This document shows, in pieces, positions 1 through 64,000 of a DNA stretch of 64,000 bases. The notes below the pieces were generated by a model that was given only the letters and a program-made list of their open reading frames with translations, was not told the origin of the DNA and did not search any database. Origin of the DNA: Saccharopolyspora rhizosphaerae (GTDB lineage Bacteria; Actinomycetota; Actinomycetes; Mycobacteriales; Pseudonocardiaceae); the NCBI RefSeq assembly GCF_003931915.1, contig NZ_RSAA01000015.1, forward strand, positions 124,001 to 188,000, written 5' to 3'. The translations under genes and the position numbers were made by a program. Within the stretch, counting starts at the first letter, position 1, and every line of letters starts with the position of its first letter.

Positions 1-80
1 GAGGGGGGTGCTGCACAGCCCGCAGAAGGGTCTTGCTAAGCTTCCCTCACAACAAAGCCGGAGGGTCGGCTCTCCGGTGA

Positions 81-153
81 GGGGCTGTAGCGCAGTTGGT
101 AGCGCGTCTCGTTCGCATCGAGAAGGTCAGGGGTTCGATTCCCCTCAGCTCCA
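81..153 (+). tRNA. tRNA-Ala (anticodon CGC)
   Basis: A 73-nt cloverleaf folds with acceptor GGGGCTG paired to CAGCTCC (one G-T wobble), anticodon stem TCTCG/CGAGA, loop TTCGCAT giving anticodon CGC (reads GCG), T-loop GGTTCGATTCC and discriminator A. The CCA end is not encoded. An intrinsic terminator follows 12 nt later. Confidence 0.95.
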
Positions 154-165
154 CGTCGCATTGGG

Positions 166-201
166 AACGCCCTGCTCTACGCAGGGCGTTTTCGCTTTTT
201 T
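166..201 (+). terminator. Intrinsic terminator of tRNA-Ala
   Basis: A perfect 10-bp stem AACGCCCTGC/GCAGGGCGTT (166-175, 181-190) closes a TCTAC loop and is followed by a T-rich tail (TTCGCTTTTTT). Confidence 0.9.
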
Positions 202-850
202 CGCTCCGTCATCATGGTGGGGGAGCGACTCCCCCAGGCCCCCTGCGGTGCGGTGGTTGCTCTGGGAGGGTTTCTCGTCTTGCCGCGCGTTTCCGTTCTG
301 CGTGGTTGACCAGCGGTTCCGCCTTGTCACGGGGCTGCGCTGCCTCTTCTGCGCGGAGGCCCAGCTCAGCGCAGGGCGCTTCATCGCTTCGCCGTGATGG
401 GCGCGACTCCCCGAAGCCCCTGCGGTTCGGTGGTTGTCCTGGGCATGGCTTGTCGGCATGGGTGTGTTCCCGGTCTGGGTGTTGACCAGTGATGCTGCCT
501 TCTCGAGGTCACCACGGAGCGAGGACGGGAAACCGCCCAGCGCTGAGCAGCGCGTTCGCGATGAGCAACCGCAAGACCGCTCCGACGCGGCTTCCCGCGG
601 TGCGGTGGTTGCTCGTTGCGCTCGGGTCAGGGCGGTTTCTCTCCTCGCTTCGTCGTTCCGTGCTCGTAGGCCCTGTGGGCGCCGAGTTCGCTGCCTGGAC
701 TGGGGGAGCTTCGGGGCGGCTGCTCGCTGTGGGGGATCGTTTCCCGGTCTTGGCCTCGGGTGTGCGTCTTCTCGTCGGTGGGAGCCGGAGCCAGGGAATG
801 CGGTGCGGTGGCTGGTGCGGGTGCTGCTGGGGGCGTGGGTTTCCTGATCG
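181..850. repeat. Degenerate tandem array, about 176-bp unit, in a gene-free region
   Basis: No credible gene lies between the tRNA terminator and 1185. A diagnostic block, GCGGTGCGGTGGTTGCT, occurs at 245-261, recurs with two changes at 422-438, again exactly at 597-613, and in altered form near 800-814. Spacings are 177, 175 and about 203 bp. The first two units also share a GCAGGGCG start (181, 371), a GCGACTCCCC block and TTGACCAG (306, 482), so at least two units match along most of their length. The first unit begins inside the tRNA terminator. No function is assigned. The stretch 850-1184 holds nothing recognisable except the Shine-Dalgarno of the next gene. Confidence 0.6.
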
Positions 851-1184
851 TTGTGGGGTCTGGTCGTGGTGGCTTGGTCCGCTCCGCGGGAGTGGTTCGG
901 GTCTGTTGTTCCGTTACGCAAATCAGTAGGGTTCGGTTCACTCGAGAAATTCACCGATTTCTGCTTCCGGGTGCGAGGGCGTTCCCGGTCATCTGTCGGG
1001 TTGTGGCCTCTTCGTTGCGTTTTCGGCATCTTGTGTGCCATTTCGCGGAATGGTGAGCATCTGTGATTGATTCGCTCCTTTTGGGGGTATGGCGGATTGG
1101 TGTGGACCGGCACACTTCGGGATCGATCACGTTGGAGGATCGGCTGCCCATCGCGGTGGTCGGGTAGATCCTGGAGGTATTCGC

Positions 1185-2378
1185 ATGGTTTCTCGTCGGC
1201 GGTTTCTCGGTTATTCCGCTGCGGCCCTGACGGCGCCGTTCTGGGCCCAGGCGATCAGCGCTCCGTTCGCTTCGGCGGCGCCGGAGAGCTTGAAATTCGT
1301 GCTGCAGAACAACTCCGGTGGGCCGGCCAACGCCTACATCGCCGGGTTCTCGGACGCCGAGAAGAAGGCCGTGTTCATCAAGGCGGACGGGACGCCGTAC
1401 TTCCCCGAGGCGGGCGGCCCCGAGCCGACGCCGATCGGTGAGGACGTCGCCATCCCGGTCGACGGCACCGTCGAGGTGACCGTGCCGCGCATGTACGGCG
1501 CGAGGGTCTACTACTCGCTCAACGACACCCTGGAGTTCCAGGTCGTGCAGGGCGCTGACGGCACCACCTCGGTCGTGCACCCCAACTTCGTCTCCGACGC
1601 CGACCCGAACTTCGGCAAGGACTGGACGTTCGCGGAGTTCACCCTCAACGCCGAGCAGCTCTACGCCAACATCAGCTACGTCGACTTCGTCGCCGCCCCG
1701 ATCGGCCTGCACCTGACCACCACCGGCAGCGGTGAGCAGAGCGTCCCCGGCATGCCCACCGGCGGCATGGACAAGGTCGCCCAGAGCCTCAAGGACATGG
1801 GCGGCAACTGGAGCTCGCTCGTGCAGGAGGCCGACGGCCGGGTCGTGCGGGTGCTCAACCCGAACCACCGCGCCGGCGACTTCGAGGGCTACCTGGAGCC
1901 CTACGTCGACGAGGTCTACGCCAAGTACGCCGGCGAGTCGCTGTTCATCGACACCCAGCGCGAGGACATCGGCATCCTCGAGGGCAAGGTCGAAGGCGAC
2001 GAGCTCGTGTTCGGCGCCGAGCGCTTCGCCAAGCCGTCCTCGGTGGACATCTGGGGCTGCAACAGCGGTCCGTTCGCCAACAACCCGGAGAGCGACTCGC
2101 AGGAGCGGCTGGCGATCGTGCCGCGGCTGGCGGCGGCGTTCAACCGCACGACGCTGCTGATCAACCCGAACCAGCCGCACGAGGAAGACCCCGCGACCTT
2201 CTACCAGAACGACATCACCAACCACTACGCGCGCGTGGTGCACGAGAACCTGCCCGACGGCAAGGGGTACGCGTTCGCCTACGACGACGTGAGCTCCAAC
2301 GCCGGCGAGGACCACAGCGGCAAGGTCAACGCAGGCGACCCCGAGGTGTTCACGCTGACGCTGAACGCCCTCCGCTGA
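1185..2378 (+). CDS. GH64 beta-1,3-glucanase, Tat-exported
   Basis: A 397-residue secreted glycoside hydrolase family 64 endo-beta-1,3-glucanase of the laminaripentaose-producing type, expected to cut fungal or plant beta-1,3-glucan. The N-terminus carries a twin-arginine motif (SRRRFLGY, residues 3-10), a hydrophobic stretch and an AxA-type cleavage site near residue 31. The mature protein has the GH64 thaumatin-like fold sequence throughout. E151 and D167 are 16 residues apart, the same spacing I recall for the catalytic Glu/Asp pair of the Streptomyces matensis enzyme (E154/D170). Length is normal for a single-domain GH64 without a carbohydrate-binding module. GGAGG lies 8 nt before the ATG. 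It is monocistronic, with its own terminator. Confidence 0.9.
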   Translation: MVSRRRFLGYSAAALTAPFWAQAISAPFASAAPESLKFVLQNNSGGPANAYIAGFSDAEKKAVFIKADGTPYFPEAGGPEPTPIGEDVAIPVDGTVEVTVPRMYGARVYYSLNDTLEFQVVQGADGTTSVVHPNFVSDADPNFGKDWTFAEFTLNAEQLYANISYVDFVAAPIGLHLTTTGSGEQSVPGMPTGGMDKVAQSLKDMGGNWSSLVQEADGRVVRVLNPNHRAGDFEGYLEPYVDEVYAKYAGESLFIDTQREDIGILEGKVEGDELVFGAERFAKPSSVDIWGCNSGPFANNPESDSQERLAIVPRLAAAFNRTTLLINPNQPHEEDPATFYQNDITNHYARVVHENLPDGKGYAFAYDDVSSNAGEDHSGKVNAGDPEVFTLTLNALR

Positions 2379-2405
2379 CCGGACCGCGGACGCCTTCCTG
2401 CCGCG

Positions 2406-2446
2406 ACGGCGGCCGATCCACGGTGTGGGTCGGCCGCCGTTTTCGT
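2406..2446 (+). terminator. Terminator of the GH64 gene
   Basis: A 14-bp stem (2406-2419 with 2427-2440, one G-T pair) around a 7-nt loop, followed by a short T run, 28 bp after the stop codon. Confidence 0.75.
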
Positions 2447-2483
2447 CGGCTCAGGTCCGAGGCCCTGGTGGCGTTGCGCAAGA

Positions 2484-3320
2484 ATGACCGGCGTGGACGG
2501 TTCTGTGATCGGGGATGACGTGGCTCGCAAGCGCGGCCGCAAGCAGCAGCGCCCGGACCCGCAGGAGAGTCCGGTCGCGGAGTTCGCCTGGCGCCTGTGC
2601 GAGTTGAAGGAAGCCGCGGGCGATCCGTCCTACGACCGGATGCGCACCGAGTTCGGCGCGATGGCGTCGAAGTCGGCGCTGTCGGCCGCAGCGCGCGGCA
2701 AGGACCTGCCGTCCTGGGAGACGGCGTGGGAGTTCGCGCGCTGCCTCGCCGTCGGCGTGCTCGGTCAGGACGAGGACGCCGTGCGCCGGGAGTGGTCGCT
2801 GCGCTGGGAGGCCGCGCGCACCGCGAAGGACCCCGAACCGGACCCGCCGCAGGAGCCGTCACCGGCGGCACCGCAGGCGCGCCGGCCGAAGTGGTTGGTC
2901 GCCGCGGTCGTCGTGGTGCTCGTCGTGGCCGGCGCGGTCTGGTGGGCGTGGCCGGAGGAGCGGCCGATCCCCGGGGACGCGTCGTTGATGCTCAGCGAAA
3001 CCGTCCCGGACGGCACCGAGTTCGCGACGCGGCAGAACTTCGTCAAGACCTGGGAGGTCCGCAACGTCGGCCGGGAGCCGTGGGAGGGTCGCTACCTCGC
3101 CCAGGTGTTCCGCGAGGGCGACGCGGCCTGCGCCGCTCCGCAGCGGGTCTCCGTCGGCGACGTCGAGCCCGGCAGCACCGTCGTGCTCGCCGTCCCGGTG
3201 TTCACCGGCGAGGAGACCGGTCGGTGCAAGATCGGGTGGAAGATGGTCGACGAGGACGGTCGGCAGTACTTCCCCGAAGACCTGCGGCCCGTCTTCTTCG
3301 ACATCCAGGTCCTCCCCTGA
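2484..3320 (+). CDS. XRE-like / transmembrane / NBR1-type Ig protein
   Basis: A 278-residue protein in three parts. Residues about 30-110 resemble the helical N-terminus of actinobacterial XRE-type proteins (short helices around ALSAAARGKDLPSWET). Residues 137-156 form one transmembrane helix preceded by a proline-rich linker and an ARRPK basic stop. Residues about 160-278 match the Ig-like four-Trp domain family best known from eukaryotic NBR1 (pattern PDGTEF...F.KTWEVRNVG...W...Y). The topology predicts a cytoplasmic helix-turn-helix module and an external beta-sandwich. DNA binding is not certain because the helical module is divergent. The cargo or ligand of the Ig domain is unknown. It stands alone between the glucanase and an SDR gene. 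Confidence 0.65.
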   Translation: MTGVDGSVIGDDVARKRGRKQQRPDPQESPVAEFAWRLCELKEAAGDPSYDRMRTEFGAMASKSALSAAARGKDLPSWETAWEFARCLAVGVLGQDEDAVRREWSLRWEAARTAKDPEPDPPQEPSPAAPQARRPKWLVAAVVVVLVVAGAVWWAWPEERPIPGDASLMLSETVPDGTEFATRQNFVKTWEVRNVGREPWEGRYLAQVFREGDAACAAPQRVSVGDVEPGSTVVLAVPVFTGEETGRCKIGWKMVDEDGRQYFPEDLRPVFFDIQVLP

Positions 3321-3622
3321 CCCGCGGGACTCCCCGGCACCCCCTGTCGGCCGAGGAGTTCCCGCTCGGGTCGGCACCCACGCTAAGCCGCCGGGTGCCC
3401 GAGGTCCACGGATCAATGGACGGCTTCCCGCTCCGAGCCATTCGACGGCATCGCCGCAGGTCACGGTTTTGACCAACCGCTGCTCCTGGCCAAAAGGCCG
3501 GGTCGCCAGGCGGCCCGGAGGTCCGTGCCGACGGCCCGGGTGGAGCAGCCCTGGCAGCGGCGACTGGTCGCGACCGGTGGTCCGCCGCAGGCTGGGTGCA
3601 CGCCACCGAGGAGAGGAGCCCC
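3321..3622. other. Intergenic spacer, no gene seen
   Basis: About 300 bp with no convincing ORF. A TTGACC hexamer occurs at about 3470 but has no well-placed -10 partner. The Shine-Dalgarno of the next gene (GAGGAGAGGAG, about 3608-3618) is the only clear signal. Confidence 0.5.
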
Positions 3623-4351
3623 ATGACACGCACAGCCATCGTCACCGGCGGTTCGCGCGGCATCGGCCGCGAGATCGTCACCCGCCTCGCCGCCGACGGG
3701 TTCGCCGTCGTCGTGGGCTACGCGGGCAACGAGGAGCTCGCCGCGGCAGCCGTCCGGGAGGCCGAGGAATCCGGCGGGCGGGCGATCGCCGTGCAGGCCG
3801 ACGTCGCCGAGGAGCAGGCCGTTGCGGCGATGTTCGACGCCGCGGAGTCCGCGTTCGGCGGGGTCGACGTGGTCGCGCACGCGGCCGGGAAGATGGCGCT
3901 GTCCACCGTCGCCGACCTGGACCTCTCGGTGCTCGACGCGGTCTACCGCACCAACGTCCGGGGCACCTTCGCGGTGGCCCAGCAGGCGGCGCGCCGGATG
4001 CGCGACGGCGGAGCACTCATCACCTTCTCCAGCTCGGTCGTGGGGCTGGCGTTCCCGACCTACGCGCCCTACACGGCGAGCAAGGGAGCCGTCGAAGCGT
4101 TGACGATGGTGCTCGCCCGCGAGCTGCGCGGCCGCGACATCACCGTCAACACCGTCGCCCCCGGGCCCACGGCCACCGACCTGTTCTTCGAGGGCAAGGA
4201 CCAGGCGACGGTCGACCGGCTCGCCGCCCAACCGCCGCTGGAACGCCTCGGCACCCCGTCCGACATCGCTGCGGCGACCGCGTTCCTGGCAGGTCCCGAC
4301 GGCCGCTGGGTCAACGGCCAGGTGCTGCGCGCCAACGGCGGCATCATCTGA
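3623..4351 (+). CDS. SDR family NAD(P)-dependent oxidoreductase
   Basis: A 242-residue classical short-chain dehydrogenase. The cofactor loop TGGSRGIG is at residues 8-15. The usual NNAG is replaced by HAAG (86-89). N111, S138, Y150 and K154 (YTASK) form the catalytic tetrad. A VAPGPTATDLF segment and the C-terminal GQVLRANGGI follow the FabG-like pattern. The GSRG dinucleotide loop suggests NADP(H), but the substrate cannot be read from sequence. The ATG has a strong GAGGAGAGGAG upstream. It runs in the same direction as a second, longer SDR 69 bp downstream, and the two may act together. Confidence 0.85.
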   Translation: MTRTAIVTGGSRGIGREIVTRLAADGFAVVVGYAGNEELAAAAVREAEESGGRAIAVQADVAEEQAVAAMFDAAESAFGGVDVVAHAAGKMALSTVADLDLSVLDAVYRTNVRGTFAVAQQAARRMRDGGALITFSSSVVGLAFPTYAPYTASKGAVEALTMVLARELRGRDITVNTVAPGPTATDLFFEGKDQATVDRLAAQPPLERLGTPSDIAAATAFLAGPDGRWVNGQVLRANGGII

Positions 4352-4375
4352 GCCTCGGGCGGGCAGCGGCCGCGG

Positions 4376-4401
4376 GTAGGGTGGAAGTCAACAGCGTTGA
4401 C
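4376..4401 (+). promoter_or_regulatory. Promoter with overlapping palindromic operator
   Basis: TAGGGT (4376-4381) fits an actinobacterial -10. The perfect inverted repeat GTCAAC-AGC-GTTGAC (4387-4401) covers the expected transcription start and ends 19 bp before the GTG of the long SDR gene. The 6-3-6 symmetry suits a TetR-type dimer, and a TetR gene lies at 5429-5971. That pairing is inference. Confidence 0.5.
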
Positions 4402-4420
4402 ATCGGCCTGGAGGTGCGTG

Positions 4421-5428
4421 GTGGCGGAGGTGCTGACCGGCAGGAGCACGATCGGCGAGTGGCTGCGCCACCCCGAGGGCCGTCCGTTGATCGAGGAGCT
4501 GCTGGCCTCCTCCGGGCACACCCCCGAGGAGTTGGCACCGGTGAGCGGCATGCCGCTGGCTCAGCTGGTCGAGCTCAGCCGGGGCGCGCTGAGCCAGAAG
4601 GCCGTCGACGACCTGGTTCGGCAGGTCAACGGCGGTGTCCTGCCCGAGGTCGACCCCGCCGCGCCCGGCTGGGAGGAGCGCGTGGTGCCCGGCCGGTTCG
4701 AGGGCAAGACCGTGATCGTCACCGGTGCCGCGTCCGGCATCGGGCGCGCGACCGCCTCGCGGGTCGCGCGGGAAGGCGGCTTCGTCGTCGCCGCCGACGT
4801 CAACGCCGGCCCGCTCGAGGAGCTCGCCTCCGAACTGCCCGACGTGCTCACCGTGGCCGGTGACATCGCGCAGGCGGCCGACGTCGAGCGGATCATCGCC
4901 GCGGCCGGGCAGCACATCGACGGGCTAGCCAACGTCGCTGGTGTGATGGACGACTTCAGCCCGCTGCACGAGCTCGACGACGCGACGTGGGAACGCACCT
5001 TCCGGGTCAACGTCGACGGGCTGATGCGGTTGACCCGCGCCGCGCTGCCGTCGATGTTGGCGGCGGGCAGCGGCTCCATCGTCAACGTGGCCTCGGAAGC
5101 CGCGCTGCGCGGCAACGCCGCCGGCGTCGCCTACACCGCCTCCAAGCACGCGGTCATCGGCCTCACCCGCAACACCGCCTTCATGTACGGGCCGTCGGGG
5201 ATCCGGGTCAACGCGGTCGCCCCGGGCGGGGTGGCCACCGGCATCAGCTCGTCGGTCGACTCGATGTCGGAGTTCGGCCGCGAGCGGACCGGCGGGTTCC
5301 TCGGGCTCATGCCGCCGGTGGCGACCGCCCCGCAGCTGGCGGCCTCGATCACCTTCCTGCTCAGCGGCGACGGCGTGAACCTCAACGGCGCCGTCCTGCC
5401 CTCCGACGGCGGCTGGTCGGTGCAGTGA
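4421..5428 (+). CDS. SDR oxidoreductase with N-terminal extension
   Basis: A 335-residue protein: residues 1-93 precede a standard SDR domain (about 94-335). TGAASGIG is at 101-108, NVAG at 171-174, with S225, Y238 and K242 as catalytic residues and a C-terminal DGGW typical of the family. The extension (IGEWLRHPEGRPLIEELL... then MPLAQLVELSRGAL) looks like the small helical module I recall attached to some actinobacterial GH3 beta-glucosidases. That similarity is from memory and weak. The start is taken at GTG 4421, 6 nt after GGAGG; a TTG at 4397 lies upstream of the ribosome site and is unlikely. The gene sits behind a palindromic operator and ends back to back with the TetR gene. The substrate is unknown. 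Confidence 0.8.
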   Translation: MAEVLTGRSTIGEWLRHPEGRPLIEELLASSGHTPEELAPVSGMPLAQLVELSRGALSQKAVDDLVRQVNGGVLPEVDPAAPGWEERVVPGRFEGKTVIVTGAASGIGRATASRVAREGGFVVAADVNAGPLEELASELPDVLTVAGDIAQAADVERIIAAAGQHIDGLANVAGVMDDFSPLHELDDATWERTFRVNVDGLMRLTRAALPSMLAAGSGSIVNVASEAALRGNAAGVAYTASKHAVIGLTRNTAFMYGPSGIRVNAVAPGGVATGISSSVDSMSEFGRERTGGFLGLMPPVATAPQLAASITFLLSGDGVNLNGAVLPSDGGWSVQ

Positions 5429-5971
5429 TCACGGTGTGAGCAGCTGCTGCAGCAGCGCGCCGTAGCGCTCGACCAGCCCCGACCGGTCCTCGGCCAAGCT
5501 CTGGTCCCCGACGACCCACAGCGCGTAGAGCAGGCCGCCGACCAGCGCGGCGGCCGAGCGGGCCCGCTCCTCGGCGTCGGCGCCGCTCATCCGCGCCCGC
5601 AGCGGTCGCACGAACGAGTTCTCGTGGGTGTCGCGCAGGCGCGCGGCGATCTGCGGGTTGCCGCTGCCCTGCACCATCGCCAGGTAGATCGCGCGACTGC
5701 GGGAGTCGGAGTCGAGCAGCACCTCGACGAACCGCGTGCCCAGCTCCGCCAGCGGCACGTCCAGCAGCGGCTCGTCGTCGATGCTCAGGTGCATGGTGTC
5801 CAGGAACAGCAGTTCCTTGCTGCCGAAGTGCCGGATCACCAGCGCCGGGTCGGTCTCGGCCAGGGAAGCGATGTCGCGCACCGAGGTGTGGGCGTAGCCG
5901 CGCTCGGTGAACAGCCGGGTCGCGGCGCCGCGGATCGCCTCGCGCGTCTGGGAACCGGACCTCCTGGCCAT
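5429..5971 (-). CDS. TetR family transcriptional regulator
   Basis: A 180-residue TetR repressor. An N-terminal helix-turn-helix spans about residues 9-55 (AATRLFTERGYAHTSVRDIA ... IRHFGSKELLF), followed by an all-helical ligand domain. The start is placed at ATG 5971 (MARRSGSQTRE), because the region upstream reads through the promoter of the divergent methyltransferase. It converges with the long SDR gene: the two stop codons abut exactly (TGA TCA, 5426-5431). The likely targets are the palindrome at 4387-4401 and the 76-bp divergent region. The ligand is unknown. Confidence 0.85.
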   Translation of the reverse strand: MARRSGSQTREAIRGAATRLFTERGYAHTSVRDIASLAETDPALVIRHFGSKELLFLDTMHLSIDDEPLLDVPLAELGTRFVEVLLDSDSRSRAIYLAMVQGSGNPQIAARLRDTHENSFVRPLRARMSGADAEERARSAAALVGGLLYALWVVGDQSLAEDRSGLVERYGALLQQLLTP

Positions 5972-6047
5972 GCGCTGAAGGATATCCGCGAACGGCCTCC
6001 GTCCCCGTAGCATCGACGCACGGGGACCTCCGAGGACAGGGGGAGCG

Positions 6048-6827
6048 GTGGAGATCGACGTCAACACGCCGCAGTCGGCGCGGATCTGGAACTACTGGCT
6101 CGGTGGCAAGGACAACTACGCGGTCGACCGCGAAGCCGGGGACGCCGTGCTCGCGCACATCCCGGACATCCCGGAGGGTGCCCGCGCCGAGCGCGCGTTC
6201 CTGGTGCGGGTGGTGCGCCACCTGGTCGAGGTGGAGGGGGCCCGGCAGTTCCTCGACATCGGCACCGGGCTGCCGACCGCCAACAACACGCACGAGGTGG
6301 CGCAGCGGCTGGCCCCGGAGAGCCGCATCGTGTACGTCGACAACGACCCGATCGTGCTCGCGCACGCCCGCGCGCTGCTGACCAGCACCGCGGAGGGCAG
6401 GACCGACTACCTCCACGCGGACCTGCGGCAGCCGCAAGAGATCCTGGAGGCCGCCCAGCGCTCGCTGGACTTCAGCAAGCCCATCGGGCTGATGCTGCTG
6501 GGCGTGGTCAACCACGTGATGGACGACGACGAGGCTTACCCGGTGGTGCGCGAGCTGGTCGACGCGATGCCGCCCGGCAGCTTCCTGGTGCTGACCCACT
6601 CGACCGCCGAGGTGCACGGCGAGCGGATGCTGCGCGCGATGCGCGAGACCACCGAGCGCGGCGGCACCCCGATCCGGGCGCGCACCGCGGTCGAGATCGA
6701 AGGCTTGTTCGCCGGGGCGACGCTGCTGGAGCCGGGCGTGGTCAGCTGCTCGCAGTGGCGACCGGACGTCACCGGCGAGACACCGGAGCCCGTCTACCTC
6801 TTCGGCGGCGTCGGCCGCATCGGCTGA
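6048..6827 (+). CDS. SAM-dependent methyltransferase, DUF574 family
   Basis: A 259-residue member of the Methyltransf_19 (DUF574) family, which is abundant in filamentous actinomycetes. The N-terminal NTPQSARIWNYWLGGKDNY block is its hallmark. The SAM-binding loop is FLDIGTGLPT, followed by YVDNDPIVLAHA (acidic ribose-binding region) and a LLGVVNHVMDD segment. Methyl acceptors of this family are largely unknown. The GTG start is preceded by GGGGGAG. It is divergent from the TetR gene with 76 bp between starts, so the regulator may control it. Confidence 0.85.
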   Translation: MEIDVNTPQSARIWNYWLGGKDNYAVDREAGDAVLAHIPDIPEGARAERAFLVRVVRHLVEVEGARQFLDIGTGLPTANNTHEVAQRLAPESRIVYVDNDPIVLAHARALLTSTAEGRTDYLHADLRQPQEILEAAQRSLDFSKPIGLMLLGVVNHVMDDDEAYPVVRELVDAMPPGSFLVLTHSTAEVHGERMLRAMRETTERGGTPIRARTAVEIEGLFAGATLLEPGVVSCSQWRPDVTGETPEPVYLFGGVGRIG

Positions 6828-6989
6828 CGCGGGAGCTGCTTCCGATCGGAGGAGGAGTGCGCCTCGAGCAGAAGAACATCTTTCGCCAACAGCGATGATG
6901 TGCGGGAGTATCTTGCTCAGATGGTGGCCGTCTGTGCAATTCTTGTTGTGAGCGCGAGATCCGCGCACACGCAGCAGGGAGGCCGGACC

Positions 6990-8342
6990 ATGACCGTTCA
7001 GCACGAGACCGCTTCGACCGCAGTCCCTGCCCCACGCGAGGGCACCGACCCGGTAGCCGCCCTCAAGGCGCAGGTCACCGGTGACCTGATGGACATCGTC
7101 GTGGACCTCGACGCCGGCGAGGGCTGCCGGCTGCGCGACGCGCGCGACGGCACCGAGTACCTCGACATGACGATGTTCTTCAGCTCCGCACCGCTCGGGC
7201 ACGGGCATCCCGGCCTGCGCACGCCGGAGTTCGAGGCCGCGCTGCTGCGCGCCTCCCGCGTCAAACCGTCCAACCCCGACTTCGCCACCGAGGAGCAGGC
7301 CCGGTTCGCGGAGACCTTCCAGCGCGTGGTCGGCATCGCCGAACTGCCGCTGCTGTTCTTCATCGACGGCGGCGCGCTCGCCGTGGAGAACGCGCTCAAG
7401 GTCGCCTTCGACTGGAAGACCAAGGTCAACGGGCGGCGCGGGATCGCGGTGCGCGGCAGCCGGGTGATGCACCTCGAGAAGGCCTTCCACGGGCGCAGCG
7501 GGTACACGCTGTCGCTGACCAACACCGATCCGGCCAAGATCCGCGACTACCCGATGTTCGACTGGCCCCGGATCCCCAGTCCGGCTGTGGAACCCGGCGA
7601 GCGCTGGGCGAGTGCTGAGCTGCTGCCCGAGGAGGTTCACGCGCTGGAGGTCGCCGAGGCCGCGCTGCGCCGGTACGGCGCGGAGATCGCCTGCTTCGTC
7701 TACGAACCGGTCCAGGGCGAGGGCGGCGACCGGCACTTGCGTCCGCAGTTCCTGCAGGCCGTGCAGCGGTTGTGCGTCGAGCACGACGTGCTCACCGTGG
7801 CCGACGAGGTGCAGACGGGCGCGCTGACCGGCCAGGCCTGGGCCCACCAGGCGTTGGGCCTCGAGCCCGACCTCGTCGCGTTCGGCAAGCGGATGCAGGT
7901 CTGCGGCGTGATGGGTGGGCGCCGGGTGCTCGAGGTGGCCGACAACGCCTTCCGCGAGCCCAGCCGGATCAGCTCCACCTGGGGTGGCTCGCTGACCGAC
8001 ATGGTCCGCGCGACCCGGATCCTGGAGATCATCGAGTCCGAGGACCTCTTCGCGCACAGCCGCGCGATGGGTGAACTCCTGGTGGGTGAGCTGCGTGACC
8101 TCGCAGCGGAGTTCCCGGGCGTGGTCCACTCGCCGCGCGGTCGAGGGCTGATGTGCGCCATCAGCTTCCGCGACCCGCAGTTGCGCGGCCGCGCCTGGGA
8201 GGTCGCCCGGTCGCAGCACCGGACCCTCTTCCTCCCGTCGGGCCCGGACTCGCTGCGGGCGCGTCCTCCGCTCTCCGCGCGGCCGGAGGAGGTCCTCGAC
8301 GCCGTCGCCGCACTGCGGAAGACCCTCGCCTCGCTCGCCTGA
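6990..8342 (+). CDS. lat: L-lysine 6-transaminase
   Basis: A 450-residue PLP-dependent class III aminotransferase. It moves the epsilon-amino group of lysine to 2-oxoglutarate, giving 2-aminoadipate 6-semialdehyde (EC 2.6.1.36), which enters lysine breakdown or alpha-aminoadipate supply for beta-lactams. K300 in VAFGKRMQVCG is the PLP lysine, the same number I recall for the M. tuberculosis enzyme. DEVQTG (D272) binds the cofactor pyridine, and FIDGGALAVENALKVAFDWK-type sequence marks this subfamily. ATG follows a weak AGGGAGG. No piperideine-6-carboxylate dehydrogenase or beta-lactam gene lies nearby, so a catabolic or stress role is more likely here. A hairpin terminator follows. Confidence 0.92.
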   Translation: MTVQHETASTAVPAPREGTDPVAALKAQVTGDLMDIVVDLDAGEGCRLRDARDGTEYLDMTMFFSSAPLGHGHPGLRTPEFEAALLRASRVKPSNPDFATEEQARFAETFQRVVGIAELPLLFFIDGGALAVENALKVAFDWKTKVNGRRGIAVRGSRVMHLEKAFHGRSGYTLSLTNTDPAKIRDYPMFDWPRIPSPAVEPGERWASAELLPEEVHALEVAEAALRRYGAEIACFVYEPVQGEGGDRHLRPQFLQAVQRLCVEHDVLTVADEVQTGALTGQAWAHQALGLEPDLVAFGKRMQVCGVMGGRRVLEVADNAFREPSRISSTWGGSLTDMVRATRILEIIESEDLFAHSRAMGELLVGELRDLAAEFPGVVHSPRGRGLMCAISFRDPQLRGRAWEVARSQHRTLFLPSGPDSLRARPPLSARPEEVLDAVAALRKTLASLA

Positions 8343-8357
8343 CCCAGCCTCCCGCGC

Positions 8358-8383
8358 GAGATGCCCTCCGCCGAGGGCATCTC
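8358..8383. terminator. Bidirectional hairpin between lat and the response regulator
   Basis: A perfect 11-bp stem GAGATGCCCTC/GAGGGCATCTC with a CGCC loop lies between two convergent genes. There is no T tract, as is common in high-GC actinomycetes. Confidence 0.75.
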
Positions 8384-8393
8384 GGGCTACGCC

Positions 8394-8990
8394 TCAGATC
8401 CAGCCCTCCTGCCAGGCCTTCCGGGCCGCCTCGTGGCGTGTGGTGACGCCGAGCTTGGTCATGGCGGCGGAGAGGTAGTTGCGGACCGTGCCCTGGGCGA
8501 GGTGGACCTCGGCGGCGATGTCGGCGATCGTGCCGCCCCGGAAGGCGTGGCGGAGCAGTTCGAGCTCGCGGTCCGTCAGCGGGCAGGTGTCGCCCGTCAA
8601 CGCGGCCGCTGCGATCTCCGGGTCGATGTAGCGGCCGCCGGAGTGGACGTCGCGGAGGATCTCCGCGAGCTTGGTCGCCGGCGTCGTCTTCGGCACGAAC
8701 CCGCGGATCCCCGCCGCCAGCGCGCGTTTCAGCACCCCGGGCCGCGCGTGCCGGGTGACCAGCACGATCGGCGGTTCTCCGGCGAGGGCCCGCGCCGCCT
8801 CGACCCCGTCGAGCTCGGGCATCTCCAGGTCGAACACCGCGATGTCCGGCCGGTGCAGGCGCACCGCCTCCAGCGCCTCGGCGCCGTGGCTGCACTGGGC
8901 CACGACGTCCAGGTCCGGTTCCAGCGCGAGCAGCGCCGCCAGCGCACCCCGGATCAGGTCCTCGTCATCGGCCAGCACCACCCGGATCAC
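8394..8990 (-). CDS. NarL/LuxR family response regulator (DesR-like)
   Basis: A 198-residue response regulator. The receiver domain (1-120) has the acidic pair D8/D9, the phosphorylation site D54 in AVFDLEMPE, T79 in VTRH and K100 in VPKTT. A LuxR-type helix-turn-helix occupies about 135-195 (LTDRELELLR ... IADIAAEVHLAQGTVRNYL). It overlaps the histidine kinase gene by 4 bp (ATGA), so the two are translationally coupled. The DesKR-type pair is divergent from a two-gene ABC exporter, which is its probable target. Confidence 0.92.
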   Translation of the reverse strand: MIRVVLADDEDLIRGALAALLALEPDLDVVAQCSHGAEALEAVRLHRPDIAVFDLEMPELDGVEAARALAGEPPIVLVTRHARPGVLKRALAAGIRGFVPKTTPATKLAEILRDVHSGGRYIDPEIAAAALTGDTCPLTDRELELLRHAFRGGTIADIAAEVHLAQGTVRNYLSAAMTKLGVTTRHEAARKAWQEGWI

Positions 8991-10183
8991 GACACCGCCC
9001 CCGGTTCCTCCGCCGTGCCGGTGAGTTCGAAGCGATCGCCGTCGTGGCGGACGTCGACCTGCCCAGCCAGCGTGGCGAACCGCTGCCGGAGCCCCTCGAT
9101 GCCCGAACCTCCCACCGCACCAGGCGGGTTCGCGCCGTCGTTGTGCAGGACGACGCGGGTGCGCGGCCCGTAGACGGTGATGTCCAGCGTGCAGGTGCGA
9201 GCTCGCGAGTGCCGCAGGACGTTCGTCGTGCCCTCGCGCACCAGGGCGCCGAAGAGCGGCTGCAGCGGAGGGGGCACCCGGTCCGCGTCACCGCGCACCT
9301 CGGTCTTCACGCCTGCGGCCTCCAAGATCTCCCGAGCGTTGGCGAGTTCGCCGGTCAGGGTGCTGTGACGGTACCCCTGCACGACCGCGCGCGTGTCGCG
9401 CAGCGCGGTGCGGGCCAGCTCGGCGACCTCGGAGGCCTGGGCGCGGGCCGCGTCGTCGTCGTGCCCGACGAGCCGCTCCGCGAGCTCGGCCTTGAGCGCG
9501 ATCGCCTGCAGGTGGTGGCCCTGGACGTCGTGCAGGTCGGCGGCGAAGCGCAGCCGTTCGCGGGCGATGGCCAGTTCGCCGGAGACCGAGCGGGCGCGGT
9601 CCAGCTGCAGCACCACGTCCCAGAACCACACGACGCCCACCGTCAGCGCGGAGATCATCGCGACGATGATCGCGGCGTAGGTGGCCACGAACATCCCGAT
9701 CATCGGGTGCGGTCCGCCGAGCGCGCTGCCCAGCCACGCCACACCGGCGACCACGACCAACGACCCGATCTCGAGCGGCCAGCGCAGCCGCGTCGGTGCC
9801 AGTGCCACGTGGACACCGGCGAGCCCGCCGACCAGCACCACCCAGAGGATCCCGCGGGGGTCGGCCGCCAAGGCGTACCCGGTCGCTGCCAGCGCGGCGG
9901 CGCACACCGAGGCCCGGACGACCGGGTGCCGCGGCCAGTGGCCGAAGCCGAGCATCAGCTGCGTCGACAGCAGCGTGCCGTCCACCACGACCAGCAGCAC
10001 CACCAACGCCAGCACCACGACCTCGGCGGCGCTGTAGTCGACCGTGCCGAGGTTGATCGCCGGCAGCAGCCCGTAGACCGGCATCATCGGGACGATCGAC
10101 CACCACGTGTAGCGGCGCAGCCGGGCCAGCCGCCGAGGGTCGAATTCGGTCGGGTCGTCGCTCACGTCCCCAGCATCGTGCAT
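8987..10183 (-). CDS. Sensor histidine kinase (DesK/HisKA_3 type)
   Basis: A 398-residue membrane kinase. Several transmembrane helices (about residues 28-190) precede a HisKA_3 dimerisation domain with phosphoacceptor H218 in LHDVQGHH and a HATPase with N-box EGTTNVLRHS and G-box GGSGIEGLRQR. The Q two residues after the HD pair follows the HDxxGH pattern. Start chosen at ATG 10183 because GGAG lies 7 nt upstream; a longer frame to 10312 would overlap the divergent ABC gene. The signal is probably membrane state or an antimicrobial, by analogy with DesK- and LiaS-like kinases. Confidence 0.88.
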   Translation of the reverse strand: MHDAGDVSDDPTEFDPRRLARLRRYTWWSIVPMMPVYGLLPAINLGTVDYSAAEVVVLALVVLLVVVDGTLLSTQLMLGFGHWPRHPVVRASVCAAALAATGYALAADPRGILWVVLVGGLAGVHVALAPTRLRWPLEIGSLVVVAGVAWLGSALGGPHPMIGMFVATYAAIIVAMISALTVGVVWFWDVVLQLDRARSVSGELAIARERLRFAADLHDVQGHHLQAIALKAELAERLVGHDDDAARAQASEVAELARTALRDTRAVVQGYRHSTLTGELANAREILEAAGVKTEVRGDADRVPPPLQPLFGALVREGTTNVLRHSRARTCTLDITVYGPRTRVVLHNDGANPPGAVGGSGIEGLRQRFATLAGQVDVRHDGDRFELTGTAEEPGAVS

Positions 10184-10310
10184 CGTCCTGCTCCGCAGGC
10201 ACCGCCGGACCGAGGTGATGACATCCGTCATCGGATCCGCTGACACCGCGCCCCTGCGTCGCTGACGAAGCGCTCTACCCGCGGAGAACGGCGACGAGCA
10301 GGCTGGACGC

Positions 10311-11195
10311 ATGACGACAGTGATCGAGGTCGACGGCCTGCGATGCCGCTACGGGGACTTCGAAGCCGTGCAGGGGGTCGGCTTCGCGGTCCGCCGCGGT
10401 GAGCTCTTCGCGCTGCTCGGCACCAACGGCGCGGGCAAGACGACCGTGCTGGAGACGGTCGAAGGCCACCGCGAGCCCGCCGGAGGGCGTGTCCGCGTGT
10501 TCGGCGTCGACCCGTCGCGCGACCGCCGCATCCGCCGGCGGACCGGGATCATGCTGCAGGACAGCGGTTTCGCCGGTGACCTCACGGTGCGCGAAACCGC
10601 GGAACTGGCCCGCCGGATGCGCACCGAACCCTCCGATGTGGACGGAGCCTTGGCGGCGCTCGGCCTCGACCCGCGGCGCGACGTCCGGGTGCGGCAGCTC
10701 TCCGGCGGCGAGAAGCGGCGCCTGGACCTTGCCCTCGCGCTGCTGGGCGAGCCGGAACTGCTGTTCCTCGACGAACCGACGGTCGGCATGGACCCGGAAT
10801 CCCGCCGCACCACGTGGGAGATCGTCCGCGGTCTGCTCGCGCGGGGCACCACGGTGCTGCTCACCACGCACTACCTCGAGGAGGCCGAACGCCTCGCGCA
10901 CCGACTGGCGATCATGCACCAGGGCCGGATCGCCGTCGAAGGGCGGCTCGTCGACGTCCTCGCCGACCACCCCGCGCGCATCACCTTCACCGCACCGGAG
11001 GTTCCGCTGCCGCCGTTGGCCGGCACCGCGACCCGGCGCGGTCCGCGCGTCGAGATCCGCACCCCGCACCTGCAGCAGGACCTGCTGGCCGTGCTGGCCT
11101 GGGCCGACGGGCACGTGGACCTCTCCGGTCTGCGGGCGCACCCGGCCTCCCTCGAGGAGGTCTTCCAGTCCGTTCGCGAGGAGGTGCCCGCGTGA
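10311..11195 (+). CDS. ABC transporter ATP-binding protein (drug-exporter type)
   Basis: A 294-residue ATPase of the DrrA/CcmA-like exporter class. Walker A GTNGAGKTT is at 37-45, the Q-loop is MLQDSGF, the signature is LSGGEKRR, Walker B is LLFLDEPTVGMD and the switch His is in TTHYLEEAERL. A C-terminal extension of about 70 residues follows, common in this class. It overlaps the permease gene by 4 bp (GTGA). It is divergent from the kinase/regulator pair, which suggests substrate-induced export of a drug or lipid. Confidence 0.9.
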   Translation: MTTVIEVDGLRCRYGDFEAVQGVGFAVRRGELFALLGTNGAGKTTVLETVEGHREPAGGRVRVFGVDPSRDRRIRRRTGIMLQDSGFAGDLTVRETAELARRMRTEPSDVDGALAALGLDPRRDVRVRQLSGGEKRRLDLALALLGEPELLFLDEPTVGMDPESRRTTWEIVRGLLARGTTVLLTTHYLEEAERLAHRLAIMHQGRIAVEGRLVDVLADHPARITFTAPEVPLPPLAGTATRRGPRVEIRTPHLQQDLLAVLAWADGHVDLSGLRAHPASLEEVFQSVREEVPA

Positions 11196-11890
11196 AGGTG
11201 GTCCTGGCTCTCGCCCGAGCCGAGCTGAAGCTCCTGCTGCGCAACAAGACCGTGGCCGTCAGCTCGCTGCTGATGCCGGTCCTGGTCGGCCTCTGGGCCG
11301 GCTACAACCTGCCCGACGGCGCGCCGCCCGCGACCTGGGCGATCACGCTGTCCGTGCAGCTGCTGGTGGTCCTCGGCTTCACCGTGTACTTCGCGGTCAC
11401 AGCCGGGCTGGCCGCGCGCCGCGAGGACCGCTACCTCAAGCGGCTCCGCAGCGGTGAGGCCTCCGACGCGGTGGTCCTCGCCGGGCTGCTGACCCCGGGG
11501 GTGCTGCTCGGCGTGCTGCAAGCGGTGCTGCTGCTGGCCATCTCGATCGGCATGGGCGCGCCGGTGCCGAGTCCGCTGCCAGTCCTGCTCGCCCTGGTGC
11601 TGGGCACCGGGCTCTGCGTCGGGGCCGGTGTCGCGACGAGCGCGCGCACCTCGTCCTCCGAGCAGGCCCAGATCACGACGTTGCCGATGTTCCTCGCCCT
11701 GCTGGGCGGTGTCATGGCCGTCATCGCCGGTCCGCGGTGGCTGCTGCTGCCCGGCGGAGGGATCGGCGGCCTGGTCCACCACGCGGTGACCGGCGAGGGT
11801 GACGTGCTGCCGGCCGCGGGATCGCTGCTGGCCTGGACCGTGCTGTTCGCCCTGCTGGCCAAGGCCTGGTTCCGGTGGGAACCGCGGTGA
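11192..11890 (+). CDS. ABC-2 type permease
   Basis: A 232-residue integral membrane partner of the preceding ATPase, with six hydrophobic segments (first at about residues 20-38, last at about 203-225). A cytoplasmic RREDRYLKRLRSGEAS loop after the second helix is typical of ABC-2 permeases. The GTG start overlaps the ATPase stop. It ends 1 bp from the convergent pmt gene with no separate terminator. Confidence 0.88.
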   Translation: MKVVLALARAELKLLLRNKTVAVSSLLMPVLVGLWAGYNLPDGAPPATWAITLSVQLLVVLGFTVYFAVTAGLAARREDRYLKRLRSGEASDAVVLAGLLTPGVLLGVLQAVLLLAISIGMGAPVPSPLPVLLALVLGTGLCVGAGVATSARTSSSEQAQITTLPMFLALLGGVMAVIAGPRWLLLPGGGIGGLVHHAVTGEGDVLPAAGSLLAWTVLFALLAKAWFRWEPR

Positions 11891-11891
11891 G

Positions 11892-13460
11892 TCAGCGCCA
11901 GGACGGCAGCCACAGCTCGGCCTGCCAGTGCTCGTGGGTGATCGGGTCGCCGTTGAGGATCGGCCACAGCCACGCGAAGTTGGCCACGACCAGTCCGATG
12001 TAGAGCGAGACGGCCATCAGCCCGGTCTTGCGGCGCTCGTAGTGGTCCTCCACCGACCCGAGCACGTGGCCGAGCACCAGCACGATCCCCAGCACGAGGA
12101 ACGGGACCAGCGGAGTGGCGTAGAAGTAGTACATCTGCCGCGACAGGTTCGTGAACCAGGGCAGGTACCCGGCGCCGTAGCCGACCAGCACCGCCGCGTA
12201 GCGCCAGTCCAGCCGGAACACCGCCCGCCACACCGACCACGCGGCGACCGGCAGCGCCAGCCACCACAGCGCCGGGGTGCCGATCAGCATCGTGGCCTGC
12301 ACGCAGCTGTTCCGGCCGCAACCGGGCATCCCGGACTCGTAGTAGTAGAGCATCGGGCGCATGCCCATCGGCCACGCCCACGGCTTCGACTCCCACGGGT
12401 GCGGGGTCGCCGGCGTGGTCAGGTGGGTGTGGAAGTCCAGCACGTTGAGCTGGTAGTACAGCAGCGATCGCAGCACGTCGGGCAGGCCGTTCATGCCCAC
12501 GTCGTCGTTGAGCAGCACCGCGTGCCGATCGGTGGCCGTCTCGCTGGCGAACCAGCCCGCCCAGGTCGCGAAGTACACCAGCAGCGGGATGCCGACCAGG
12601 GCCCACAGCGCCGGGGCGGTGTCGCGCACCAGTGCCGCCCGCCACGGCCGCCGCACCCCGGCGGCGCGCCGGGCCAGCGCGTCCCAGATCACGCTGAGCA
12701 GGCCGAACGCCATGATGTAGTAGATGCCGTTCCACTTGACCCCGCAGGCCAGGCCGAGCATCAGGCCCGCGCCGAGGCGCCACCAGCGGAAGCCCAGGCG
12801 CGGTCCCCAGGCCGCCGGGTCGAGCCTGCCGTCCGAGCAGACCTGCCAGAGCCGCTCGCGCACCTGGTCGCGGTCGACCAGCAGACAGGCGAACGCGGCG
12901 AGCAGGAACAGCGCCTGGAAGATGTCGAGCATCCCGACGCGGGCCTGCACGTGGCTGAGGCCGTCGCAGATCAGCAGGACCCCGGCCAGCGCGCCGAGGA
13001 GCGTCGAGCGGGTCATCCGGCGGGCGATGCGGATGATCAGCAGCACCATGAGGGTGCCGAACAGGGCCGCCATGATCCGCCAGCCCCACGGCGTGTAGCC
13101 CAGCAGCCACTCGCCGATCGCGATGACCTGCTTGCCCACGGGCGGGTGCGCCACCAGCTCGTAGCCGGGGTTGTCCTCGTAACCGCCGTTGCGCAGCATC
13201 TGCCACGCCTGCGGGACGTAGTGCTTCTCGTCGAAGACCGGCGTGCCCTCATCGGTCGCCCGGCCCAGGTCCCAGAACCGGACCAGCCCGGCGACCAGCG
13301 TGATCACCAGCGTCACGACCCAGCTGCGCCTGCGGTCGTCGGGCATCGAGGTGTCCAGCAGGGGCAGCGGGTCGGACTCCCCCGGTCGGCGAGCCGCCGG
13401 TGCGCGGCCTACCTGGACGAGTTCGTCGGCACCGCCGAACCTGCGGACTGGGACGCTCAC
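11892..13460 (-). CDS. pmt: Protein O-mannosyltransferase (GT39)
   Basis: A 522-residue polytopic membrane enzyme that transfers mannose from polyprenyl-phosphate-mannose to Ser/Thr of exported proteins. About eleven transmembrane segments are visible. The first outer loop holds the catalytic DE motif (VFDEKHYVPQAW), and a GRNSCVQ ... PGCGRN loop and C-terminal NWAWLWP-like segment follow the actinobacterial PMT family. Start taken at GTG 13460, which gives the length I recall for M. tuberculosis Rv1002c. No clear ribosome site supports it, and ATG 13346 is possible. It is divergent from rsmI, the same arrangement as in mycobacteria. Confidence 0.9.
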   Translation of the reverse strand: MSVPVRRFGGADELVQVGRAPAARRPGESDPLPLLDTSMPDDRRRSWVVTLVITLVAGLVRFWDLGRATDEGTPVFDEKHYVPQAWQMLRNGGYEDNPGYELVAHPPVGKQVIAIGEWLLGYTPWGWRIMAALFGTLMVLLIIRIARRMTRSTLLGALAGVLLICDGLSHVQARVGMLDIFQALFLLAAFACLLVDRDQVRERLWQVCSDGRLDPAAWGPRLGFRWWRLGAGLMLGLACGVKWNGIYYIMAFGLLSVIWDALARRAAGVRRPWRAALVRDTAPALWALVGIPLLVYFATWAGWFASETATDRHAVLLNDDVGMNGLPDVLRSLLYYQLNVLDFHTHLTTPATPHPWESKPWAWPMGMRPMLYYYESGMPGCGRNSCVQATMLIGTPALWWLALPVAAWSVWRAVFRLDWRYAAVLVGYGAGYLPWFTNLSRQMYYFYATPLVPFLVLGIVLVLGHVLGSVEDHYERRKTGLMAVSLYIGLVVANFAWLWPILNGDPITHEHWQAELWLPSWR

Positions 13461-13530
13461 ACCGTCGATCGTAAGGGTCAGGCGCGTCGGTCCACGCCGC
13501 ACCGCCGGGGGACGACCTCGTCGCTCGGCT

Positions 13531-13536
13531 TACCCT
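13531..13536 (+). promoter_or_regulatory. Leaderless-type -10 of rsmI
   Basis: TACCCT ends 8 nt before the ATG, placing the transcription start on or next to the start codon. There is no Shine-Dalgarno. Confidence 0.5.
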
Positions 13537-13544
13537 GTGCGGTC

Positions 13545-14387
13545 ATGGACTCCGGCACCTTGCTGCTCGCCGCCACGCCGCTGGGCGACGCCCGCGACGC
13601 GTCCGCCCGCCTGGTCGAAGCGCTCCGCTCGGCCGAGGTGGTGGCCGCCGAGGACACCCGCCGGGTCCGCAACCTCGCCTCCGCGCTGGAGGTGACCCCG
13701 GCGGGCAAGGTCGTCAGCTACTACGAGGCCGTGGAGGCCGCGCGCGCTCCCGCGCTGCTCGACGCGCTGCGCGAGGGCAAGGACGTGCTGCTGGTGACCG
13801 ACGCGGGGATGCCCAGCGTCTCCGACCCCGGTTACCGGCTGGTCTCGGCCTGCGTGGCCGAGGGCCTGCCGGTGACCTGCCTGCCCGGGCCGTCGGCGGT
13901 GACCACGGCGCTCGCGGTGTCGGGCCTGCCCTCGGACCGCTTCTGCTTCGAGGGCTTCCCGCCGCGCAAGAGCGGCGACCGGCGCAGGTTCTTCGGCCGG
14001 CTGGTCGCCGAGGAGCGCACCAGCGTGTTCTTCGAGGCCCCGCACCGGCTCGCCGACACCCTGGCCGACGCGGTCGCGGTGCTGGGCGGGGAGCGGCGCG
14101 CCGCCGTGTGCCGGGAGCTGACCAAGACCTACGAGGAGATCAAGCGCGGCACCCTCGCTGAGCTGGTCGAATGGGCCGACGAGGGAGTGCGGGGGGAGAT
14201 CACGGTGGTGCTCGCCGGAGCCGAGCAGGAGGCCCCGGCCGACCCCGCCGAGCTGGTCGGCCGGGTCGAGCAACGCGCCGCGGAGGGAGTTCGGCTCAAG
14301 GACGCGGTGGCCGAGGTCGCCGAGCTGGCGGGCGTCCGGAAGAAGGAGCTCTACGACGCGGTGCTCACCGCGCGGAAGCAGGCCTGA
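13545..14387 (+). CDS. rsmI: 16S rRNA 2'-O-ribose C1402 methyltransferase
   Basis: A 280-residue tetrapyrrole-methylase-fold enzyme that 2'-O-methylates C1402 of 16S rRNA. The N-terminal LLAATPLGDARDAS block, AEDTRR, the central VTDAGMPSVSDPGYRL loop, CLPGPSAVTTALAVSGLP and YEAPHRL-like FFEAPHRL are diagnostic. The C-terminal DAVAEVAELAGVRKKELYDAVL helices bind RNA. It is preceded by TACCCT at leaderless spacing. Here the start of TTPLG-type motif reads ATPLG, a usual actinobacterial variant. Confidence 0.95.
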   Translation: MDSGTLLLAATPLGDARDASARLVEALRSAEVVAAEDTRRVRNLASALEVTPAGKVVSYYEAVEAARAPALLDALREGKDVLLVTDAGMPSVSDPGYRLVSACVAEGLPVTCLPGPSAVTTALAVSGLPSDRFCFEGFPPRKSGDRRRFFGRLVAEERTSVFFEAPHRLADTLADAVAVLGGERRAAVCRELTKTYEEIKRGTLAELVEWADEGVRGEITVVLAGAEQEAPADPAELVGRVEQRAAEGVRLKDAVAEVAELAGVRKKELYDAVLTARKQA

Positions 14388-14487
14388 CCACCGGGTGAGC
14401 GCCGCTGCGCCCGACCTGGGCGAGCGGTGCCGCGTCGAGCGCGCCGCGCCGCCCCACCCGCACCGCCGAGCAGGACGAGCGGGCGAT

Positions 14488-14493
14488 TACGCT
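14488..14493 (+). promoter_or_regulatory. Leaderless-type -10 of metG
   Basis: TACGCT ends 7 nt before ATG 14501 and no Shine-Dalgarno is present. Confidence 0.5.
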
Positions 14494-14500
14494 AGCGGGC

Positions 14501-16297
14501 ATGAGCGCCTCTGTGTTGACCGCTGTGGCCTGGCCTTATGCCAACGGTCCGCGGCACATCGGTCATGTCTCCGGCTTCGGTGTGCCCTCGGACGTCTTCT
14601 CCCGCTACCAGCGAATGGCCGGCAACCAGGTGCTCATGGTCTCCGGGACGGACGAGCACGGGACGCCGATCTCGGTCCAGGCCGAGAAGGAGGGGCTGAC
14701 CACCAGGCAGCTCGCCGACAAGTACAACCGGGTGATCACCGAGGACCTGCAGGGCCTCGGCCTGTCCTACGACCTGTTCACCCGCACCACCACCGGCAAC
14801 CACTACAAGGTGGTGCAGGACCTCTTCCTCGCGCTGCACCGCAACGGCTACGTGGTGCCCAAGACCACGACCGGAGCGATCAGCCCGTCCACCGGCCGGA
14901 CGCTGCCCGACCGCTACATCGAGGGCACCTGCCCGATCTGCGGCTACGACGGCGCGCGCGGTGACCAGTGCGACAACTGCGGCAACCAGCTCGACCCGGC
15001 TGAGCTGAAGAACCCGGTCTCCCGGATCAACGGGGAGAAGCCGGAGTTCGTCGAGACCGAGCACCTGTTCCTGGACCTGCCGTCGTTCACCGAGTCGCTG
15101 GGCAAGTGGCTGTCCACCCGGGACGGCTGGCGGCCCAACGTGCTCCGCTTCGCCCAGAACCTCGTCGAGGACATGCGGCCGCGCGCGATCAGCCGCGACC
15201 TGGACTGGGGCGTGCCGATCCCGCTCGACGGCTGGCGCGACCAGCCCATGAAGCGGTTCTACGTCTGGTTCGACGCGGTCATCGGCTACCTGTCGGCCAG
15301 CGTCGAGTGGGCGCGCCGCACCGGCGACCCCGACGCCTGGAAGAAGTGGTGGACCGACCCGTCGGCCCAGGGCTACTACTTCATGGGCAAGGACAACATC
15401 ACCTTCCACGCCCAGATCTGGCCGACCTTGCTGATGGGCCACAACGGTCAGGGCGACAAGGGTGGCGATCCGGGTCCGTTCGGCGAGCTGAACCTGCCGG
15501 ACGAGGTCGTCTCCAGCGAGTTCCTCACCATGAGCGGCTCGAAGTTCTCCACCTCGCGCGGCACCGTGATCTACGTCCGCGACTTCCTGCGCGAGTTCGG
15601 CCCGGACACCCTGCGCTACTTCATCTCGGTGGCGGGCCCCGAGAACCAGGACACCGACTTCACCTGGGACGAGTTCGTCCGCCGCACGAACTTCGAGCTG
15701 GCCAACGAGTGGGGCAACCTGGTCAACCGCTCCATCTCGATGGCGGCGAAGAACAACGGTGGCGTCCCGGCGCCGACCTCCCCGGCACCCGCCGACGAGG
15801 AGCTCAAGGCGCAGGCCCGGGCCGCGTTCGGCACGGTCGGGGACCACCTGAAGCGCTCCCGGTTCAAGGCCGCGTCGCAGGAGGCGATGCGGGTGGTCTC
15901 GGCGGCCAACAAGTACCTGTCCGACCAGGAGCCGTGGAAGCTCAAGGAGGACCCGGACCGCCGCGACGCGGTGCTGCACACCGCGCTGCAGGTCGTCTCC
16001 GACGCCAACACGCTGCTCACGCCGTTCCTGCCGCACTCCGCGCAGAAGGTGCACGAGCTGCTGGGCGGCACCGGCGTGTGGGCGGCGCAGCCGTCTGTCC
16101 GCGAGGTCGACGACCTCGACGAGCCGTCGCTGTCCTACCCCGTGCTGATGGGCGACTACGACGCCGAGCAGGCCAGGTGGGAGTCCGTCGACATCGAGGT
16201 GGGTCGTCCGCTGAACAAGCCGAAGCCGTTGTTCGCGAAGCTCGACGCCGAACTCGGCGAGACCGGGCCGGAGTGGGCCCCGATCCAGTCGGACTGA
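14501..16297 (+). CDS. metG: Methionyl-tRNA synthetase
   Basis: A 598-residue class I aminoacyl-tRNA synthetase. The HIGH signature appears as PRHIGHVSG (residues about 17-25) and the KMSKS loop as SKFSTSRG. The connective peptide carries one CxxC pair set (CPICG ... CDNCG) for a single zinc. There is an anticodon-binding helical domain but no C-terminal tRNA-binding OB domain, which is the E. coli-type catalytic core length found in many actinobacteria. It overlaps tatD by 1 nt, so they are co-transcribed. Confidence 0.97.
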
Positions 16298-17130
16298 TGA
16301 GCAAGAAGGATTCCAGGCGCGAGCTGCCGCCGGTGCCCGAGGCACTGGCGGCCTCGGCCGTCGACGCCCACACCCACCTCGACGCCTGCGGCGCCAAGAC
16401 CGCCGAGGACGTCCGGGAGCTCCTCGACCGGGCGCAGAGCGCCGGGGTCGGCCGCGTGGTCACCGTGGCCGACGACCTGGACTCCGCGCGCTGGGCCGTG
16501 CAGGCCGCGACCTGGGACGAGCGGGTCTTCGCCGCGGTGGCGCTGCACCCGACCCGCACCAAGGACTTCGGCCCGGACGACAAGGCGGCGCTGGAGGAGC
16601 TGGTCACGCACCCGCGCGTGGTGGCCGTCGGCGAGACCGGTCTGGACTACTACTGGGACTACTCGCCGCCGGAGCCGCAGCAGGAGGCGTTCCGCTGGCA
16701 CATCGACCTCGCCAAGCGGACCGGCAAGCCGCTGATGATCCACGACCGCGAGGCGCACGACGACATCCTGCGCATCCTCGACGAGGAAGGCGCTCCGGAG
16801 ACGGTGGTCTTCCACTGCTTCTCCGGTGACGCCGAATTCGCGAAAGCCTGCACCGCCAAGGGACACGTGCTCTCGTTCGCCGGTACGGCCACCTTCCGCA
16901 ACGCGAAGAGCCTTCGTGCGGCGGCGGAAACCGTCCCGCTGGAGCAGATGCTGGTCGAGACGGACGCGCCGTTCCTGACGCCGCACCCGTTCCGGGGACG
17001 CCCCAACCAGCCCTACTGCGTCAATTACACCCTTCGTGACCTGGCCGAACTCCGTGGCATGAACGTGGATGAACTCGCTGTAGCCACCGCCGCCACCGCT
17101 GAGCGAGTTTTCGGCCTCGAACAGGGGTAG
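16297..17130 (+). CDS. tatD: TatD family metal-dependent hydrolase
   Basis: A 277-residue TIM-barrel deoxyribonuclease of the TatD family. Metal ligands are visible: DAHTHLD (H26, H28), GETGLDYY (E), PLMIHDREAHDD (H), VFHCFSGD (H) and LVETDAPFL (D). The mouth is [18 protein letters not shown], an actinobacterial N-terminal tail. Its ATG overlaps the metG stop. The metG-tatD-rpfB order is conserved with mycobacteria. Confidence 0.93.
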   Translation: MSKKDSRRELPPVPEALAASAVDAHTHLDACGAKTAEDVRELLDRAQSAGVGRVVTVADDLDSARWAVQAATWDERVFAAVALHPTRTKDFGPDDKAALEELVTHPRVVAVGETGLDYYWDYSPPEPQQEAFRWHIDLAKRTGKPLMIHDREAHDDILRILDEEGAPETVVFHCFSGDAEFAKACTAKGHVLSFAGTATFRNAKSLRAAAETVPLEQMLVETDAPFLTPHPFRGRPNQPYCVNYTLRDLAELRGMNVDELAVATAATAERVFGLEQG

Positions 17131-17252
17131 TCACACCCCTGTAGTTCCTCACGCTGCGAGTTCTGCTAGGTCTCGCCCCACGCTGCCCGCTTGCGGTCCG
17201 CCCGCCGACTTCTACCGTCCAATGTGGAAGCCGGGACGGGGGGCACCCCGAA

Positions 17253-17275
17253 CTCCGCCGGGAATCCCGTCGGAG
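17253..17275 (+). promoter_or_regulatory. Leader hairpin before the short rpf gene
   Basis: CTCCG-C-CGGG-AAT-CCCG-T-CGGAG forms a stem of nine pairs with one C/T mismatch, next to a smaller GGGG/CCCC hairpin at about 17238-17249. It lies 28 nt before the Shine-Dalgarno. Expression of rpf genes is often controlled in the leader; here the type of element is undetermined. Confidence 0.4.
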
Positions 17276-17313
17276 GTCCTCCAGACCGGAACCATCGGTT
17301 GTGAGGATGCACA

Positions 17314-17676
17314 GTGGAGTTCCATAGATTCACGAAGTGGACTGTGGCGGCTGCTATCGCCGTGAGCGGTAGCACCATGGTCGCGGTGGCCCCGAACGCC
17401 GCGGCAACCCCGACCGACGATCGAGCCGCCGTGTGGGACCGGCTCGCGCGGTGTGAATCCGGTGGTGACTGGTCCGCCAACACGGGCAACGGTTACTACG
17501 GCGGCCTTCAGTTCAACCGCAGCACCTGGGCCGCCTACGGAGGCGAGCGGTTCGGCCGCTACCCGCACCGCGCGTCGCGGGAGCAGCAGATCGAGATCGC
17601 CGAGCAGGTGCGCGCCGACCGAGGTGGGTACGGCGCTTGGCCGGCGTGTTCCCGGAAGCTCGGTCTGTCGCGCTGA
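17314..17676 (+). CDS. Resuscitation-promoting factor, short secreted form
   Basis: A 120-residue protein: a signal peptide (basic start, hydrophobic core to about residue 28, cleavage near NAAATP) followed by a single Rpf lysozyme/transglycosylase-like domain (about 36-120). Catalytic Glu48 lies in ARCESGGDW, with [10 protein letters not shown] and the paired Cys of PACSRKLGL. It cleaves peptidoglycan glycan strands and should be freely secreted, like RpfC/D/E. The GTG start is preceded by GAGG 7 nt upstream. It lies directly before rpfB, giving two Rpf genes in tandem. Confidence 0.92.
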
Positions 17677-17709
17677 CGTGAACTCGCCGCGTTTCCGCGA
17701 ATGATCGTC

Positions 17710-17732
17710 GCGAGGGAACGCAGTTCCCTCGC
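17710..17732 (+). terminator. Hairpin terminator of the short rpf gene (first)
   Basis: A perfect 10-bp stem GCGAGGGAAC/GTTCCCTCGC with a GCA loop, 33 bp after the stop codon. No T tract. Confidence 0.7.
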
Positions 17733-17746
17733 GCGAGGGGAGGGGA

Positions 17747-17783
17747 GGTCCGGCCCGGGTGCGCGCAGCGCCCGGGCCGGACC
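17747..17783 (+). terminator. Second tandem hairpin after the short rpf gene
   Basis: A perfect 13-bp stem GGTCCGGCCCGGG (17747-17759) with its complement at 17771-17783 around an 11-nt loop. No T tract. It is in series with the hairpin just upstream. Confidence 0.65.
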
Positions 17784-17849
17784 ACTGCGCCGGGGGTGTT
17801 TCCGCTGGCCCGCACCCCGCGGGAAGCGGTCGTGGAGGCGGTTCGTCCG

Positions 17850-17867
17850 CCGTGTGATATGTCACGG
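17850..17867 (+). promoter_or_regulatory. CRP/FNR-like inverted repeat upstream of rpfB
   Basis: CCGTG-N8-CACGG gives GTG-N8-CAC, the core spacing of Crp/GlxR sites. It differs from the GTGA...TCAC consensus at one base. In M. tuberculosis Crp controls rpfA, so a link to rpf control here is plausible but unproven. Confidence 0.35.
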
Positions 17868-18296
17868 ATGCGATTCGGGAAGCGGCTAACGAATCCTGGG
17901 AGTGCCCCCCGAATGGCCTAATCTTCGCCGTTCATGATTACCGTTCGTGTTTGGTTGCATGGCATTCCGGCGTAAGTGGACTCACATGTCCGAATCGGGT
18001 CCTTGGCGGCCCATGGTGATCACGGTAGAGTCTCGGCCCCGTAACCGATGACAACCAGTCATGGGGAACGCCCGTTAGTCTCGCCGGTGTACGTCGGGGA
18101 AGTTGGCGGTGAGCGACGAGCTCGCTGTCGGCTAGGCGGCAATTGGCTTGCGGGAGTCGGATACAGACACGAAGCACGAAGGTTGTGCGCACGCGGGGAA
18201 GTGAGAGGGGTTGTGCGAGGAACATGAACTCGCCCAACGTTTTTCGCGTCCTTTCCTCGCGGGTGCGACTTTGCGCCTTCGGGAGGTAACGACCCT

Positions 18297-19790
18297 GTGA
18301 ACGGACGTGGCGAGCCCAGCCATGCCGGTTCCGCGAACCCGCGGAACGACGGCTACTGGGCCGATTCCTTCAACGCGGCGACTGACTGGTTCACCCCGGT
18401 CCAGCCGACCGAGCAGCACACCGCGGTAGGACTGCTCGACCGCCCGGACCAGCAGTGGTCCGACGAGCACCCGAGCTTCCCGCCGACGGGCTTCGAGATC
18501 ACCCCGCAGGACGTCTACGACGTGCTCGGCCCGGACGCCGAGGACGTCCTCGCGACCGCCGAGATCGACGTCGACGAGGTCATCCGGCTGATCAACGCCG
18601 AGACGACCGTCCTGCCGCCGATGGACTTCCTCGAGGCTGCGCCCGAGGGCGAGGCGGGCGCTCTCCCGCCGCAGCAGGTCACCGAGGCCATGACCGCCTG
18701 GAAGCGCCGCTTCCTCAAGGGCGCCGTGGCCGGCGTGCTGCTGACCCTGACCGGCAGCGGTGGCGCCGCCGCCGCGATGGACAAGTCGGTCACCGTCGAG
18801 GTGGACGGCCAGGAGCGGACCGTCAACACCTACGACGACACCGTCGGCGAGGTCCTCGAGGAGCAGGGCATCCGCGTCGGTCCGCACGACGCGTTGAGCC
18901 CGTCCCCGCAGGCCGAGGTGGGCCATGGCGAGACCATCACGCTCGACCGCGGTCGGCTGCTCAAGCTCAACGTCGACGGTGAGGTCCGCGAGGAGTGGGT
19001 CCGCTCGGTGACCGTCGAGCAGGCCCTGCGCCAGCTCGGCGTCAACGCCGACGGCGCCGTCCTCAACGCCGACCGCACCATGCCGGTGCCCGAGCAGGGC
19101 ATGGAGCTGTCGGTCCGCACCAAGAAGGACATCACCCTCATCGACGGGGGCAGCGGGGCCAAGCAGCTGACCACCACCGCCGCGAACATCGACGAGCTGG
19201 TCAAGGAGCAGAAGCTCCAGCTCGGCCCGGACGACAAGGTCACCCCCGGCAACGCTGCGAAGCTGGTCACCGGCGCCGAGGTGCGCATCGACCGCACGCA
19301 GAGCTCGGTGGTCAGCGTGACCGTGCCGGTGCCGCCGCCGGTCCGCGAGATCGTCGACAACACGATGTTCAAGGGCGAGGAGAAGGTCGAGTCGCCCGGC
19401 CGCTCCGGCGAGAAGATCCAGTTCACCCGGATCACCAAGGTCAACGGCGACGAGTCCGGCCGCGAGGTCGTCGACGAGAAGGTCACCAAGGCGCCGGTCG
19501 AGAAGGTCGTCCGCGTCGGTGGCAAGCCGGCGCCGAACAGCGCCGTCTGGGACAAGCTCGTCCAGTGCGAGGCGACCGGCAACTGGGCCATGAACAGCGG
19601 CAACGGCTACTACGGCGGGCTGCAGTTCGACAAGTCCACGTGGGACGCCTACGGCGGCGACCAGTACGCCCCGTACCCGCACCAGGCCACCCGCGAGCAG
19701 CAGATCGCGGTCGCCGAGAAGGTGCGCGACGCCCGCGGCGGCAGCTACGGCGCTTGGCCGTCCTGCTCGTCCAAGCTCGGCCTCGACTGA
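18297..19790 (+). CDS. rpfB: Resuscitation-promoting factor RpfB
   Basis: A 497-residue membrane-anchored muralytic enzyme. Residues 1-138 form a hydrophilic, probably cytoplasmic segment. One transmembrane helix follows (about 141-160), then DUF348 ubiquitin-like repeats (about 163-335), a G5 domain (about 336-410) that binds peptidoglycan or zinc, and the Rpf catalytic domain (414-497) with Glu425 in VQCEATGNW. The Rpf domain is close to that of the short paralogue just upstream. The long cytoplasmic N-terminus is much larger than in M. tuberculosis RpfB. The GTG start has GGGAGG 10 nt upstream. Two strong hairpins follow the gene. Confidence 0.94.
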   Translation: MNGRGEPSHAGSANPRNDGYWADSFNAATDWFTPVQPTEQHTAVGLLDRPDQQWSDEHPSFPPTGFEITPQDVYDVLGPDAEDVLATAEIDVDEVIRLINAETTVLPPMDFLEAAPEGEAGALPPQQVTEAMTAWKRRFLKGAVAGVLLTLTGSGGAAAAMDKSVTVEVDGQERTVNTYDDTVGEVLEEQGIRVGPHDALSPSPQAEVGHGETITLDRGRLLKLNVDGEVREEWVRSVTVEQALRQLGVNADGAVLNADRTMPVPEQGMELSVRTKKDITLIDGGSGAKQLTTTAANIDELVKEQKLQLGPDDKVTPGNAAKLVTGAEVRIDRTQSSVVSVTVPVPPPVREIVDNTMFKGEEKVESPGRSGEKIQFTRITKVNGDESGREVVDEKVTKAPVEKVVRVGGKPAPNSAVWDKLVQCEATGNWAMNSGNGYYGGLQFDKSTWDAYGGDQYAPYPHQATREQQIAVAEKVRDARGGSYGAWPSCSSKLGLD

Positions 19791-19795
19791 TCCCC

Positions 19796-19880
19796 CACCG
19801 CACCGCTCCTCGCGGGGCGGTGCGGGTAGGACACCCTCAGCGGCTCTCCGGCACGACCGGAGAGCCGCTGAGTCTTCGTG
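19796..19880 (+). terminator. Double hairpin terminator of rpfB
   Basis: A first stem CCGCACCGC/GCGGTGCGG (about 19797-19825) is followed by a perfect 16-bp stem (19836-19851 with 19857-19872, loop CACGA) and TCTTCGTG. Confidence 0.85.
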
Positions 19881-19967
19881 CGCCGAGCGTCCTTCGGCGC
19901 TCGGCTGACGAGTGCGCGCCGGTTCCTCGCCGGTTGACCTGGTGAGTTCGTCGTCCTCGAGCGCGGG

Positions 19968-19973
19968 TAGGTT
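19968..19973 (+). promoter_or_regulatory. Leaderless-type -10 of ksgA
   Basis: TAGGTT ends 7 nt before GTG 19981, which supports that start over longer in-frame options at 19912 and 19942. Confidence 0.5.
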
Positions 19974-19980
19974 CGTCCGC

Positions 19981-20850
19981 GTGGATGAGCAGGGGGCTGC
20001 GCTGCTGGGACCGGCCGACGTGCGTCGGCTGGCCGACGAGCTGGGCATCAAACCGACCAAGAAGCTCGGGCAGAACTTCGTGCACGACCCGAACACGGTC
20101 CGCCGGATCGTGTCGGCCGCGAACCTCGAGGCCGATGACGTCGTGCTCGAGGTCGGTCCGGGCCTGGGGTCGCTGACGCTCGCGCTGCTGCCCGTCGCCG
20201 GGGCCGTCACCGCGGTGGAGATCGACCCGGTGCTGGCGGAGCGGCTGCCGCGGACCGCGCAGGAGTTCGCGCCGCAGCTGGCCGACCGGTTGAGCGTGCT
20301 GTCCGCCGATGCGCTGCGGGTGCGGGCCGAGGACTTCGCGAAGCCGCCGACCGCCTTGGTGGCCAACCTGCCCTACAACGTCGCCGTGCCCGTCGTGCTG
20401 CACCTGCTCGCGGAGTTGCCGAGCCTGCGGCACGGCCTGGTCATGGTGCAGTCCGAGGTCGCCGACCGGATGGCCGCCGAACCGGGAAGCCGGGTCTACG
20501 GCGTGCCGAGCGCGAAGGCGGCGTGGTTCGCCGACGTGCGCCGCGCGGGTCCGGTGCCGCGCAAGGTGTTCTGGCCGGTGCCCAACGTGGACTCCGGGCT
20601 GGTCGCCTTCGAGCGCGTCGCCCCGCCGTCGGACGCACCCCGGGAGGACGTCTTCCGGGTCGTGGACGCGGCCTTCGCGCAGCGGCGGAAGACGCTGCGG
20701 GGCGCGTTGTCCGGTTGGGCCGGATCCGCGGCGCGGGCGGAGGAGTTGCTGCGCGTGGCCGGAGTGGACCCGACGACGCGCGGGGAGCAGTTGCGCATCA
20801 CCGACTTCGCCCGGATCGCGGAGGCCGCGTCATCCGGGTCGACCAGCTGA
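19981..20850 (+). CDS. rsmA: 16S rRNA dimethyladenosine transferase
   Basis: A 289-residue KsgA/RsmA enzyme that dimethylates A1518 and A1519 in helix 45 of 16S rRNA, a late step in 30S maturation. [10 protein letters not shown] begins the domain, [14 protein letters not shown] binds SAM, EIDP holds the ribose-binding acid and [10 protein letters not shown] is the catalytic NLPY motif. A C-terminal helical domain ([13 protein letters not shown]) completes it. GTG 19981 is chosen from the TAGGTT -10 located 7 nt upstream. In mycobacteria ispE follows directly, whereas here a methionine importer intervenes. Confidence 0.95.
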
Positions 20851-21011
20851 ACCACCCGTCCGGAGCTTGCGAACACGCACCGCGACATCACTGTGAGTGA
20901 GCGAAACGCCACGGCCTGAGGAAAGATTCCCGCTCCACCGGGTATGTGATCTGTCAAACGATTTCGGTCGGTGACCGCTATCAGCTTGCGCCAAGACGCG
21001 TCGATGGGGTC

Positions 21012-21017
21012 TACTAT
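21012..21017 (+). promoter_or_regulatory. -10 element of the metNIQ leader
   Basis: TACTAT lies 8 nt before the first paired base of the SAM aptamer, so the transcript would start at the aptamer. A -35 is not clear (TTGCGC at 20986 is 20 nt away). Confidence 0.45.
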
Positions 21018-21025
21018 TCGGGAAA

Positions 21026-21111
21026 TCCATCCCGAGCGGCCGAGAGACCTGGCTTGTTGACGCCGCAGCAACCACCCGTCGCGGGCAGGTGCTAACGCCA
21101 GGACCGATGGA
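21026..21111 (+). ncRNA. SAM-I (S-box) riboswitch
   Basis: P1 pairs TCCAT (21026-21030) with ATGGA (21107-21111). P2 pairs GCGGC (21036-21040) with GCCGC (21062-21066). The conserved GAGAGACCTGGC, TTGTTGAC, GCAACC and GGTGCTAACGCC blocks are in the order and spacing of the S-box aptamer. A P3-like stem ACCCG/CGGG separates the last two. It senses S-adenosylmethionine and precedes a methionine ABC importer. The 3' strand of P1 overlaps a GGAG ribosome site for a small ORF, so SAM could control that ORF's translation. Confidence 0.88.
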
Positions 21112-21117
21112 GTAGCT

Positions 21118-21261
21118 GTGGATTCCAACGCGCGGTTAGCGAACCTGCCTGCCACCGGCGACGCCCGGTACGAGGTGCTCCACATCAGGGAGCTGCTCAC
21201 GCAGCGGCGGGTCATCGACCACGGACGGCGCACCACCTGCGCCTGTCGTCGCGAGATGTGA
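21118..21261 (+). CDS. Small leader-peptide-like ORF in the metNIQ leader
   Basis: A 47-codon ORF starts at GTG 21118, 6 nt after the SAM aptamer, with GGAG 5 nt upstream that lies inside P1. Its C-terminal half reads HIRELLTQRRVIDHGRRTT then CACRREM. The RR-h-I-D-x-x-R-x(3)-C pattern resembles the short leader peptides I recall before sulfur-metabolism genes in actinobacteria, where translation over Cys codons senses amino-acid supply. An internal GTG (21175) would give a 28-residue peptide nearer the usual length. Length alone is not evidence in such GC-rich DNA; the position and pattern are. Confidence 0.5.
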   Translation: MDSNARLANLPATGDARYEVLHIRELLTQRRVIDHGRRTTCACRREM

Positions 21262-21353
21262 CCCGGCATTCCCCTTCTTCCTTTCGCCTAGAAGTTCCCC
21301 ATGGCTGCTGCCCGCGCGCGGGCCGGCCGTCGCGAGCTGATGTGGAGCAGATC
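21262..21353 (+). promoter_or_regulatory. Leader segment between the small ORF and metN
   Basis: A pyrimidine-rich run (about 21268-21288) is followed by the perfect palindrome CCCGCGCGCGGG (21311-21322). There is no T tract. It could serve as a Rho-dependent or hairpin attenuator region. The metN ribosome site GGAG is at 21344-21347. Confidence 0.3.
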
Positions 21354-22376
21354 GTGATCTCTGTAGAGAACCTGACCAAGTCCTTCCAGCACAACGGGAG
21401 TGCCGTCCGCGCCCTCGACGGCGTGTCGATGGAGGTCCACGCCGGTTCGGTGTGCGGTGTGGTCGGCCCGAGCGGAGCGGGGAAGTCGACGCTGGCCCGG
21501 TGCATCGCGCTGCTGGAGAAGCCCGACGCCGGTGCGATCCGGGTGGACGGCACCGACCTGGTGTCGCTGGACGGCAAGGCGTTGCGCGCCGCGCGCCGGC
21601 AGATCGGCGTGGTCCCGCAGGGCGATTCGCTGTTGCGGCAGCGCACCGCCGCGGGCAACGTGGCGCTGCCGCTCGAGGCCGCCGGCATCGGTGGCCCGCA
21701 GCGCCGCAACCGCGTGGGTGAGCTGCTCGACCTGGTGGGGCTGACCGACAAGGCGTCGGCCTACCCGGACCAGCTCTCCGGTGGTCAGCGCCAGCGGATC
21801 GCGGTCGCCCGCGCCCTGGCGGCCAAGCCCTCGGTGCTGCTGGCCGACGAGCCGACCTCCGCGCTGGACCCGGCCACCACCGACTCGGTGCTGACGGTCC
21901 TGGACCGCGCGCGGGCCGAACTCGGCGTCACCGTCCTCGTGGTCACCCACGACATGGCGGTGGTGCGCAAGATCGCCGACGACGTCGCGGTGCTCGAGGA
22001 CGGCCAGGTCGTCGAGCACGGCAAGGTCCTGGACCTCGTCGCCGAACCCGGCAGCAAGATCAGCGGCACCTTGCTGCCCGAAACGGACCAGGCCGACCAG
22101 CTCCGGCCGACCTCGGGACGCCACGACGTGGTCGCCGAGGTCGTCCTGGTCGGCTTCGCCGCCGTGGGAGCGCTGCTCCCCGAGGCCTCCAACCGGTTCG
22201 CCGTCGACCTGGCGATCCTGGGCGGTGGCCTGACCCGCCTCGGCGACACCCCGGTCGCCAAGTTCAAGATCGGCCTCACCGGTGAGCGTTCCGAGGCGGC
22301 GCTGAAGTGGATGATCGAGCGGGACGCGCACGTCCGGCGCGCCCCGGTGAGCGTTGACGGAGTTGCTGCTGCGTGA
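21354..22376 (+). CDS. metN: Methionine ABC transporter ATPase
   Basis: A 340-residue importer ATPase with Walker A GPSGAGKST (38-46), signature LSGGQRQR, Walker B VLLADEPTSALD, and a C-terminal NIL domain (about 255-335) that binds methionine and inhibits transport when the pool is full. The GTG start has GGAG 6 nt upstream. It overlaps metI by 4 bp. Control is probably double: SAM riboswitch on expression and NIL-domain feedback on activity. Confidence 0.95.
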   Translation: MISVENLTKSFQHNGSAVRALDGVSMEVHAGSVCGVVGPSGAGKSTLARCIALLEKPDAGAIRVDGTDLVSLDGKALRAARRQIGVVPQGDSLLRQRTAAGNVALPLEAAGIGGPQRRNRVGELLDLVGLTDKASAYPDQLSGGQRQRIAVARALAAKPSVLLADEPTSALDPATTDSVLTVLDRARAELGVTVLVVTHDMAVVRKIADDVAVLEDGQVVEHGKVLDLVAEPGSKISGTLLPETDQADQLRPTSGRHDVVAEVVLVGFAAVGALLPEASNRFAVDLAILGGGLTRLGDTPVAKFKIGLTGERSEAALKWMIERDAHVRRAPVSVDGVAAA

Positions 22377-23056
22377 CTGATGTGACCCCCTGGTCGGAGG
22401 TCGGCGAACTGCTGGGCGAGGCAACGCTCGAAACGCTTTACATGGTGCTGGTGGCGACCGTGCTGGCCGTGGTCGGCGGGTTGCCGCTGGGTGTGCTGCT
22501 GCACCTGACCTCACCGGTCGGGCTGAACCCCAAGCCGGTGCTGAACAAGGTGCTCGGCGTGGTTGTGGACGTGGTGCGCTCGGTGCCCTTCGTGGTGCTG
22601 CTGGTGGTGCTGGCGTCGTTCACCAGGCTGCTGATCGGCACCTCGATCGGCAGCAGCGCGGTGATCGTGCCGCTCACCATCGGCGCGGTCCCCTTCTTCG
22701 CGCGGCTGACGCAGAACGCGTTGCGCGAAGTCGGGTTCACCGTCGTCGAAGCCGCGATCACGACCGGGTCGAGCAGGCTGCGGATCGTGTGGACGGTGCT
22801 GCTCGGGGAGGCCCGGGCAGCGCTCGTCGGCGCTGTCGGCGTCACCGCCGTGGCGCTGATCGGCTACGCCGCGATGGCCGGCGCCATCGGCGGTGGCGGC
22901 CTGGGCACGACCGCGATCCAGGACGGCTACCAGGGCTACGACGACCGGATCCTCTACGGATCGGTCGTGGTGCTGGGCCTGCTTGCCTTCCTGATCCAGT
23001 TGATCACCGATCGCACCGCGAAGCTCGTCGATCGCCGGCGCACCGCCGTCGGCTGA
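22373..23056 (+). CDS. metI: Methionine ABC transporter permease
   Basis: A 227-residue permease with five to six transmembrane helices. The coupling-helix EAA loop is visible as EAAITTGSSRLRIVWTVLL, and RSVPFVVLLV and GGGGLGTTAIQDGY are typical of MetI. The GTG start overlaps the metN stop (GTGA). Confidence 0.95.
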   Translation: MTDVTPWSEVGELLGEATLETLYMVLVATVLAVVGGLPLGVLLHLTSPVGLNPKPVLNKVLGVVVDVVRSVPFVVLLVVLASFTRLLIGTSIGSSAVIVPLTIGAVPFFARLTQNALREVGFTVVEAAITTGSSRLRIVWTVLLGEARAALVGAVGVTAVALIGYAAMAGAIGGGGLGTTAIQDGYQGYDDRILYGSVVVLGLLAFLIQLITDRTAKLVDRRRTAVG

Positions 23057-23162
23057 CCTCCCCTCCGTTCCGGAGGACCTCCCCCCACGCGCACGTCCCA
23101 CGAGGACGGTGCGCGACCGCTGCCTGCCCGGAACCCGGGCTTGCTACGAAAGGACGCACGAC

Positions 23163-23969
23163 ATGCGCCTGCGCTTCGCCGCTCTGGTCGCCTCGGCCGG
23201 AGTGCTGCTGGCCGCCTGCGGTGGTGGTTCCGCCGCCGAAGACCCCAACGCGCCGTTGACGATCGGGGTCAGCCCGACCCCGCACGGTGAGATCCTCGAG
23301 TTCGTCGACGAGAACCTGGCCGAGCAGGCCGGCATCGACATCGAGATCGAGAAGTTCGACGACTACAACCGGCCCAACGAGGCCGTCGCCAACGGCGAGC
23401 TGGACGCGAACTACTTCCAGCACGTGCCGTACCTGGAGGAGTACCGGAAGGAGCGCGGCGGCGAGTTCGCCTGGGTCGAGCCGGTGCACCTGGAGCCGCT
23501 CGCCGTCTACTCCAAGCAGGCGAAGTCGCTGGAGGAGCTGCCGGCCGGAGCCACCGTGACCCTGTCCAACGACCCGGCGAACCAGTTCCGCGGCCTGAAG
23601 CTGCTGGAGCAGGGCGGGCTGGTCAAGCTCAAGCCGGAGGCGGCCGTGGGCACGCGGCTGGACGCGGCCATCGCCGAGAACCCGAAGAACCTCCAGCTGA
23701 AGGACCTGTCCCCGGACCAGTTGCCGCGCTCGATCGACGACGCGGCCGCCGCGGTGGTCAACGGCAACTACGCGATCAAGGCGAAGCTGTCGGACCCGCT
23801 GCTGGTGGAGAGCCCGCAGAGCAACCCCTACGCCAACGGCCTGGTTACCAGCCCGTCCCTGGCGAAGGACCCGCGGGTGCTCAAGCTGGCCGAGCTGCTG
23901 CGCAGCCCGCAGGTCACCGACTTCATCAACCAGAAGTGGGGCGGGGTCGCGGTCGTCCCCGCTTCCTGA
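23163..23969 (+). CDS. metQ: Methionine-binding lipoprotein
   Basis: A 268-residue NlpA/MetQ substrate-binding lipoprotein. The lipobox LLAAC places the lipidated Cys at residue 19, followed by a GGGSAAED tether. Conserved ligand-binding blocks include PHGEIL, NELDANYFQH-type GELDANYFQHVPYL, and SNDPANQFRGLKLL. ATG 23163 is preceded by AAAGGA. It is the last gene of the methionine operon; a long stem-loop follows. Confidence 0.95.
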   Translation: MRLRFAALVASAGVLLAACGGGSAAEDPNAPLTIGVSPTPHGEILEFVDENLAEQAGIDIEIEKFDDYNRPNEAVANGELDANYFQHVPYLEEYRKERGGEFAWVEPVHLEPLAVYSKQAKSLEELPAGATVTLSNDPANQFRGLKLLEQGGLVKLKPEAAVGTRLDAAIAENPKNLQLKDLSPDQLPRSIDDAAAAVVNGNYAIKAKLSDPLLVESPQSNPYANGLVTSPSLAKDPRVLKLAELLRSPQVTDFINQKWGGVAVVPAS

Positions 23970-23982
23970 CCGGCTCCCCACA

Positions 23983-24028
23983 GGGCGAGGACCGCGGTTC
24001 CACCACCCCGGATCTGCGGTTCTCGCCC
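23983..24028 (+). terminator. Terminator of metNIQ
   Basis: A 13-bp stem (23983-23995 with 24016-24028, one G-T pair) with a 20-nt loop, 13 bp after the metQ stop codon. Confidence 0.65.
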
Positions 24029-24101
24029 GCGTCGCCGGGACGGGGCGCACCCCGCGGACGGCTGTGCGCAGGGAAGTGGGCCACCAGGTTCGTCGGCCAC
24101 G

Positions 24102-24107
24102 TAGGCT
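24102..24107 (+). promoter_or_regulatory. Leaderless-type -10 of ispE
   Basis: TAGGCT ends 6 nt before GTG 24114. There is no Shine-Dalgarno. Confidence 0.5.
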
Positions 24108-24113
24108 CTTGGT

Positions 24114-25079
24114 GTGCTCTCCGTGGTTCCTACACCGATCACCGTCCGAGTCCCGGCGAAGGTGAACCTCCACCTCTCGGTGGGTGACGCTCGTCCGGAC
24201 GGCTACCACGAGCTGGTCACCGTCTTCCAGGCCCTGTCGCTGACCGACGACGTCACCGTGCTGGCGTCCGACGAGCCGGGCCTCGAGGTCAAGGGCGAGG
24301 GTGCGGACTCCGTCCCCACCGGCCCGGAGAACCTCGCCTGGAAGGCCGTGCGGCTGCTGGCCGAGCACTCCGGCCGCGACCCTGAGGACCCGGGCCTGCG
24401 GATCTCGATCAACAAGGGCATCCCGGTCGCCGGTGGCATGGCCGGCGGCAGTGCTGACGCGGCCGCCACGCTGCAGGCCGTCAACCAGCTGTGGCGGCTG
24501 GAGCTGGGCCGCGACGAGCTCGGCGACCTGGCAGGCAAGCTCGGCAGCGACGTCCCGTTCTCGCTGCAGGGCGGCACCGCGCTGGGCACCGGACGCGGGG
24601 AGCGGCTCGTCCCGGTGCTGGCCCGGCACACCTTCCACTGGGTCATCGCGCTGGACAAGGAGGGGCTGAGCACCCCCGGCGTCTACGGCGAGCTGGACCG
24701 GCTCCGCGCGGAGAACGGCAACGGCCGGATCGGTGAGGTGGAACCCCTGCTGGAGGCCCTGGCCTCCGGTGATCCCCGGCAGCTCGCGCTGCTGCTGGGC
24801 AACGACCTGCAATCGGCGGCGGTGTCGCTGCGCCCGGGCCTGCGCCGCACGCTGCGCGCGGGCGTCCAGGCAGGCGCGCTGGCCGGCATCGTCTCGGGCT
24901 CCGGTCCGACCTGCGCCTTCCTCTGCACCGACGCCGACGAAGCCGTCCGGGTCGCTGCGGAGCTCTCCGGTGCGGGCGTCTGCCGCACCGTCCGCGTCGC
25001 GCACGGTCCTGTACCGGGGGCGAAGGTCGTCTCCGAGGAGCCGGCCGACCGTCCGACCCCGCCCCAAGTCCACGCCTGA
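24114..25079 (+). CDS. ispE: 4-diphosphocytidyl-2-C-methyl-D-erythritol kinase
   Basis: A 321-residue GHMP-family kinase of the MEP isoprenoid pathway that phosphorylates CDP-methylerythritol. [19 protein letters not shown] opens the protein, the ATP loop [15 protein letters not shown] is at about 102-116, and [12 protein letters not shown] is the third GHMP motif. It is followed by an ABC-F gene after 19 bp. It has its own leaderless promoter, consistent with insertion of metNIQ upstream. Confidence 0.96.
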
Positions 25080-25098
25080 CGGAGTAGTCGAACCCTCG

Positions 25099-26877
<1,779 letters not shown>

Positions 26878-26920
26878 GCCCGGACGAGCGGCGAGGCGTG
26901 CCTCGGCGCATCCCGGCTCG

Positions 26921-26926
26921 TAAGCT
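26921..26926 (+). promoter_or_regulatory. Leaderless-type -10 of the acyl-AMP ligase gene
   Basis: TAAGCT ends 7 nt before ATG 26934, with no ribosome site between. Confidence 0.5.
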
Positions 26927-26933
26927 GCGCTCC

Positions 26934-28589
26934 ATGAGTCGGTTCGTGGAGACCTTGGTGGCGTCGGCTCGGCGGAATTCCGGGGAGGGCGCTCGCGGCC
27001 TCACCACCGGAGAACCGGAGGAGCCGCGGTTCCGGACGTGGGCGCAGGTGCACGAGGACGCGCTGCAGATGGCCGGCGGGCTCGGCGATCAGCTGCGGCC
27101 CGGTGCCGCCGTCGCGGTCCTCGCGGCCGACCCGGGCCTGATCGGCCCCGCCGTGCAGGCGGTCTGGCTCGGCGGTGGCAGCGTGACGATGCTGCACCAG
27201 CCGACACCGCGCACGGACCTGGACCACTGGGCCGAGGACACCCTCAAGGTGCTCAAGATGATCGGCGCGCGGCTGGTGCTGCTCGGCCCGCCGTTCGAGC
27301 AGTTGGGCGGGGTGCTCGAGGAGAACGGCATCGCCTACCGGGACCTCGCGGGACTCGCCGTCAGCGACGCCGAACCGCTGCCCGGCCCGGTCGAGGTCGG
27401 CGAGGACGAGACCGCACTGCTGCAGCTGACCAGCGGGTCCACCGCGGAGCCGAAGGCGGTGCGGATCACCCACCGGAACCTGAACGCGAACCTGCAGGCC
27501 ATGGTCACCGCGGCCGAGCTCGACCCCGAGCGCGACCTGGCGATGTCCTGGCTGCCGCTGTTCCACGACATGGGGATGGTCGGCTGCCTGACCGTGCCGA
27601 TGGCCATCGGGATGTCCACGGTCAAGGTCACGCCGTCGGACTTCCTGGCCTCGCCGCTGCTGTGGCCGAAGCTGATCAGCAAGTACCGCGCCACGGTCAC
27701 CGCGGCGCCGAACTTCGCCTACGCCGTGGTGGGCCGCCGTCTGGCGCGCGCCGACGAGGACTTCGACCTGTCGAGCCTGCGGTTCACGCTCAACGGTGCC
27801 GAGCCGATCGACCCGGCGGCGGCGCAGGCGTTCACCGACGCCGGGGCGCGCTTCGGCATGGACCCGAACTGCATGGTGTGCGCCTTCGGCATGGCCGAGG
27901 CGACGCTCGCGGTGTCGTTCGCGCCGCTGGGCAGGGGAGTGGAGACCGACTCGGTCGACGCCGAGGGTCTCGAACGCCGGCACGTCGCGGAACCGGTCGA
28001 TCCCGACACGGCGCAGGCGCGTCGGTTCGCGCTGCTGGGACACCCGCTGCCGGGCCTGGAGGTCGACGTCGTCGACGACGAGGGCACGGTGCTCGCGGAC
28101 CGGCAGGTCGGTCGGCTGCGCATCCGGGGCGAAGCCGTCACCCCCGGCTACCTCACGGTCGACGGTCCGCTGGAGGTGCAGGACGCCGACGGCTGGCTCG
28201 ACACGGGTGACGAGGGGTACCTGACCGACGGGCAGGTGGTGATCTGCGGACGCCGCAAGGACGTGATCATCATGGGCGGCCGCAACATCTACCCGGTCGA
28301 CATCGAGCGGGCGGCCTGCGAGGTGCAGGGCGTGCGGCCGGGCAACGCGGCCGCGGTGAGGCTGGAAGCGGGCAGTCGCCGTGAGCGCTTCGCGGTCGTG
28401 CTGGAGTCGAAGCTGGCCGGTTCGGAGGACGAGGAGAAGGCGCTGCGCAAGGCCGTCGTCTCTCGCATCGTCGACGCCGTGGGAGTCCGCCCTGCCGAAG
28501 TCGTCGTCCTCCCGCCGGGCACTCTCCCGAAGACCCCGTCGGGCAAGCTCCGGCGAGCTGCCACGGCCGACCTCGTCCCACCCCGCTAG
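26934..28589 (+). CDS. Fatty acyl-AMP ligase / acyl-CoA synthetase (Pks16-like)
   Basis: A 551-residue ANL-superfamily adenylating enzyme. The P-loop is LLQLTSGSTAEPKAV, the central motif FTLNGAEP ... CAFGMAEATLAVSF, the hinge GWLDTGDEGYL and GRRKDVIIMGGRNIYPVDIE, and the catalytic lysine is in PKTPSGKLRR. It activates a fatty acid as acyl-AMP for transfer to CoA or a carrier protein. The position after ispE matches Rv1013 (pks16) in M. tuberculosis. FAAL versus CoA-ligase activity cannot be decided by eye. Confidence 0.88.
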   Translation: MSRFVETLVASARRNSGEGARGLTTGEPEEPRFRTWAQVHEDALQMAGGLGDQLRPGAAVAVLAADPGLIGPAVQAVWLGGGSVTMLHQPTPRTDLDHWAEDTLKVLKMIGARLVLLGPPFEQLGGVLEENGIAYRDLAGLAVSDAEPLPGPVEVGEDETALLQLTSGSTAEPKAVRITHRNLNANLQAMVTAAELDPERDLAMSWLPLFHDMGMVGCLTVPMAIGMSTVKVTPSDFLASPLLWPKLISKYRATVTAAPNFAYAVVGRRLARADEDFDLSSLRFTLNGAEPIDPAAAQAFTDAGARFGMDPNCMVCAFGMAEATLAVSFAPLGRGVETDSVDAEGLERRHVAEPVDPDTAQARRFALLGHPLPGLEVDVVDDEGTVLADRQVGRLRIRGEAVTPGYLTVDGPLEVQDADGWLDTGDEGYLTDGQVVICGRRKDVIIMGGRNIYPVDIERAACEVQGVRPGNAAAVRLEAGSRRERFAVVLESKLAGSEDEEKALRKAVVSRIVDAVGVRPAEVVVLPPGTLPKTPSGKLRRAATADLVPPR

Positions 28590-28901
28590 AGCAGCGGCCG
28601 CAGCGGCCCGCCGGGGCGGTCGGACGGCGGCCGGGGCCGGGTGGCCCCTGGTCGCGAACGTGGCGCACCCGCCTGCTCCAGCCGCTTGGCTCCAGGCCTT
28701 GCTTCCAGGGCACGGCGTCGCAGGGCCGCCCCTCGAAGTTCGCGCGAGTTCGGCGCCCGAATTCCACGTCGAACTTCGCGCGAAGTTCGATCGGGGCCTC
28801 GGCCCGGGCTGCTGCAGGCCAACGGCTTCGTCGCCAGTACCCCTGCCGTCGCGTCGGTGTGCTCACCTGCGCCCGTGGTGCGGAGCGCCCTGCGGGCGGT
28901 G
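28590..28901. other. Convergent spacer with a 22-bp palindrome
   Basis: About 310 bp between the acyl-AMP ligase and pth (tail to tail). It holds GC-rich sequence and a palindrome cluster (28733-28788) but no gene and no T-tailed terminator. Confidence 0.6.
28733..28788. repeat. Perfect 22-bp palindrome plus related half-copy
   Basis: 28767-28788 is a perfect palindrome with half TCGAACTTCGC. A related copy TCGAAGTTCGCGCGAGTTCG lies 34 bp upstream (28733-28752). Both centre on CGCGCG. Possible roles are a bidirectional terminator or an intergenic repeat element. Confidence 0.6.
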
Positions 28902-29477
28902 TTAGTGGAACTCGTTCTGGGCTGCTTCGAGGCCCTTGGTGACCAGCGTTTCGACCGCGTCGGCGCACTGGTCGATGAAGTACGCGAGCTCCTTGCGCTC
29001 GGTGCTGGAGAAGTCCTTGAGCACGTAGTCGGCGGGGTCCATCCGGCCGGGTGGGCGTCCCACGCCGAAGCGGACGCGCAGGTAGTCGCGGGTGCCCAGG
29101 GACTTGGAGATCGACCGCAGCCCGTTGTGGCCGTTCTCGCCACCACCCCGCTTGAGCCGGATCGTGCCGTAGGGCAGGTCCAGCTCGTCGTGGATGACGA
29201 TGAGCGACTCGGGCGCGGTCTTGAAGAACTTGACCGCCCCGGCGACCGGGCCGCCGGAGAGGTTCATGAACGAACGCGGCTTGATCAGCACGGCACGGGC
29301 GCCGCCCAACCGTCCTTCGACGGCGTCGGCACCGGACTTGTGCGACTTGAACTTGCCGCCGATGCGCGCAGCGAGCTCGTCGGCGACGAGGAAACCGATG
29401 TTGTGCCGGTTCCCCTCGTATCGCGGGCCGGGGTTGCCGAGCCCGGCGATCACCGAAACCGCGTCCGCAGTGGTCAC
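28902..29477 (-). CDS. pth: Peptidyl-tRNA hydrolase
   Basis: A 191-residue enzyme that releases peptides from stalled peptidyl-tRNA. [18 protein letters not shown] includes the catalytic His25, with N14-type residues and HDELDLP (catalytic Asp) following. [15 protein letters not shown] is the tRNA-binding block and [11 protein letters not shown] is conserved. The GTG start has GGGAG 10 nt upstream. It lies 83 bp after rplY on the same strand with a hairpin between, so expression may be partly separate. The rplY-pth pair matches mycobacteria. Confidence 0.96.
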
Positions 29478-29508
29478 GGAAGTAAGTCTCCCTCAAGCGG
29501 AGGCACGC

Positions 29509-29540
29509 CCCGCGCCGCCCCGCAACGGGGGCGGCGCGGG
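29509..29540 (-). terminator. Hairpin between rplY and pth
   Basis: A perfect 13-bp GC stem (29509-29521 with 29528-29540) with a 6-nt loop and no T tract. It is more likely partial termination or RNA processing than a full stop, because pth has no clear promoter after it. Confidence 0.5.
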
Positions 29541-29560
29541 TGCGCCCGACGTCGTCAGGC

Positions 29561-30175
29561 TCAGGCCTCTTCGGAGGCCTCTTCCTCGCCACCCTCTTCT
29601 TCCTCGGCAGCGGGCTCTTCCTCCATCTCGGCCGCGGCCTCGGAGATGTTGACGACCATGGTCTCCGGGTCGGACACCAGGCTGGTGCCCTTCGGCAGCT
29701 TCAGGTCGGAGACGTGCAGCTGGGTGCCGATCTCGGCGCCCTCGACCGACAACTCGATCTGCTCCGGGATGTGCAGGGCCTCGGCCTCGACCTCGACCTC
29801 GGTCAGCTCCTGGCTGACCAGGGCGCCGGAAGCGGCGTCACCGGTGACCACGACGGGGACGTTGACGGTGACCTTCTCGCCGCGCTTGACCAGCAGCAGG
29901 TCGACGTGCTCGATGTAGCCCTTGATCGGGTGGGAGGTGATGGTCTTGGTCAGCGCGAGCTCCTGGCCGGAACCCTCGACGTCCAGCGTCAGCACCGCGT
30001 TGTGCCCGTTCTCACGGACGGCGCGGGCGAACTCGACGCTGGGCAGCGACAGGTGCTGCGGGTCGGAGCCGTGGCCGTAGAGGACCGCGGGGATCTTGCC
30101 GGCGCGGCGGGTGCGGCGGGCCGCTCCCTTGCCGAACTCGTTGCGCTGCTCGACTGCGATTCGTACCTCGGACAC
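29561..30175 (-). CDS. rplY: 50S ribosomal protein L25/general stress protein Ctc
   Basis: A 204-residue long-form L25 (TL5/Ctc type). The N-terminal domain (1-95) binds 5S rRNA ([26 protein letters not shown]) and a C-terminal beta domain follows. The last 25 residues are almost all Glu and Ala, a usual acidic tail in actinobacteria. The start is GTG 30175 with AAGGAG upstream; the frame continues upstream but without support. Confidence 0.95.
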
Positions 30176-30546
30176 GGTGGTGCACTCCTTGATGACGTCG
30201 GGCGGAACGTGAGTTGTTCGGTGGCCTGCGGCGGTGGGGCGCGCTACTGGAGAGATCGACGGGAGCCGGTGGGAGAGCGGCACCAGGGAGTGCGCGACAT
30301 CAGTGCGCCGGAGGAGCATGTCGACCGACCTTCACCGTGCCACCGCGCCGATCACGCCGGGCGAACGTCCCGACCTCGCCGAGGCAACCCGAACAGTCTA
30401 AACGGTGCGCGGATGGCGGTTTTCGCGCGGGTGGACCCACCTCGGCCGGTGACCCCGCTCACGAGCGCGAGGGACGGGAAATCCATGAACGTTCCCGGAT
30501 GTTCAGCTGGGTGACGCAACAGCCCCGATCGCCCAGGAGTGACTCC

Positions 30547-31152
30547 ATGACCGCGACCCAGTCCGAGCTCGCGCTCTCCGCCGACGCCCAGGACTTGCTG
30601 TTCCGCGAGGCCCGCACCGCCAACACCTTCAGCGACGAGCCGGTCACCGACGAACAGGTGCAGGCGATCTACGACCTGGTCAAGTGGGCGCCGACCTCGA
30701 TGAACCAGCAGCCGTTGCGGGTCCTGCTGCTGCGTTCGCCCGAGGCCAAGGCGCGCCTGCTGCCGCACCTGATGGAGGGCAACCGGGCCAAGACCGAGCA
30801 GGCGCCGCTGGTCGCGGTCTTGGCGGCCGACACCGAGTTCCACGAGAACCTGCCGCGGGTCTTCCCGCACAAGCCCGAAGCGAAGGACATCTTCGCCGAC
30901 CTCGGCTTCCGGGAGCAGAACGCGAAGCTGAACGCGACGCTGCAGGCCGGCTACTTCTTCCTCGGCGTCCGCGCGGCCGGTCTCGCGGTCGGCCCGATGA
31001 CCGGCCTCGACGCCGCGGGGATCAACGCCGAGTTCTTCCCCGACGGCACGCACCAGACCCTGGTCGTCGCCAACATCGGCAAGCCGGGCGAGAACGCCTG
31101 GTCGGAGCGCCTCCCCCGGCTCGACTTCGACGAAGTGGTGACGACGCTCTGA
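30547..31152 (+). CDS. Nitroreductase family, malonic semialdehyde reductase-like
   Basis: A 201-residue FMN-dependent reductase close to E. coli RutE. Shared blocks include LFREARTANTFSDEPVTDE, LVKWAPTSMNQQP (flavin-binding), GLAVGPMTGLD and the C-terminal RLPRLDFDE. RutE reduces malonic semialdehyde to 3-hydroxypropionate in pyrimidine breakdown, and no other rut genes are seen here, so the in vivo substrate may differ. ATG has CAGGAG 7 nt upstream. It is divergent from rplY and convergent with prs. Confidence 0.88.
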   Translation: MTATQSELALSADAQDLLFREARTANTFSDEPVTDEQVQAIYDLVKWAPTSMNQQPLRVLLLRSPEAKARLLPHLMEGNRAKTEQAPLVAVLAADTEFHENLPRVFPHKPEAKDIFADLGFREQNAKLNATLQAGYFFLGVRAAGLAVGPMTGLDAAGINAEFFPDGTHQTLVVANIGKPGENAWSERLPRLDFDEVVTTL

Positions 31153-31226
31153 CGTGCTCGTCCACCGTGGCGATGACGGAACCTGACACGCCGCCTGGAC
31201 CCCGCGCCCCCACACGACCACTCGGA

Positions 31227-31262
31227 CGGGGGAGGGGGGCGACATGTTGCCCCCCACCCCCG
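31227..31262 (+). terminator. GC hairpin after the RutE-like gene
   Basis: C-G5-A-G6-C (31227-31240) pairs with its G-C6-A-C5-G partner (31249-31262) with one A-A mismatch and an 8-nt loop. Confidence 0.6.
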
Positions 31263-31296
31263 AACGGATGAAGCGACGAGGGCGTGCTGGGACACG

Positions 31297-31331
31297 ACGA
31301 AGGCCCCGGTCCGCTGGACCGGGGCCTTCGT
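31297..31331. terminator. Bidirectional terminator between RutE-like gene and prs
   Basis: A perfect 16-bp stem (31297-31312 with 31316-31331) closed by a GCT loop, followed on the plus strand by CTTCTG, between convergent genes. Confidence 0.8.
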
Positions 31332-31404
31332 CTTCTGATCTGCGATCGGCACTGGCCGATGCCCACCCGCTCCGCTGAGCAGCGCGAGTCCGGGAGCGAT
31401 GAGA

Positions 31405-32391
31405 TCAGGCGCGGCCGTCGAAGAGGCTGGTGACCGAGCCGTCCTCGAAGACCTGGTGGATCGCTTCCGCGACGAGCGGGGCGATCGACAGGACCGTGAG
31501 GTTCTCGAACCGGCGCTCCTCCGGGATCGGGAGCGTGTTGGTCAGCACGACCTCCTTGGCGCCGCAGCTCGACAGCCGTTCCACGGCCGGGCCGGAGAGC
31601 ACGGCGTGGGTGGAGGCGATGATGACGTCGCTGGCACCGGCCGCGAGCAGCTGCTCGGTGGCCTTGGTGATGGTGCCGCCGGTGTCGATCATGTCGTCGA
31701 CCAGCACGCACAGCCGGCCCTCGACGTCACCGACCACGCGGTTGGCGACGACCTGGTTCGGCTTGCTGGGGTCGCGGGTCTTGTGGATGAACGCCAGCGG
31801 CGTGCCACCCAGGTCGTCGGCCCACTTCTCGGCGACGCGAACGCGACCGGAGTCCGGGGAGACGACGGTGATGTTCTGGTCGGAGTAGGTCTCGCTGATG
31901 TAGCTGGCGAGCAGCTTCTGCGCCATCAGGTGGTCGACCGGGCCGTCGAAGAAGCCCTGGATCTGGTCGGTGTGCAGGTCCACGACCATGATCCGGTCCG
32001 CGCCGGCGGTCTTGAACAGGTCCGCCATCAGGCGGGCCGAGATCGGCTCGCGACCCTTGTGCTTCTTGTCCTGACGGGCGTAGCCGTAGAACGGGATGAC
32101 CACGGTGATGCGCTTGGCGCTGGCGCGCTTGAGCGCGTCCACCATGATCAGCTGCTCCATGATCGCGTCATTGAGCGGAGTGCAGTGCGACTGGATCACG
32201 AACGCGTCGCAGCCACGCACGGACTCGTCGTAGCGCACGAAGATCTCGCCGTTGGCGAACTGGTACGCGGCCTGGGGCGTGACCGTCACGTCGAGCTGCT
32301 TGGCCACCTCCTCGGCAAGTTCCGGGTGGCTGCGGCCGGAGAAGAGCTTGAGGCTCTTCTTCGGGGTCGCAGACATGGCACTCACGGTCAT
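31405..32391 (-). CDS. prs: Ribose-phosphate pyrophosphokinase
   Basis: A 328-residue PRPP synthetase. Key blocks: FSGRSHPELAEEVA, DAFVIQSHC, the KxxxR-type flexible loop (ARQDKKHKGREPISARL), the ribose-phosphate site VVDLHTDQIQGFFDGPVD and the PRPP loop VLVDDMIDTGGT. It feeds purine, pyrimidine, histidine, NAD and, in actinobacteria, decaprenyl-phospho-arabinose synthesis. It overlaps glmU by 4 bp (ATGA), which supports ATG 32391; ATG 32376 is an alternative. Confidence 0.97.
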   Translation of the reverse strand: MTVSAMSATPKKSLKLFSGRSHPELAEEVAKQLDVTVTPQAAYQFANGEIFVRYDESVRGCDAFVIQSHCTPLNDAIMEQLIMVDALKRASAKRITVVIPFYGYARQDKKHKGREPISARLMADLFKTAGADRIMVVDLHTDQIQGFFDGPVDHLMAQKLLASYISETYSDQNITVVSPDSGRVRVAEKWADDLGGTPLAFIHKTRDPSKPNQVVANRVVGDVEGRLCVLVDDMIDTGGTITKATEQLLAAGASDVIIASTHAVLSGPAVERLSSCGAKEVVLTNTLPIPEERRFENLTVLSIAPLVAEAIHQVFEDGSVTSLFDGRA

Positions 32392-33914
32392 CGTCCCTCC
32401 CCGTTCGACGTCTCTGCGTCATCGGTCGGTTCATTGCCCTTGGCCCGCTGTGCGGCCTGGTCGGCGGCGGTGCCCGGGCGGCGCTTGGCCACCCAGCCGT
32501 CGATGTTGCGTTGCCTCCCGCGGGCGACTGCCATCGCGCCCGGGGGGACATCCTGGGTGATCACCGAACCGGCGGCGGTGTAGGCACCGTCGCCGATCTC
32601 CACCGGTGCGACGAACATGTTGTCGGCACCGGTCCGGGAGTGTGATCCGATCTTGGTGTGGTGCTTGTTCACACCGTCGTAGTTGACGAAGACGGTCGCG
32701 GCGCCGATGTTCGACTGCTCCCCGATCGTCGCGTCACCCACGTAGCTCAGGTGCGGCACCTTGGTGCCGTTGCCGATGGTGGCGTTCTTGGTCTCGACGA
32801 AGGTGCCGATCTTGCCCTTCGTGCCCAGCGAGGTGCCGGGCCGCAGGAAGGCGAAGGGACCGACGCTGGCGTTCGGGCCGACCTCCGCGCCCTCGCCGTG
32901 CGTGCGCACCACCGAGGCGCCGGGGTGGACCGTGCAGCCCGTCAGGGTGGTGTCCGGCCCGACCGTCGCGCCCTCGCCGACGGTGGTGCCGGCGCGCAGC
33001 TGCACGCCCGGCTCCAGCGTCACGTCGCGGGCCAGGGTCACGTCGCAGTCCAGCCAGACCGAGGACGGGTCGAGGACGGTGACGCCCTCGCGCATCCAGT
33101 GCGTGACCAGCCGGCGGTTGAGCTCGGCGCCGAGCCGGGACAGCTGCACCCGGTCGTTGACGCCCTCGACCAACCACGGGTCGGAGCAGATCAGCGTGCC
33201 GACGTCACGCCCGTCGCCGCGGGCGATGGACAGCACGTCGGTCAGGTAGAGCTCGCCCTGGGCGTTGTCGGTGGACAGGCGCTTGAGCGCGCCGGTGAGG
33301 ACCTCGGCGTCGAAGGCGTAGACACCCGAGTTGATCTCGGTGATCGCCGCCTGCTCCGGCGTGGCGTCCTTCTGCTCGACGATGCCGGTGACCCGGCCGT
33401 CGGCGTCGCGGGTGATCCGCCCGTACCCGGTCGGGTCGTCGACGACCGAGGTGAGCACGGTGACGGCGTTGCCCGACTCCGTGTGCTCGGCCAGCATCGC
33501 GCGCAGCGTGTCGGCGTCGAGCAGCGGCACGTCGCCGTAGCTGACCAGCACCGTTCCGGTGAGCCCGTCGGGCAGCTCGGAGAGCCCGCAGGACACGGCG
33601 TGGCCGGTGCCCAGCTGCTCTTCCTGGAGCGCGGTGGTGATCGGTCGGCCGAGCGCCTCGGAGACCGAGCTCAGGTGCTCCGCGACCTCGTCGCGGCCGT
33701 GTCCGAGGACGACGACGAGCTGGTCCGGATCGGCTCCGGCGGCGGCGCGGACGGCGTGTTCCACGAGGGGGCGCCCGGCGAGCCGGTGCAGCACCTTCGG
33801 TGTCGCCGATCGCATCCTGGTGCCCTCCCCGGCCGCCAGCACGACCGTGCTGACCGGTCCCGGGTGCGCTGCAGCGCGCTGAGAGGAGGGCTGGGCGTTG
33901 TCGCCCTGGAGCAT
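32388..33914 (-). CDS. glmU: Bifunctional UDP-GlcNAc pyrophosphorylase/GlcN-1-P acetyltransferase
   Basis: A 508-residue enzyme making UDP-GlcNAc for peptidoglycan. The N-terminal uridylyltransferase domain has VVLAAGEGTRMRSATPKVLH, QEEQLGTGHA and SYGDVPLL. The C-terminal left-handed beta-helix shows many hexapeptide repeats (GATVGPDTTL, GAEVGPNASV), with acetyl-CoA/active-site residues in THIGSHSRTG-like HTKIGSHSRTGADN. A charged tail of about 30 residues (AKRRPGTAADQ...) follows. ATG 33914 has GGAG 7 nt upstream. It forms an operon with prs. Confidence 0.97.
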   Translation of the reverse strand: MLQGDNAQPSSQRAAAHPGPVSTVVLAAGEGTRMRSATPKVLHRLAGRPLVEHAVRAAAGADPDQLVVVLGHGRDEVAEHLSSVSEALGRPITTALQEEQLGTGHAVSCGLSELPDGLTGTVLVSYGDVPLLDADTLRAMLAEHTESGNAVTVLTSVVDDPTGYGRITRDADGRVTGIVEQKDATPEQAAITEINSGVYAFDAEVLTGALKRLSTDNAQGELYLTDVLSIARGDGRDVGTLICSDPWLVEGVNDRVQLSRLGAELNRRLVTHWMREGVTVLDPSSVWLDCDVTLARDVTLEPGVQLRAGTTVGEGATVGPDTTLTGCTVHPGASVVRTHGEGAEVGPNASVGPFAFLRPGTSLGTKGKIGTFVETKNATIGNGTKVPHLSYVGDATIGEQSNIGAATVFVNYDGVNKHHTKIGSHSRTGADNMFVAPVEIGDGAYTAAGSVITQDVPPGAMAVARGRQRNIDGWVAKRRPGTAADQAAQRAKGNEPTDDAETSNGEGR

Positions 33915-34157
33915 CAGCGCTCTCCCTTGATCTCTAGAAAGACGGCCTGCCGAGGGTCCGTGGCCTCGGCGCCGACCGACGTGCCTGTGTGCGTCCAAGC
34001 GGGTGAAGGGTAACCGGCCCGGCCGCCCCCTACCTCCGGTGCCCCTGCCCTTCGAGCGGCAGCTGCGATGGTACCGCCGTTCGGTCGGGCGGCGGCGGAG
34101 GAAACCCGCCCCTAGCTGGGGGAACGTGATCATGCGTCGGTTCGTGGGCAGGTCCGC

Positions 34158-35930
34158 TCAGCGCGCGTCCGGCGGGATCCACACAGCTTGATCGATCTCG
34201 GAGCGCTGCTCGACCGGGGGAGTCTCAGCGGTGTCGCCGACTCCGGAGAGTGCTGCGACGCGGTTCCCACCGTTGCGCTTCGCCTGGTACATCGCCGCGT
34301 CCGCGCGGGCGAGGACCTGCGCCGCCGACTCCTGCGGCCGCATCGCGACGACGCCGATCGACAGCGTCACCCCGCGCGAGACCTCCGGCGGCAGGTGGTC
34401 GACGGCCTCGACCGTCCGGTTCAGCGCCTGCTCGGCCGCGCTCAGCGTCGCGCCCGGCAGCAGCACCACGAACTCGTCACCGCCGTAGCGCGCCACGAAG
34501 TCGTCGGTGCGCAGCGTGTCGCGCAGGTTGCGGGCCACGGTGCGCAGCACGTCGTCGCCCTCGGCGTGCGAACAGCGGTCGTTGACGCCCTTGAAGCCGT
34601 CCAGGTCGACCAGCGCGACCGCCAGGGGCTGCACCTCGGGGGAGCCGAGCAGGGTCTCCAGCCGGTCGTCGAGCGCGCGCCGGTTGGACAGCCCGGTCAG
34701 CGGGTCCTCGCGGGCCTGGCGGGTGATGGCGTCGTGCTTGTGGCTCAGCCGGGAGTTCTCCAGGCGGGTGGCGAGGGTCGACACGCGCGCCTCGCGCATC
34801 GCCCACAGCTCGGTCTCCAGCTCCAGCGCGTAGTCGCGCAGCGCGTCCCGGGGGCGGTCCGGCGCGAGTTCGGTGATGAGCGCGAACTCGCGGGCCAGCG
34901 AGATCCGCAGGGTCGGCTCGGAGGTGTCGTGGCTGAGGCTGGTCAAGGTCTCCGAGAGCACCCGCACCGCATCGTCGAGGTGGTCCCCGCGCACCAGGCA
35001 GCGGGACAGCGCGATGGCCATGATGATCTGCTCGCGCGGGTGCATCGAGCGGTCGAGGTGGCGCATCTCCTCGAGACGCGTGATGTGCTCGGCCGACGGC
35101 GAGGCCAGCGCGTGCGCGGCACCCAGCACCGGCATCTGCTCGGCGGCGGTCCGGTTCGACACGCGCGGGAACAGCGACTCCCGCCACGGCCCTTCCACGG
35201 CCACGGCCAGCGCGGAGGCGGTGGAGAACTGGCTGGCGGCCTCGTCCTGCAGGCCGACGCGCTCCAGCCGCAGGCCCCAGCCCAGCTGCATCCGGCAGCG
35301 GTTGATCATGTGCACGGCGATCTCGTGCGGTCCGCCGCTCTCGCGGATCCGCTGGTGGGCGCGGGCCATCACCTCGTCGGCCATCTCGTAGACGCCGAGT
35401 TGGGTGAGCACCAGGCCGATGTCGATCAGCGACGTGGCCAGCAGGCGTTCCCAGGAGCGGCGGCCGAGCGTGCGGTCGGGGGCCAGCTCCTCGTCGAGCA
35501 TCGCCAGGCCGTGGGCGACCTCGGTGAGCGCGTTGTCCTCGGCGCCGACCAGCAGCGCGCGCCGGCCGCGCAGCGCGTGCGCGTCGGCCTGCAGCACTTC
35601 GAGGCCGTGGCGCTTGGTGTGGCTGAGCAGCTCGTCCAGCAGTTCGTCGGCGCTGGCCAGCAGCTCGGAGGTGGTCAGCCGCATGGCGGCGCAGTGGCGC
35701 AGGAGCTGGGCGACGATGCGCGGTTCACCCCGGCGCTGGGCCTCGGCCAGCAGGTTGTCGGCCTCGCGGATCGTGTTGGTCTGGCCGGCCGGGTCGCTGT
35801 GCTGGCCGACCGCGTTCAGTTCGCGGGCACGACCGACCAACCACGCGTCGGACACCTCGCCCAGCGTGGTCACCGGATCTTCGCGCACGGCGGCAGTGTG
35901 GTCGCGCAGCGGCGCACACCCCCTGTTCAC
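34158..35930 (-). CDS. Diguanylate cyclase with helical repeat sensor
   Basis: A 590-residue soluble protein. Residues about 20-400 are all-helical and resemble degenerate tetratricopeptide repeats (pairs of helices with GLxxLGxYExADE-like spacing). The last 170 residues form a GGDEF domain: DPLTGLSNRRALDDRL, VDLDGFKGVND and the intact active site RYGGDEF. An inhibitory I-site RTDD lies exactly five residues before GGDEF, so product feedback is expected. No EAL domain or membrane helix is seen. It makes c-di-GMP in response to an unknown protein or ligand signal. GTG 35930 is the best available start, but the ribosome site is weak. Confidence 0.88.
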   Translation of the reverse strand: MNRGCAPLRDHTAAVREDPVTTLGEVSDAWLVGRARELNAVGQHSDPAGQTNTIREADNLLAEAQRRGEPRIVAQLLRHCAAMRLTTSELLASADELLDELLSHTKRHGLEVLQADAHALRGRRALLVGAEDNALTEVAHGLAMLDEELAPDRTLGRRSWERLLATSLIDIGLVLTQLGVYEMADEVMARAHQRIRESGGPHEIAVHMINRCRMQLGWGLRLERVGLQDEAASQFSTASALAVAVEGPWRESLFPRVSNRTAAEQMPVLGAAHALASPSAEHITRLEEMRHLDRSMHPREQIIMAIALSRCLVRGDHLDDAVRVLSETLTSLSHDTSEPTLRISLAREFALITELAPDRPRDALRDYALELETELWAMREARVSTLATRLENSRLSHKHDAITRQAREDPLTGLSNRRALDDRLETLLGSPEVQPLAVALVDLDGFKGVNDRCSHAEGDDVLRTVARNLRDTLRTDDFVARYGGDEFVVLLPGATLSAAEQALNRTVEAVDHLPPEVSRGVTLSIGVVAMRPQESAAQVLARADAAMYQAKRNGGNRVAALSGVGDTAETPPVEQRSEIDQAVWIPPDAR

Positions 35931-35998
35931 CTTGGCCCCCGGGTGGCCCGGGCGGTGCGCGTCGCCGCGTACCGCATCGGGCCCGGGAGGGCTGCTCG

Positions 35999-36069
35999 CT
36001 CCGCCGCCAGGATTCGAACCTGGACCATCGGAACCAAAATCCGAGGTGCTGCCTTTACACCACGGCGGA
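35999..36069 (-). tRNA. tRNA-Gln (anticodon TTG)
   Basis: A 71-nt cloverleaf on the minus strand has acceptor TCCGCCG/CGGCGGA, anticodon stem TCGGA/TCCGA with loop TTTTGGT (anticodon TTG), T-loop GGTTCGAATCC and discriminator G. CCA is not encoded. Confidence 0.95.
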
Positions 36070-36403
36070 TCGGGCGCGTCGGGCCCCCGGAACCGGGCGT
36101 TGCGCGCCGGCGCCGCAGGGTGAGCTTACCGGGCGGTGACAACGGCCGGTCGCACCCGGCCGAGATCGTCGCGCTGCCGGCCGTGCCGGCGCGGCCGGGT
36201 CCCTGCGCGGGACGAGGGCGGCAGGGCGGAGCGAGGGGTTGCCGCCGTTGAGGTCGCGGGGCCGCTGGAAGCCGGGGGCTGAGGCTCGGGATCCCGCACG
36301 GCTGGTTCTGGGCAGGCACACCGGGGAGACGGAGATCAACTGGCTCCGGTTGCACGGTGACCTGCCAACGATCGGGTGAACGCAGAAATCACGACACGCC
36401 CGG

Positions 36404-36427
36404 AAAGCGGCGACACGCCGCTTTTTT
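36404..36427 (+). terminator. Orphan intrinsic terminator
   Basis: AAAGCGGC-GACAC-GCCGCTTT with a run of six T (36422-36427). It is one of the very few T-tailed terminators in the window. No plus-strand gene precedes it (the nearest upstream gene is tRNA-Gln on the other strand). Confidence 0.75.
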
Positions 36428-36461
36428 CCGGTGAGGGGTGACGATTTCGCATCGAACAACT

Positions 36462-36488
36462 TACGCTAGCGTAGGTTACGGTCCCGTA
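36462..36488 (+). promoter_or_regulatory. Twin operators of the desaturase gene
   Basis: The perfect palindrome TACGCTAGCGTA (36462-36473) is followed 15 bp later by TACGGTCCCGTA (36477-36488). Both fit TACG-N4-CGTA. They lie 81 bp before the ATG and would block a promoter there. A TetR-type regulator is the likeliest binder. Confidence 0.6.
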
Positions 36489-36568
36489 GGGTGGAGGTGT
36501 TGCGAGGCCGTGACATCGGTCTTCGGACCGACGTTTTCCCACCTCCTCAAGCATTCGAGGTATCGAGC

Positions 36569-37537
36569 ATGACTGCAGCAACCGAGTCGGTGACCCCGCC
36601 TCAACCCAGTCGTGAGTCCGGACCCAAGCCGCTGACCGAGGGGCAGCGCCCGATGATCGGGCACCTGTCGGTGTACGTGTTCGTCCTGGTCCCCTTCGCG
36701 GCACTACTGCTGGCGGTTCCCGCCGCCTGGGGCTGGGGTTTGGGCTGGGTCGACATCGGCTTGGCCGCTGTCTTCTACGTCTTCTCCGGACTGGGCGTGA
36801 CCGTCGGGTTCCACCGCTACTTCACGCACGGATCGTTCAAGGCCAACCGCGGCGTCAAGATCGCGCTCGCCATCGCCGGGATGATGGCGGTGCAGGGGCC
36901 GGTGATCACCTGGGTCGCCGACCACCGCAGGCACCACGCCTACTCCGACCGCGACGGCGACCCGCACTCCCCGTGGCGCTTCGGATCCTCGCCCGCCGCC
37001 CTCGCCAAGGGCTTCTGGTACTCCCACATGGGCTGGCTGTTCGAGCGCGACCTCACCAACCACGACCGCTTCGCACCGGACCTGCGCAAGGACGCGGAAC
37101 TGGTGCGCATCGACAAGCTGTTCCCGCTGTGGACCGCGCTGAGCCTGGTGCTGCCGGGCATCCTCGGCGGCCTCATCACCTGGTCGGTGTGGGGCGGTGT
37201 GACCGCCTTCTTCTGGGCGGGTCTGGTCCGCGTCTCGCTGCTGCACCACGTGACCTGGTCGGTGAACTCGATCTGCCACATGATCGGCGAGCGCCCGTTC
37301 AAGAGCCGGGACAAGGCGGCCAACTTCTGGCCGCTGGCGATCCTGTCCTTCGGTGAGTCCTGGCACAACTCGCACCACGCCGACCCGACCTGCGCGCGGC
37401 ACGGCGTGCTGCGCGGCCAGCTGGACATCTCGGCGCGGACGATCTGGTTCTTCGAGAAGCTGGGCTGGGCCTGGAAGGTCCGCTGGCCCAACGAGAAGCG
37501 CCTGGCGCGCATCGCGGTCACCGACTACAAGGCCTGA
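36569..37537 (+). CDS. Membrane fatty acid (acyl-CoA) desaturase
   Basis: A 322-residue di-iron desaturase, probably delta-9 acyl-CoA type like mycobacterial DesA3. The three histidine boxes are HRYFTH (82-87), HRRHH (119-123) and WHNSHH near residue 272. Four transmembrane helices are visible (about 34-52, 58-78, 98-115, 190-225 as hairpin). It controls membrane fluidity. ATG 36569 has GAGG 8 nt upstream. A 34-bp perfect palindrome terminates it. Twin operators and a downstream TetR gene suggest fatty-acid-responsive repression. Confidence 0.92.
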   Translation: MTAATESVTPPQPSRESGPKPLTEGQRPMIGHLSVYVFVLVPFAALLLAVPAAWGWGLGWVDIGLAAVFYVFSGLGVTVGFHRYFTHGSFKANRGVKIALAIAGMMAVQGPVITWVADHRRHHAYSDRDGDPHSPWRFGSSPAALAKGFWYSHMGWLFERDLTNHDRFAPDLRKDAELVRIDKLFPLWTALSLVLPGILGGLITWSVWGGVTAFFWAGLVRVSLLHHVTWSVNSICHMIGERPFKSRDKAANFWPLAILSFGESWHNSHHADPTCARHGVLRGQLDISARTIWFFEKLGWAWKVRWPNEKRLARIAVTDYKA

Positions 37538-37550
37538 CCGCTTCGCACGC

Positions 37551-37584
37551 AGGTGCCCGTGCGGTGATCACCGCACGGGCACCT
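37551..37584 (+). terminator. Terminator of the desaturase gene
   Basis: A perfect 34-bp palindrome beginning AGGTGCCCGTGCGG, giving a stem of up to 15 bp with a TGAT loop, followed by CGTTCGTTCC, 13 bp after the stop codon. Confidence 0.8.
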
Positions 37585-37625
37585 CGTTCGTTCCGGGCCT
37601 GCGCCTCCGGTGCTGGTCCTTCACC

Positions 37626-37631
37626 TAGGGT
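37626..37631 (+). promoter_or_regulatory. Leaderless-type -10 of the TetR gene
   Basis: TAGGGT ends 7 nt before GTG 37639, supporting that start over ATG 37720. Confidence 0.45.
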
Positions 37632-37638
37632 GGGTCGA

Positions 37639-38313
37639 GTGGCAGGACGGAGACGCGGGCGGAACGCGCCCGAACCGGTGGCGCCGACGCGGGCTCCGGC
37701 TCGGACGCCGCGCGCCCGGATGACGGGCAAGGAACGACGGCAGCAACTGCTCGACGTGGCTCGCGCGCTGTTCGCCGAGAAGGGCTTCGACGGCACCTCC
37801 ATCGAGGAGATCGCCCACCGCGCCGGGGTCTCCAAGCCGGTGGTCTACGAGCACTTCGGCGGCAAGGAAGGCGTGTACGCGGTCGTGGTCGACCGCGAGA
37901 TGCGCGACCTGCTCGACCTGATCGTCTCCGCCCTGGACGCCGGGCACCCCAAGGTGCTGCTGGAACAAGCCGCGCACGCGCTGGTCGACTACATCGACGA
38001 GAACACCGACGGCTTCCGCGTGCTGGTGCGGGACTCGCCGGTGGCCAGCAGCAGCGGCACCTTCTCGAGCCTGCTCAACGACATCGCCAGCCAGGTCGAG
38101 CACATCCTCGGGCTGCAGTTCACCGCTCGCGGCTACGACGCGAAGCTCGCGCCGCTGTACAGCCAAGCCCTGGTGGGCATGGTCGCGCTGACCGGGCAGT
38201 GGTGGCTGGAGGCGCGCAAGCCCAAGAAGGAAGAGGTCGCCGCGCACCTGGTCAACCTCGCCTGGAACGGCTTGTCCGGGCTGGAGCACAAGCCCAAGCC
38301 GATGACCCGGTGA
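37639..38313 (+). CDS. TetR family regulator (Rv1019-like)
   Basis: A 224-residue TetR protein from GTG 37639, or 197 residues from ATG 37720 (the length I recall for Rv1019). The DNA-binding domain reads KERRQQLLDVARALFAEKGF ... TSIEEIAHRAGVSKPVVYEHFGGKEGVY, a highly conserved class whose members often sense lipids. The N-terminal extra 27 residues are Arg- and Pro-rich. It sits between the desaturase and mfd as in mycobacteria next to mfd. It is a candidate for binding the TACG-N4-CGTA operators upstream of the desaturase, though no such site lies at its own promoter. Confidence 0.87.
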   Translation: MAGRRRGRNAPEPVAPTRAPARTPRARMTGKERRQQLLDVARALFAEKGFDGTSIEEIAHRAGVSKPVVYEHFGGKEGVYAVVVDREMRDLLDLIVSALDAGHPKVLLEQAAHALVDYIDENTDGFRVLVRDSPVASSSGTFSSLLNDIASQVEHILGLQFTARGYDAKLAPLYSQALVGMVALTGQWWLEARKPKKEEVAAHLVNLAWNGLSGLEHKPKPMTR

Positions 38314-38459
38314 CCTGCTGCCCAGCAACGGGGTGGCGTGTCGCTGTCGTGGGTGAGTCGTAGTCTGGAGTTCCCACCGCTGAGTGGTAGCCGCCTCCGG
38401 CCCGTGATCCTGGGCAGAGGTGTGTCCGCATTCGCTCTTCTCCGCTGCGAGGTTGCTCC

Positions 38460-41400
38460 ATGAGCCAGGCCGGTCCCCTGCGCGGACTGCTCGACAACGT
38501 GCTGCGCGATCCCGCTCTGCGGCGCCTGGTCGACGCCGCGGACAGCCCTCGCCTCGTCGTGGAGGGCCCGGCCGCAGCGCGCCCGCTGACCGCCGCCGCG
38601 CTGTCCGCGGGCGCCGATCGCACGGTGCTGCTGGTCACCGCCACCGGCCGGGAGGCCGAGGAGGCCGCGGCCGCGACCGCCGACCTGCTCGGACCGGACT
38701 GCGTCGAGGTCTTCCCGTCCTGGGAGACGCTGCCGCACGAGCGCCTGTCGCCGCGCGCCGACACCGTGGGCCGCAGGTTGTCGGTGCTGCGGCGGCTCGC
38801 CCACCCCGAGGAACACCCGTGCGGGCGGATCCGGGTGCTGGTCACCACGGTCCGCAGCCTCATCCAGCCGATCGCGCCCGACCTCGGCGAACTCCGCCCG
38901 GTGCGGCTGTCGGTGGGGGACGAGGTCGACTTCCAGGAGACCGTCGAACGCCTGGCGGGCCTGGCCTACGAGCGGGTCGACATGGTCGAGAAGCGCGGTG
39001 AGTTCGCCGTGCGCGGTGGCATCGTCGACGTGTTCCCGCCCACCGAGGAGCACCCGCTGCGGGTGGAGTTCTGGGGCGACGAGGTCACCGAGATCCGCCC
39101 GTTCTCGGTCGCCGACCAGCGCTCGCTGCCCGAGGCCACCGACACCGACCTGGCCGCCCCGGCGTGCCGCGAGCTGCTGATCACCGAGCAGGTCGCCGAG
39201 CGTGCCACCAAGCTCGCCGAGCAGCACCAGGCCGATTCGCAGCTGTCGGAGATGCTGGGCAAGATCGCCGGTGGCGCCCCGGTCGAGGGCATGGAAGCGC
39301 TCATCCCCGCGCTGTGCGAGGGCGAGATGCAGCTGCTCAGCGACCTCGTCCCGGCGGGCACGCACGTGGTCCCGGCCGACCCGGAGAAGATCCACGCCCG
39401 CGCGGCCGACCTGGTGCGCACCGGGCAGGAGTTCCTCGAGGCGTCCTGGATGGTCGCCGCCGACGGCGGCAAGGCACCCATCGACCTGGGGGCCTCGGCC
39501 TACCGCAGCCTCGCCGAGGTCGCCGAGCACACCCGCGCCCTCGGCCTGCCCTGGTGGCCGCTGACCCAGCTGACCAGCGAGGAGGGCGAAGACGACGAGG
39601 TCGTCCGGTTGACCCTCAAGCAGCCCGAGGCCTACCGCGGCGAGATCGAGCGCGCCTACACCGACCTGCGCGCGCACACCGCCTCGGGCGGCGCGGCGGT
39701 GCTGGTGGTGGCCGGTGGCGGCACCGCGCAGCGCGCCGTGCAGCAGCTGCGCGAGGCCGAGCTGCCCGCCTCGCTGGCCGAGCACGGCCTCACCGAGGAA
39801 CCCGCCCCCGGTGTGGTGACCGTCGTGCGCGGCGGTCTCGAGGACGGATTCGTCGCGCCGGAGATCGCGCTGGTCGTGCTCACCGAAGCGGACTTGACCG
39901 GCGGTCGGCACGGGACCTCCACCAAGGACATGCGGCGGATGCCGTCCCGCCGCCGCAACGCCGTGGACCCGCTGGCGCTCAAGACCGGCGACTACGTGGT
40001 CCACGAGCAGCACGGCATCGGCAAGTACGTCGAGATGGTGCAGCGCACGGTCGGCGGCGCGACCCGCGAGTACCTGGTGCTGGAGTACGCCTCCAGCAAG
40101 CGCGGCCAGCCCGGCGACCGGTTGTTCGTGCCGACCGACCAGCTCGACGAGGTCACCCGCTACGTGGGTGGCGAGGTGCCGACGCTGAACAAGCTCGGCG
40201 GGTCGGACTGGAAGAACACCAAGGCCAAGGCGCGCAAGGCGGTCAAGGAGATCGCCGCCGAGCTCGTCCAGCTCTACGCCGCCCGGCAGTCCTCGCCCGG
40301 CCACCCCTTCGGCGAGGACTCGCCGTGGCAGCGCGAGCTGGAGGACGCGTTCCCCTACACCGAGACCGGCGACCAGCTCGCCGCCATCGACGAGGTCAAG
40401 GGGGACATGCAGCGCTCGGTGCCGATGGACCGGGTGATCTGCGGTGACGTCGGCTACGGGAAGACCGAGATCGCGGTCCGCGCGGCGTTCAAGGCCGTGC
40501 AGGACGGCAAGCAGGTCGCCGTGCTGGTGCCGACGACGCTGCTCGCCCAGCAGCACCTGAGCACCTTCACCGACCGGATGCGCTCGTTCCCGGTCAACGT
40601 CAAGGGGCTGTCCCGGTTCACCGACCCGCTCGAGTCCGAGCAGACGATCAAGGGCCTGGCCGACGGCGAGGTCGACATCGTCATCGGCACGCACCGGCTG
40701 CTGCAGACCGGGGTCCGGTACAAGGACCTGGGTCTGGTGATCGTCGACGAGGAGCAGCGCTTCGGCGTCGAGCACAAGGAGCACATCAAGGCGCTGCGCA
40801 CCCACGTCGACGTGCTGACCATGTCGGCGACGCCGATCCCGCGCACGCTCGAGATGAGCATGGCGGGCATCCGCGAGATGTCGACCATCCTGACCCCGCC
40901 GGAGGAGCGGCACCCGGTGCTGACCTACGTCGGCGCCTACGACCCGAAGCAGGTGGCCGCGGCGATCCGCCGCGAGCTGCTGCGCGACGGCCAGGTCTTC
41001 TTCGTGCACAACCGCGTCAGCGACATCGAGAAGGCGGCTCGCCAGCTGCGCGAACTCGTGCCGGAGGCGCGGATCGTCACCGCCCACGGGCAGATGAACG
41101 AGGACCGCCTGGAGAAGATCATCCAGGGCTTCTGGGAACGCGAGCACGACGTGCTGGTGTGCACCACGATCATCGAGACCGGCCTGGACATCTCCAACGC
41201 CAACACGCTGATCGTGGACCGCTCCGACATGCTGGGTCTCGCCCAGCTGCACCAGCTGCGCGGGCGCGTCGGCCGGGCGCGGGAGCGCGGCTACGCGTAC
41301 TTCCTGTACCCGCCGGAGAAGCCGCTGACCGACACCGCGCACGACCGACTGGCGACCATCGCGCAGAACTCCGAGCTGGGTGCCGGCATGGCGGTGGCGA

Positions 41401-42044
41401 TGAAGGACCTGGAGATCCGCGGGGCGGGCAACATCCTCGGCGCCGAGCAGTCCGGGCACATCGCCGGCGTCGGCTTCGACTTGTACGTCCGGCTGGTCGG
41501 GGAGGCCGTCGACGCGTTCCGCAAGCACGCCGGTGCCGAGCCCGCCGAGGGCGAGGAGGAGCTGACCGACGTGCGGGTGGACCTGCCCGTCGACGCGCAC
41601 ATCCCGCACGACTACGTGCCCGGCGAGCGGCTGCGCCTGGAGGCCTACCGGAAGCTGGCCGCCGCGGCGGATCCCGACGACCTGGAGGCGGTGCGCGCCG
41701 AGCTCACCGACCGCTACGGGCAGCTGCCCGAGCCGGTCGAGCGGCTGCTCAAGGTGGCCCGGTTCCGCCAGATCTGCCGCGAGCACGGGGTCCGCGAGGT
41801 GACGTTGCAGGGCTCGTCGCTGCGCTTCGCCCCGCTGGAACTCCCGGACTCGAAGCAGGTCCGGCTCAAGCGCCTGCACCCGAAGGCGGTCTACAAGCCG
41901 GCCATGCGCACCGTCTCCCTCCCGCGCCCCACCGAGGGCGCGGCCGGTGGGCGGATGGGAGCCCCGCCGCTCCGCGACGACGCCCTCCTCGACTGGTGCA
42001 CCGACTTCCTGGAAACCCTCACCACCACCCCGGCCCCCGCCTGA
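38460..42044 (+). CDS. mfd: Transcription-repair coupling factor
   Basis: A 1194-residue DNA translocase that removes stalled RNA polymerase and recruits UvrA. The N-terminal UvrB-like region (about 1-350) is followed by the RNA polymerase interaction domain (about 500-570, [13 protein letters not shown]), a RecG-like helicase core with Walker [10 protein letters not shown] and Walker B DEEQRFG, motif [19 protein letters not shown], and the C-terminal TRCF domain ([10 protein letters not shown]). ATG 38460 has GAGG upstream. Full length for the family. Confidence 0.97.
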
Positions 42045-42502
42045 CCCCCCACGGCCGGGGCGCGGGCCGGGCCCGGGCGAACCTTCGCTCGGGTAACGAC
42101 ATCTCGCGCGCAATGTCGTTACTCCCGGCAACCACCTCCTGCGCGGGAGGTGCGCACGCTCGGCGTTGACCGGGGACCACTCGCCGGGGTGCCGCGGTGG
42201 TCCGCGCGTGTCGGGTGGAAGGGCGGCAACGTCGCGCGCAATGTCGTTCGTCCCGGTGACGAGCGTCCGCGCGGGGTGTGGGCACGACATGTCCGGCTCG
42301 GCGGTTGACCAGGGTGCACTCGCCGGGGCGTCGCGGCGGTTTCGTGCGTGTCGGGTCCGAGCGGGGCGATGTCGCGCGGGATGTGAGCTCGAGGCGCACG
42401 GCTCGGTTCTGCAGGGTGTGTCAGGCCTTCGCGGTGGCGAAATGGCGACTCCGGACAGTGTTGTGGCTTCATCTCAGGGTGACTTCGTGAGAGGGTGCCC
42501 GC
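42045..42502. other. Intergenic region filled by tandem repeats
   Basis: About 460 bp between mfd and the SurA-like gene, almost wholly occupied by the repeat described at 42094-42388. The remainder before 42503 contains only the ribosome site GAGAGGG (42490-42496). Confidence 0.6.
42094..42388. repeat. Imperfect tandem repeat, 128- and 140-bp units
   Basis: TCGCGCGCAATGTCGTT occurs at 42104-42120 and exactly again at 42232-42248, and a diverged third copy begins at 42372 (TCGCGCGGGATGTG). Inside each unit GTTGACC, ACTCGCCGGGG and GCGTGTCGGG recur in order. The first copy is also an inverted repeat, GTAACGACAT ... AATGTCGTTAC (42094-42122). Unit lengths are not multiples of three, so it is not coding. 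Confidence 0.75.
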
Positions 42503-43432
42503 GTGACGATCTCGCTGCGCCGTGGCCGCTTGTTCGCCTCTCTCGCCGTTGCCGGTGTGCTGTTGTCGGGTTGTGGGTCGGGGCCTGGCGAGGCGGGGTC
42601 CGCCGCGATCGTGGGTGACCAGCGGATCCCGGTGGCCGAGGTGCAGACCTGGTTCTCCGAGGTGCTGGCCAAGGAGCCGGAGCTGAAGCCGCAGCTGCGG
42701 CAGCAGGGCCAGTACGACGAGCTCGGGCGGACGCTGGCCGGGCAGCTGGTGCGCCAGGAGCTCGCCGAGCAGGCCGCGCGGGAGAACGGGATCACCGTGT
42801 CGGAGCAGCAGATCACAGACATGATCAACCAGTGGGGCGGTCCGCAAGCCACCGAGGGCAAGATCTTCACGCCCGGCAACCTGCACGAGATGGCCCGGAC
42901 CGAGGCGCTGGTGACCGAGCTGGGCCGCCGCTACTTCGACGGGCTCGCGGTCACCTTCGACTTCACCCAGGCCACCACCCGCGCCGAGGCCGAGCGCAAG
43001 GCCCACCAGATGGCGCAGGGCGACGCGGCGGTGCGCGAGCTGATCGCGGCCGACGCCGGGGCGGGCCTGCCGGCCGCGGCGGGACAGCACCTGCGGGCCG
43101 TTGACAGCCCGAAGCTCGCCGCCTCGACGCCGCTGTTCAGCGCCGAGCCGGGCACGGTCCTGGCCTTCGAGCCCGAACCGAACTCCGGGCAGTGGCTGGT
43201 CGCGCTCGTCCGGGAGCGGAAGGCGGCGCCCGTGCCGAACCCGGCCGGTGGGGTGGACGACCAGACGCTGCAGGGCGTCGGCAGCTTCTTGCTGGGCACC
43301 ACCGCCGACCGCGTCGGGGTCGTGCTCAGCCCCCGCTACGGCGTGTGGGACCCCCTGGAACTGCGGCCGGTGCCCAACGAGGACGAGACCACCGGTTTCC
43401 GCATCGAACCGCAGGGTTCCTCAGGCGCCTGA
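42503..43432 (+). CDS. SurA N-terminal domain lipoprotein
   Basis: A 309-residue lipoprotein with a signal peptide and lipobox LLSGC (C24). Residues about 35-150 match the SurA N-terminal chaperone domain (VGDQRIPVAEVQTWF ... QLVRQELAEQAARENGITVSEQQITDMI). I see no parvulin-type PPIase domain; the C-terminal half has a long helix and a beta-rich tail. It probably acts as an extracytoplasmic folding factor. GTG 42503 follows GAGAGGG. It lies between mfd and mazG, which adjoin in M. tuberculosis. Confidence 0.85.
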   Translation: MTISLRRGRLFASLAVAGVLLSGCGSGPGEAGSAAIVGDQRIPVAEVQTWFSEVLAKEPELKPQLRQQGQYDELGRTLAGQLVRQELAEQAARENGITVSEQQITDMINQWGGPQATEGKIFTPGNLHEMARTEALVTELGRRYFDGLAVTFDFTQATTRAEAERKAHQMAQGDAAVRELIAADAGAGLPAAAGQHLRAVDSPKLAASTPLFSAEPGTVLAFEPEPNSGQWLVALVRERKAAPVPNPAGGVDDQTLQGVGSFLLGTTADRVGVVLSPRYGVWDPLELRPVPNEDETTGFRIEPQGSSGA

Positions 43433-43498
43433 CGAGAACCGCCGCGGTGTGGGGAACGTCGCTGAACCCCGGCGTGCCGCGGTTGGGACAATCGCGGT

Positions 43499-44488
43499 AT
43501 GAGCGAGTTCCGGGTGGCTGAAGGCACTGCGATCGTCCTGGTCGACGACCGGCTCGGCGAGGCCCTGCCCGCCGCCGCGTTGCCGCTGGTCCGCAAGGCC
43601 GACGAGGTCTACGCGCACGCCGGGTTGTCGACCGCGACCAAGGCTGCGCTGGAGGCGCCGGAAGCCCCCGATGACCTCCTCGTGCGCGCGACCACCTCGC
43701 CCGTCGTGCTGATCGCCGGCGAGGTGGACGCCTCCGTGGAAGCGCTGCGCGCCGCGGGTGCCGTCGTGGTCGCCGCGCCCGCGCCCGCCGGGGTCGAGCT
43801 GCTGGACGCGGTCACCGTGATGGACCGGCTCCGCTCTCCCGGCGGCTGCCCTTGGGACGCCGAGCAGGACCACGAGTCGCTGCGCCAGTACCTCGTCGAG
43901 GAGACCTACGAACTGCTCGACGCGATCGCCGAGAAGGACCGCGAAGCGCTGCGCGAGGAGCTCGGCGACGTGCTGCTGCAGGTCCTCTTCCACGCCAGGG
44001 TCGCCGCCGAGGACGCCGATGACCCGTTCGGCATCGACACCGTCGCGGCAGGTCTGGTCAGCAAGCTCGTCAGCAGGCACCCGCACGTCTTCGCCGACGA
44101 CACCACCGTGACCGACACCGAGTCGCAGCACGTGCGCTGGGAAGAGCTGAAGCAGCAGGAGAAGCAGCGCGAGTCCATCGTGGACGGTGTCGCGCTGGGG
44201 CAGCCGGCGGTGGCGCTGGCGGCCAAGCTCACGCAGCGGGCCCTTCGCGCCGGAATTCCGCTGGAGGCCATGCCTTCCGGCACGGACACCGGCTCCGCGC
44301 TGTTCGCGCTGGCGGCCCAGGGCAAGCTCCACGGGACCGACCCGGAGGACGCGCTGCGCACCGTGGCGCTGGAGTTCGCCGCGCGCGTCCGCGCCGCTGA
44401 ACGCCGCGCCCGCGACGCCGGGAACACCGAGCTCACCGCCGATGACTGGCGCGAGCTGCTCAGCGACCCCGCGCAGTCCGATGCGTGA
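43499..44488 (+). CDS. mazG: Nucleoside triphosphate pyrophosphohydrolase
   Basis: A 329-residue all-alpha NTP-PPase that hydrolyses (d)NTPs, including oxidised ones, to NMP and pyrophosphate. The metal motif EETYELLDAI then EELGDVLLQ is at about residues 133-165, after SPGGCPWDAEQDHESL. The N-terminal 110 residues are the variable region of actinobacterial MazG. GACAAT at 43487-43492 lies 6 nt before the ATG, a leaderless arrangement. It overlaps the next lipoprotein gene by 8 bp. Confidence 0.93.
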   Translation: MSEFRVAEGTAIVLVDDRLGEALPAAALPLVRKADEVYAHAGLSTATKAALEAPEAPDDLLVRATTSPVVLIAGEVDASVEALRAAGAVVVAAPAPAGVELLDAVTVMDRLRSPGGCPWDAEQDHESLRQYLVEETYELLDAIAEKDREALREELGDVLLQVLFHARVAAEDADDPFGIDTVAAGLVSKLVSRHPHVFADDTTVTDTESQHVRWEELKQQEKQRESIVDGVALGQPAVALAAKLTQRALRAGIPLEAMPSGTDTGSALFALAAQGKLHGTDPEDALRTVALEFAARVRAAERRARDAGNTELTADDWRELLSDPAQSDA

Positions 44489-45233
44489 CCGCCGGCTGCT
44501 GGCGCTGCCGCTGCTGTTGGCCCTCGGCGCCTGCTCCCCGCAGCCCACGACGCCGTTCGAACCACCCTCGGCGTCGGCTCCGCCGGACCCCGGCATCGAT
44601 CCGCCCGCGGTCCAGCTGCTCGCCGAAGGAGCCCGGGCGCCGCAGCGGCCGCAGGCGCAGCTGACCGACTGGTCGGAGCGGATGTCCGACCGCCTCAACA
44701 TCCCGCGCGCGGCGCTGCAGGCCTACGGCTACGCGCAGCTGGCGGTGGGCACCGACGCCGCTGGGTGCGGGGTGAGCTGGACGGTGCTGGCGGGCATCGG
44801 TGCGGTCGAGTCCAGCCACGGCAGGCACGGCGGTTCCCGGCTCGACGAGACCGCCCGACCCCACCCGCGGATCATCGGTCTGCCGCTGGACGGCAGCGCC
44901 GGCGTCAAGCAGATCCACGACACCGACGGCGGTGCGCTCGACGGGGATCCGGTGTGGGACCGGGCGGTCGGGCCGCTCCAGTTCATCCCGACCACGTGGC
45001 GCGAGTACCAGTCCGACGCCGACGGTGATGGTGTCGCCGATCCGCAGGACCTCGACGACGCAGCGCTGACCGCGGCCCGCTACCTGTGCGCGGTCGGCCA
45101 GGACATGCGCGACGGGGACCGGTTCTGGACGGCGCTGCTGGACTACAACCAGTCCCGCAGCTACGGCCAGGAGGTCCTCGACTACGCCGACCACTACGGC
45201 AGGTCGAGCCGGTCACTGCCCGCCGAAGGCTGA
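44481..45233 (+). CDS. LpqU-like lytic transglycosylase lipoprotein
   Basis: A 250-residue lipoprotein (lipobox LALGAC, C18) with an MltB/SLT_2-type transglycosylase domain (about 65-245). The predicted catalytic Glu is E110 in GAVESSHG; DPVWDRAVGPLQFIPTTW and DPQDLDDAALTAARYLC are family blocks, and two Cys (in GCGVSW and YLCAV) may form a disulfide. It cleaves glycan strands at the outer face of the membrane. It overlaps mazG by 8 bp, which matches the Rv1021-Rv1022 order. Confidence 0.9.
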   Translation: MRDRRLLALPLLLALGACSPQPTTPFEPPSASAPPDPGIDPPAVQLLAEGARAPQRPQAQLTDWSERMSDRLNIPRAALQAYGYAQLAVGTDAAGCGVSWTVLAGIGAVESSHGRHGGSRLDETARPHPRIIGLPLDGSAGVKQIHDTDGGALDGDPVWDRAVGPLQFIPTTWREYQSDADGDGVADPQDLDDAALTAARYLCAVGQDMRDGDRFWTALLDYNQSRSYGQEVLDYADHYGRSSRSLPAEG

Positions 45234-45286
45234 TCTCGCACCGTGGTCGGTGCCTTGAAGTGCTGGAGCACGGGGCTACCTGCAAG

Positions 45287-45292
45287 TAGCCT
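45287..45292 (+). promoter_or_regulatory. Leaderless-type -10 of the second transglycosylase
   Basis: TAGCCT ends 6 nt before GTG 45299 and directly abuts an alternative GTG at 45293, so 45299 is preferred. Confidence 0.5.
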
Positions 45293-45298
45293 GTGCGG

Positions 45299-46111
45299 GT
45301 GATCAGGACCTCGCCAACGGTGCTCGCGGCCCTCGGACGTCTCGCGCTGGCCGTCTCCCTGCTGGCGTCGATGGTCGTCGGCGTCGCCCTGGTCAACCTC
45401 CTCGGAACGCCGCCGAAGGCACCAGTGGCCGCGCCACCGCGCCCCGAGGACCCCAAGCCCGCGCAGGTCGAGCCCGGCTCGGCCGCGCCGCCGGTGGAAG
45501 TCCCGCAGGTGGAGGTCCAGCCGCAGCCGCAGCCGGGGGTGGACCCGGTGCGCGAGTGGGCGAACCAGGTCTCCGCGGTCGTCGACCTGCCGGCGCGCGC
45601 CGTCGTCTCCTACGTCAACGCCGACTTGGTGATGCGCCAGCACCAGCCGAGCTGCCGGGTCTCCTGGACCACGCTGGCCGGCATCGGGCGCATCGAGTCC
45701 AACCACGGCCGCTTCGGCCACCGGCAGCTGCGCGAGGACGCCCGGCCCTCGGTGCCGATCATCGGCATCAAGCTCGACGGCGGCCCCAACGTGCGGTTGA
45801 TCCCGGACAGCGACGGCGGAACGCTGGACGGCGACGTCGAGCACGACCGCGCGGTCGGGCCGATGCAGTTCATCCCGTCGACCTGGCGCAGGTGGGCCAC
45901 GGACGGCAGCGGCGACGGTCGCGGCGACCCGCAGAACCTCGACGACGCCGCCATCGCCGCCGCCCGCTACCTGTGCGCGAACGGTCGTGACATGTCCACC
46001 GGCTCGGGCTGGTGGCAGGGCGTCATGTCCTACAACAACTCCGTCGAGTACGCCCAGAAGGTCTACGGCCTCGCCGAGACCTACGCCGCAGCAGGCAATC
46101 CCCGCCGCTGA
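45299..46111 (+). CDS. Membrane-anchored lytic transglycosylase (LpqU paralogue)
   Basis: A 270-residue protein with an uncleaved transmembrane helix (about 12-35), a Pro/Val-rich wall-spanning linker (38-82) and an MltB-like catalytic domain (85-260). E133 in GRIESNHG is the predicted acid/base; AVGPMQFIPSTWRRW and GDPQNLDDAAIAAARYLC are conserved with the preceding gene. It seems to be a tandem duplicate of the LpqU-like lipoprotein that exchanged its lipid anchor for a membrane helix and linker. It has its own leaderless promoter. Confidence 0.88.
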   Translation: MIRTSPTVLAALGRLALAVSLLASMVVGVALVNLLGTPPKAPVAAPPRPEDPKPAQVEPGSAAPPVEVPQVEVQPQPQPGVDPVREWANQVSAVVDLPARAVVSYVNADLVMRQHQPSCRVSWTTLAGIGRIESNHGRFGHRQLREDARPSVPIIGIKLDGGPNVRLIPDSDGGTLDGDVEHDRAVGPMQFIPSTWRRWATDGSGDGRGDPQNLDDAAIAAARYLCANGRDMSTGSGWWQGVMSYNNSVEYAQKVYGLAETYAAAGNPRR

Positions 46112-46523
46112 CCGGCACCCTGCGCGCTCGCCCGGTGGCGGTGCGCCGACCAACGCGGTGATCGGACCTACCGGGGCGAACCGGGGTCGACGCTGCTGGC
46201 ACGGGGGGATGGGAGTGCTGGGAGGCGGAGTGCGCCGTGGTGGGGACTGGGAGCGCTGCTGGGGGTGAGCTGCGCGAACTTGCGCGATCAAGGCGCGGGC
46301 GGTGAGTCGCGGCGTGCACGTCAGCGGCGGGCCAGACGGAGGGACCTCGGCGATCAGGACGGACCACCTGGGTGATCGGAATTCCGGAACCCGAGGTCGA
46401 AGGGCTGACGTCGCCGCCACGGCGGAGTGGCGGTCGCGGGCGGGCCTGCCGTGAGCGGAGCGCCGGGGCGGAAGGCCGTCGCGGGCAGGCCAGGCGGCCG
46501 TGGGCGGGCGCCGGGCTGCTGGG
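46112..46523. other. Convergent intergenic region, no gene seen
   Basis: About 410 bp of GC-rich sequence between the second transglycosylase and the TPR gene. Repeated GCGGGC-type tracts occur near 46430-46500 but no clear hairpin with a T tail and no ORF with coding character. Confidence 0.5.
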
Positions 46524-46901
46524 TCAGGAGGAGCGGATGGCGATGTGGGCGTTGATCTCGCCCAGCGCTTCCTGGTACGCCGGGTCCGGGTTCATCGTGG
46601 CGGCGAGGCGGATCTGAGCTCGGGCTTCGGTGAGGCGGCCCTGGCGTTGCAGGGTGCGTCCCAGCACCAGGCGCGCGTAGTGGTCGGACGGGTCGAACTC
46701 CAGCACGCGGCGGAAGGCCCGTTCGGCGCGGTTCAGCTGGGCCGTGAAGAAGTACGCCCGCCCCAGCAGCAGCTGCACGGAGGGCTTGTCCTGGGCGACG
46801 TCGACCACGGGTTCGAGGACTCGGAGGGCTTCCAGCGGGCGGCGTTGCGCGAGCAGTTCCTCCGCTCGCCGGAACGCTTCGACGGTGCCTTCTGTCGTCA
46901 T
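46524..46901 (-). CDS. Tetratricopeptide repeat protein
   Basis: A 125-residue soluble protein made of about three TPR units (AEELLAQRRPLEALRVLEPV, LLLGRAYFFTAQLNRAERAF, LVLGRTLQRQGRLTEARAQI). It is a protein-interaction scaffold; the partner is unknown. On its strand TAACGT (46912-46917) lies 10 nt before the ATG, giving a very short leader. It is divergent from eno. Confidence 0.85.
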   Translation of the reverse strand: MTTEGTVEAFRRAEELLAQRRPLEALRVLEPVVDVAQDKPSVQLLLGRAYFFTAQLNRAERAFRRVLEFDPSDHYARLVLGRTLQRQGRLTEARAQIRLAATMNPDPAYQEALGEINAHIAIRSS

Positions 46902-48505
<1,604 letters not shown>

Positions 48506-48508
48506 GCC

Positions 48509-49045
48509 GTGCCGGCCGGGCGCGCGTCCGAACCGCGAGGACGCGGCGAGCGGAAGGTTCCGCCGTCGCGCCGACCGGTGCGCGCCCGCCGGACCCCGGC
48601 CCAGCGCAAGGCCACCGGTTCGCCGGGCGTGGCGAAGCGACGCCCGGCGAACCGGCAGAAGTCCAGCACCGGCGGCGCGTTCAAGCTCTCCTCGACGCGC
48701 CGCGCGGCGGTGCTGGCCCTGCTGGTGTGCGTGATGGCGCTGAGCGTGGCGGTGCCGCTGCGCACCTACCTCAGCCAGCGCGACGAGCTCGCTGCGCAGC
48801 AAGCGCAGCAGGCCGAGCTGGAGGTCCAGGTCCGCCAGCTCGAGCAGCGCAAGCAGGAGCTCTCCGATCCGGCGCAGGTCGAGGCGGAGGCGCGGGCGCG
48901 GCTCGGCTACGTCCGGCCGGGCGAGACGCCGTACATCGTGCAGGTGCCGCAGGCCCCGGCGGCGCCGCCTCCGCTGGCACCCGGTGACGACGGCGTGCCC
49001 TGGTACGAGGAGATCTGGAACTCGGTGATGGGGAAGGATTCGTGA
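48509..49045 (+). CDS. Septum formation initiator, FtsB/DivIC family
   Basis: A 178-residue bitopic division protein. A basic cytoplasmic tail of about 64 residues precedes one transmembrane helix (about 66-85), a coiled coil (87-117, QRDELAAQQAQQAELEVQVRQLEQRKQEL) and the family signature DPAQVEAEARARLGYVRPGE. It forms the FtsQLB-type complex at the septum. The long Arg/Pro-rich N-terminus is an actinobacterial trait. GTG start, 3 bp after eno; overlaps the next gene by 4 bp. Confidence 0.9.
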   Translation: MPAGRASEPRGRGERKVPPSRRPVRARRTPAQRKATGSPGVAKRRPANRQKSSTGGAFKLSSTRRAAVLALLVCVMALSVAVPLRTYLSQRDELAAQQAQQAELEVQVRQLEQRKQELSDPAQVEAEARARLGYVRPGETPYIVQVPQAPAAPPPLAPGDDGVPWYEEIWNSVMGKDS

Positions 49046-49542
49046 CGGTGGAAACGTCGCAGATCAGCGCGGCGGACCGGGAGTGCGTCCGGCGTCAGCT
49101 CGGACGGCCGCCCCGAGGGCTGCACGCGATCGCCGCACGTGACGCCTCCGGTGAGCCCACGGTCGTGCAGACCTGGCCGCGGTTGGAGGACGGCACCCCG
49201 TTCCCGACGCTGTACTACCTGACGGCCCCCGATCTCACGGCGCACGCCTCGACGTTCGAGGCCGAGGGCCTGATGAAGGAGATGCAGGACCGCCTCGCGA
49301 CCGATGCCGAGCTCGCCGCGGCCTACCGGCGCGCCCACGAGGCCTACCTCGCCGAGCGGAACGCGCTGGAGTCGCTGGGCACGGACGTCAGCGCCGGGGG
49401 CATGCCCGATCGCGTCAAGTGCCTGCACGTCCACATCGCCCACGCCCTCGCGAAGGGACCGGGCGTGAACCCGTTCGGTGACGAGGCCCTCGAGCTCATC
49501 GCCGAACGCTGGCCCGAGCACCGCTACTTGATCAACCGCTGA
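49042..49542 (+). CDS. DUF501 domain protein
   Basis: A 166-residue soluble protein of the DUF501 family (Rv1025-like). Conserved blocks include LGRPPRG, TWPRLEDGTPFPTLYYLT and VKCLHVHIAHALA.G.G.NP. The CLHVHIAH segment suggests metal or ligand binding, but no activity is established. It overlaps ftsB (GTGA) and precedes a bidirectional terminator. The eno-ftsB-DUF501-ppx order is conserved in actinobacteria. Confidence 0.9.
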   Translation: MTVETSQISAADRECVRRQLGRPPRGLHAIAARDASGEPTVVQTWPRLEDGTPFPTLYYLTAPDLTAHASTFEAEGLMKEMQDRLATDAELAAAYRRAHEAYLAERNALESLGTDVSAGGMPDRVKCLHVHIAHALAKGPGVNPFGDEALELIAERWPEHRYLINR

Positions 49543-49557
49543 GGTCCGGCCGGGTGG

Positions 49558-49587
49558 CCCTCGCCCCTGGGTCGCCCGGGGCGAGGG
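49558..49587. terminator. Bidirectional terminator after DUF501 and the AidB-like gene
   Basis: CCCTCGCCCC (49558-49567) pairs perfectly with GGGGCGAGGG (49578-49587) between convergent genes. Confidence 0.75.
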
Positions 49588-49600
49588 ATACCCAGCATCC

Positions 49601-51214
49601 TCACTGACCTGGTGCGATGCGGTCGAAGAGCGCCTTGGGGTTGGCGATGGGCGTGGAACCGAACGTGCGTCCGGGCTCGCCCAGGCGCGTCGCGATGAAC
49701 GCGTCCGACACCGACGGCGGGGCGTAGCGCTGGAGCAGCGACGCCTGCAGCGTCAGCGCCAGCGACTCGGCCAGGGCACGTGCCCGCTCCGGCCGAGGAT
49801 CGGCGAGTTCCGCCCGCACGCGGTGCACGGCGTGGTCGTAGGTCGCGTTCTCGCCGGCCGCGGCGTCGAGCTCGGCGAGGATCGCCTCCCGGCTCGTCGG
49901 CTGCTTGGCCAGGGCGCGCAGCAGGTCGAGGGCGGTGACGTTGCCGGAGCCCTCCCAGATCGACATCAGCGGTGCCTCTCGGTAGAGGCGCGGCATGCCG
50001 GACTCCTCGACGTAACCGTTGCCGCCCAGGCACTCCAGCGCCTCGGCCACCACGTAGGGCGCGCGCTTGCAGACGAAGAACTTCGTCGCCGGCAGCGCCA
50101 GCCGCAGCAGGTCGTGCTCCTCCTGCTCCACGGCCGCGGCGAGCCGCATCGCCAGCGTCGTGGCCGCTTCCGACTCCAGCGCCAGGTCGGCGACGACCTG
50201 CTGCATCAGGGGCTGGTCGGCCAGCCGCGCGCCGAACGCGCTGCGCTGCTGCACGTGGTGGGCGGCTTCGGACAGCGCGATGCGGACGTTGGCAGCCGCG
50301 CCCAGCACGCAGTCGAGCCTGGTCATCGACACCATCTCGATGATGCAGCGGACGCCGCGGCCCTCCTCGCCGATGAGGTGCCCGATGGCGCCGGTGTACT
50401 CGATCTCGGAGGAGGCGTTGGACTTGTTGCCCAGCTTGTCCTTGAGCCGCTGCAGCCGGATCTCGTTGCGGGTGCCGTCCGGCAGCACTCGCGGCACCAG
50501 GAAGCAGCTCACCCCGTTCTGGGTCTGCGCCAGCGTCAGGAACAGGTCGTCCATCGGCGCCGAGGTGAACCACTTGTGCCCGATGAGCCGGTAGGTGCCG
50601 TCGGCCAGCGGCTCGGCGGTGGTGGTGTTGGCGCGGACGTCGGAACCGCCCTGCTTCTCGGTCATCGACATGCCCGCCAGCAGCGCCGACTTCTCCTGCG
50701 GTGCGCGCAGGCCGAACTCGTAGCCGCTCGCGGTCAGCTTCGGCTCGAACTCGGCGGCGAGCTCGGGGGACCAGCGCAGCGCGGGCACCGCGGAGTAGGT
50801 CATCGAGATCGGGCAGCCGTGCCCGGCCTCCGCCTGCGACCACAGGTAGAAGCCTGCTGCCCGGCGCAGGTGGGCTCCGGGCCCCTGGGCCCACGGCGCG
50901 GCGTGCAAGCCGTGGCCGATCGCCCGCTCCATCAGCCAGTGCCAGGACGGGTGGTACTCGACCTCGTCGATGCGGTTCCCGTAGCGGTCGTGGGTGCGCA
51001 GCTGGGGAGGGTTCTCGTCGGCGAGCCTGCCGTGCTCGCGCGCTTCGGCCGACCCGGCTTCCAGGGCGAGCGCGGTGAGGTCGCCGACCGCGTAGCGGGT
51101 CAGCGCCGAGCCCAGCGCGGGGTCGCAGGCGAGTGGGTCGAAGCCCGACAGCGGCGAGGACTGGTTGGAGACCTGGTGAGTGCTGAACACGCGCAGCTCG
51201 TCGGTGAGCGTCAT
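49601..51214 (-). CDS. AidB-like acyl-CoA dehydrogenase family protein
   Basis: A 537-residue flavoprotein matching E. coli AidB over its length: ADENPPQLRTHDRYGNRIDEVEYHPSWH, MSMTEKQGGSDVRANTT, HKWFTSAPMDDLFLTLAQT, LKDKLGNKSNASSEI and the catalytic-Glu region SIWEGSGN. E. coli AidB belongs to the alkylation response, binding DNA and FAD; its reaction is unsettled. TAGGCT (51222-51227 on this strand) lies 7 nt before the ATG, a leaderless arrangement. It has inserted into the otherwise conserved DUF501-ppx interval together with the transglycosylase. Confidence 0.9.
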   Translation of the reverse strand: MTLTDELRVFSTHQVSNQSSPLSGFDPLACDPALGSALTRYAVGDLTALALEAGSAEAREHGRLADENPPQLRTHDRYGNRIDEVEYHPSWHWLMERAIGHGLHAAPWAQGPGAHLRRAAGFYLWSQAEAGHGCPISMTYSAVPALRWSPELAAEFEPKLTASGYEFGLRAPQEKSALLAGMSMTEKQGGSDVRANTTTAEPLADGTYRLIGHKWFTSAPMDDLFLTLAQTQNGVSCFLVPRVLPDGTRNEIRLQRLKDKLGNKSNASSEIEYTGAIGHLIGEEGRGVRCIIEMVSMTRLDCVLGAAANVRIALSEAAHHVQQRSAFGARLADQPLMQQVVADLALESEAATTLAMRLAAAVEQEEHDLLRLALPATKFFVCKRAPYVVAEALECLGGNGYVEESGMPRLYREAPLMSIWEGSGNVTALDLLRALAKQPTSREAILAELDAAAGENATYDHAVHRVRAELADPRPERARALAESLALTLQASLLQRYAPPSVSDAFIATRLGEPGRTFGSTPIANPKALFDRIAPGQ

Positions 51215-51221
51215 GGTCAGG

Positions 51222-51227
51222 AGCCTA
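51222..51227 (-). promoter_or_regulatory. Leaderless-type -10 of the AidB-like gene
   Basis: TAGGCT on the minus strand ends 7 nt before ATG 51214. Confidence 0.5.
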
Positions 51228-51419
51228 AGCTCGACCGCCCCTCCAGATGAATGCCTCGACCGGTTTCCGGGTGGATTCGTCGGGCTGTCGTTCGTGCGGG
51301 TTCGTGCGGCTCGGTCGGGTGAACATGGCGGTTCGCCGGTCGGCGAGTCGTTCGGAGGTGGTGTATCCAGGGATTCGGCTTCGGCGGACGGCGCGAACTC
51401 GGTTCTGGGGGTCTGACGG

Positions 51420-53351
51420 GTGGCGAACCGCGACTACAGGTTCCGGCGGAACAGGCGGACGCGCGCGGCGGAGCGCTATCGCGGGCGGAGATGGCTGGCG
51501 GCCACCGCGATGGCTCCGGTGCTGGCGCTGCCGGCGGCGCTGGTGAGCGCCTCGGCGTTGCCGACCGGGACCGGTCAGCACGCTCCGGACCTGCGGCAGC
51601 TGGGCGCGAGCGGGACCCTGCCGCAGGCGCCGGTGCTCAACCCCCGGCTGCTCGACGAGCTCGCCGATCCCGCGCAGCTGGCCCAGGTGCCGCCACCCGC
51701 TCCGCGCGTGGAGCTTCCGCCCGGTGAGCTGGGCATCCCCGAACCGGTGCTGGCCGCGTACGTGAAGGCCGCCCGCTCGGTGGAGCAGACCTCCGCGTGC
51801 GGGTTGCACTGGTCGGTGCTGGCGTCGATCGGTCGCATCGAGTCCGGCCACGCGCGCAACGGCGACCTCGACGTCAACGGCACGACCGTGCACGCGATCC
51901 TCGGCCCGCGGCTCTCGGGCGGACCGGGCATCGCGGCGATCCGGGACACCGACGCCGGCCGGTTCGACGGCGACCCGGTGTGGGACCGGGCGGTCGGGCC
52001 GATGCAGTTCATCCCCGCGACTTGGCGGAAGTTCGCGACCGACGGCAACGAGGACGGTGTCGAGAGCCCGCACAACCTGCCCGACTCGGCGGCCGCCGCC
52101 GGGAACTACCTCTGCGAGGGCGGTGCCGACCTCAACGATCCGCGTGCCCTCGCGGCAGCGGTGTTCCGCTACAACCACTCTGAGAGCTACGTCCGCACGG
52201 TGCTGGTCTGGGCGGACGCCTACCGCCGGGGTGTCACCCCGACGCCGGCCGAGCTGGCGCCGGAGAGCCGCGACGTGCTGGCCGGGGACCGCCTGCCCGC
52301 CGAACCCGACGTCGTGGCGCTGCCCGAACCCGAGCCGCTGACGATTCCGGAGATCGAGCCGGTCCCGCCGGTGGAGGACCCGCGGCCGCTGGCGCTCGCC
52401 CCGACGGAGCCCGAGCCGGAGGCCTCCGCCGCCCAGCCCGCGCCCCCTCGGCCCGAGCCCGAGGCGGCCGACGAGTCCGAGACCCAGACCGAGACGGGGC
52501 TGGGGCTGGTTCCGACGCCGACTTCGCTGCCGCTTCCACCGCAGGACCAGGACCAGCAACCGCAGCTCCCCTCACCGCAGGGCCAGACGCCGCACGACTC
52601 GGGACTGCTGCCGCAGGACCAGGACCAGCAACCGCAGCTCCCCTCACCGCAGGGCCAGACGCCGCACGACTCGGGACTGCTGCCGCAGGACCAGGACCAG
52701 CAACCGCAGCACCAGCCGCCGCGGGACCAGCTGCAGTCGCCGCAGGCTCAGCCGCAGGACCACCAGTCGCTGGTCTCGCCGGTCGAGCCCACGCCGCCCG
52801 GGTCGCCGGACGAGGCGGTGGGCGGACACGCAGGTGGCGGCTCGCCGGGTACGTCAGGGACCCCGACGCCTCCGCCGTCGACCGACGCACCGCCGTCGAC
52901 CGCGTCCGGTTCGCCGATGGAGCCGTCGTCGTCCGAGGACCCGGTGCCGACCGAGCACCGGCCGTCGGCCGGGAGCCAGCCGTCGTCGGAGCTGCCGACC
53001 GAGACCCCGACCGAGACCCCGACCGAGACCCCGACCGAGACCCCGACGCCGACCGAGACCCCGACGCCGACCGAGACGCCGGCCGGGTCCTCCTCGTCGA
53101 CCGGTCCTGTGCCGCAGCAGCAGTCGAGCATGCCGTTGATGCCCGCGATGCCGTCGAGGCAGGAGTCCGCGTGCGACAGGAACCTGCTCGACCAGGGCGC
53201 GTTCGCCCTGGTGCCGGGTGTGGTCGCGGAGCTGCAGCCGCCGGAGGTGGTCAGGTCGTTGACGGCGGGGACCACGGTGGTCGCCGACTCCGACCGCGAC
53301 GGCATCGGCGAGCCCTGCACCGTTCCTGAGGGCTACACGCCTCAGCAGTAG
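51420..53351 (+). CDS. Large modular lytic transglycosylase
   Basis: A 643-residue secreted protein. A basic N-terminus (RFRRNRRTRAAERYRGRRW) precedes a hydrophobic signal or anchor (about 25-47). The MltB/LpqU-like catalytic domain spans about 105-275 with E141 in GRIESGHA. Next is a 310-residue linker rich in Pro, Glu and Gln, containing two exact 24-residue repeats plus a partial third (from 52539) and a run of TETP units (52998-53081). The C-terminal 60 residues hold two Cys and DSDRDGIGEP, an Excalibur/EF-hand-like calcium loop. It looks like a wall hydrolase tethered through a long wall-spanning stalk. GTG start; GGGGG 9 nt upstream. Confidence 0.88.
   Translation: MANRDYRFRRNRRTRAAERYRGRRWLAATAMAPVLALPAALVSASALPTGTGQHAPDLRQLGASGTLPQAPVLNPRLLDELADPAQLAQVPPPAPRVELPPGELGIPEPVLAAYVKAARSVEQTSACGLHWSVLASIGRIESGHARNGDLDVNGTTVHAILGPRLSGGPGIAAIRDTDAGRFDGDPVWDRAVGPMQFIPATWRKFATDGNEDGVESPHNLPDSAAAAGNYLCEGGADLNDPRALAAAVFRYNHSESYVRTVLVWADAYRRGVTPTPAELAPESRDVLAGDRLPAEPDVVALPEPEPLTIPEIEPVPPVEDPRPLALAPTEPEPEASAAQPAPPRPEPEAADESETQTETGLGLVPTPTSLPLPPQDQDQQPQLPSPQGQTPHDSGLLPQDQDQQPQLPSPQGQTPHDSGLLPQDQDQQPQHQPPRDQLQSPQAQPQDHQSLVSPVEPTPPGSPDEAVGGHAGGGSPGTSGTPTPPPSTDAPPSTASGSPMEPSSSEDPVPTEHRPSAGSQPSSELPTETPTETPTETPTETPTPTETPTPTETPAGSSSSTGPVPQQQSSMPLMPAMPSRQESACDRNLLDQGAFALVPGVVAELQPPEVVRSLTAGTTVVADSDRDGIGEPCTVPEGYTPQQ
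52539..52709 (+). repeat. Exact 72-bp tandem repeats in the linker
   Basis: Two identical 72-bp units (52539-52610, 52611-52682) and a 27-bp start of a third encode a 24-residue unit beginning PQDQDQQPQLPSPQGQ. Identity at third positions shows recent duplication. Confidence 0.9.
52998..53081 (+). repeat. 12-bp TETP-coding repeats
   Basis: ACCGAGACCCCG is repeated four times in a row (52998-53045), then twice more separated by ACGCCG, encoding TETP/TPTETP, a low-complexity, probably extended and glycosylatable stalk. Confidence 0.9.
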
Positions 53352-53370
53352 CCCACGCCGGACCCCGGCA

Positions 53371-53401
53371 CCGGGCCGCGCACGTCACGTGCGCGGCCCG
53401 G
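53371..53401 (+). terminator. Terminator of the large transglycosylase gene
   Basis: CCGGGCCGCGCACGT (53371-53385) pairs with its exact complement (53387-53401) 20 bp after the stop codon; the inner bases form the loop. Confidence 0.7.
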
Positions 53402-53484
53402 CGTTCGAACGGGGCCGATCCGCGACCGTTAGCGTTGGGGTGGCCGCCGGAAACGCCGGTGCGCTGCTGGTCGAGGAGGGTGCG

Positions 53485-54438
53485 ATGGCACGGGTTGCGG
53501 CGATCGACTGCGGGACGAACTCGATTCGCCTGCTGGTCGCGGACGTCACGGTGCACGACGACGGGCGCAAGGACCTGCGCGACATCTACCGCACGATGCG
53601 CATCGTCCGGCTCGGCCAGGGAGTCGACGCCACCGGCCGGCTCGCGCCGGAGGCGATCGAGCGCACGCGCGAAGCGCTGGTCGACTACGCCGCGATGGCT
53701 GCGCGCAAGGGGGTCGAGCGCGTCCGGATGGTGGCGACCTCGGCGACCCGCGACGCGGAGAACCGCGAGGACTTCTTCTCGATGGTGCGCGACACGCTCG
53801 GTGTCGACGCCGAGGTGATCAGCGGTGACGAGGAGGCGCGGCTGTCGTTCGTCGGCGCCGTGGGCGACCTCGACCCGTGGGACGGCCCGTTCGTGGTGAC
53901 CGACGTCGGCGGCGGATCCACCGAGGTCGTGGTGGGCAACTGGGACGGCGCGAACGCCGACATCACCGCCGCCCACTCCGCCGACATCGGTTGCGTGCGG
54001 TTGACCGAGCGGTGCCTGCGCAACGACCCGCCCACCGACGAAGAGGTCCTGGAAGCCGAGAAGGTGGCCCGACAGGTCCTCGACGAGGCCTTCGCCCGGG
54101 TGGACGTCAGCGGGGCCAGGACCTGGGTCGGAGTCGCCGGAACCGTCACGACCCTCTCCGCTGTTGCACAGGATTTGCCGGAATACGATCCGCAGGCCAT
54201 TCACCTTTCCCACATTTCCCAGAACCGAGTCGAACGAATCGCCGAACAGCTCCTTTCCTCGTCCCACGAGGAGCGTTCGCAGATCGGCTCGATGCACCCG
54301 GGTCGCGTGGACGTCATCGGGGGCGGTGCGCTGGTGGTCAAGGTTCTGGCCGAAGAGTTTTCGGAGCGCAGCGGCATCACGTCGATGATCGCGAGCGAAC
54401 ACGACATCTTGGACGGCATCGCCCTGTCCATCAGCTAG
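53485..54438 (+). CDS. Exopolyphosphatase, Ppx/GppA family
   Basis: A 317-residue ASKHA-fold phosphatase acting on polyphosphate and/or pppGpp. AAIDCGTNSIRLLVADV is the phosphate-1 loop, ATSATRDAENR and VISGDEEARLSFVGA the central blocks, VVTDVGGGSTEVVVG the phosphate-2 loop and GVAGTVTTL the third. It lacks the C-terminal HD domain of E. coli Ppx, like mycobacterial Rv1026 (PPX2). ATG 53485 has GAGGAGG 4 nt upstream. Confidence 0.93.
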   Translation: MARVAAIDCGTNSIRLLVADVTVHDDGRKDLRDIYRTMRIVRLGQGVDATGRLAPEAIERTREALVDYAAMAARKGVERVRMVATSATRDAENREDFFSMVRDTLGVDAEVISGDEEARLSFVGAVGDLDPWDGPFVVTDVGGGSTEVVVGNWDGANADITAAHSADIGCVRLTERCLRNDPPTDEEVLEAEKVARQVLDEAFARVDVSGARTWVGVAGTVTTLSAVAQDLPEYDPQAIHLSHISQNRVERIAEQLLSSSHEERSQIGSMHPGRVDVIGGGALVVKVLAEEFSERSGITSMIASEHDILDGIALSIS

Positions 54439-54455
54439 TTCTCAAGTACTGGTCC

Positions 54456-54481
54456 TCCCGTTCCGATTGCAAAGAACGGGA
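54456..54481 (+). terminator. Terminator of ppx
   Basis: TCCCGTTC (54456-54463) pairs with GAACGGGA (54474-54481) around a 10-nt loop. Confidence 0.5.
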
Positions 54482-54523
54482 ACGGAGAATCGATTCAGAA
54501 AGTGACGGCTTTGTGACACTGCA

Positions 54524-54551
54524 TTGTCGCCGCCCGGTTCTCACTTATGTT
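54524..54551 (+). promoter_or_regulatory. Promoter of the opp operon
   Basis: TTGTCG (54524-54529), a 16-nt spacer and TATGTT (54546-54551) resemble a sigma-70-type promoter about 90 bp before oppA. The surrounding 80 bp is clearly richer in A and T than its neighbours. Confidence 0.45.
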
Positions 54552-54641
54552 TACGCACGTCTGACGCGACGGTGACGATCCGTCGTGCGTGATGACCCCG
54601 GAAATCGAACCTGGGGCACGCGTGGAAGCGGGAGGACCTAC

Positions 54642-56273
54642 ATGCGAAAGGGACGTTTGGCCGCACTGGTCGCGGCCCCGCTGGCGGTGGCGGTGCTCGC
54701 CACCGGCTGCGGTGGCGGCGGCAGCGGCTCGGGAGAGGACGGCGTCGTCACCCTCGACTGGGGCGAGCCCGAGAACCCTCTGGTCCCGGCCAACACCACC
54801 GAGGAGAACGGTGGGTTCATCGTGAACGCGATGTTCACGGGCCTGGTGAACTACCGCGCCAGTGACCTCAAGGTCGAGAACGCGGTGGCGGAGTCGATCG
54901 AGACCACCGACAACCAGAACTTCACGATCAAGCTCAAGCCGGGCTGGACCTTCCACGACGGCACGCCGGTGAAGGCGAAGAACTTCGTCGACGCGTGGAA
55001 CTACTCGGCTTACGGCCCCAACGGTTTCCAGGGCGCGAGCTTCTTCGAGCAGATCGAAGGCTACGACCAGGTGCAGTCCGAGGACCCGGACGGCGAGGAC
55101 GGCCCCGCGCAGGCCCCGCCGCCGGCGGCCAAGGAGATGTCCGGTCTCAAGGTCGTCGACGACACCACGTTCACGGTGAAGTTGAAGGCCCCGTTCACGA
55201 TCTTCCCGGTCGTGCTCGGCTACTCCGCTTACATGCCGCTGCCCGACTCCTTCTTCGCCGACCCCAAGGCGTTCGAGGAACACCCGATCGGCAACGGTCC
55301 CTTCAAGTTCGAGGACCGCACCCCGAACGTCGAGCTGAACCTGGCCGCCTACGACAAGTACGCGGGCACCGACAAGCCGACGATCAAGGGTGCGAAGTTC
55401 AAGGTCTACGACAACCTCGACACCGCCTACCAGGACCTGGTCTCGGGCAACCTGGACTTCCTGCGTGCCGTTCCGGTCTCCGCCCTGGTCGGCGACAAGT
55501 GGAAGCAGGACCTCGGCGAGCGCGCGAAGCAGAAGCCGGGCCTGCTCACCCAGAACCTGGGCATCCCGATCTACGACGAGAAGTTCAAGAACCCGCTGGT
55601 CCGCAAGGCGATCTCGATGTCGATCGACCGCAAGACCATCGCCCAGCAGGTCTTCTCGGGCGGTCGGGACCCGGCGGACGGTTTCGCCACACCCGCGGCC
55701 GACGGTTACCGCCCGGCCCAGTGCGGTGAGGCCTGCGAGTTCAACCCGGAGAAGGCCAAGCAGTACCTGGCCCAGGCCGGTGGCTTCCCCGGCACCCTGA
55801 CGCTGGAGACCAACGCCGACGGCGGCCACAACGAGTGGGTGCAGGCCGTGGCCGCGAGCATCCAGCAGAACCTGGGCATCCCGACCCAGTTCGTGCCGGT
55901 GCCGACCTTCGGCGAGTTCCGCCAGAAGGCCAACTCGTTCCAGTTCGACGGCCTGTTCCGCACCGGGTGGAAGGCCGACTACCCGAACATCGAGACGTTC
56001 CTGACGCAGCTGTACCGCACGGACGCCTCGTCGAACGACTACAAGTACTCCAACCCGGCGTTCGACGCCGCGCTGGACAAGGCGAACGCGGCTCCGACCA
56101 TCGAGGCCGCCACTGCCGCCTACGCCGACGCGGAGAAGATGCTCGGAGAGGACCTGCCGGCCATCCCGCTGTGGACCCAGCCGGTGCAGTACGGCTTCTC
56201 CGAGCGGGTCGCCGAAGGTGAGGTCAAGGCCTACCGCGAGCTCGACCTGAGCACGGTGCGCCTGAACCCGTAG
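54642..56273 (+). CDS. oppA: Peptide-binding lipoprotein (SBP family 5)
   Basis: A 543-residue solute-binding lipoprotein with lipobox LATGC (C23) and a Gly/Ser tether. The family 5 signature is seen in FTIKLKPGWTFHDGTPVKAKNFVDAWNYS; later blocks include HPIGNGPFKF and IPLWTQPVQYGF. It binds oligopeptides (or a related solute) for the following OppBCDF. ATG 54642 is preceded by GGAGGA. A 13-bp hairpin separates it from oppB, consistent with higher expression of the binding protein. Confidence 0.94.
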   Translation: MRKGRLAALVAAPLAVAVLATGCGGGGSGSGEDGVVTLDWGEPENPLVPANTTEENGGFIVNAMFTGLVNYRASDLKVENAVAESIETTDNQNFTIKLKPGWTFHDGTPVKAKNFVDAWNYSAYGPNGFQGASFFEQIEGYDQVQSEDPDGEDGPAQAPPPAAKEMSGLKVVDDTTFTVKLKAPFTIFPVVLGYSAYMPLPDSFFADPKAFEEHPIGNGPFKFEDRTPNVELNLAAYDKYAGTDKPTIKGAKFKVYDNLDTAYQDLVSGNLDFLRAVPVSALVGDKWKQDLGERAKQKPGLLTQNLGIPIYDEKFKNPLVRKAISMSIDRKTIAQQVFSGGRDPADGFATPAADGYRPAQCGEACEFNPEKAKQYLAQAGGFPGTLTLETNADGGHNEWVQAVAASIQQNLGIPTQFVPVPTFGEFRQKANSFQFDGLFRTGWKADYPNIETFLTQLYRTDASSNDYKYSNPAFDAALDKANAAPTIEAATAAYADAEKMLGEDLPAIPLWTQPVQYGFSERVAEGEVKAYRELDLSTVRLNP

Positions 56274-56285
56274 GACCGAGAGCTC

Positions 56286-56316
56286 GCCCGGCCCACCGCA
56301 ACCCGGTGGGCCGGGC
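56286..56316 (+). terminator. Intra-operon hairpin between oppA and oppB
   Basis: GCCCGGCCCACCG (56286-56298) pairs perfectly with 56304-56316 around CAACC. There is no T tract. It probably gives partial termination or 3' protection of oppA mRNA. Confidence 0.65.
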
Positions 56317-56346
56317 CCTGCTCTGCTGTTGATGGAGGAGGCCCGG

Positions 56347-57273
56347 ATGGGTCGCTACGTGTTGCGGCGGCTGCTGCAACTGATCCCGGTCTTCATCGGG
56401 ACGACGTTCATCATCTACCTGCTCGTGTGGGCGATTCCCGGCGATCCGTTCGCGGGGAAGTGCGGGGACCGGGGTTGTCCTCCCGCCTACATCGCGGAGA
56501 TGCACGAGAAGTACAACCTGGACGATCCTCTGATCCTCCAGTACCTGAAGTACCTGGGGAAGCTGCTGTCGGGTGATTTCGGAGAGACCTACTCCGGAAC
56601 CGCGATCTCCTCGCTGCTCGAGCAGGCCTACCCCATCACCGTCCGGCTCGCCCTCGTCGCCCTGGTCATCGAAGCGGTCATCGGTCTGCTCGCCGGTGTG
56701 CTGACAGGCCTGCGCGGGCGCGGCTTCCTGGACAACCTGGTGCTGGTGTCGACGCTGTTCCTGATCGCGCTGCCGGTGTTCGTCACCGGTTTCGTGCTGC
56801 AGGTGGTGCTCGGCTCCGAGCTGGGGCTGATCAGGACCACGGTCTCCTCCGATCCCACGATCGGCGAACTCATCGTTCCCGGGTTCGTCCTCGGATCCTT
56901 GTCCATGGCCTACGTCTCCAGGCTGACGCGCACCAGCATGATGGAGAACAAGCACGCCGACTTCGTGCGCACCGCCGTCGCCAAGGGCCTCAAGCCCCAC
57001 CGGGTCGTCGGGGTGCACATGCTGCGCAACTCCCTGATCCCGGTGGTCACCTTCCTGGGCACCGACCTGGGGTCGCTGATGGGTGGCGCGATCGTCACCG
57101 AAGGCGTGTTCAACATCCGCGGCATCGGCGGCCTGGTCTACAAGGGGATCACCACCCAGGAAGGCACCACGGTGACCGGGATCGTCACCGTCCTGGTGCT
57201 GGTCTACCTGCTGATGAACCTGCTGGTGGACGTTCTCTACGCGGTGCTCGACCCGAGGATCCGATATGACTGA
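56347..57273 (+). CDS. oppB: Peptide ABC transporter permease
   Basis: A 308-residue permease with six transmembrane helices and the binding-protein-dependent motif region (FVRTAVAKGLKPHRVVGVHMLRNSLIPVV includes the EAA-like loop). The first outer loop contains GKCGDRGCPP, a Cys pair that could form a disulfide. ATG 56347 is preferred because GGAGGAG ends 6 nt before it. It overlaps oppC by 8 bp. Confidence 0.94.
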   Translation: MGRYVLRRLLQLIPVFIGTTFIIYLLVWAIPGDPFAGKCGDRGCPPAYIAEMHEKYNLDDPLILQYLKYLGKLLSGDFGETYSGTAISSLLEQAYPITVRLALVALVIEAVIGLLAGVLTGLRGRGFLDNLVLVSTLFLIALPVFVTGFVLQVVLGSELGLIRTTVSSDPTIGELIVPGFVLGSLSMAYVSRLTRTSMMENKHADFVRTAVAKGLKPHRVVGVHMLRNSLIPVVTFLGTDLGSLMGGAIVTEGVFNIRGIGGLVYKGITTQEGTTVTGIVTVLVLVYLLMNLLVDVLYAVLDPRIRYD

Positions 57274-58228
57274 CCCGAACCGCACCACCGGCCTCGCCAC
57301 CACCCCCGCGCCCGAGGTGGCGCGAGCGGACGACGGAGCCGACAAGGCCAAGAACGAGAAGCCCCGCGGTCTGTGGAGCGACGCCTGGCGCGACCTGCGT
57401 CGCCGGCCGCTGTTCCTGATCGCCTCGTCGATCATCGTGGTGCTGCTGATCATCGCCGCCTTCCCGCAGCTGTTCACGCACACCGACCCCAACTTCCAGG
57501 ACCTGACCAAGGCCCGCCAGACGCCGTCGGCGGAAGCGTGGTTCGGCTACGACAACCTCGGCCGGGACCTCTACGCCCGCACCATCATCGGCGCCCGCGC
57601 GTCGATCCTGGTCGGCTTGGTGGCCACGCTGCTGACGGTGCTGCTCGGCGGGGTGATCGGCATCGTCGCTGGCTACTTCGGCGGCAAGGTGGACACCCTG
57701 ATCTCCCGGTTCTCCGAGATCTTCATGGGACTGCCGTTCGTGCTCGGCGCGATCGTCATCCTGACCACCATGAACGCCGACATCACGATCCCCAGCGGCG
57801 CCCGGGTCATCACCCAGGTCGTGGCGACGATCGCGGTGCTGTCCTGGCCGATCTCGATGCGCATCATGCGCTCGGCGGCGATCGCGGCCAAGCAGCAGGA
57901 CTACGTCAAGGCCGCCCGCGCGCTGGGGGCGAGCCCGGCCCGGGTCATCATGCGGCACGTGCTGCCGAACACCCTGGCCCCGGTGATGGTCTACGCGACC
58001 ATCGCGCTCGGCGGGTTCATCGGTGCTGAAGCGACGCTGTCGTTCCTGGGCATCGGCCTGCGTGAGCCGGTCGTGTCCTGGGGCGTGATGATCGCCGAGT
58101 CGCGCAACTACATCCAGGCCGCGCCGCACCTGCTGTTCTTCCCGGCTGGTTTCCTGGTGGCCACGGTCCTGGCGTTCGTGATGCTCGGCGATGCCGTCCG
58201 CGACGCGCTCGACCCGAAGCAGAAGTAG
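57266..58228 (+). CDS. oppC: Peptide ABC transporter permease
   Basis: A 320-residue permease with a charged cytoplasmic N-terminus (about 45 residues), the OppC_N helix (about 48-70) and five more helices. The coupling loop is DYVKAARALGASPARVIMRHVLPN. It pairs with OppB; ATG lies inside the end of oppB. Confidence 0.95.
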   Translation: MTDPNRTTGLATTPAPEVARADDGADKAKNEKPRGLWSDAWRDLRRRPLFLIASSIIVVLLIIAAFPQLFTHTDPNFQDLTKARQTPSAEAWFGYDNLGRDLYARTIIGARASILVGLVATLLTVLLGGVIGIVAGYFGGKVDTLISRFSEIFMGLPFVLGAIVILTTMNADITIPSGARVITQVVATIAVLSWPISMRIMRSAAIAAKQQDYVKAARALGASPARVIMRHVLPNTLAPVMVYATIALGGFIGAEATLSFLGIGLREPVVSWGVMIAESRNYIQAAPHLLFFPAGFLVATVLAFVMLGDAVRDALDPKQK

Positions 58229-58239
58229 GAGGAACCGCT

Positions 58240-59250
58240 GTGTCCGCAATCCAGAACGAGACCTCGGCGGAACACCTGCTGGAGGTCGAGGACCTGCACG
58301 TCGAGTTCCGCACCCGGGACGGTGTCGCGAAGGTCCTCAACGGCGTGAACTACCACGTCGACGCCGGCGAAACCCTCGCCGTGCTGGGCGAATCCGGCTC
58401 CGGGAAGAGCGTCACCGCGCAGACCGTGATGGGCATCCTGGACGTCCCGCCCGGGGCGATCACCGGTGGTGCTGTCCGCTACCGCGGCGAGGACCTGTTG
58501 ACCGCCACCGACGAGCGCAGGCGCGACCTGCGCGGCGACTCGATGGCGATGATCTTCCAAGACGCGCTTTCGGCGCTGAACCCGGTCTACACGGTCGGGT
58601 TCCAGATCGCCGAGCAGCTGCGGATGCGGCGCGGCACGTCCCGCAAGGACGCGATGGCCAAGGCCGTCGAGCTGCTGGACCAGGTGAAGATCCCCAACGC
58701 CAAGCAGCGCGTGAAGGAGTTCCCGCACCAGTTCTCCGGCGGCATGCGGCAGCGCGCGATGATCGCGATGTCGCTGGCGCTCGACCCCGACCTGCTCATC
58801 GCCGACGAGCCGACCACGGCGCTGGACGTCACCGTGCAGGCCCAGATCATGGACCTGCTCGACGAGCTGCGCCGGGAACGCGGCATGGGCCTGATCCTGA
58901 TCACCCACGACCTGGGCGTGGTCGCCGAGGTCGCGGACCGGATCGTGGTGATGTACGCGGGCAGGATCGTCGAGGCCGCCGACGCGTACTCGCTGTACAA
59001 GACCCCCGGTCACCCCTACACCGACGGTCTGATGCGGTCGATCCCGCGTCTGGACCTCAAGGGCCAGGAGCTGGAGACCATCCGGGGGTTGCCGCCGAAC
59101 CTGATGTCCGTGCCGCCGGGATGCCCCTTCCACCCGCGTTGCCCGCGGGCCGAGGACAAGTGCCGCACGGAGGTGCCGACCGACCACAACCTCGGGTTGG
59201 GCCGGATCAGCGCCTGCCACTTCGCGGAGGAGATGATGAGCCGTGGCTGA
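58240..59250 (+). CDS. oppD: Peptide ABC transporter ATPase
   Basis: A 336-residue ATPase with Walker A GESGSGKS, signature FSGGMRQR, Walker [13 protein letters not shown] and the OppD/F C-terminal region with Cys residues in [17 protein letters not shown], which in related proteins bind an iron-sulfur cluster. The GTG has TAGGAGGA upstream. It overlaps oppF by 8 bp. Confidence 0.95.
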
Positions 59251-60241
59251 GCCGATCCTCCAGGTGCACGACCTGGTCAAGCACTTCCCGGTGCGCGCGG
59301 GGATCCCACGCCGCACGGTCGGGCACGTGCGGGCGGTCGACGGCGTGTCCTTCGACCTGCATAAGGGCGAAACCCTCGGCGTCGTGGGCGAATCCGGCTG
59401 CGGCAAGTCGACGCTAGCGCAGGTGCTCATGCGGTTGGAGAGCCCGACCAGCGGCACGGCGACGTTCGAGGGGCGCGACATCTTCACGATGCGCGGTGCG
59501 GAACTGCGCAAGCTGCGGCGGGACATGCAGATCGTGCTGCAGGACCCGTACACCTCGCTGAACCCGCGGCGCACTGTCGGCGACATCGTCGGCGAGCCCT
59601 TCGAGATCCACCCCGAGGTGGCGCCGAAGGGGGAGCGACGCCGCAAGGTGCAGGAACTGCTGGAGGTCGTGGGTCTCAACCCCGAGCACATCCACCGCTA
59701 CCCGCACCAGTTCTCCGGTGGCCAGCGGCAGCGCATCGGCATCGCCCGCGCGCTGGCGCTGCGGCCCAAGGTGATCGTCTGCGACGAGCCGGTGTCCGCG
59801 CTCGACGTGTCGATCCAGGCGCAGGTGATGAACCTGCTGGACGACCTGCAGCAGGAGTTCGGGTTGTCGTACGTGTTCATCGCGCACGACCTCGGTGTGG
59901 TTCGGCACCTGTCGGACCGGGTCGCGGTGATGTACCTCGGCAAGATCGCCGAGATCGGCACCGAGGACGACATCTACGAGCACCCGCAGCACCCGTACAC
60001 CCAGGCGCTGCTCTCGGCGGTTCCGGTCCCGGACCCGACGCTGCGGGGCAAGCGCGAGGTCATCCGCCTCACCGGCGACGTACCGAGCCCGGCCAACCCG
60101 CCGTCGGGCTGCCGCTTCCGCACCCGCTGCTGGAAGGCCCAGGACATCTGCGCCGAGAAGACCCCGGAACTGGAGGTCCGCCTCGGCAACCACCCCGCGG
60201 CCTGCCACTTCGCGGAGGAACACCCCCACGTCGTCGCCTGA
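59243..60241 (+). CDS. oppF: Peptide ABC transporter ATPase
   Basis: A 332-residue partner of OppD with Walker A GESGCGKS, signature FSGGQRQR, Walker [13 protein letters not shown] and the C-terminal Cys pattern [17 protein letters not shown]. It is the last gene of the operon and is followed by a 19-bp stem. Confidence 0.95.
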
Positions 60242-60245
60242 CCCG

Positions 60246-60296
60246 GCACGAGGACGGGCGCCCCGCCGAACTCCGGTGGGGCGCCCGTCCTCGTGC
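60246..60296. terminator. Terminator between oppF and the SepF-like gene
   Basis: A perfect 19-bp stem (60246-60264 with 60278-60296), the longest perfect stem noted, between convergent genes. Confidence 0.85.
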
Positions 60297-60301
60297 TGCG
60301 A

Positions 60302-60589
60302 TCACCCGTCCGAGGGGCGTGCGGTCGTGTCCCGCTCACCCCTGGCCGGGTGGTCGGTGTCGCCGGGGTGGCTGAGCAGGAAGACCCTGGGGGCGACCCG
60401 GCGCATGTCCCCGCCCCGGGCGACGACCAGTCCCGCCGCGAAGTCGACGAGCTGGGTCGCCTCGGAACCCGGGACGGCGGTGAGGTCCATCAGGACGGTG
60501 TTGCCCCTGCGGTAGCAGTCGCCCACGTGGTAGCCGTCCTGGTAGTTCTGCGGGTGCAGCGTCGTGACCACCTGCTCAGTGTCACCCAC
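60302..60589 (-). CDS. Stand-alone SepF-like protein
   Basis: A 95-residue protein that is nearly only a SepF core: YQDGYHVGDCYRRGNTVLMDL, then ATQLVDFAAGLVVARGGDMRRVAPRVFLLS. SepF links FtsZ to the membrane at the septum. Here the N-terminal amphipathic membrane helix of true SepF seems absent, and the gene lies away from any division cluster. Streptomycetes carry extra SepF-like proteins (SflA, SflB) that tune FtsZ, and this may be similar. The GTG start lacks a clear ribosome site. Confidence 0.8.
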   Translation of the reverse strand: MGDTEQVVTTLHPQNYQDGYHVGDCYRRGNTVLMDLTAVPGSEATQLVDFAAGLVVARGGDMRRVAPRVFLLSHPGDTDHPARGERDTTARPSDG

Positions 60590-60664
60590 CGCACGTCGGT
60601 GTCAATCGCAACCGCCCGCGGCGCGCCGGAAACCCGTCGGAACCCCCGAAGAACTCCGCGGGCG

Positions 60665-62131
60665 TCAGTCTTCGGAGAGGAAGTTCGCCAGGTCTTCCGA
60701 CTGCTGGAGCCGGGACGGTTCGTGGACGTACATCATGTGGCCCGCCGGGTAGTAGCGGACGTCGATGTTCTCCCGCAGCTCGTCCGGGACGGGCAGGCGC
60801 GCCAGCACGTGCTCGGCGGCGAAGTACGGCGTGGCGCCGTCGGTGTACCCGCAGCCCACGTGCACCTGCATGTGCGGGTTGGCCTGCATCGCGGCACCGA
60901 GACGGTCCACGACGGAGACCGCGGCCCCCTCGAACTCCTTGTACGACCAGGGCTGCACCCGGCCGGTCAGGGTCTCGTAGGGCAGGTCGCTGCGGTAGTC
61001 GAGCTCCTCGCGCAGGTAGTGGTTGATCGCCGCCGCGTAGGCGCCGCGGATACCGGAGATGCTCGGGTCGTCGGTGAAGCGCTCCACCGCGGCGTCCGGC
61101 TCCCAGCCGGTGAACCGTCCGTCCATCCGGCCGACGGTCTTGCGCTCGTCGCGCAGCAGCTCGGTGAAGAACCGGATGTGCTCGATGCGCAGGTTCACGC
61201 GGTCCACGTAGTCCTCGCTCAACCCGGACAGCTCGGCGAGCTTGCGCACCACGTCGGCGCGTTCCTCGGGGGTGAGTCGCGCACCGCGGGCCAGCGCCCA
61301 CGGGTAGTCCTCGGCGGCGAACTTCTCGGCCTCGTCGAGCACGTCGCGCAGCGGGCGGTCGCCGTGCTTGCCGTGGTGGTGCGCGATGGCGGCGTAGGTC
61401 GGCAGGTAGAGCGAGTAGGGCAGGTCGTTGCCCTCGGTGAACCGGATCGTGCCCATGTCCAGCACGGACGAGATCAGCAGCAGCCCGTTCGGGTACCAGC
61501 CGTGCCGCGACTGGAGGTGGTCGGCCAGAGCGGCCGCGCGCAGCGTCCCGTAGGACTCGCCGGCGAGGTACTTCGGCGACATCCACCGGCTGTTGCGGGT
61601 CGTCCACAGCCGGATGACCTCGGCGATCGACTCGATGTCGCCCTGGAAACCGTGGAAGTCGTCGGGTTTCCCGCCCTCGACGGCCCGCGAGTACCCGGTC
61701 GAGACGGGGTCGATGAACACCAGGTCGCTGTGCTTGAGCAGCGTCTCGGGGTTGTCGGCCAGGCCGTAGGGCGGGGGCGCGAGGTCGCCGGCGTCACCGG
61801 AGAGCACCCGGCGCGGCCCCAGCAGACCGAGGTGCAGCCACACGCTCGCCGAGCCCGGCCCACCGTTGAACGCGAAGGTCACCGGGCGGTTGCTGCCGGG
61901 GGCGGCGTCGACGACGTAGGAGGTCAGGAACACCTCGGCCTTGGGCTTGTGCCCGTCGAACTTGCCGTCGGCGTAGACCTCGTCGCGCAGCACGACGCGT
62001 CCCGTGGTCGCGGTGTAGGACAGCTCGGTGCCGTCCGCGGTGATCGCGTGGTGGGTGCTGACCAGGTCGTCCACCGGCTCGGCGGGGTTGGTGTCCTGCT
62101 GCGTCGCCTCGTCGGTCTTCTCCTCTGCCAT
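60665..62131 (-). CDS. Serine carboxypeptidase-like protein (peptidase S10)
   Basis: A 488-residue alpha/beta hydrolase of family S10. FAFNGGPGSASVWLH gives the oxyanion loop, the nucleophile Ser lies in AGESYGTLRA, the catalytic Asp near GCGYTDGATPYF and the His in YYPAGHMMYVHE. No signal peptide is visible, so it is probably cytoplasmic, unlike eukaryotic S10 enzymes. Start at ATG 62131 because TACTGT (62139-62144 on this strand) lies 7 nt upstream. It is divergent from the uracil-DNA glycosylase gene with 49 bp between. Confidence 0.9.
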   Translation of the reverse strand: MAEEKTDEATQQDTNPAEPVDDLVSTHHAITADGTELSYTATTGRVVLRDEVYADGKFDGHKPKAEVFLTSYVVDAAPGSNRPVTFAFNGGPGSASVWLHLGLLGPRRVLSGDAGDLAPPPYGLADNPETLLKHSDLVFIDPVSTGYSRAVEGGKPDDFHGFQGDIESIAEVIRLWTTRNSRWMSPKYLAGESYGTLRAAALADHLQSRHGWYPNGLLLISSVLDMGTIRFTEGNDLPYSLYLPTYAAIAHHHGKHGDRPLRDVLDEAEKFAAEDYPWALARGARLTPEERADVVRKLAELSGLSEDYVDRVNLRIEHIRFFTELLRDERKTVGRMDGRFTGWEPDAAVERFTDDPSISGIRGAYAAAINHYLREELDYRSDLPYETLTGRVQPWSYKEFEGAAVSVVDRLGAAMQANPHMQVHVGCGYTDGATPYFAAEHVLARLPVPDELRENIDVRYYPAGHMMYVHEPSRLQQSEDLANFLSED

Positions 62132-62138
62132 GTCGCCC

Positions 62139-62144
62139 ACAGTA
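62139..62144 (-). promoter_or_regulatory. Leaderless-type -10 of the S10 peptidase gene
   Basis: TACTGT on the minus strand ends 7 nt before ATG 62131. Confidence 0.5.
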
Positions 62145-62180
62145 CGTGCCACCGGAGGCGTTTTCTGTCAGTTTTGCGGG

Positions 62181-62948
62181 GTGGACACGAGCTCGGAGCT
62201 GATCACCAACCCGTCCGGACATCCCGCCGACGCGGCCCCGGGAGCAGGCCATCTCGCGGAACTGGACGAACTCGTCAGCCGCTGCACGGCATGCCCTCGG
62301 CTGGTCGCCTGGCGCGAGGAGGTCGCCCGCGTCAAGCGCGCCGCCTTCCGCGACGAGGAGTACTGGGGCCGCCCGGTTCCCGGCTACGGCCCGGCCGACG
62401 CGGAGATCGCGATCGTCGGACTCGCCCCGGCCGCCCACGGCGGCAACCGCACCGGCCGGATCTTCACCGGAGACCGCTCCGGCGACGTCCTCTTCCGAGC
62501 GCTCTACGACGTCGGCCTGGCGTCCCAGCCCGAGTCGGTGTCGCTGCACGACGGCCTGACCCTGCACCACCTGCGCATCACGGCCCCGGTCCACTGCGCC
62601 CCGCCGGCGAACAAGCCCACCCCGGCCGAGCGCGACACCTGCCGCCCCTGGCTGGTCCGCGAGCTCGACCTGCTCCGCCCCACGCTGAAGGTCGTCGTGG
62701 TGCTGGGCGCCTTCGGCTGGCAAGCGCTGCTCCCGGTCATCGCCGACGCGGTCTGGGAGGTCCCGCGCCCCCGCCCCAAGTTCGGCCACCTCGCCCACGC
62801 GGAACTCCCCGCCACCGACGCGGGCTCCCCGCTCCACCTGCTCGGCTGCTACCACGTCAGCCAGCAGAACACCTTCACCGGCAAGCTCACCCCGGAGATG
62901 CTGCGCGAGGTCTTCGACCGCGCCAAGCAGCTCTCGGGGATCGGGTGA
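62181..62948 (+). CDS. udgB: Type 5 uracil-DNA glycosylase
   Basis: A 255-residue family 5 (UdgB) enzyme that removes uracil and other deaminated bases. Motif A is GLAPAAHGGNRTGRIFTGD, motif B CYHVSQQNTFTGKL, and Fe-S ligands include the Cys of SRCTACPRL and others at ITAPVHCAPP and GCYHVS. The active-site Asp of families 1 and 4 is replaced by Ala-rich sequence as usual for family 5. GTG 62181 has GCGGGG upstream and no strong ribosome site. Confidence 0.92.
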   Translation: MDTSSELITNPSGHPADAAPGAGHLAELDELVSRCTACPRLVAWREEVARVKRAAFRDEEYWGRPVPGYGPADAEIAIVGLAPAAHGGNRTGRIFTGDRSGDVLFRALYDVGLASQPESVSLHDGLTLHHLRITAPVHCAPPANKPTPAERDTCRPWLVRELDLLRPTLKVVVVLGAFGWQALLPVIADAVWEVPRPRPKFGHLAHAELPATDAGSPLHLLGCYHVSQQNTFTGKLTPEMLREVFDRAKQLSGIG

Positions 62949-63347
62949 CGCCGTACGAGTCGCTCGACTGGCCAACGGAGTCGCTGTGACCGCGGCATGC
63001 GTGCATGGCCGTGTTGACCATGGAGAAGTGCCGGAGGACGTCGAGGCAGCCCTCGCGCGGGAGGCCCGAGAACGGGGGCAGTCCCTGCAGGCCTTCCTGC
63101 TCGGAGTGCTCAGGCGCCGAGCTTCCTTCGGCCGAACAGTCAGCTGATCTGCGAGATCGAGTGCGACCTGGCCGAGGGCGGTGGAGCAGGCGCGCCCGGC
63201 CACCCAGGCGGTGGAGTGGGCCGCCGTGACCCATCCGGTGTGTGAAGTGCGATGTTATGAGCTGGTGTCGAGCTGACCGATGACCGCCTGAACCGCCGAG
63301 CGCGAAAACCGCGCCTCCCGGGTGGTTCCGCGTGCGATCCTCAGCGG
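62949..63347 (+). other. Intergenic region with antitoxin remnant
   Basis: About 400 bp. The first half holds a frameshifted antitoxin-like gene (63005-63147). The second half has no recognisable gene, though a PIN-toxin remnant would be expected there and is not seen. GATCCT (63336-63341) may be the -10 of the next gene at leaderless spacing. Confidence 0.5.
63005..63147 (+). pseudogene. Frameshifted FitA/VapB-like antitoxin remnant
   Basis: ATG 63005 opens with MAVLTMEK, the usual start of ribbon-helix-helix antitoxins, but the matching continuation VPEDVEAALAREARERG then QSLQAFLLGVLRRR lies in another frame (to the TGA at 63145). Joining the two near 63027 gives an antitoxin of the expected order: beta strand, EDV helix, SLQ-x-FLL helix. 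One or two bases are lost or gained. No intact toxin gene follows. A sequencing error cannot be excluded. Confidence 0.55.
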
Positions 63348-63998
63348 GTGCGAGATCTGCCGCCGGGCCAGCGTCGTGCCGAGCTGGAGCGGTTCGGGTT
63401 GCCGGAGTTCGCGGGACGTGTCGGCGTGGTGCCTGAGCGTCCGGTGCTGACCGTGCAGGGCGCGGTGCGGTACCCGGCGCAGTTCGACCTGGCCGAGCTC
63501 CTGGGTGGGTTGCCGGAGCTCGAGCAGTGCAGCGACCTGCACTGCGTGACGACGTGGAGTGCGCTCGACCTGCGCTGGTCGGGGGTGCGGTTCCGGGACC
63601 TCGCCGCGGGCATCGCCGAGGAGGTCCGCCCGCACCCGCGCGCGAGGTGGCTGGTGGCTACCGGACTGGACGGCTTCCGCTCCTGCTCGTCCCTCGACGA
63701 CGTGCTCGCCGAGAAGGTGCTCGCCGCCACGCGGTTGAACGGGGTGCCCCTCGGGCCGGAGCACGGTGGGCCGCTGCGCCTGGTCTCGCCGGACCAGTAC
63801 GGGTACAAGAGCGTGAAGCACCTCGTCGCGCTCGAGTACCGGCTCACCTACGAGTCCGGCTCGGCCGGCTTCAGGGAGCACCCTCGTGCCCGGGTGGCCC
63901 GGGAAGAGCGCAGCCGCTACCTGCCCGGTCCCGTCTGGCGCCGCGTCTGGGCAGCCGCGCTCCCCCTGGCCCGCCGGCCCTACCGCGCCCGGCGCTGA
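63348..63998 (+). CDS. Molybdopterin-dependent oxidoreductase domain protein
   Basis: A 216-residue protein of the sulfite-oxidase/MsrP molybdopterin superfamily. QCSDLHCVTTWSALDLRWSGVRFRDL contains the expected Mo-ligand Cys in HCVTTWS, and RLVSPDQYGYKSVKHL the cofactor-contacting YKSxK block. It lacks a signal peptide, haem or dimerisation domain, so it resembles the small stand-alone cytoplasmic members. The substrate is unknown. GTG 63348 lies 6 nt after GATCCT. The gene is complete 2 bp before the window end. Confidence 0.85.
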   Translation: MRDLPPGQRRAELERFGLPEFAGRVGVVPERPVLTVQGAVRYPAQFDLAELLGGLPELEQCSDLHCVTTWSALDLRWSGVRFRDLAAGIAEEVRPHPRARWLVATGLDGFRSCSSLDDVLAEKVLAATRLNGVPLGPEHGGPLRLVSPDQYGYKSVKHLVALEYRLTYESGSAGFREHPRARVAREERSRYLPGPVWRRVWAAALPLARRPYRARR

Positions 63999-64000
63999 CG

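Follow-up and report, generated by a model that had tools for sequence, protein, structure and literature searches.

A SAM-I riboswitch overlapping the ribosome site of a conserved Cys-codon leader ORF upstream of metNIQ in Saccharopolyspora rhizosphaerae: a candidate riboswitch-gated attenuator

The control of upstream ORFs (uORFs) by a riboswitch has been described for the Mtb pe20 Mbox, for which Rho-dependent termination was shown and whose authors, in the sections of their report that deal with this point, keep open the choice between Rho exclusion and the unmasking of a Shine-Dalgarno sequence (SD) (PMC12810186). On the side of the leader peptides, a 2005 survey placed Cys leaders before actinobacterial cys operons, with pyrimidine stretches and without terminators, and proposed Rho for them, its passages on these leaders calling their own evidence weak (PMC1262725). 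Translation attenuation has been reported for a Cys leader of M. smegmatis, as cited in PMC13236596. In Streptomyces lividans, the metNIQ operon is preceded by the metL leader, which contains Cys and Met and ends in RCMCRRMCAF according to the part of the report devoted to it (PMC8079986).

Riboswitch-controlled uORFs and Cys leaders are thus each known, and the nesting of the two appears for now to be unreported. A full-text literature search, covering few subscription papers, returned no report of a SAM-I riboswitch nesting a Cys leader, so that this absence is provisional, and six exact leader motif strings occurred in full texts only in four papers on unrelated subjects, as judged by title. 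A sequence-only reading of the locus had known of no described case of this nesting: the statement stands for now for SAM-I combined with a Cys leader, but not for the components, a uORF riboswitch (PMC12810186) and Cys leaders (PMC1262725) being already known from the relevant portions of these two reports.

The aptamer, the leader ORF and metNIQ

The window, by which we mean the whole stretch of 64,000 nucleotides that was analysed, contains the following features between the probable promoter and metQ.

21012-21017, + strand: -10-like hexamer TACTAT of a probable promoter, 12 bases ahead of the aptamer
21024-21113, + strand: SAM-I riboswitch aptamer (RF00162; cmscan, 59.3 bits against a gathering threshold of 44.4)
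21026-21031, + strand: P1 5' strand UCCAUC, pairing with 21106-21111 (cmscan alignment and sequence)
21106-21112, + strand: P1 3' strand GAUGGA plus G, containing the leader-ORF Shine-Dalgarno GGAG (21109-21112)
21118-21261, + strand: leader ORF, GTG start, 47 codons plus TGA (sequence, coding signature, conservation)
21205-21252, + strand: conserved leader core RRVIDHGRRTTCACRR (alignment; all 75 leaders have Asp(+9)Cys)
21244-21246, + strand: terminal Cys codon, UGU, the putative sensing codon (the same triplet in 73 of 75 leaders and in 68 of 68 named loci, two sets that share genomes)
21354-22376, + strand: metN, methionine ABC transporter ATPase, GTG start (best match TIGR02314, E 2.2e-83, whose 280.1 bits fall short of the curated equivalog cut-off, 499.7; metI- and metQ-like genes come next)
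22373-23056, + strand: metI permease (NF008049, E 9.8e-55, 185.6 bits, cut-off 212)
23109-23969, + strand: metQ substrate-binding lipoprotein (NF008285, E 5.5e-47, residues 23-282, 160.4 bits, cut-off 374), whose true start is possibly further in

The closest named MetN proteins, at 97% identity, are those of S. dendranthemae (Pseudonocardiaceae) and S. aridisoli. The ORFs flanking metNIQ are presumably ksgA/rsmA and ispE.

The covariance search proposed in the sequence-only reading recovered the aptamer, the match exceeding the gathering threshold and spanning the whole RF00162 model (1-108). Apart from it, Rfam gives only two tRNAs at gathering level in the 64-kb window, and the S. rhizosphaerae genome contains only two SAM-I matches, the one before metN and one of the long type. 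With metNIQ downstream, the context of the aptamer is that of methionine and sulfur genes. A TANNNT hexamer occupies the position of TACTAT in 53 of 81 loci but occurs in only 8 of 891 background windows, and its placement would set the transcript start about at the first base of the aptamer; a sigma-70 consensus scan did not find a full promoter.

The P1 3' strand had been placed at 21107-21111, over the GGAG, which was right within a base: 21106-21111 (GAUGGA) takes in three of the four bases of the GGAG at 21109-21112. The 47-codon ORF predicted behind it is also present, from GTG 21118, five bases past the GGAG, to TGA 21259-21261, and its peptide ends in RRVIDHGRRTTCACRREM. It has no NCBIfam or Pfam match at E 1. 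Its start, preceded by an SD and lying behind the aptamer, is not of the leaderless kind. The in-frame GTG at 21175 is disfavoured as an alternative start because many other genera have a short ORF starting right at the P1 SD.

The conservation of this arrangement was followed in 81 short-type loci, namely the window, 40 from an RF00162 search of 61 genomes and 40, most of which represent one genus each with some odd cases added, from a search across the family, in which a model made of 17 short aptamers matches 140 of 150 genomes at E <=0.001, a few weakly; 79 of these loci come from Pseudonocardiaceae and two (L046, L067) from outside. A leader ORF with the common core starts 2-10 bases past the aptamer in 75 of the 81, the starts having been sought from -1 to +16 relative to the aptamer end. 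There is no leader at the aptamer end in the other six (L033, L046, L067, L119, L120, L121); L121 has a leader-like frame further down, and the aptamers of L033 and L119 run directly into a long frame. The leaders are 22 to 89 codons long, the start staying at the aptamer and the core staying in frame. All 75 leaders have an SD-like string inside the 3' strand of P1, the loci having been chosen by an aptamer similarity which itself favours GATGG at this strand. By this comparison, the layout in all 75 is that of a riboswitch-gated uORF, with its putative SD inside what would be the ligand-stabilised helix, and the first regulatory layer foreseen by the sequence-only reading, in which SAM would hide the ribosome site of the leader, follows from the geometry. 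In a set of named metN loci (78 kept of 110 relatives, whose genomes overlap with those of the 81 loci), 68 have the SAM-I core pattern and the leader, those of Saccharopolyspora spinosa and S. hirsuta among them, and the remaining 10, from Firmicutes, proteobacteria and one Desulfovibrionales genome, lack the short core pattern, the only one sought, other SAM-I types being possible in these 10 non-actinobacterial genomes.

The coding test and the first codon table were made on the 34 leaders of the first set, and a later recount took in all 75. Over the 34 leaders, the entropy averages 0.41, 0.22 and 1.12 at the three codon positions, and the single-base codon differences are 2324 synonymous against 593 nonsynonymous in frame and 341/2370 and 194/2400 in the other frames, these counts coming from pairs of related sequences that are not independent. 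By this signature, the leader ORF evolves as coding sequence. Spurious ORFs are plentiful in high-GC genomes (80 ORFs of at least 30 aa overlap one 10-kb stretch), which would favour reading the frame as a product of chance next to a standard SAM-I riboswitch of the translational type; this reading is refuted by the comparison, through the codon-position pattern, the fixed start and end and the recurrence at 75 of 81 and 68 of 78 loci, and its probability is practically nil.

The end of the leader has a consensus of about LTxRRV(I/V)DxxRRTxxxCR, with a spacing of nine residues between Asp and Cys in 75 of 75 leaders. The ORF frame, the start and the RRxID...C pattern, on whose conservation the sequence-only reading had staked its claim, are kept across Pseudonocardiaceae. 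Cys occurs at core positions 6 and 11 in 7 of 34 leaders each and at position 13 in 34 of 34; there is no polycysteine run of the kind known from mycobacterial leaders, the window leader having CAC, with two Cys codons near its end. In 74 of 75 leaders, 9-36 nt separate the terminal Cys from the last base of the stop codon. With a short ORF apparently under coding selection, Cys near the stop and a sulfur gene after it, the suggested likeness to the sulfur-linked leaders of actinobacteria seems well founded.

The two exceptions to the terminal UGU, both UGC, are copies in genome G025 (L065 and L069) that do not precede metN. UGU accounts for 7 of 81 metN Cys codons in the first set and 4 of 56 in the second, and for 11 of the 136 Cys codons of 44 window ORFs. 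At the non-terminal Cys codons of the leaders it is found in 22 of 60 cases (3/23 in the first set and 19/37 in the second), so that UGU is favoured across the leaders generally and near-absolute at the terminal Cys. The bases 3' of this codon are variable, and the constraint therefore looks like one on decoding. The conserved amino-acid motif and its fixed spacing could also be those of a functional small protein, but the N-terminal part is free to vary (22 to 89 codons), the family precedes varied genes and the keeping of a rare synonymous codon at one position points to decoding and not to the product, so that we consider a small protein very improbable.

Related leaders with and without the riboswitch

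A motif-profile search of the S. rhizosphaerae genome found leaders devoid of SAM-I: among 17 matches at E <=10, nine loci were inspected, of which the nested leader and five others were counted as leaders, the rest being mostly weak partial matches. The five stand-alone leaders (L072, L073, L074, L079, L080) all have the terminal UGU and precede a DUF4395 gene, an SsuD-like monooxygenase, two transporters and one other gene, and UGU stands at Asp+9 in 19 of 20 stand-alone leaders picked by hand from relatives. By these comparisons, the metN leader belongs to a family of leaders, several of which precede apparently sulfur-linked genes, and it is the sole SAM-I-controlled member found in this genome.

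Some particulars of these loci may be recorded. The leaders L072 and L079 are divergent and near each other on one contig. A by-eye look had taken the gene downstream of L074 for a cysteine dioxygenase, an assignment that was dropped, its 106-residue piece having matched no family. In genome G005, a leader with a DUF4395-like gene occurs twice (L190, L191), in near-identical copies about 1.5 kb apart.

Outside Pseudonocardiaceae, 30 loci were fetched from the matches to the short-aptamer model. A frame of at least 100 residues starts within 20 bases of the aptamer in 18 of them, 17 having the GATG of P1 at the aptamer end; one of the 18 is MetN-like (L130). Since P1 ends right in front of a long frame in these loci, it appears to act on the structural gene itself. 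A nested Asp+9 Cys leader with UGU is present in four of the 30 loci (L132, L135, L137 and L146, from three genomes), which belong to two further families, f8 and f49. The simplest reading of these distributions would be a stacking of two modules, which may have happened more than once.

The related leaders without SAM-I in the same genome would also suit a pure Cys attenuator, SAM-I acting chiefly on transcript stability or on a leader-independent termination. This reading is helped by the inner P1 columns, invariant in 17 aligned aptamers, so that covariation is unable to prove a switching of the SD. Against it stand the P1-embedded SD and the start 2-10 bases further, both conserved in all 75 leaders, the P1 ends that abut long frames elsewhere and the fact that no intrinsic terminator was found nearby, and we regard it as quite improbable.

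Other SAM-I loci show further arrangements. L137 and L146 (f49) have a variant core, DCMRxxSxxC, with a terminal UGU, and precede an ABC ATPase and an apparent sulfite reductase (both by eye). Genome G025 has five short-type SAM-I copies (L062, L065, L069, L070, L124), three of them on one contig, all with a nested leader and none before metN; the genes downstream encode an ABC substrate-binding protein (L062) and, by eye, apparent FAD- or flavin-dependent oxidoreductases. For the long type, the leader motif was found in none of the 21 loci inspected of 30 fetched, and several of these loci (L017-L020 and similar), which are the second SAM-I of their genomes, directly precede an apparent threonine synthase (by eye), the leader being absent.

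The spacer and the metN ribosome site

The stop codon of the leader and the start of metN are separated by 92 bases. The features of this interval, and the leader stretch that may pair with it, are as follows.

21176-21188, + strand: leader stretch able to form 13 bp with the metN ribosome-site region (anti-SD; MFE fold)
21262-21300, + strand: C-rich, G-poor pyrimidine tract after the leader stop, candidate Rho loading site
21311-21322, + strand: GC palindrome CCCGCGCGCGGG, present, not conserved
21337-21349, + strand: metN ribosome-site region CTGATGTGGAGCA, with GGAG at 21344-21347 (sequence)

In the window, the tract comprises 18 C, 12 T, 5 G and 4 A. The comparison used sets of 60 loci, kept when the leader was present, the metN start mapped and the spacer unique and of limited length: the 45 bases past the leader stop reach at least 60% pyrimidine in 55 of 60 loci, whereas only 4 of 70 controls do so, these being ORF ends all taken from this window with overlaps unfiltered. 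The C/G ratio in successive 15-base steps after the stop is 3.05, 2.84, 1.56 and 1.07. The tract is weaker after the stand-alone leaders (9 of 20 at a pyrimidine fraction of at least 0.6). The idea that it serves as an anti-SD of metN was rejected, its pairing being 0.216 against 0.372 in its own shuffles (p 1.8e-6) and above the shuffles in only 10 of 60 loci; CTCC is likewise rarer in the tract than expected (21 of 60 against 35.5). Being C-rich and shunning the metN SD, the tract would suit a single-strand binder such as Rho.

The sequence-only reading had pointed to this pyrimidine stretch and to the GC palindrome as possible effectors. The stretch is real and conserved; the palindrome is present, but a role for it finds no support and it was discarded as an attenuator hairpin, with no conservation in the genus and a z of -0.21. 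RNAalifold detected no conserved structure in 21 leader-to-metN stretches, and no intrinsic terminator, as a classical transcription attenuator would have, was found in 20900-21420. Two repeat-like elements were seen on the way: a near direct repeat, GTCGCGAGATGTGA at 21248-21261 (leader end) and GTCGCGAGCTGATGTG at 21329-21344 (before metN), similar in most same-genus rows; and, in the metN spacers of L091, L094, L098, L101, L103 and others, from several genera, GTCC-loop-GGAC palindromes, often two in tandem, which may be mobile repeats or binding sites and do not occur in the window spacer.

The accessibility of the metN SD was predicted over 60 loci, themselves related to each other. In the naked RNA the access is 0.286, against 0.345 when the leader is shuffled (p 0.005, lower in 40 of 60). 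When all RNA 5' of UGU+13 is removed, a generous model of the stalled state, it rises to 0.435, and with the spacer shuffled it is 0.311 (effect of the spacer: p 1.4e-9, the native spacer giving the higher value in 55 of 60 loci). With the ribosome placed on the stop codon, the access is 0.419, against 0.435 at UGU (p 0.07). Whole-region upstream shuffles revealed no excess sequestration of the metN SD (0.293, p 0.54); the signal of the leader emerged on a second look, with leader and spacer shuffled apart, and is to be weighed accordingly. The predictions suggest, modestly, that the leader RNA tends to cover the metN SD and that the spacer leaves it open. The second layer of the sequence-only reading, in which the translation of the leader affects metN, would thereby receive comparative support from the conserved tract, the predicted opening by the spacer and the predicted covering by the leader.

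In the genus, there is a complement between the core CCACATC of the leader and GATGTGG at the metN SD, which lies at one position relative to the Asp codon in 18 of 20 same-genus loci, exact in 16 and with a one-wobble variant in 2. Compared with shuffles, the best helix between leader and SD gains little in length (6.55 against 5.96, p 0.004, 60 loci), and the complement is not kept outside the genus. This genus-level anti-SD stands about 64 nt upstream of the UGU, beyond one stalled ribosome, and would for this reason report the translation of the leader or a queue of ribosomes more than a stalling at Cys.

The main rival to the model that we propose below starts from these data: the leader would be only a relay that passes on the SAM signal, the naked leader masking the metN SD and cysteine playing no part, and the C-terminal motif would be a remnant of a Cys leader that no longer works as one. 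The 13-bp complement in the window, with its core in 18 of 20 same-genus loci, the reduction of the predicted SD access by the leader RNA and the ribosome at the stop codon, which opens the SD about as well as the one at UGU, are all in keeping with it. The complement is, however, lost outside the genus, whereas the Asp+9 Cys and the UGU are kept family-wide, which would not be expected under relaxed selection and argues against the relay, a reading that we find rather unlikely.

A two-signal model and its relation to known systems

The model we prefer, to which we give a probability of about 0.6, is that of a riboswitch-gated attenuator, in which SAM-I gates a Cys-sensing leader ORF that controls metNIQ. 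The response to SAM, the stalling at Cys, the action through Rho or unmasking and the AND logic are what we infer from the arrangement that the comparison has established, that is the aptamer, the SD in P1, the coding and conserved leader, its UGU and the tract. When SAM is plentiful, P1 would form and bury the GGAG of the leader, which would remain untranslated. The naked leader RNA would keep metNIQ off by exposing the C-rich tract to Rho and, in the genus of the window, also by the pairing of leader codons with the metN ribosome site. At low SAM, the leader would be translated and, if cysteine is short, the ribosome would slow down at the conserved UGU, probably with the help of the nascent sequence RRxxDxxRRxxxxC. 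The stalled or queued ribosomes would then cover the tract and the leader RNA, resulting in the expression of metNIQ. Rho exclusion and SD unmasking could act together. The methionine importer would be fully on only if both sulfur pools are low, and if the translation of the leader is required for metN, SAM would gate a Cys sensor, the importer being on at low SAM only and most strongly under a shortage of cysteine. Methionine can feed both sulfur pools in organisms with reverse transsulfuration, and this fits the two-signal logic of an importer. A stricter version, in which SAM-I licenses a nascent-chain-assisted arrest peptide (RRxxDxxRRxxxxC) at a rare UGU kept by selection and thereby builds an AND gate over the two pools, is attractive to us at somewhat less than even odds.

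One usually finds either a riboswitch or a ribosome-sensing leader; at this locus, the first appears to govern the translation of the second. If the model is true, two metabolites would be computed in about 330 bases of RNA. On the stricter version, the leaders would be the hallmark of a sulfur regulon spread widely among actinobacteria, and their family supplies a signature for charting a cysteine regulon in antibiotic producers. Do Cys leaders read the charged tRNA alone or the nascent peptide too? The fixed spacing between Asp and UGU lets this question be asked.

Among the described systems, the pe20 Mbox resembles our locus in the succession of an aptamer whose end carries a short ORF's SD, then pyrimidine-rich sequence and the SD of the next ORF, and differs from it by its Mg2+ aptamer and its poorly conserved uORF1, amino-acid sensing not being described for its uORFs in the sections concerned (PMC12810186). 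The metL leader of S. lividans likewise contains Cys and stands upstream of the same metNIQ operon, but it is reported to be leaderless and is without the RRxxD core, and the SAM-I of S. lividans sits before threonine genes, as far as the part of the report on metL goes (PMC8079986). The SAM-II riboswitch of Sinorhizobium metA has in common with our locus a SAM aptamer, an SD acting on translation at a distance and two start codons, the differences being another type of aptamer and a second start in frame, with no mention of a Cys leader in the passages that describe it (PMC9373788). The actinobacterial Cys leaders share the short ORF, the Cys codons near the stop and the sulfur genes after it, in the survey's passages on them (PMC1262725); they are described with Cys runs and, by the title of Canestrari et al. 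2020, as leaderless (via PMC9094748 and PMC13236596, in the portions citing it), whereas the window leader has one conserved UGU in RRxxDxxRRxxxxC and a ribosome site placed under a riboswitch. Finally, with the SAM-I riboswitches of the translational type (RF00162) our locus shares the aptamer family and the sulfur gene context; in the usual case the first gene under the switch is a structural gene, whereas in the window it is a leader peptide that comes first.
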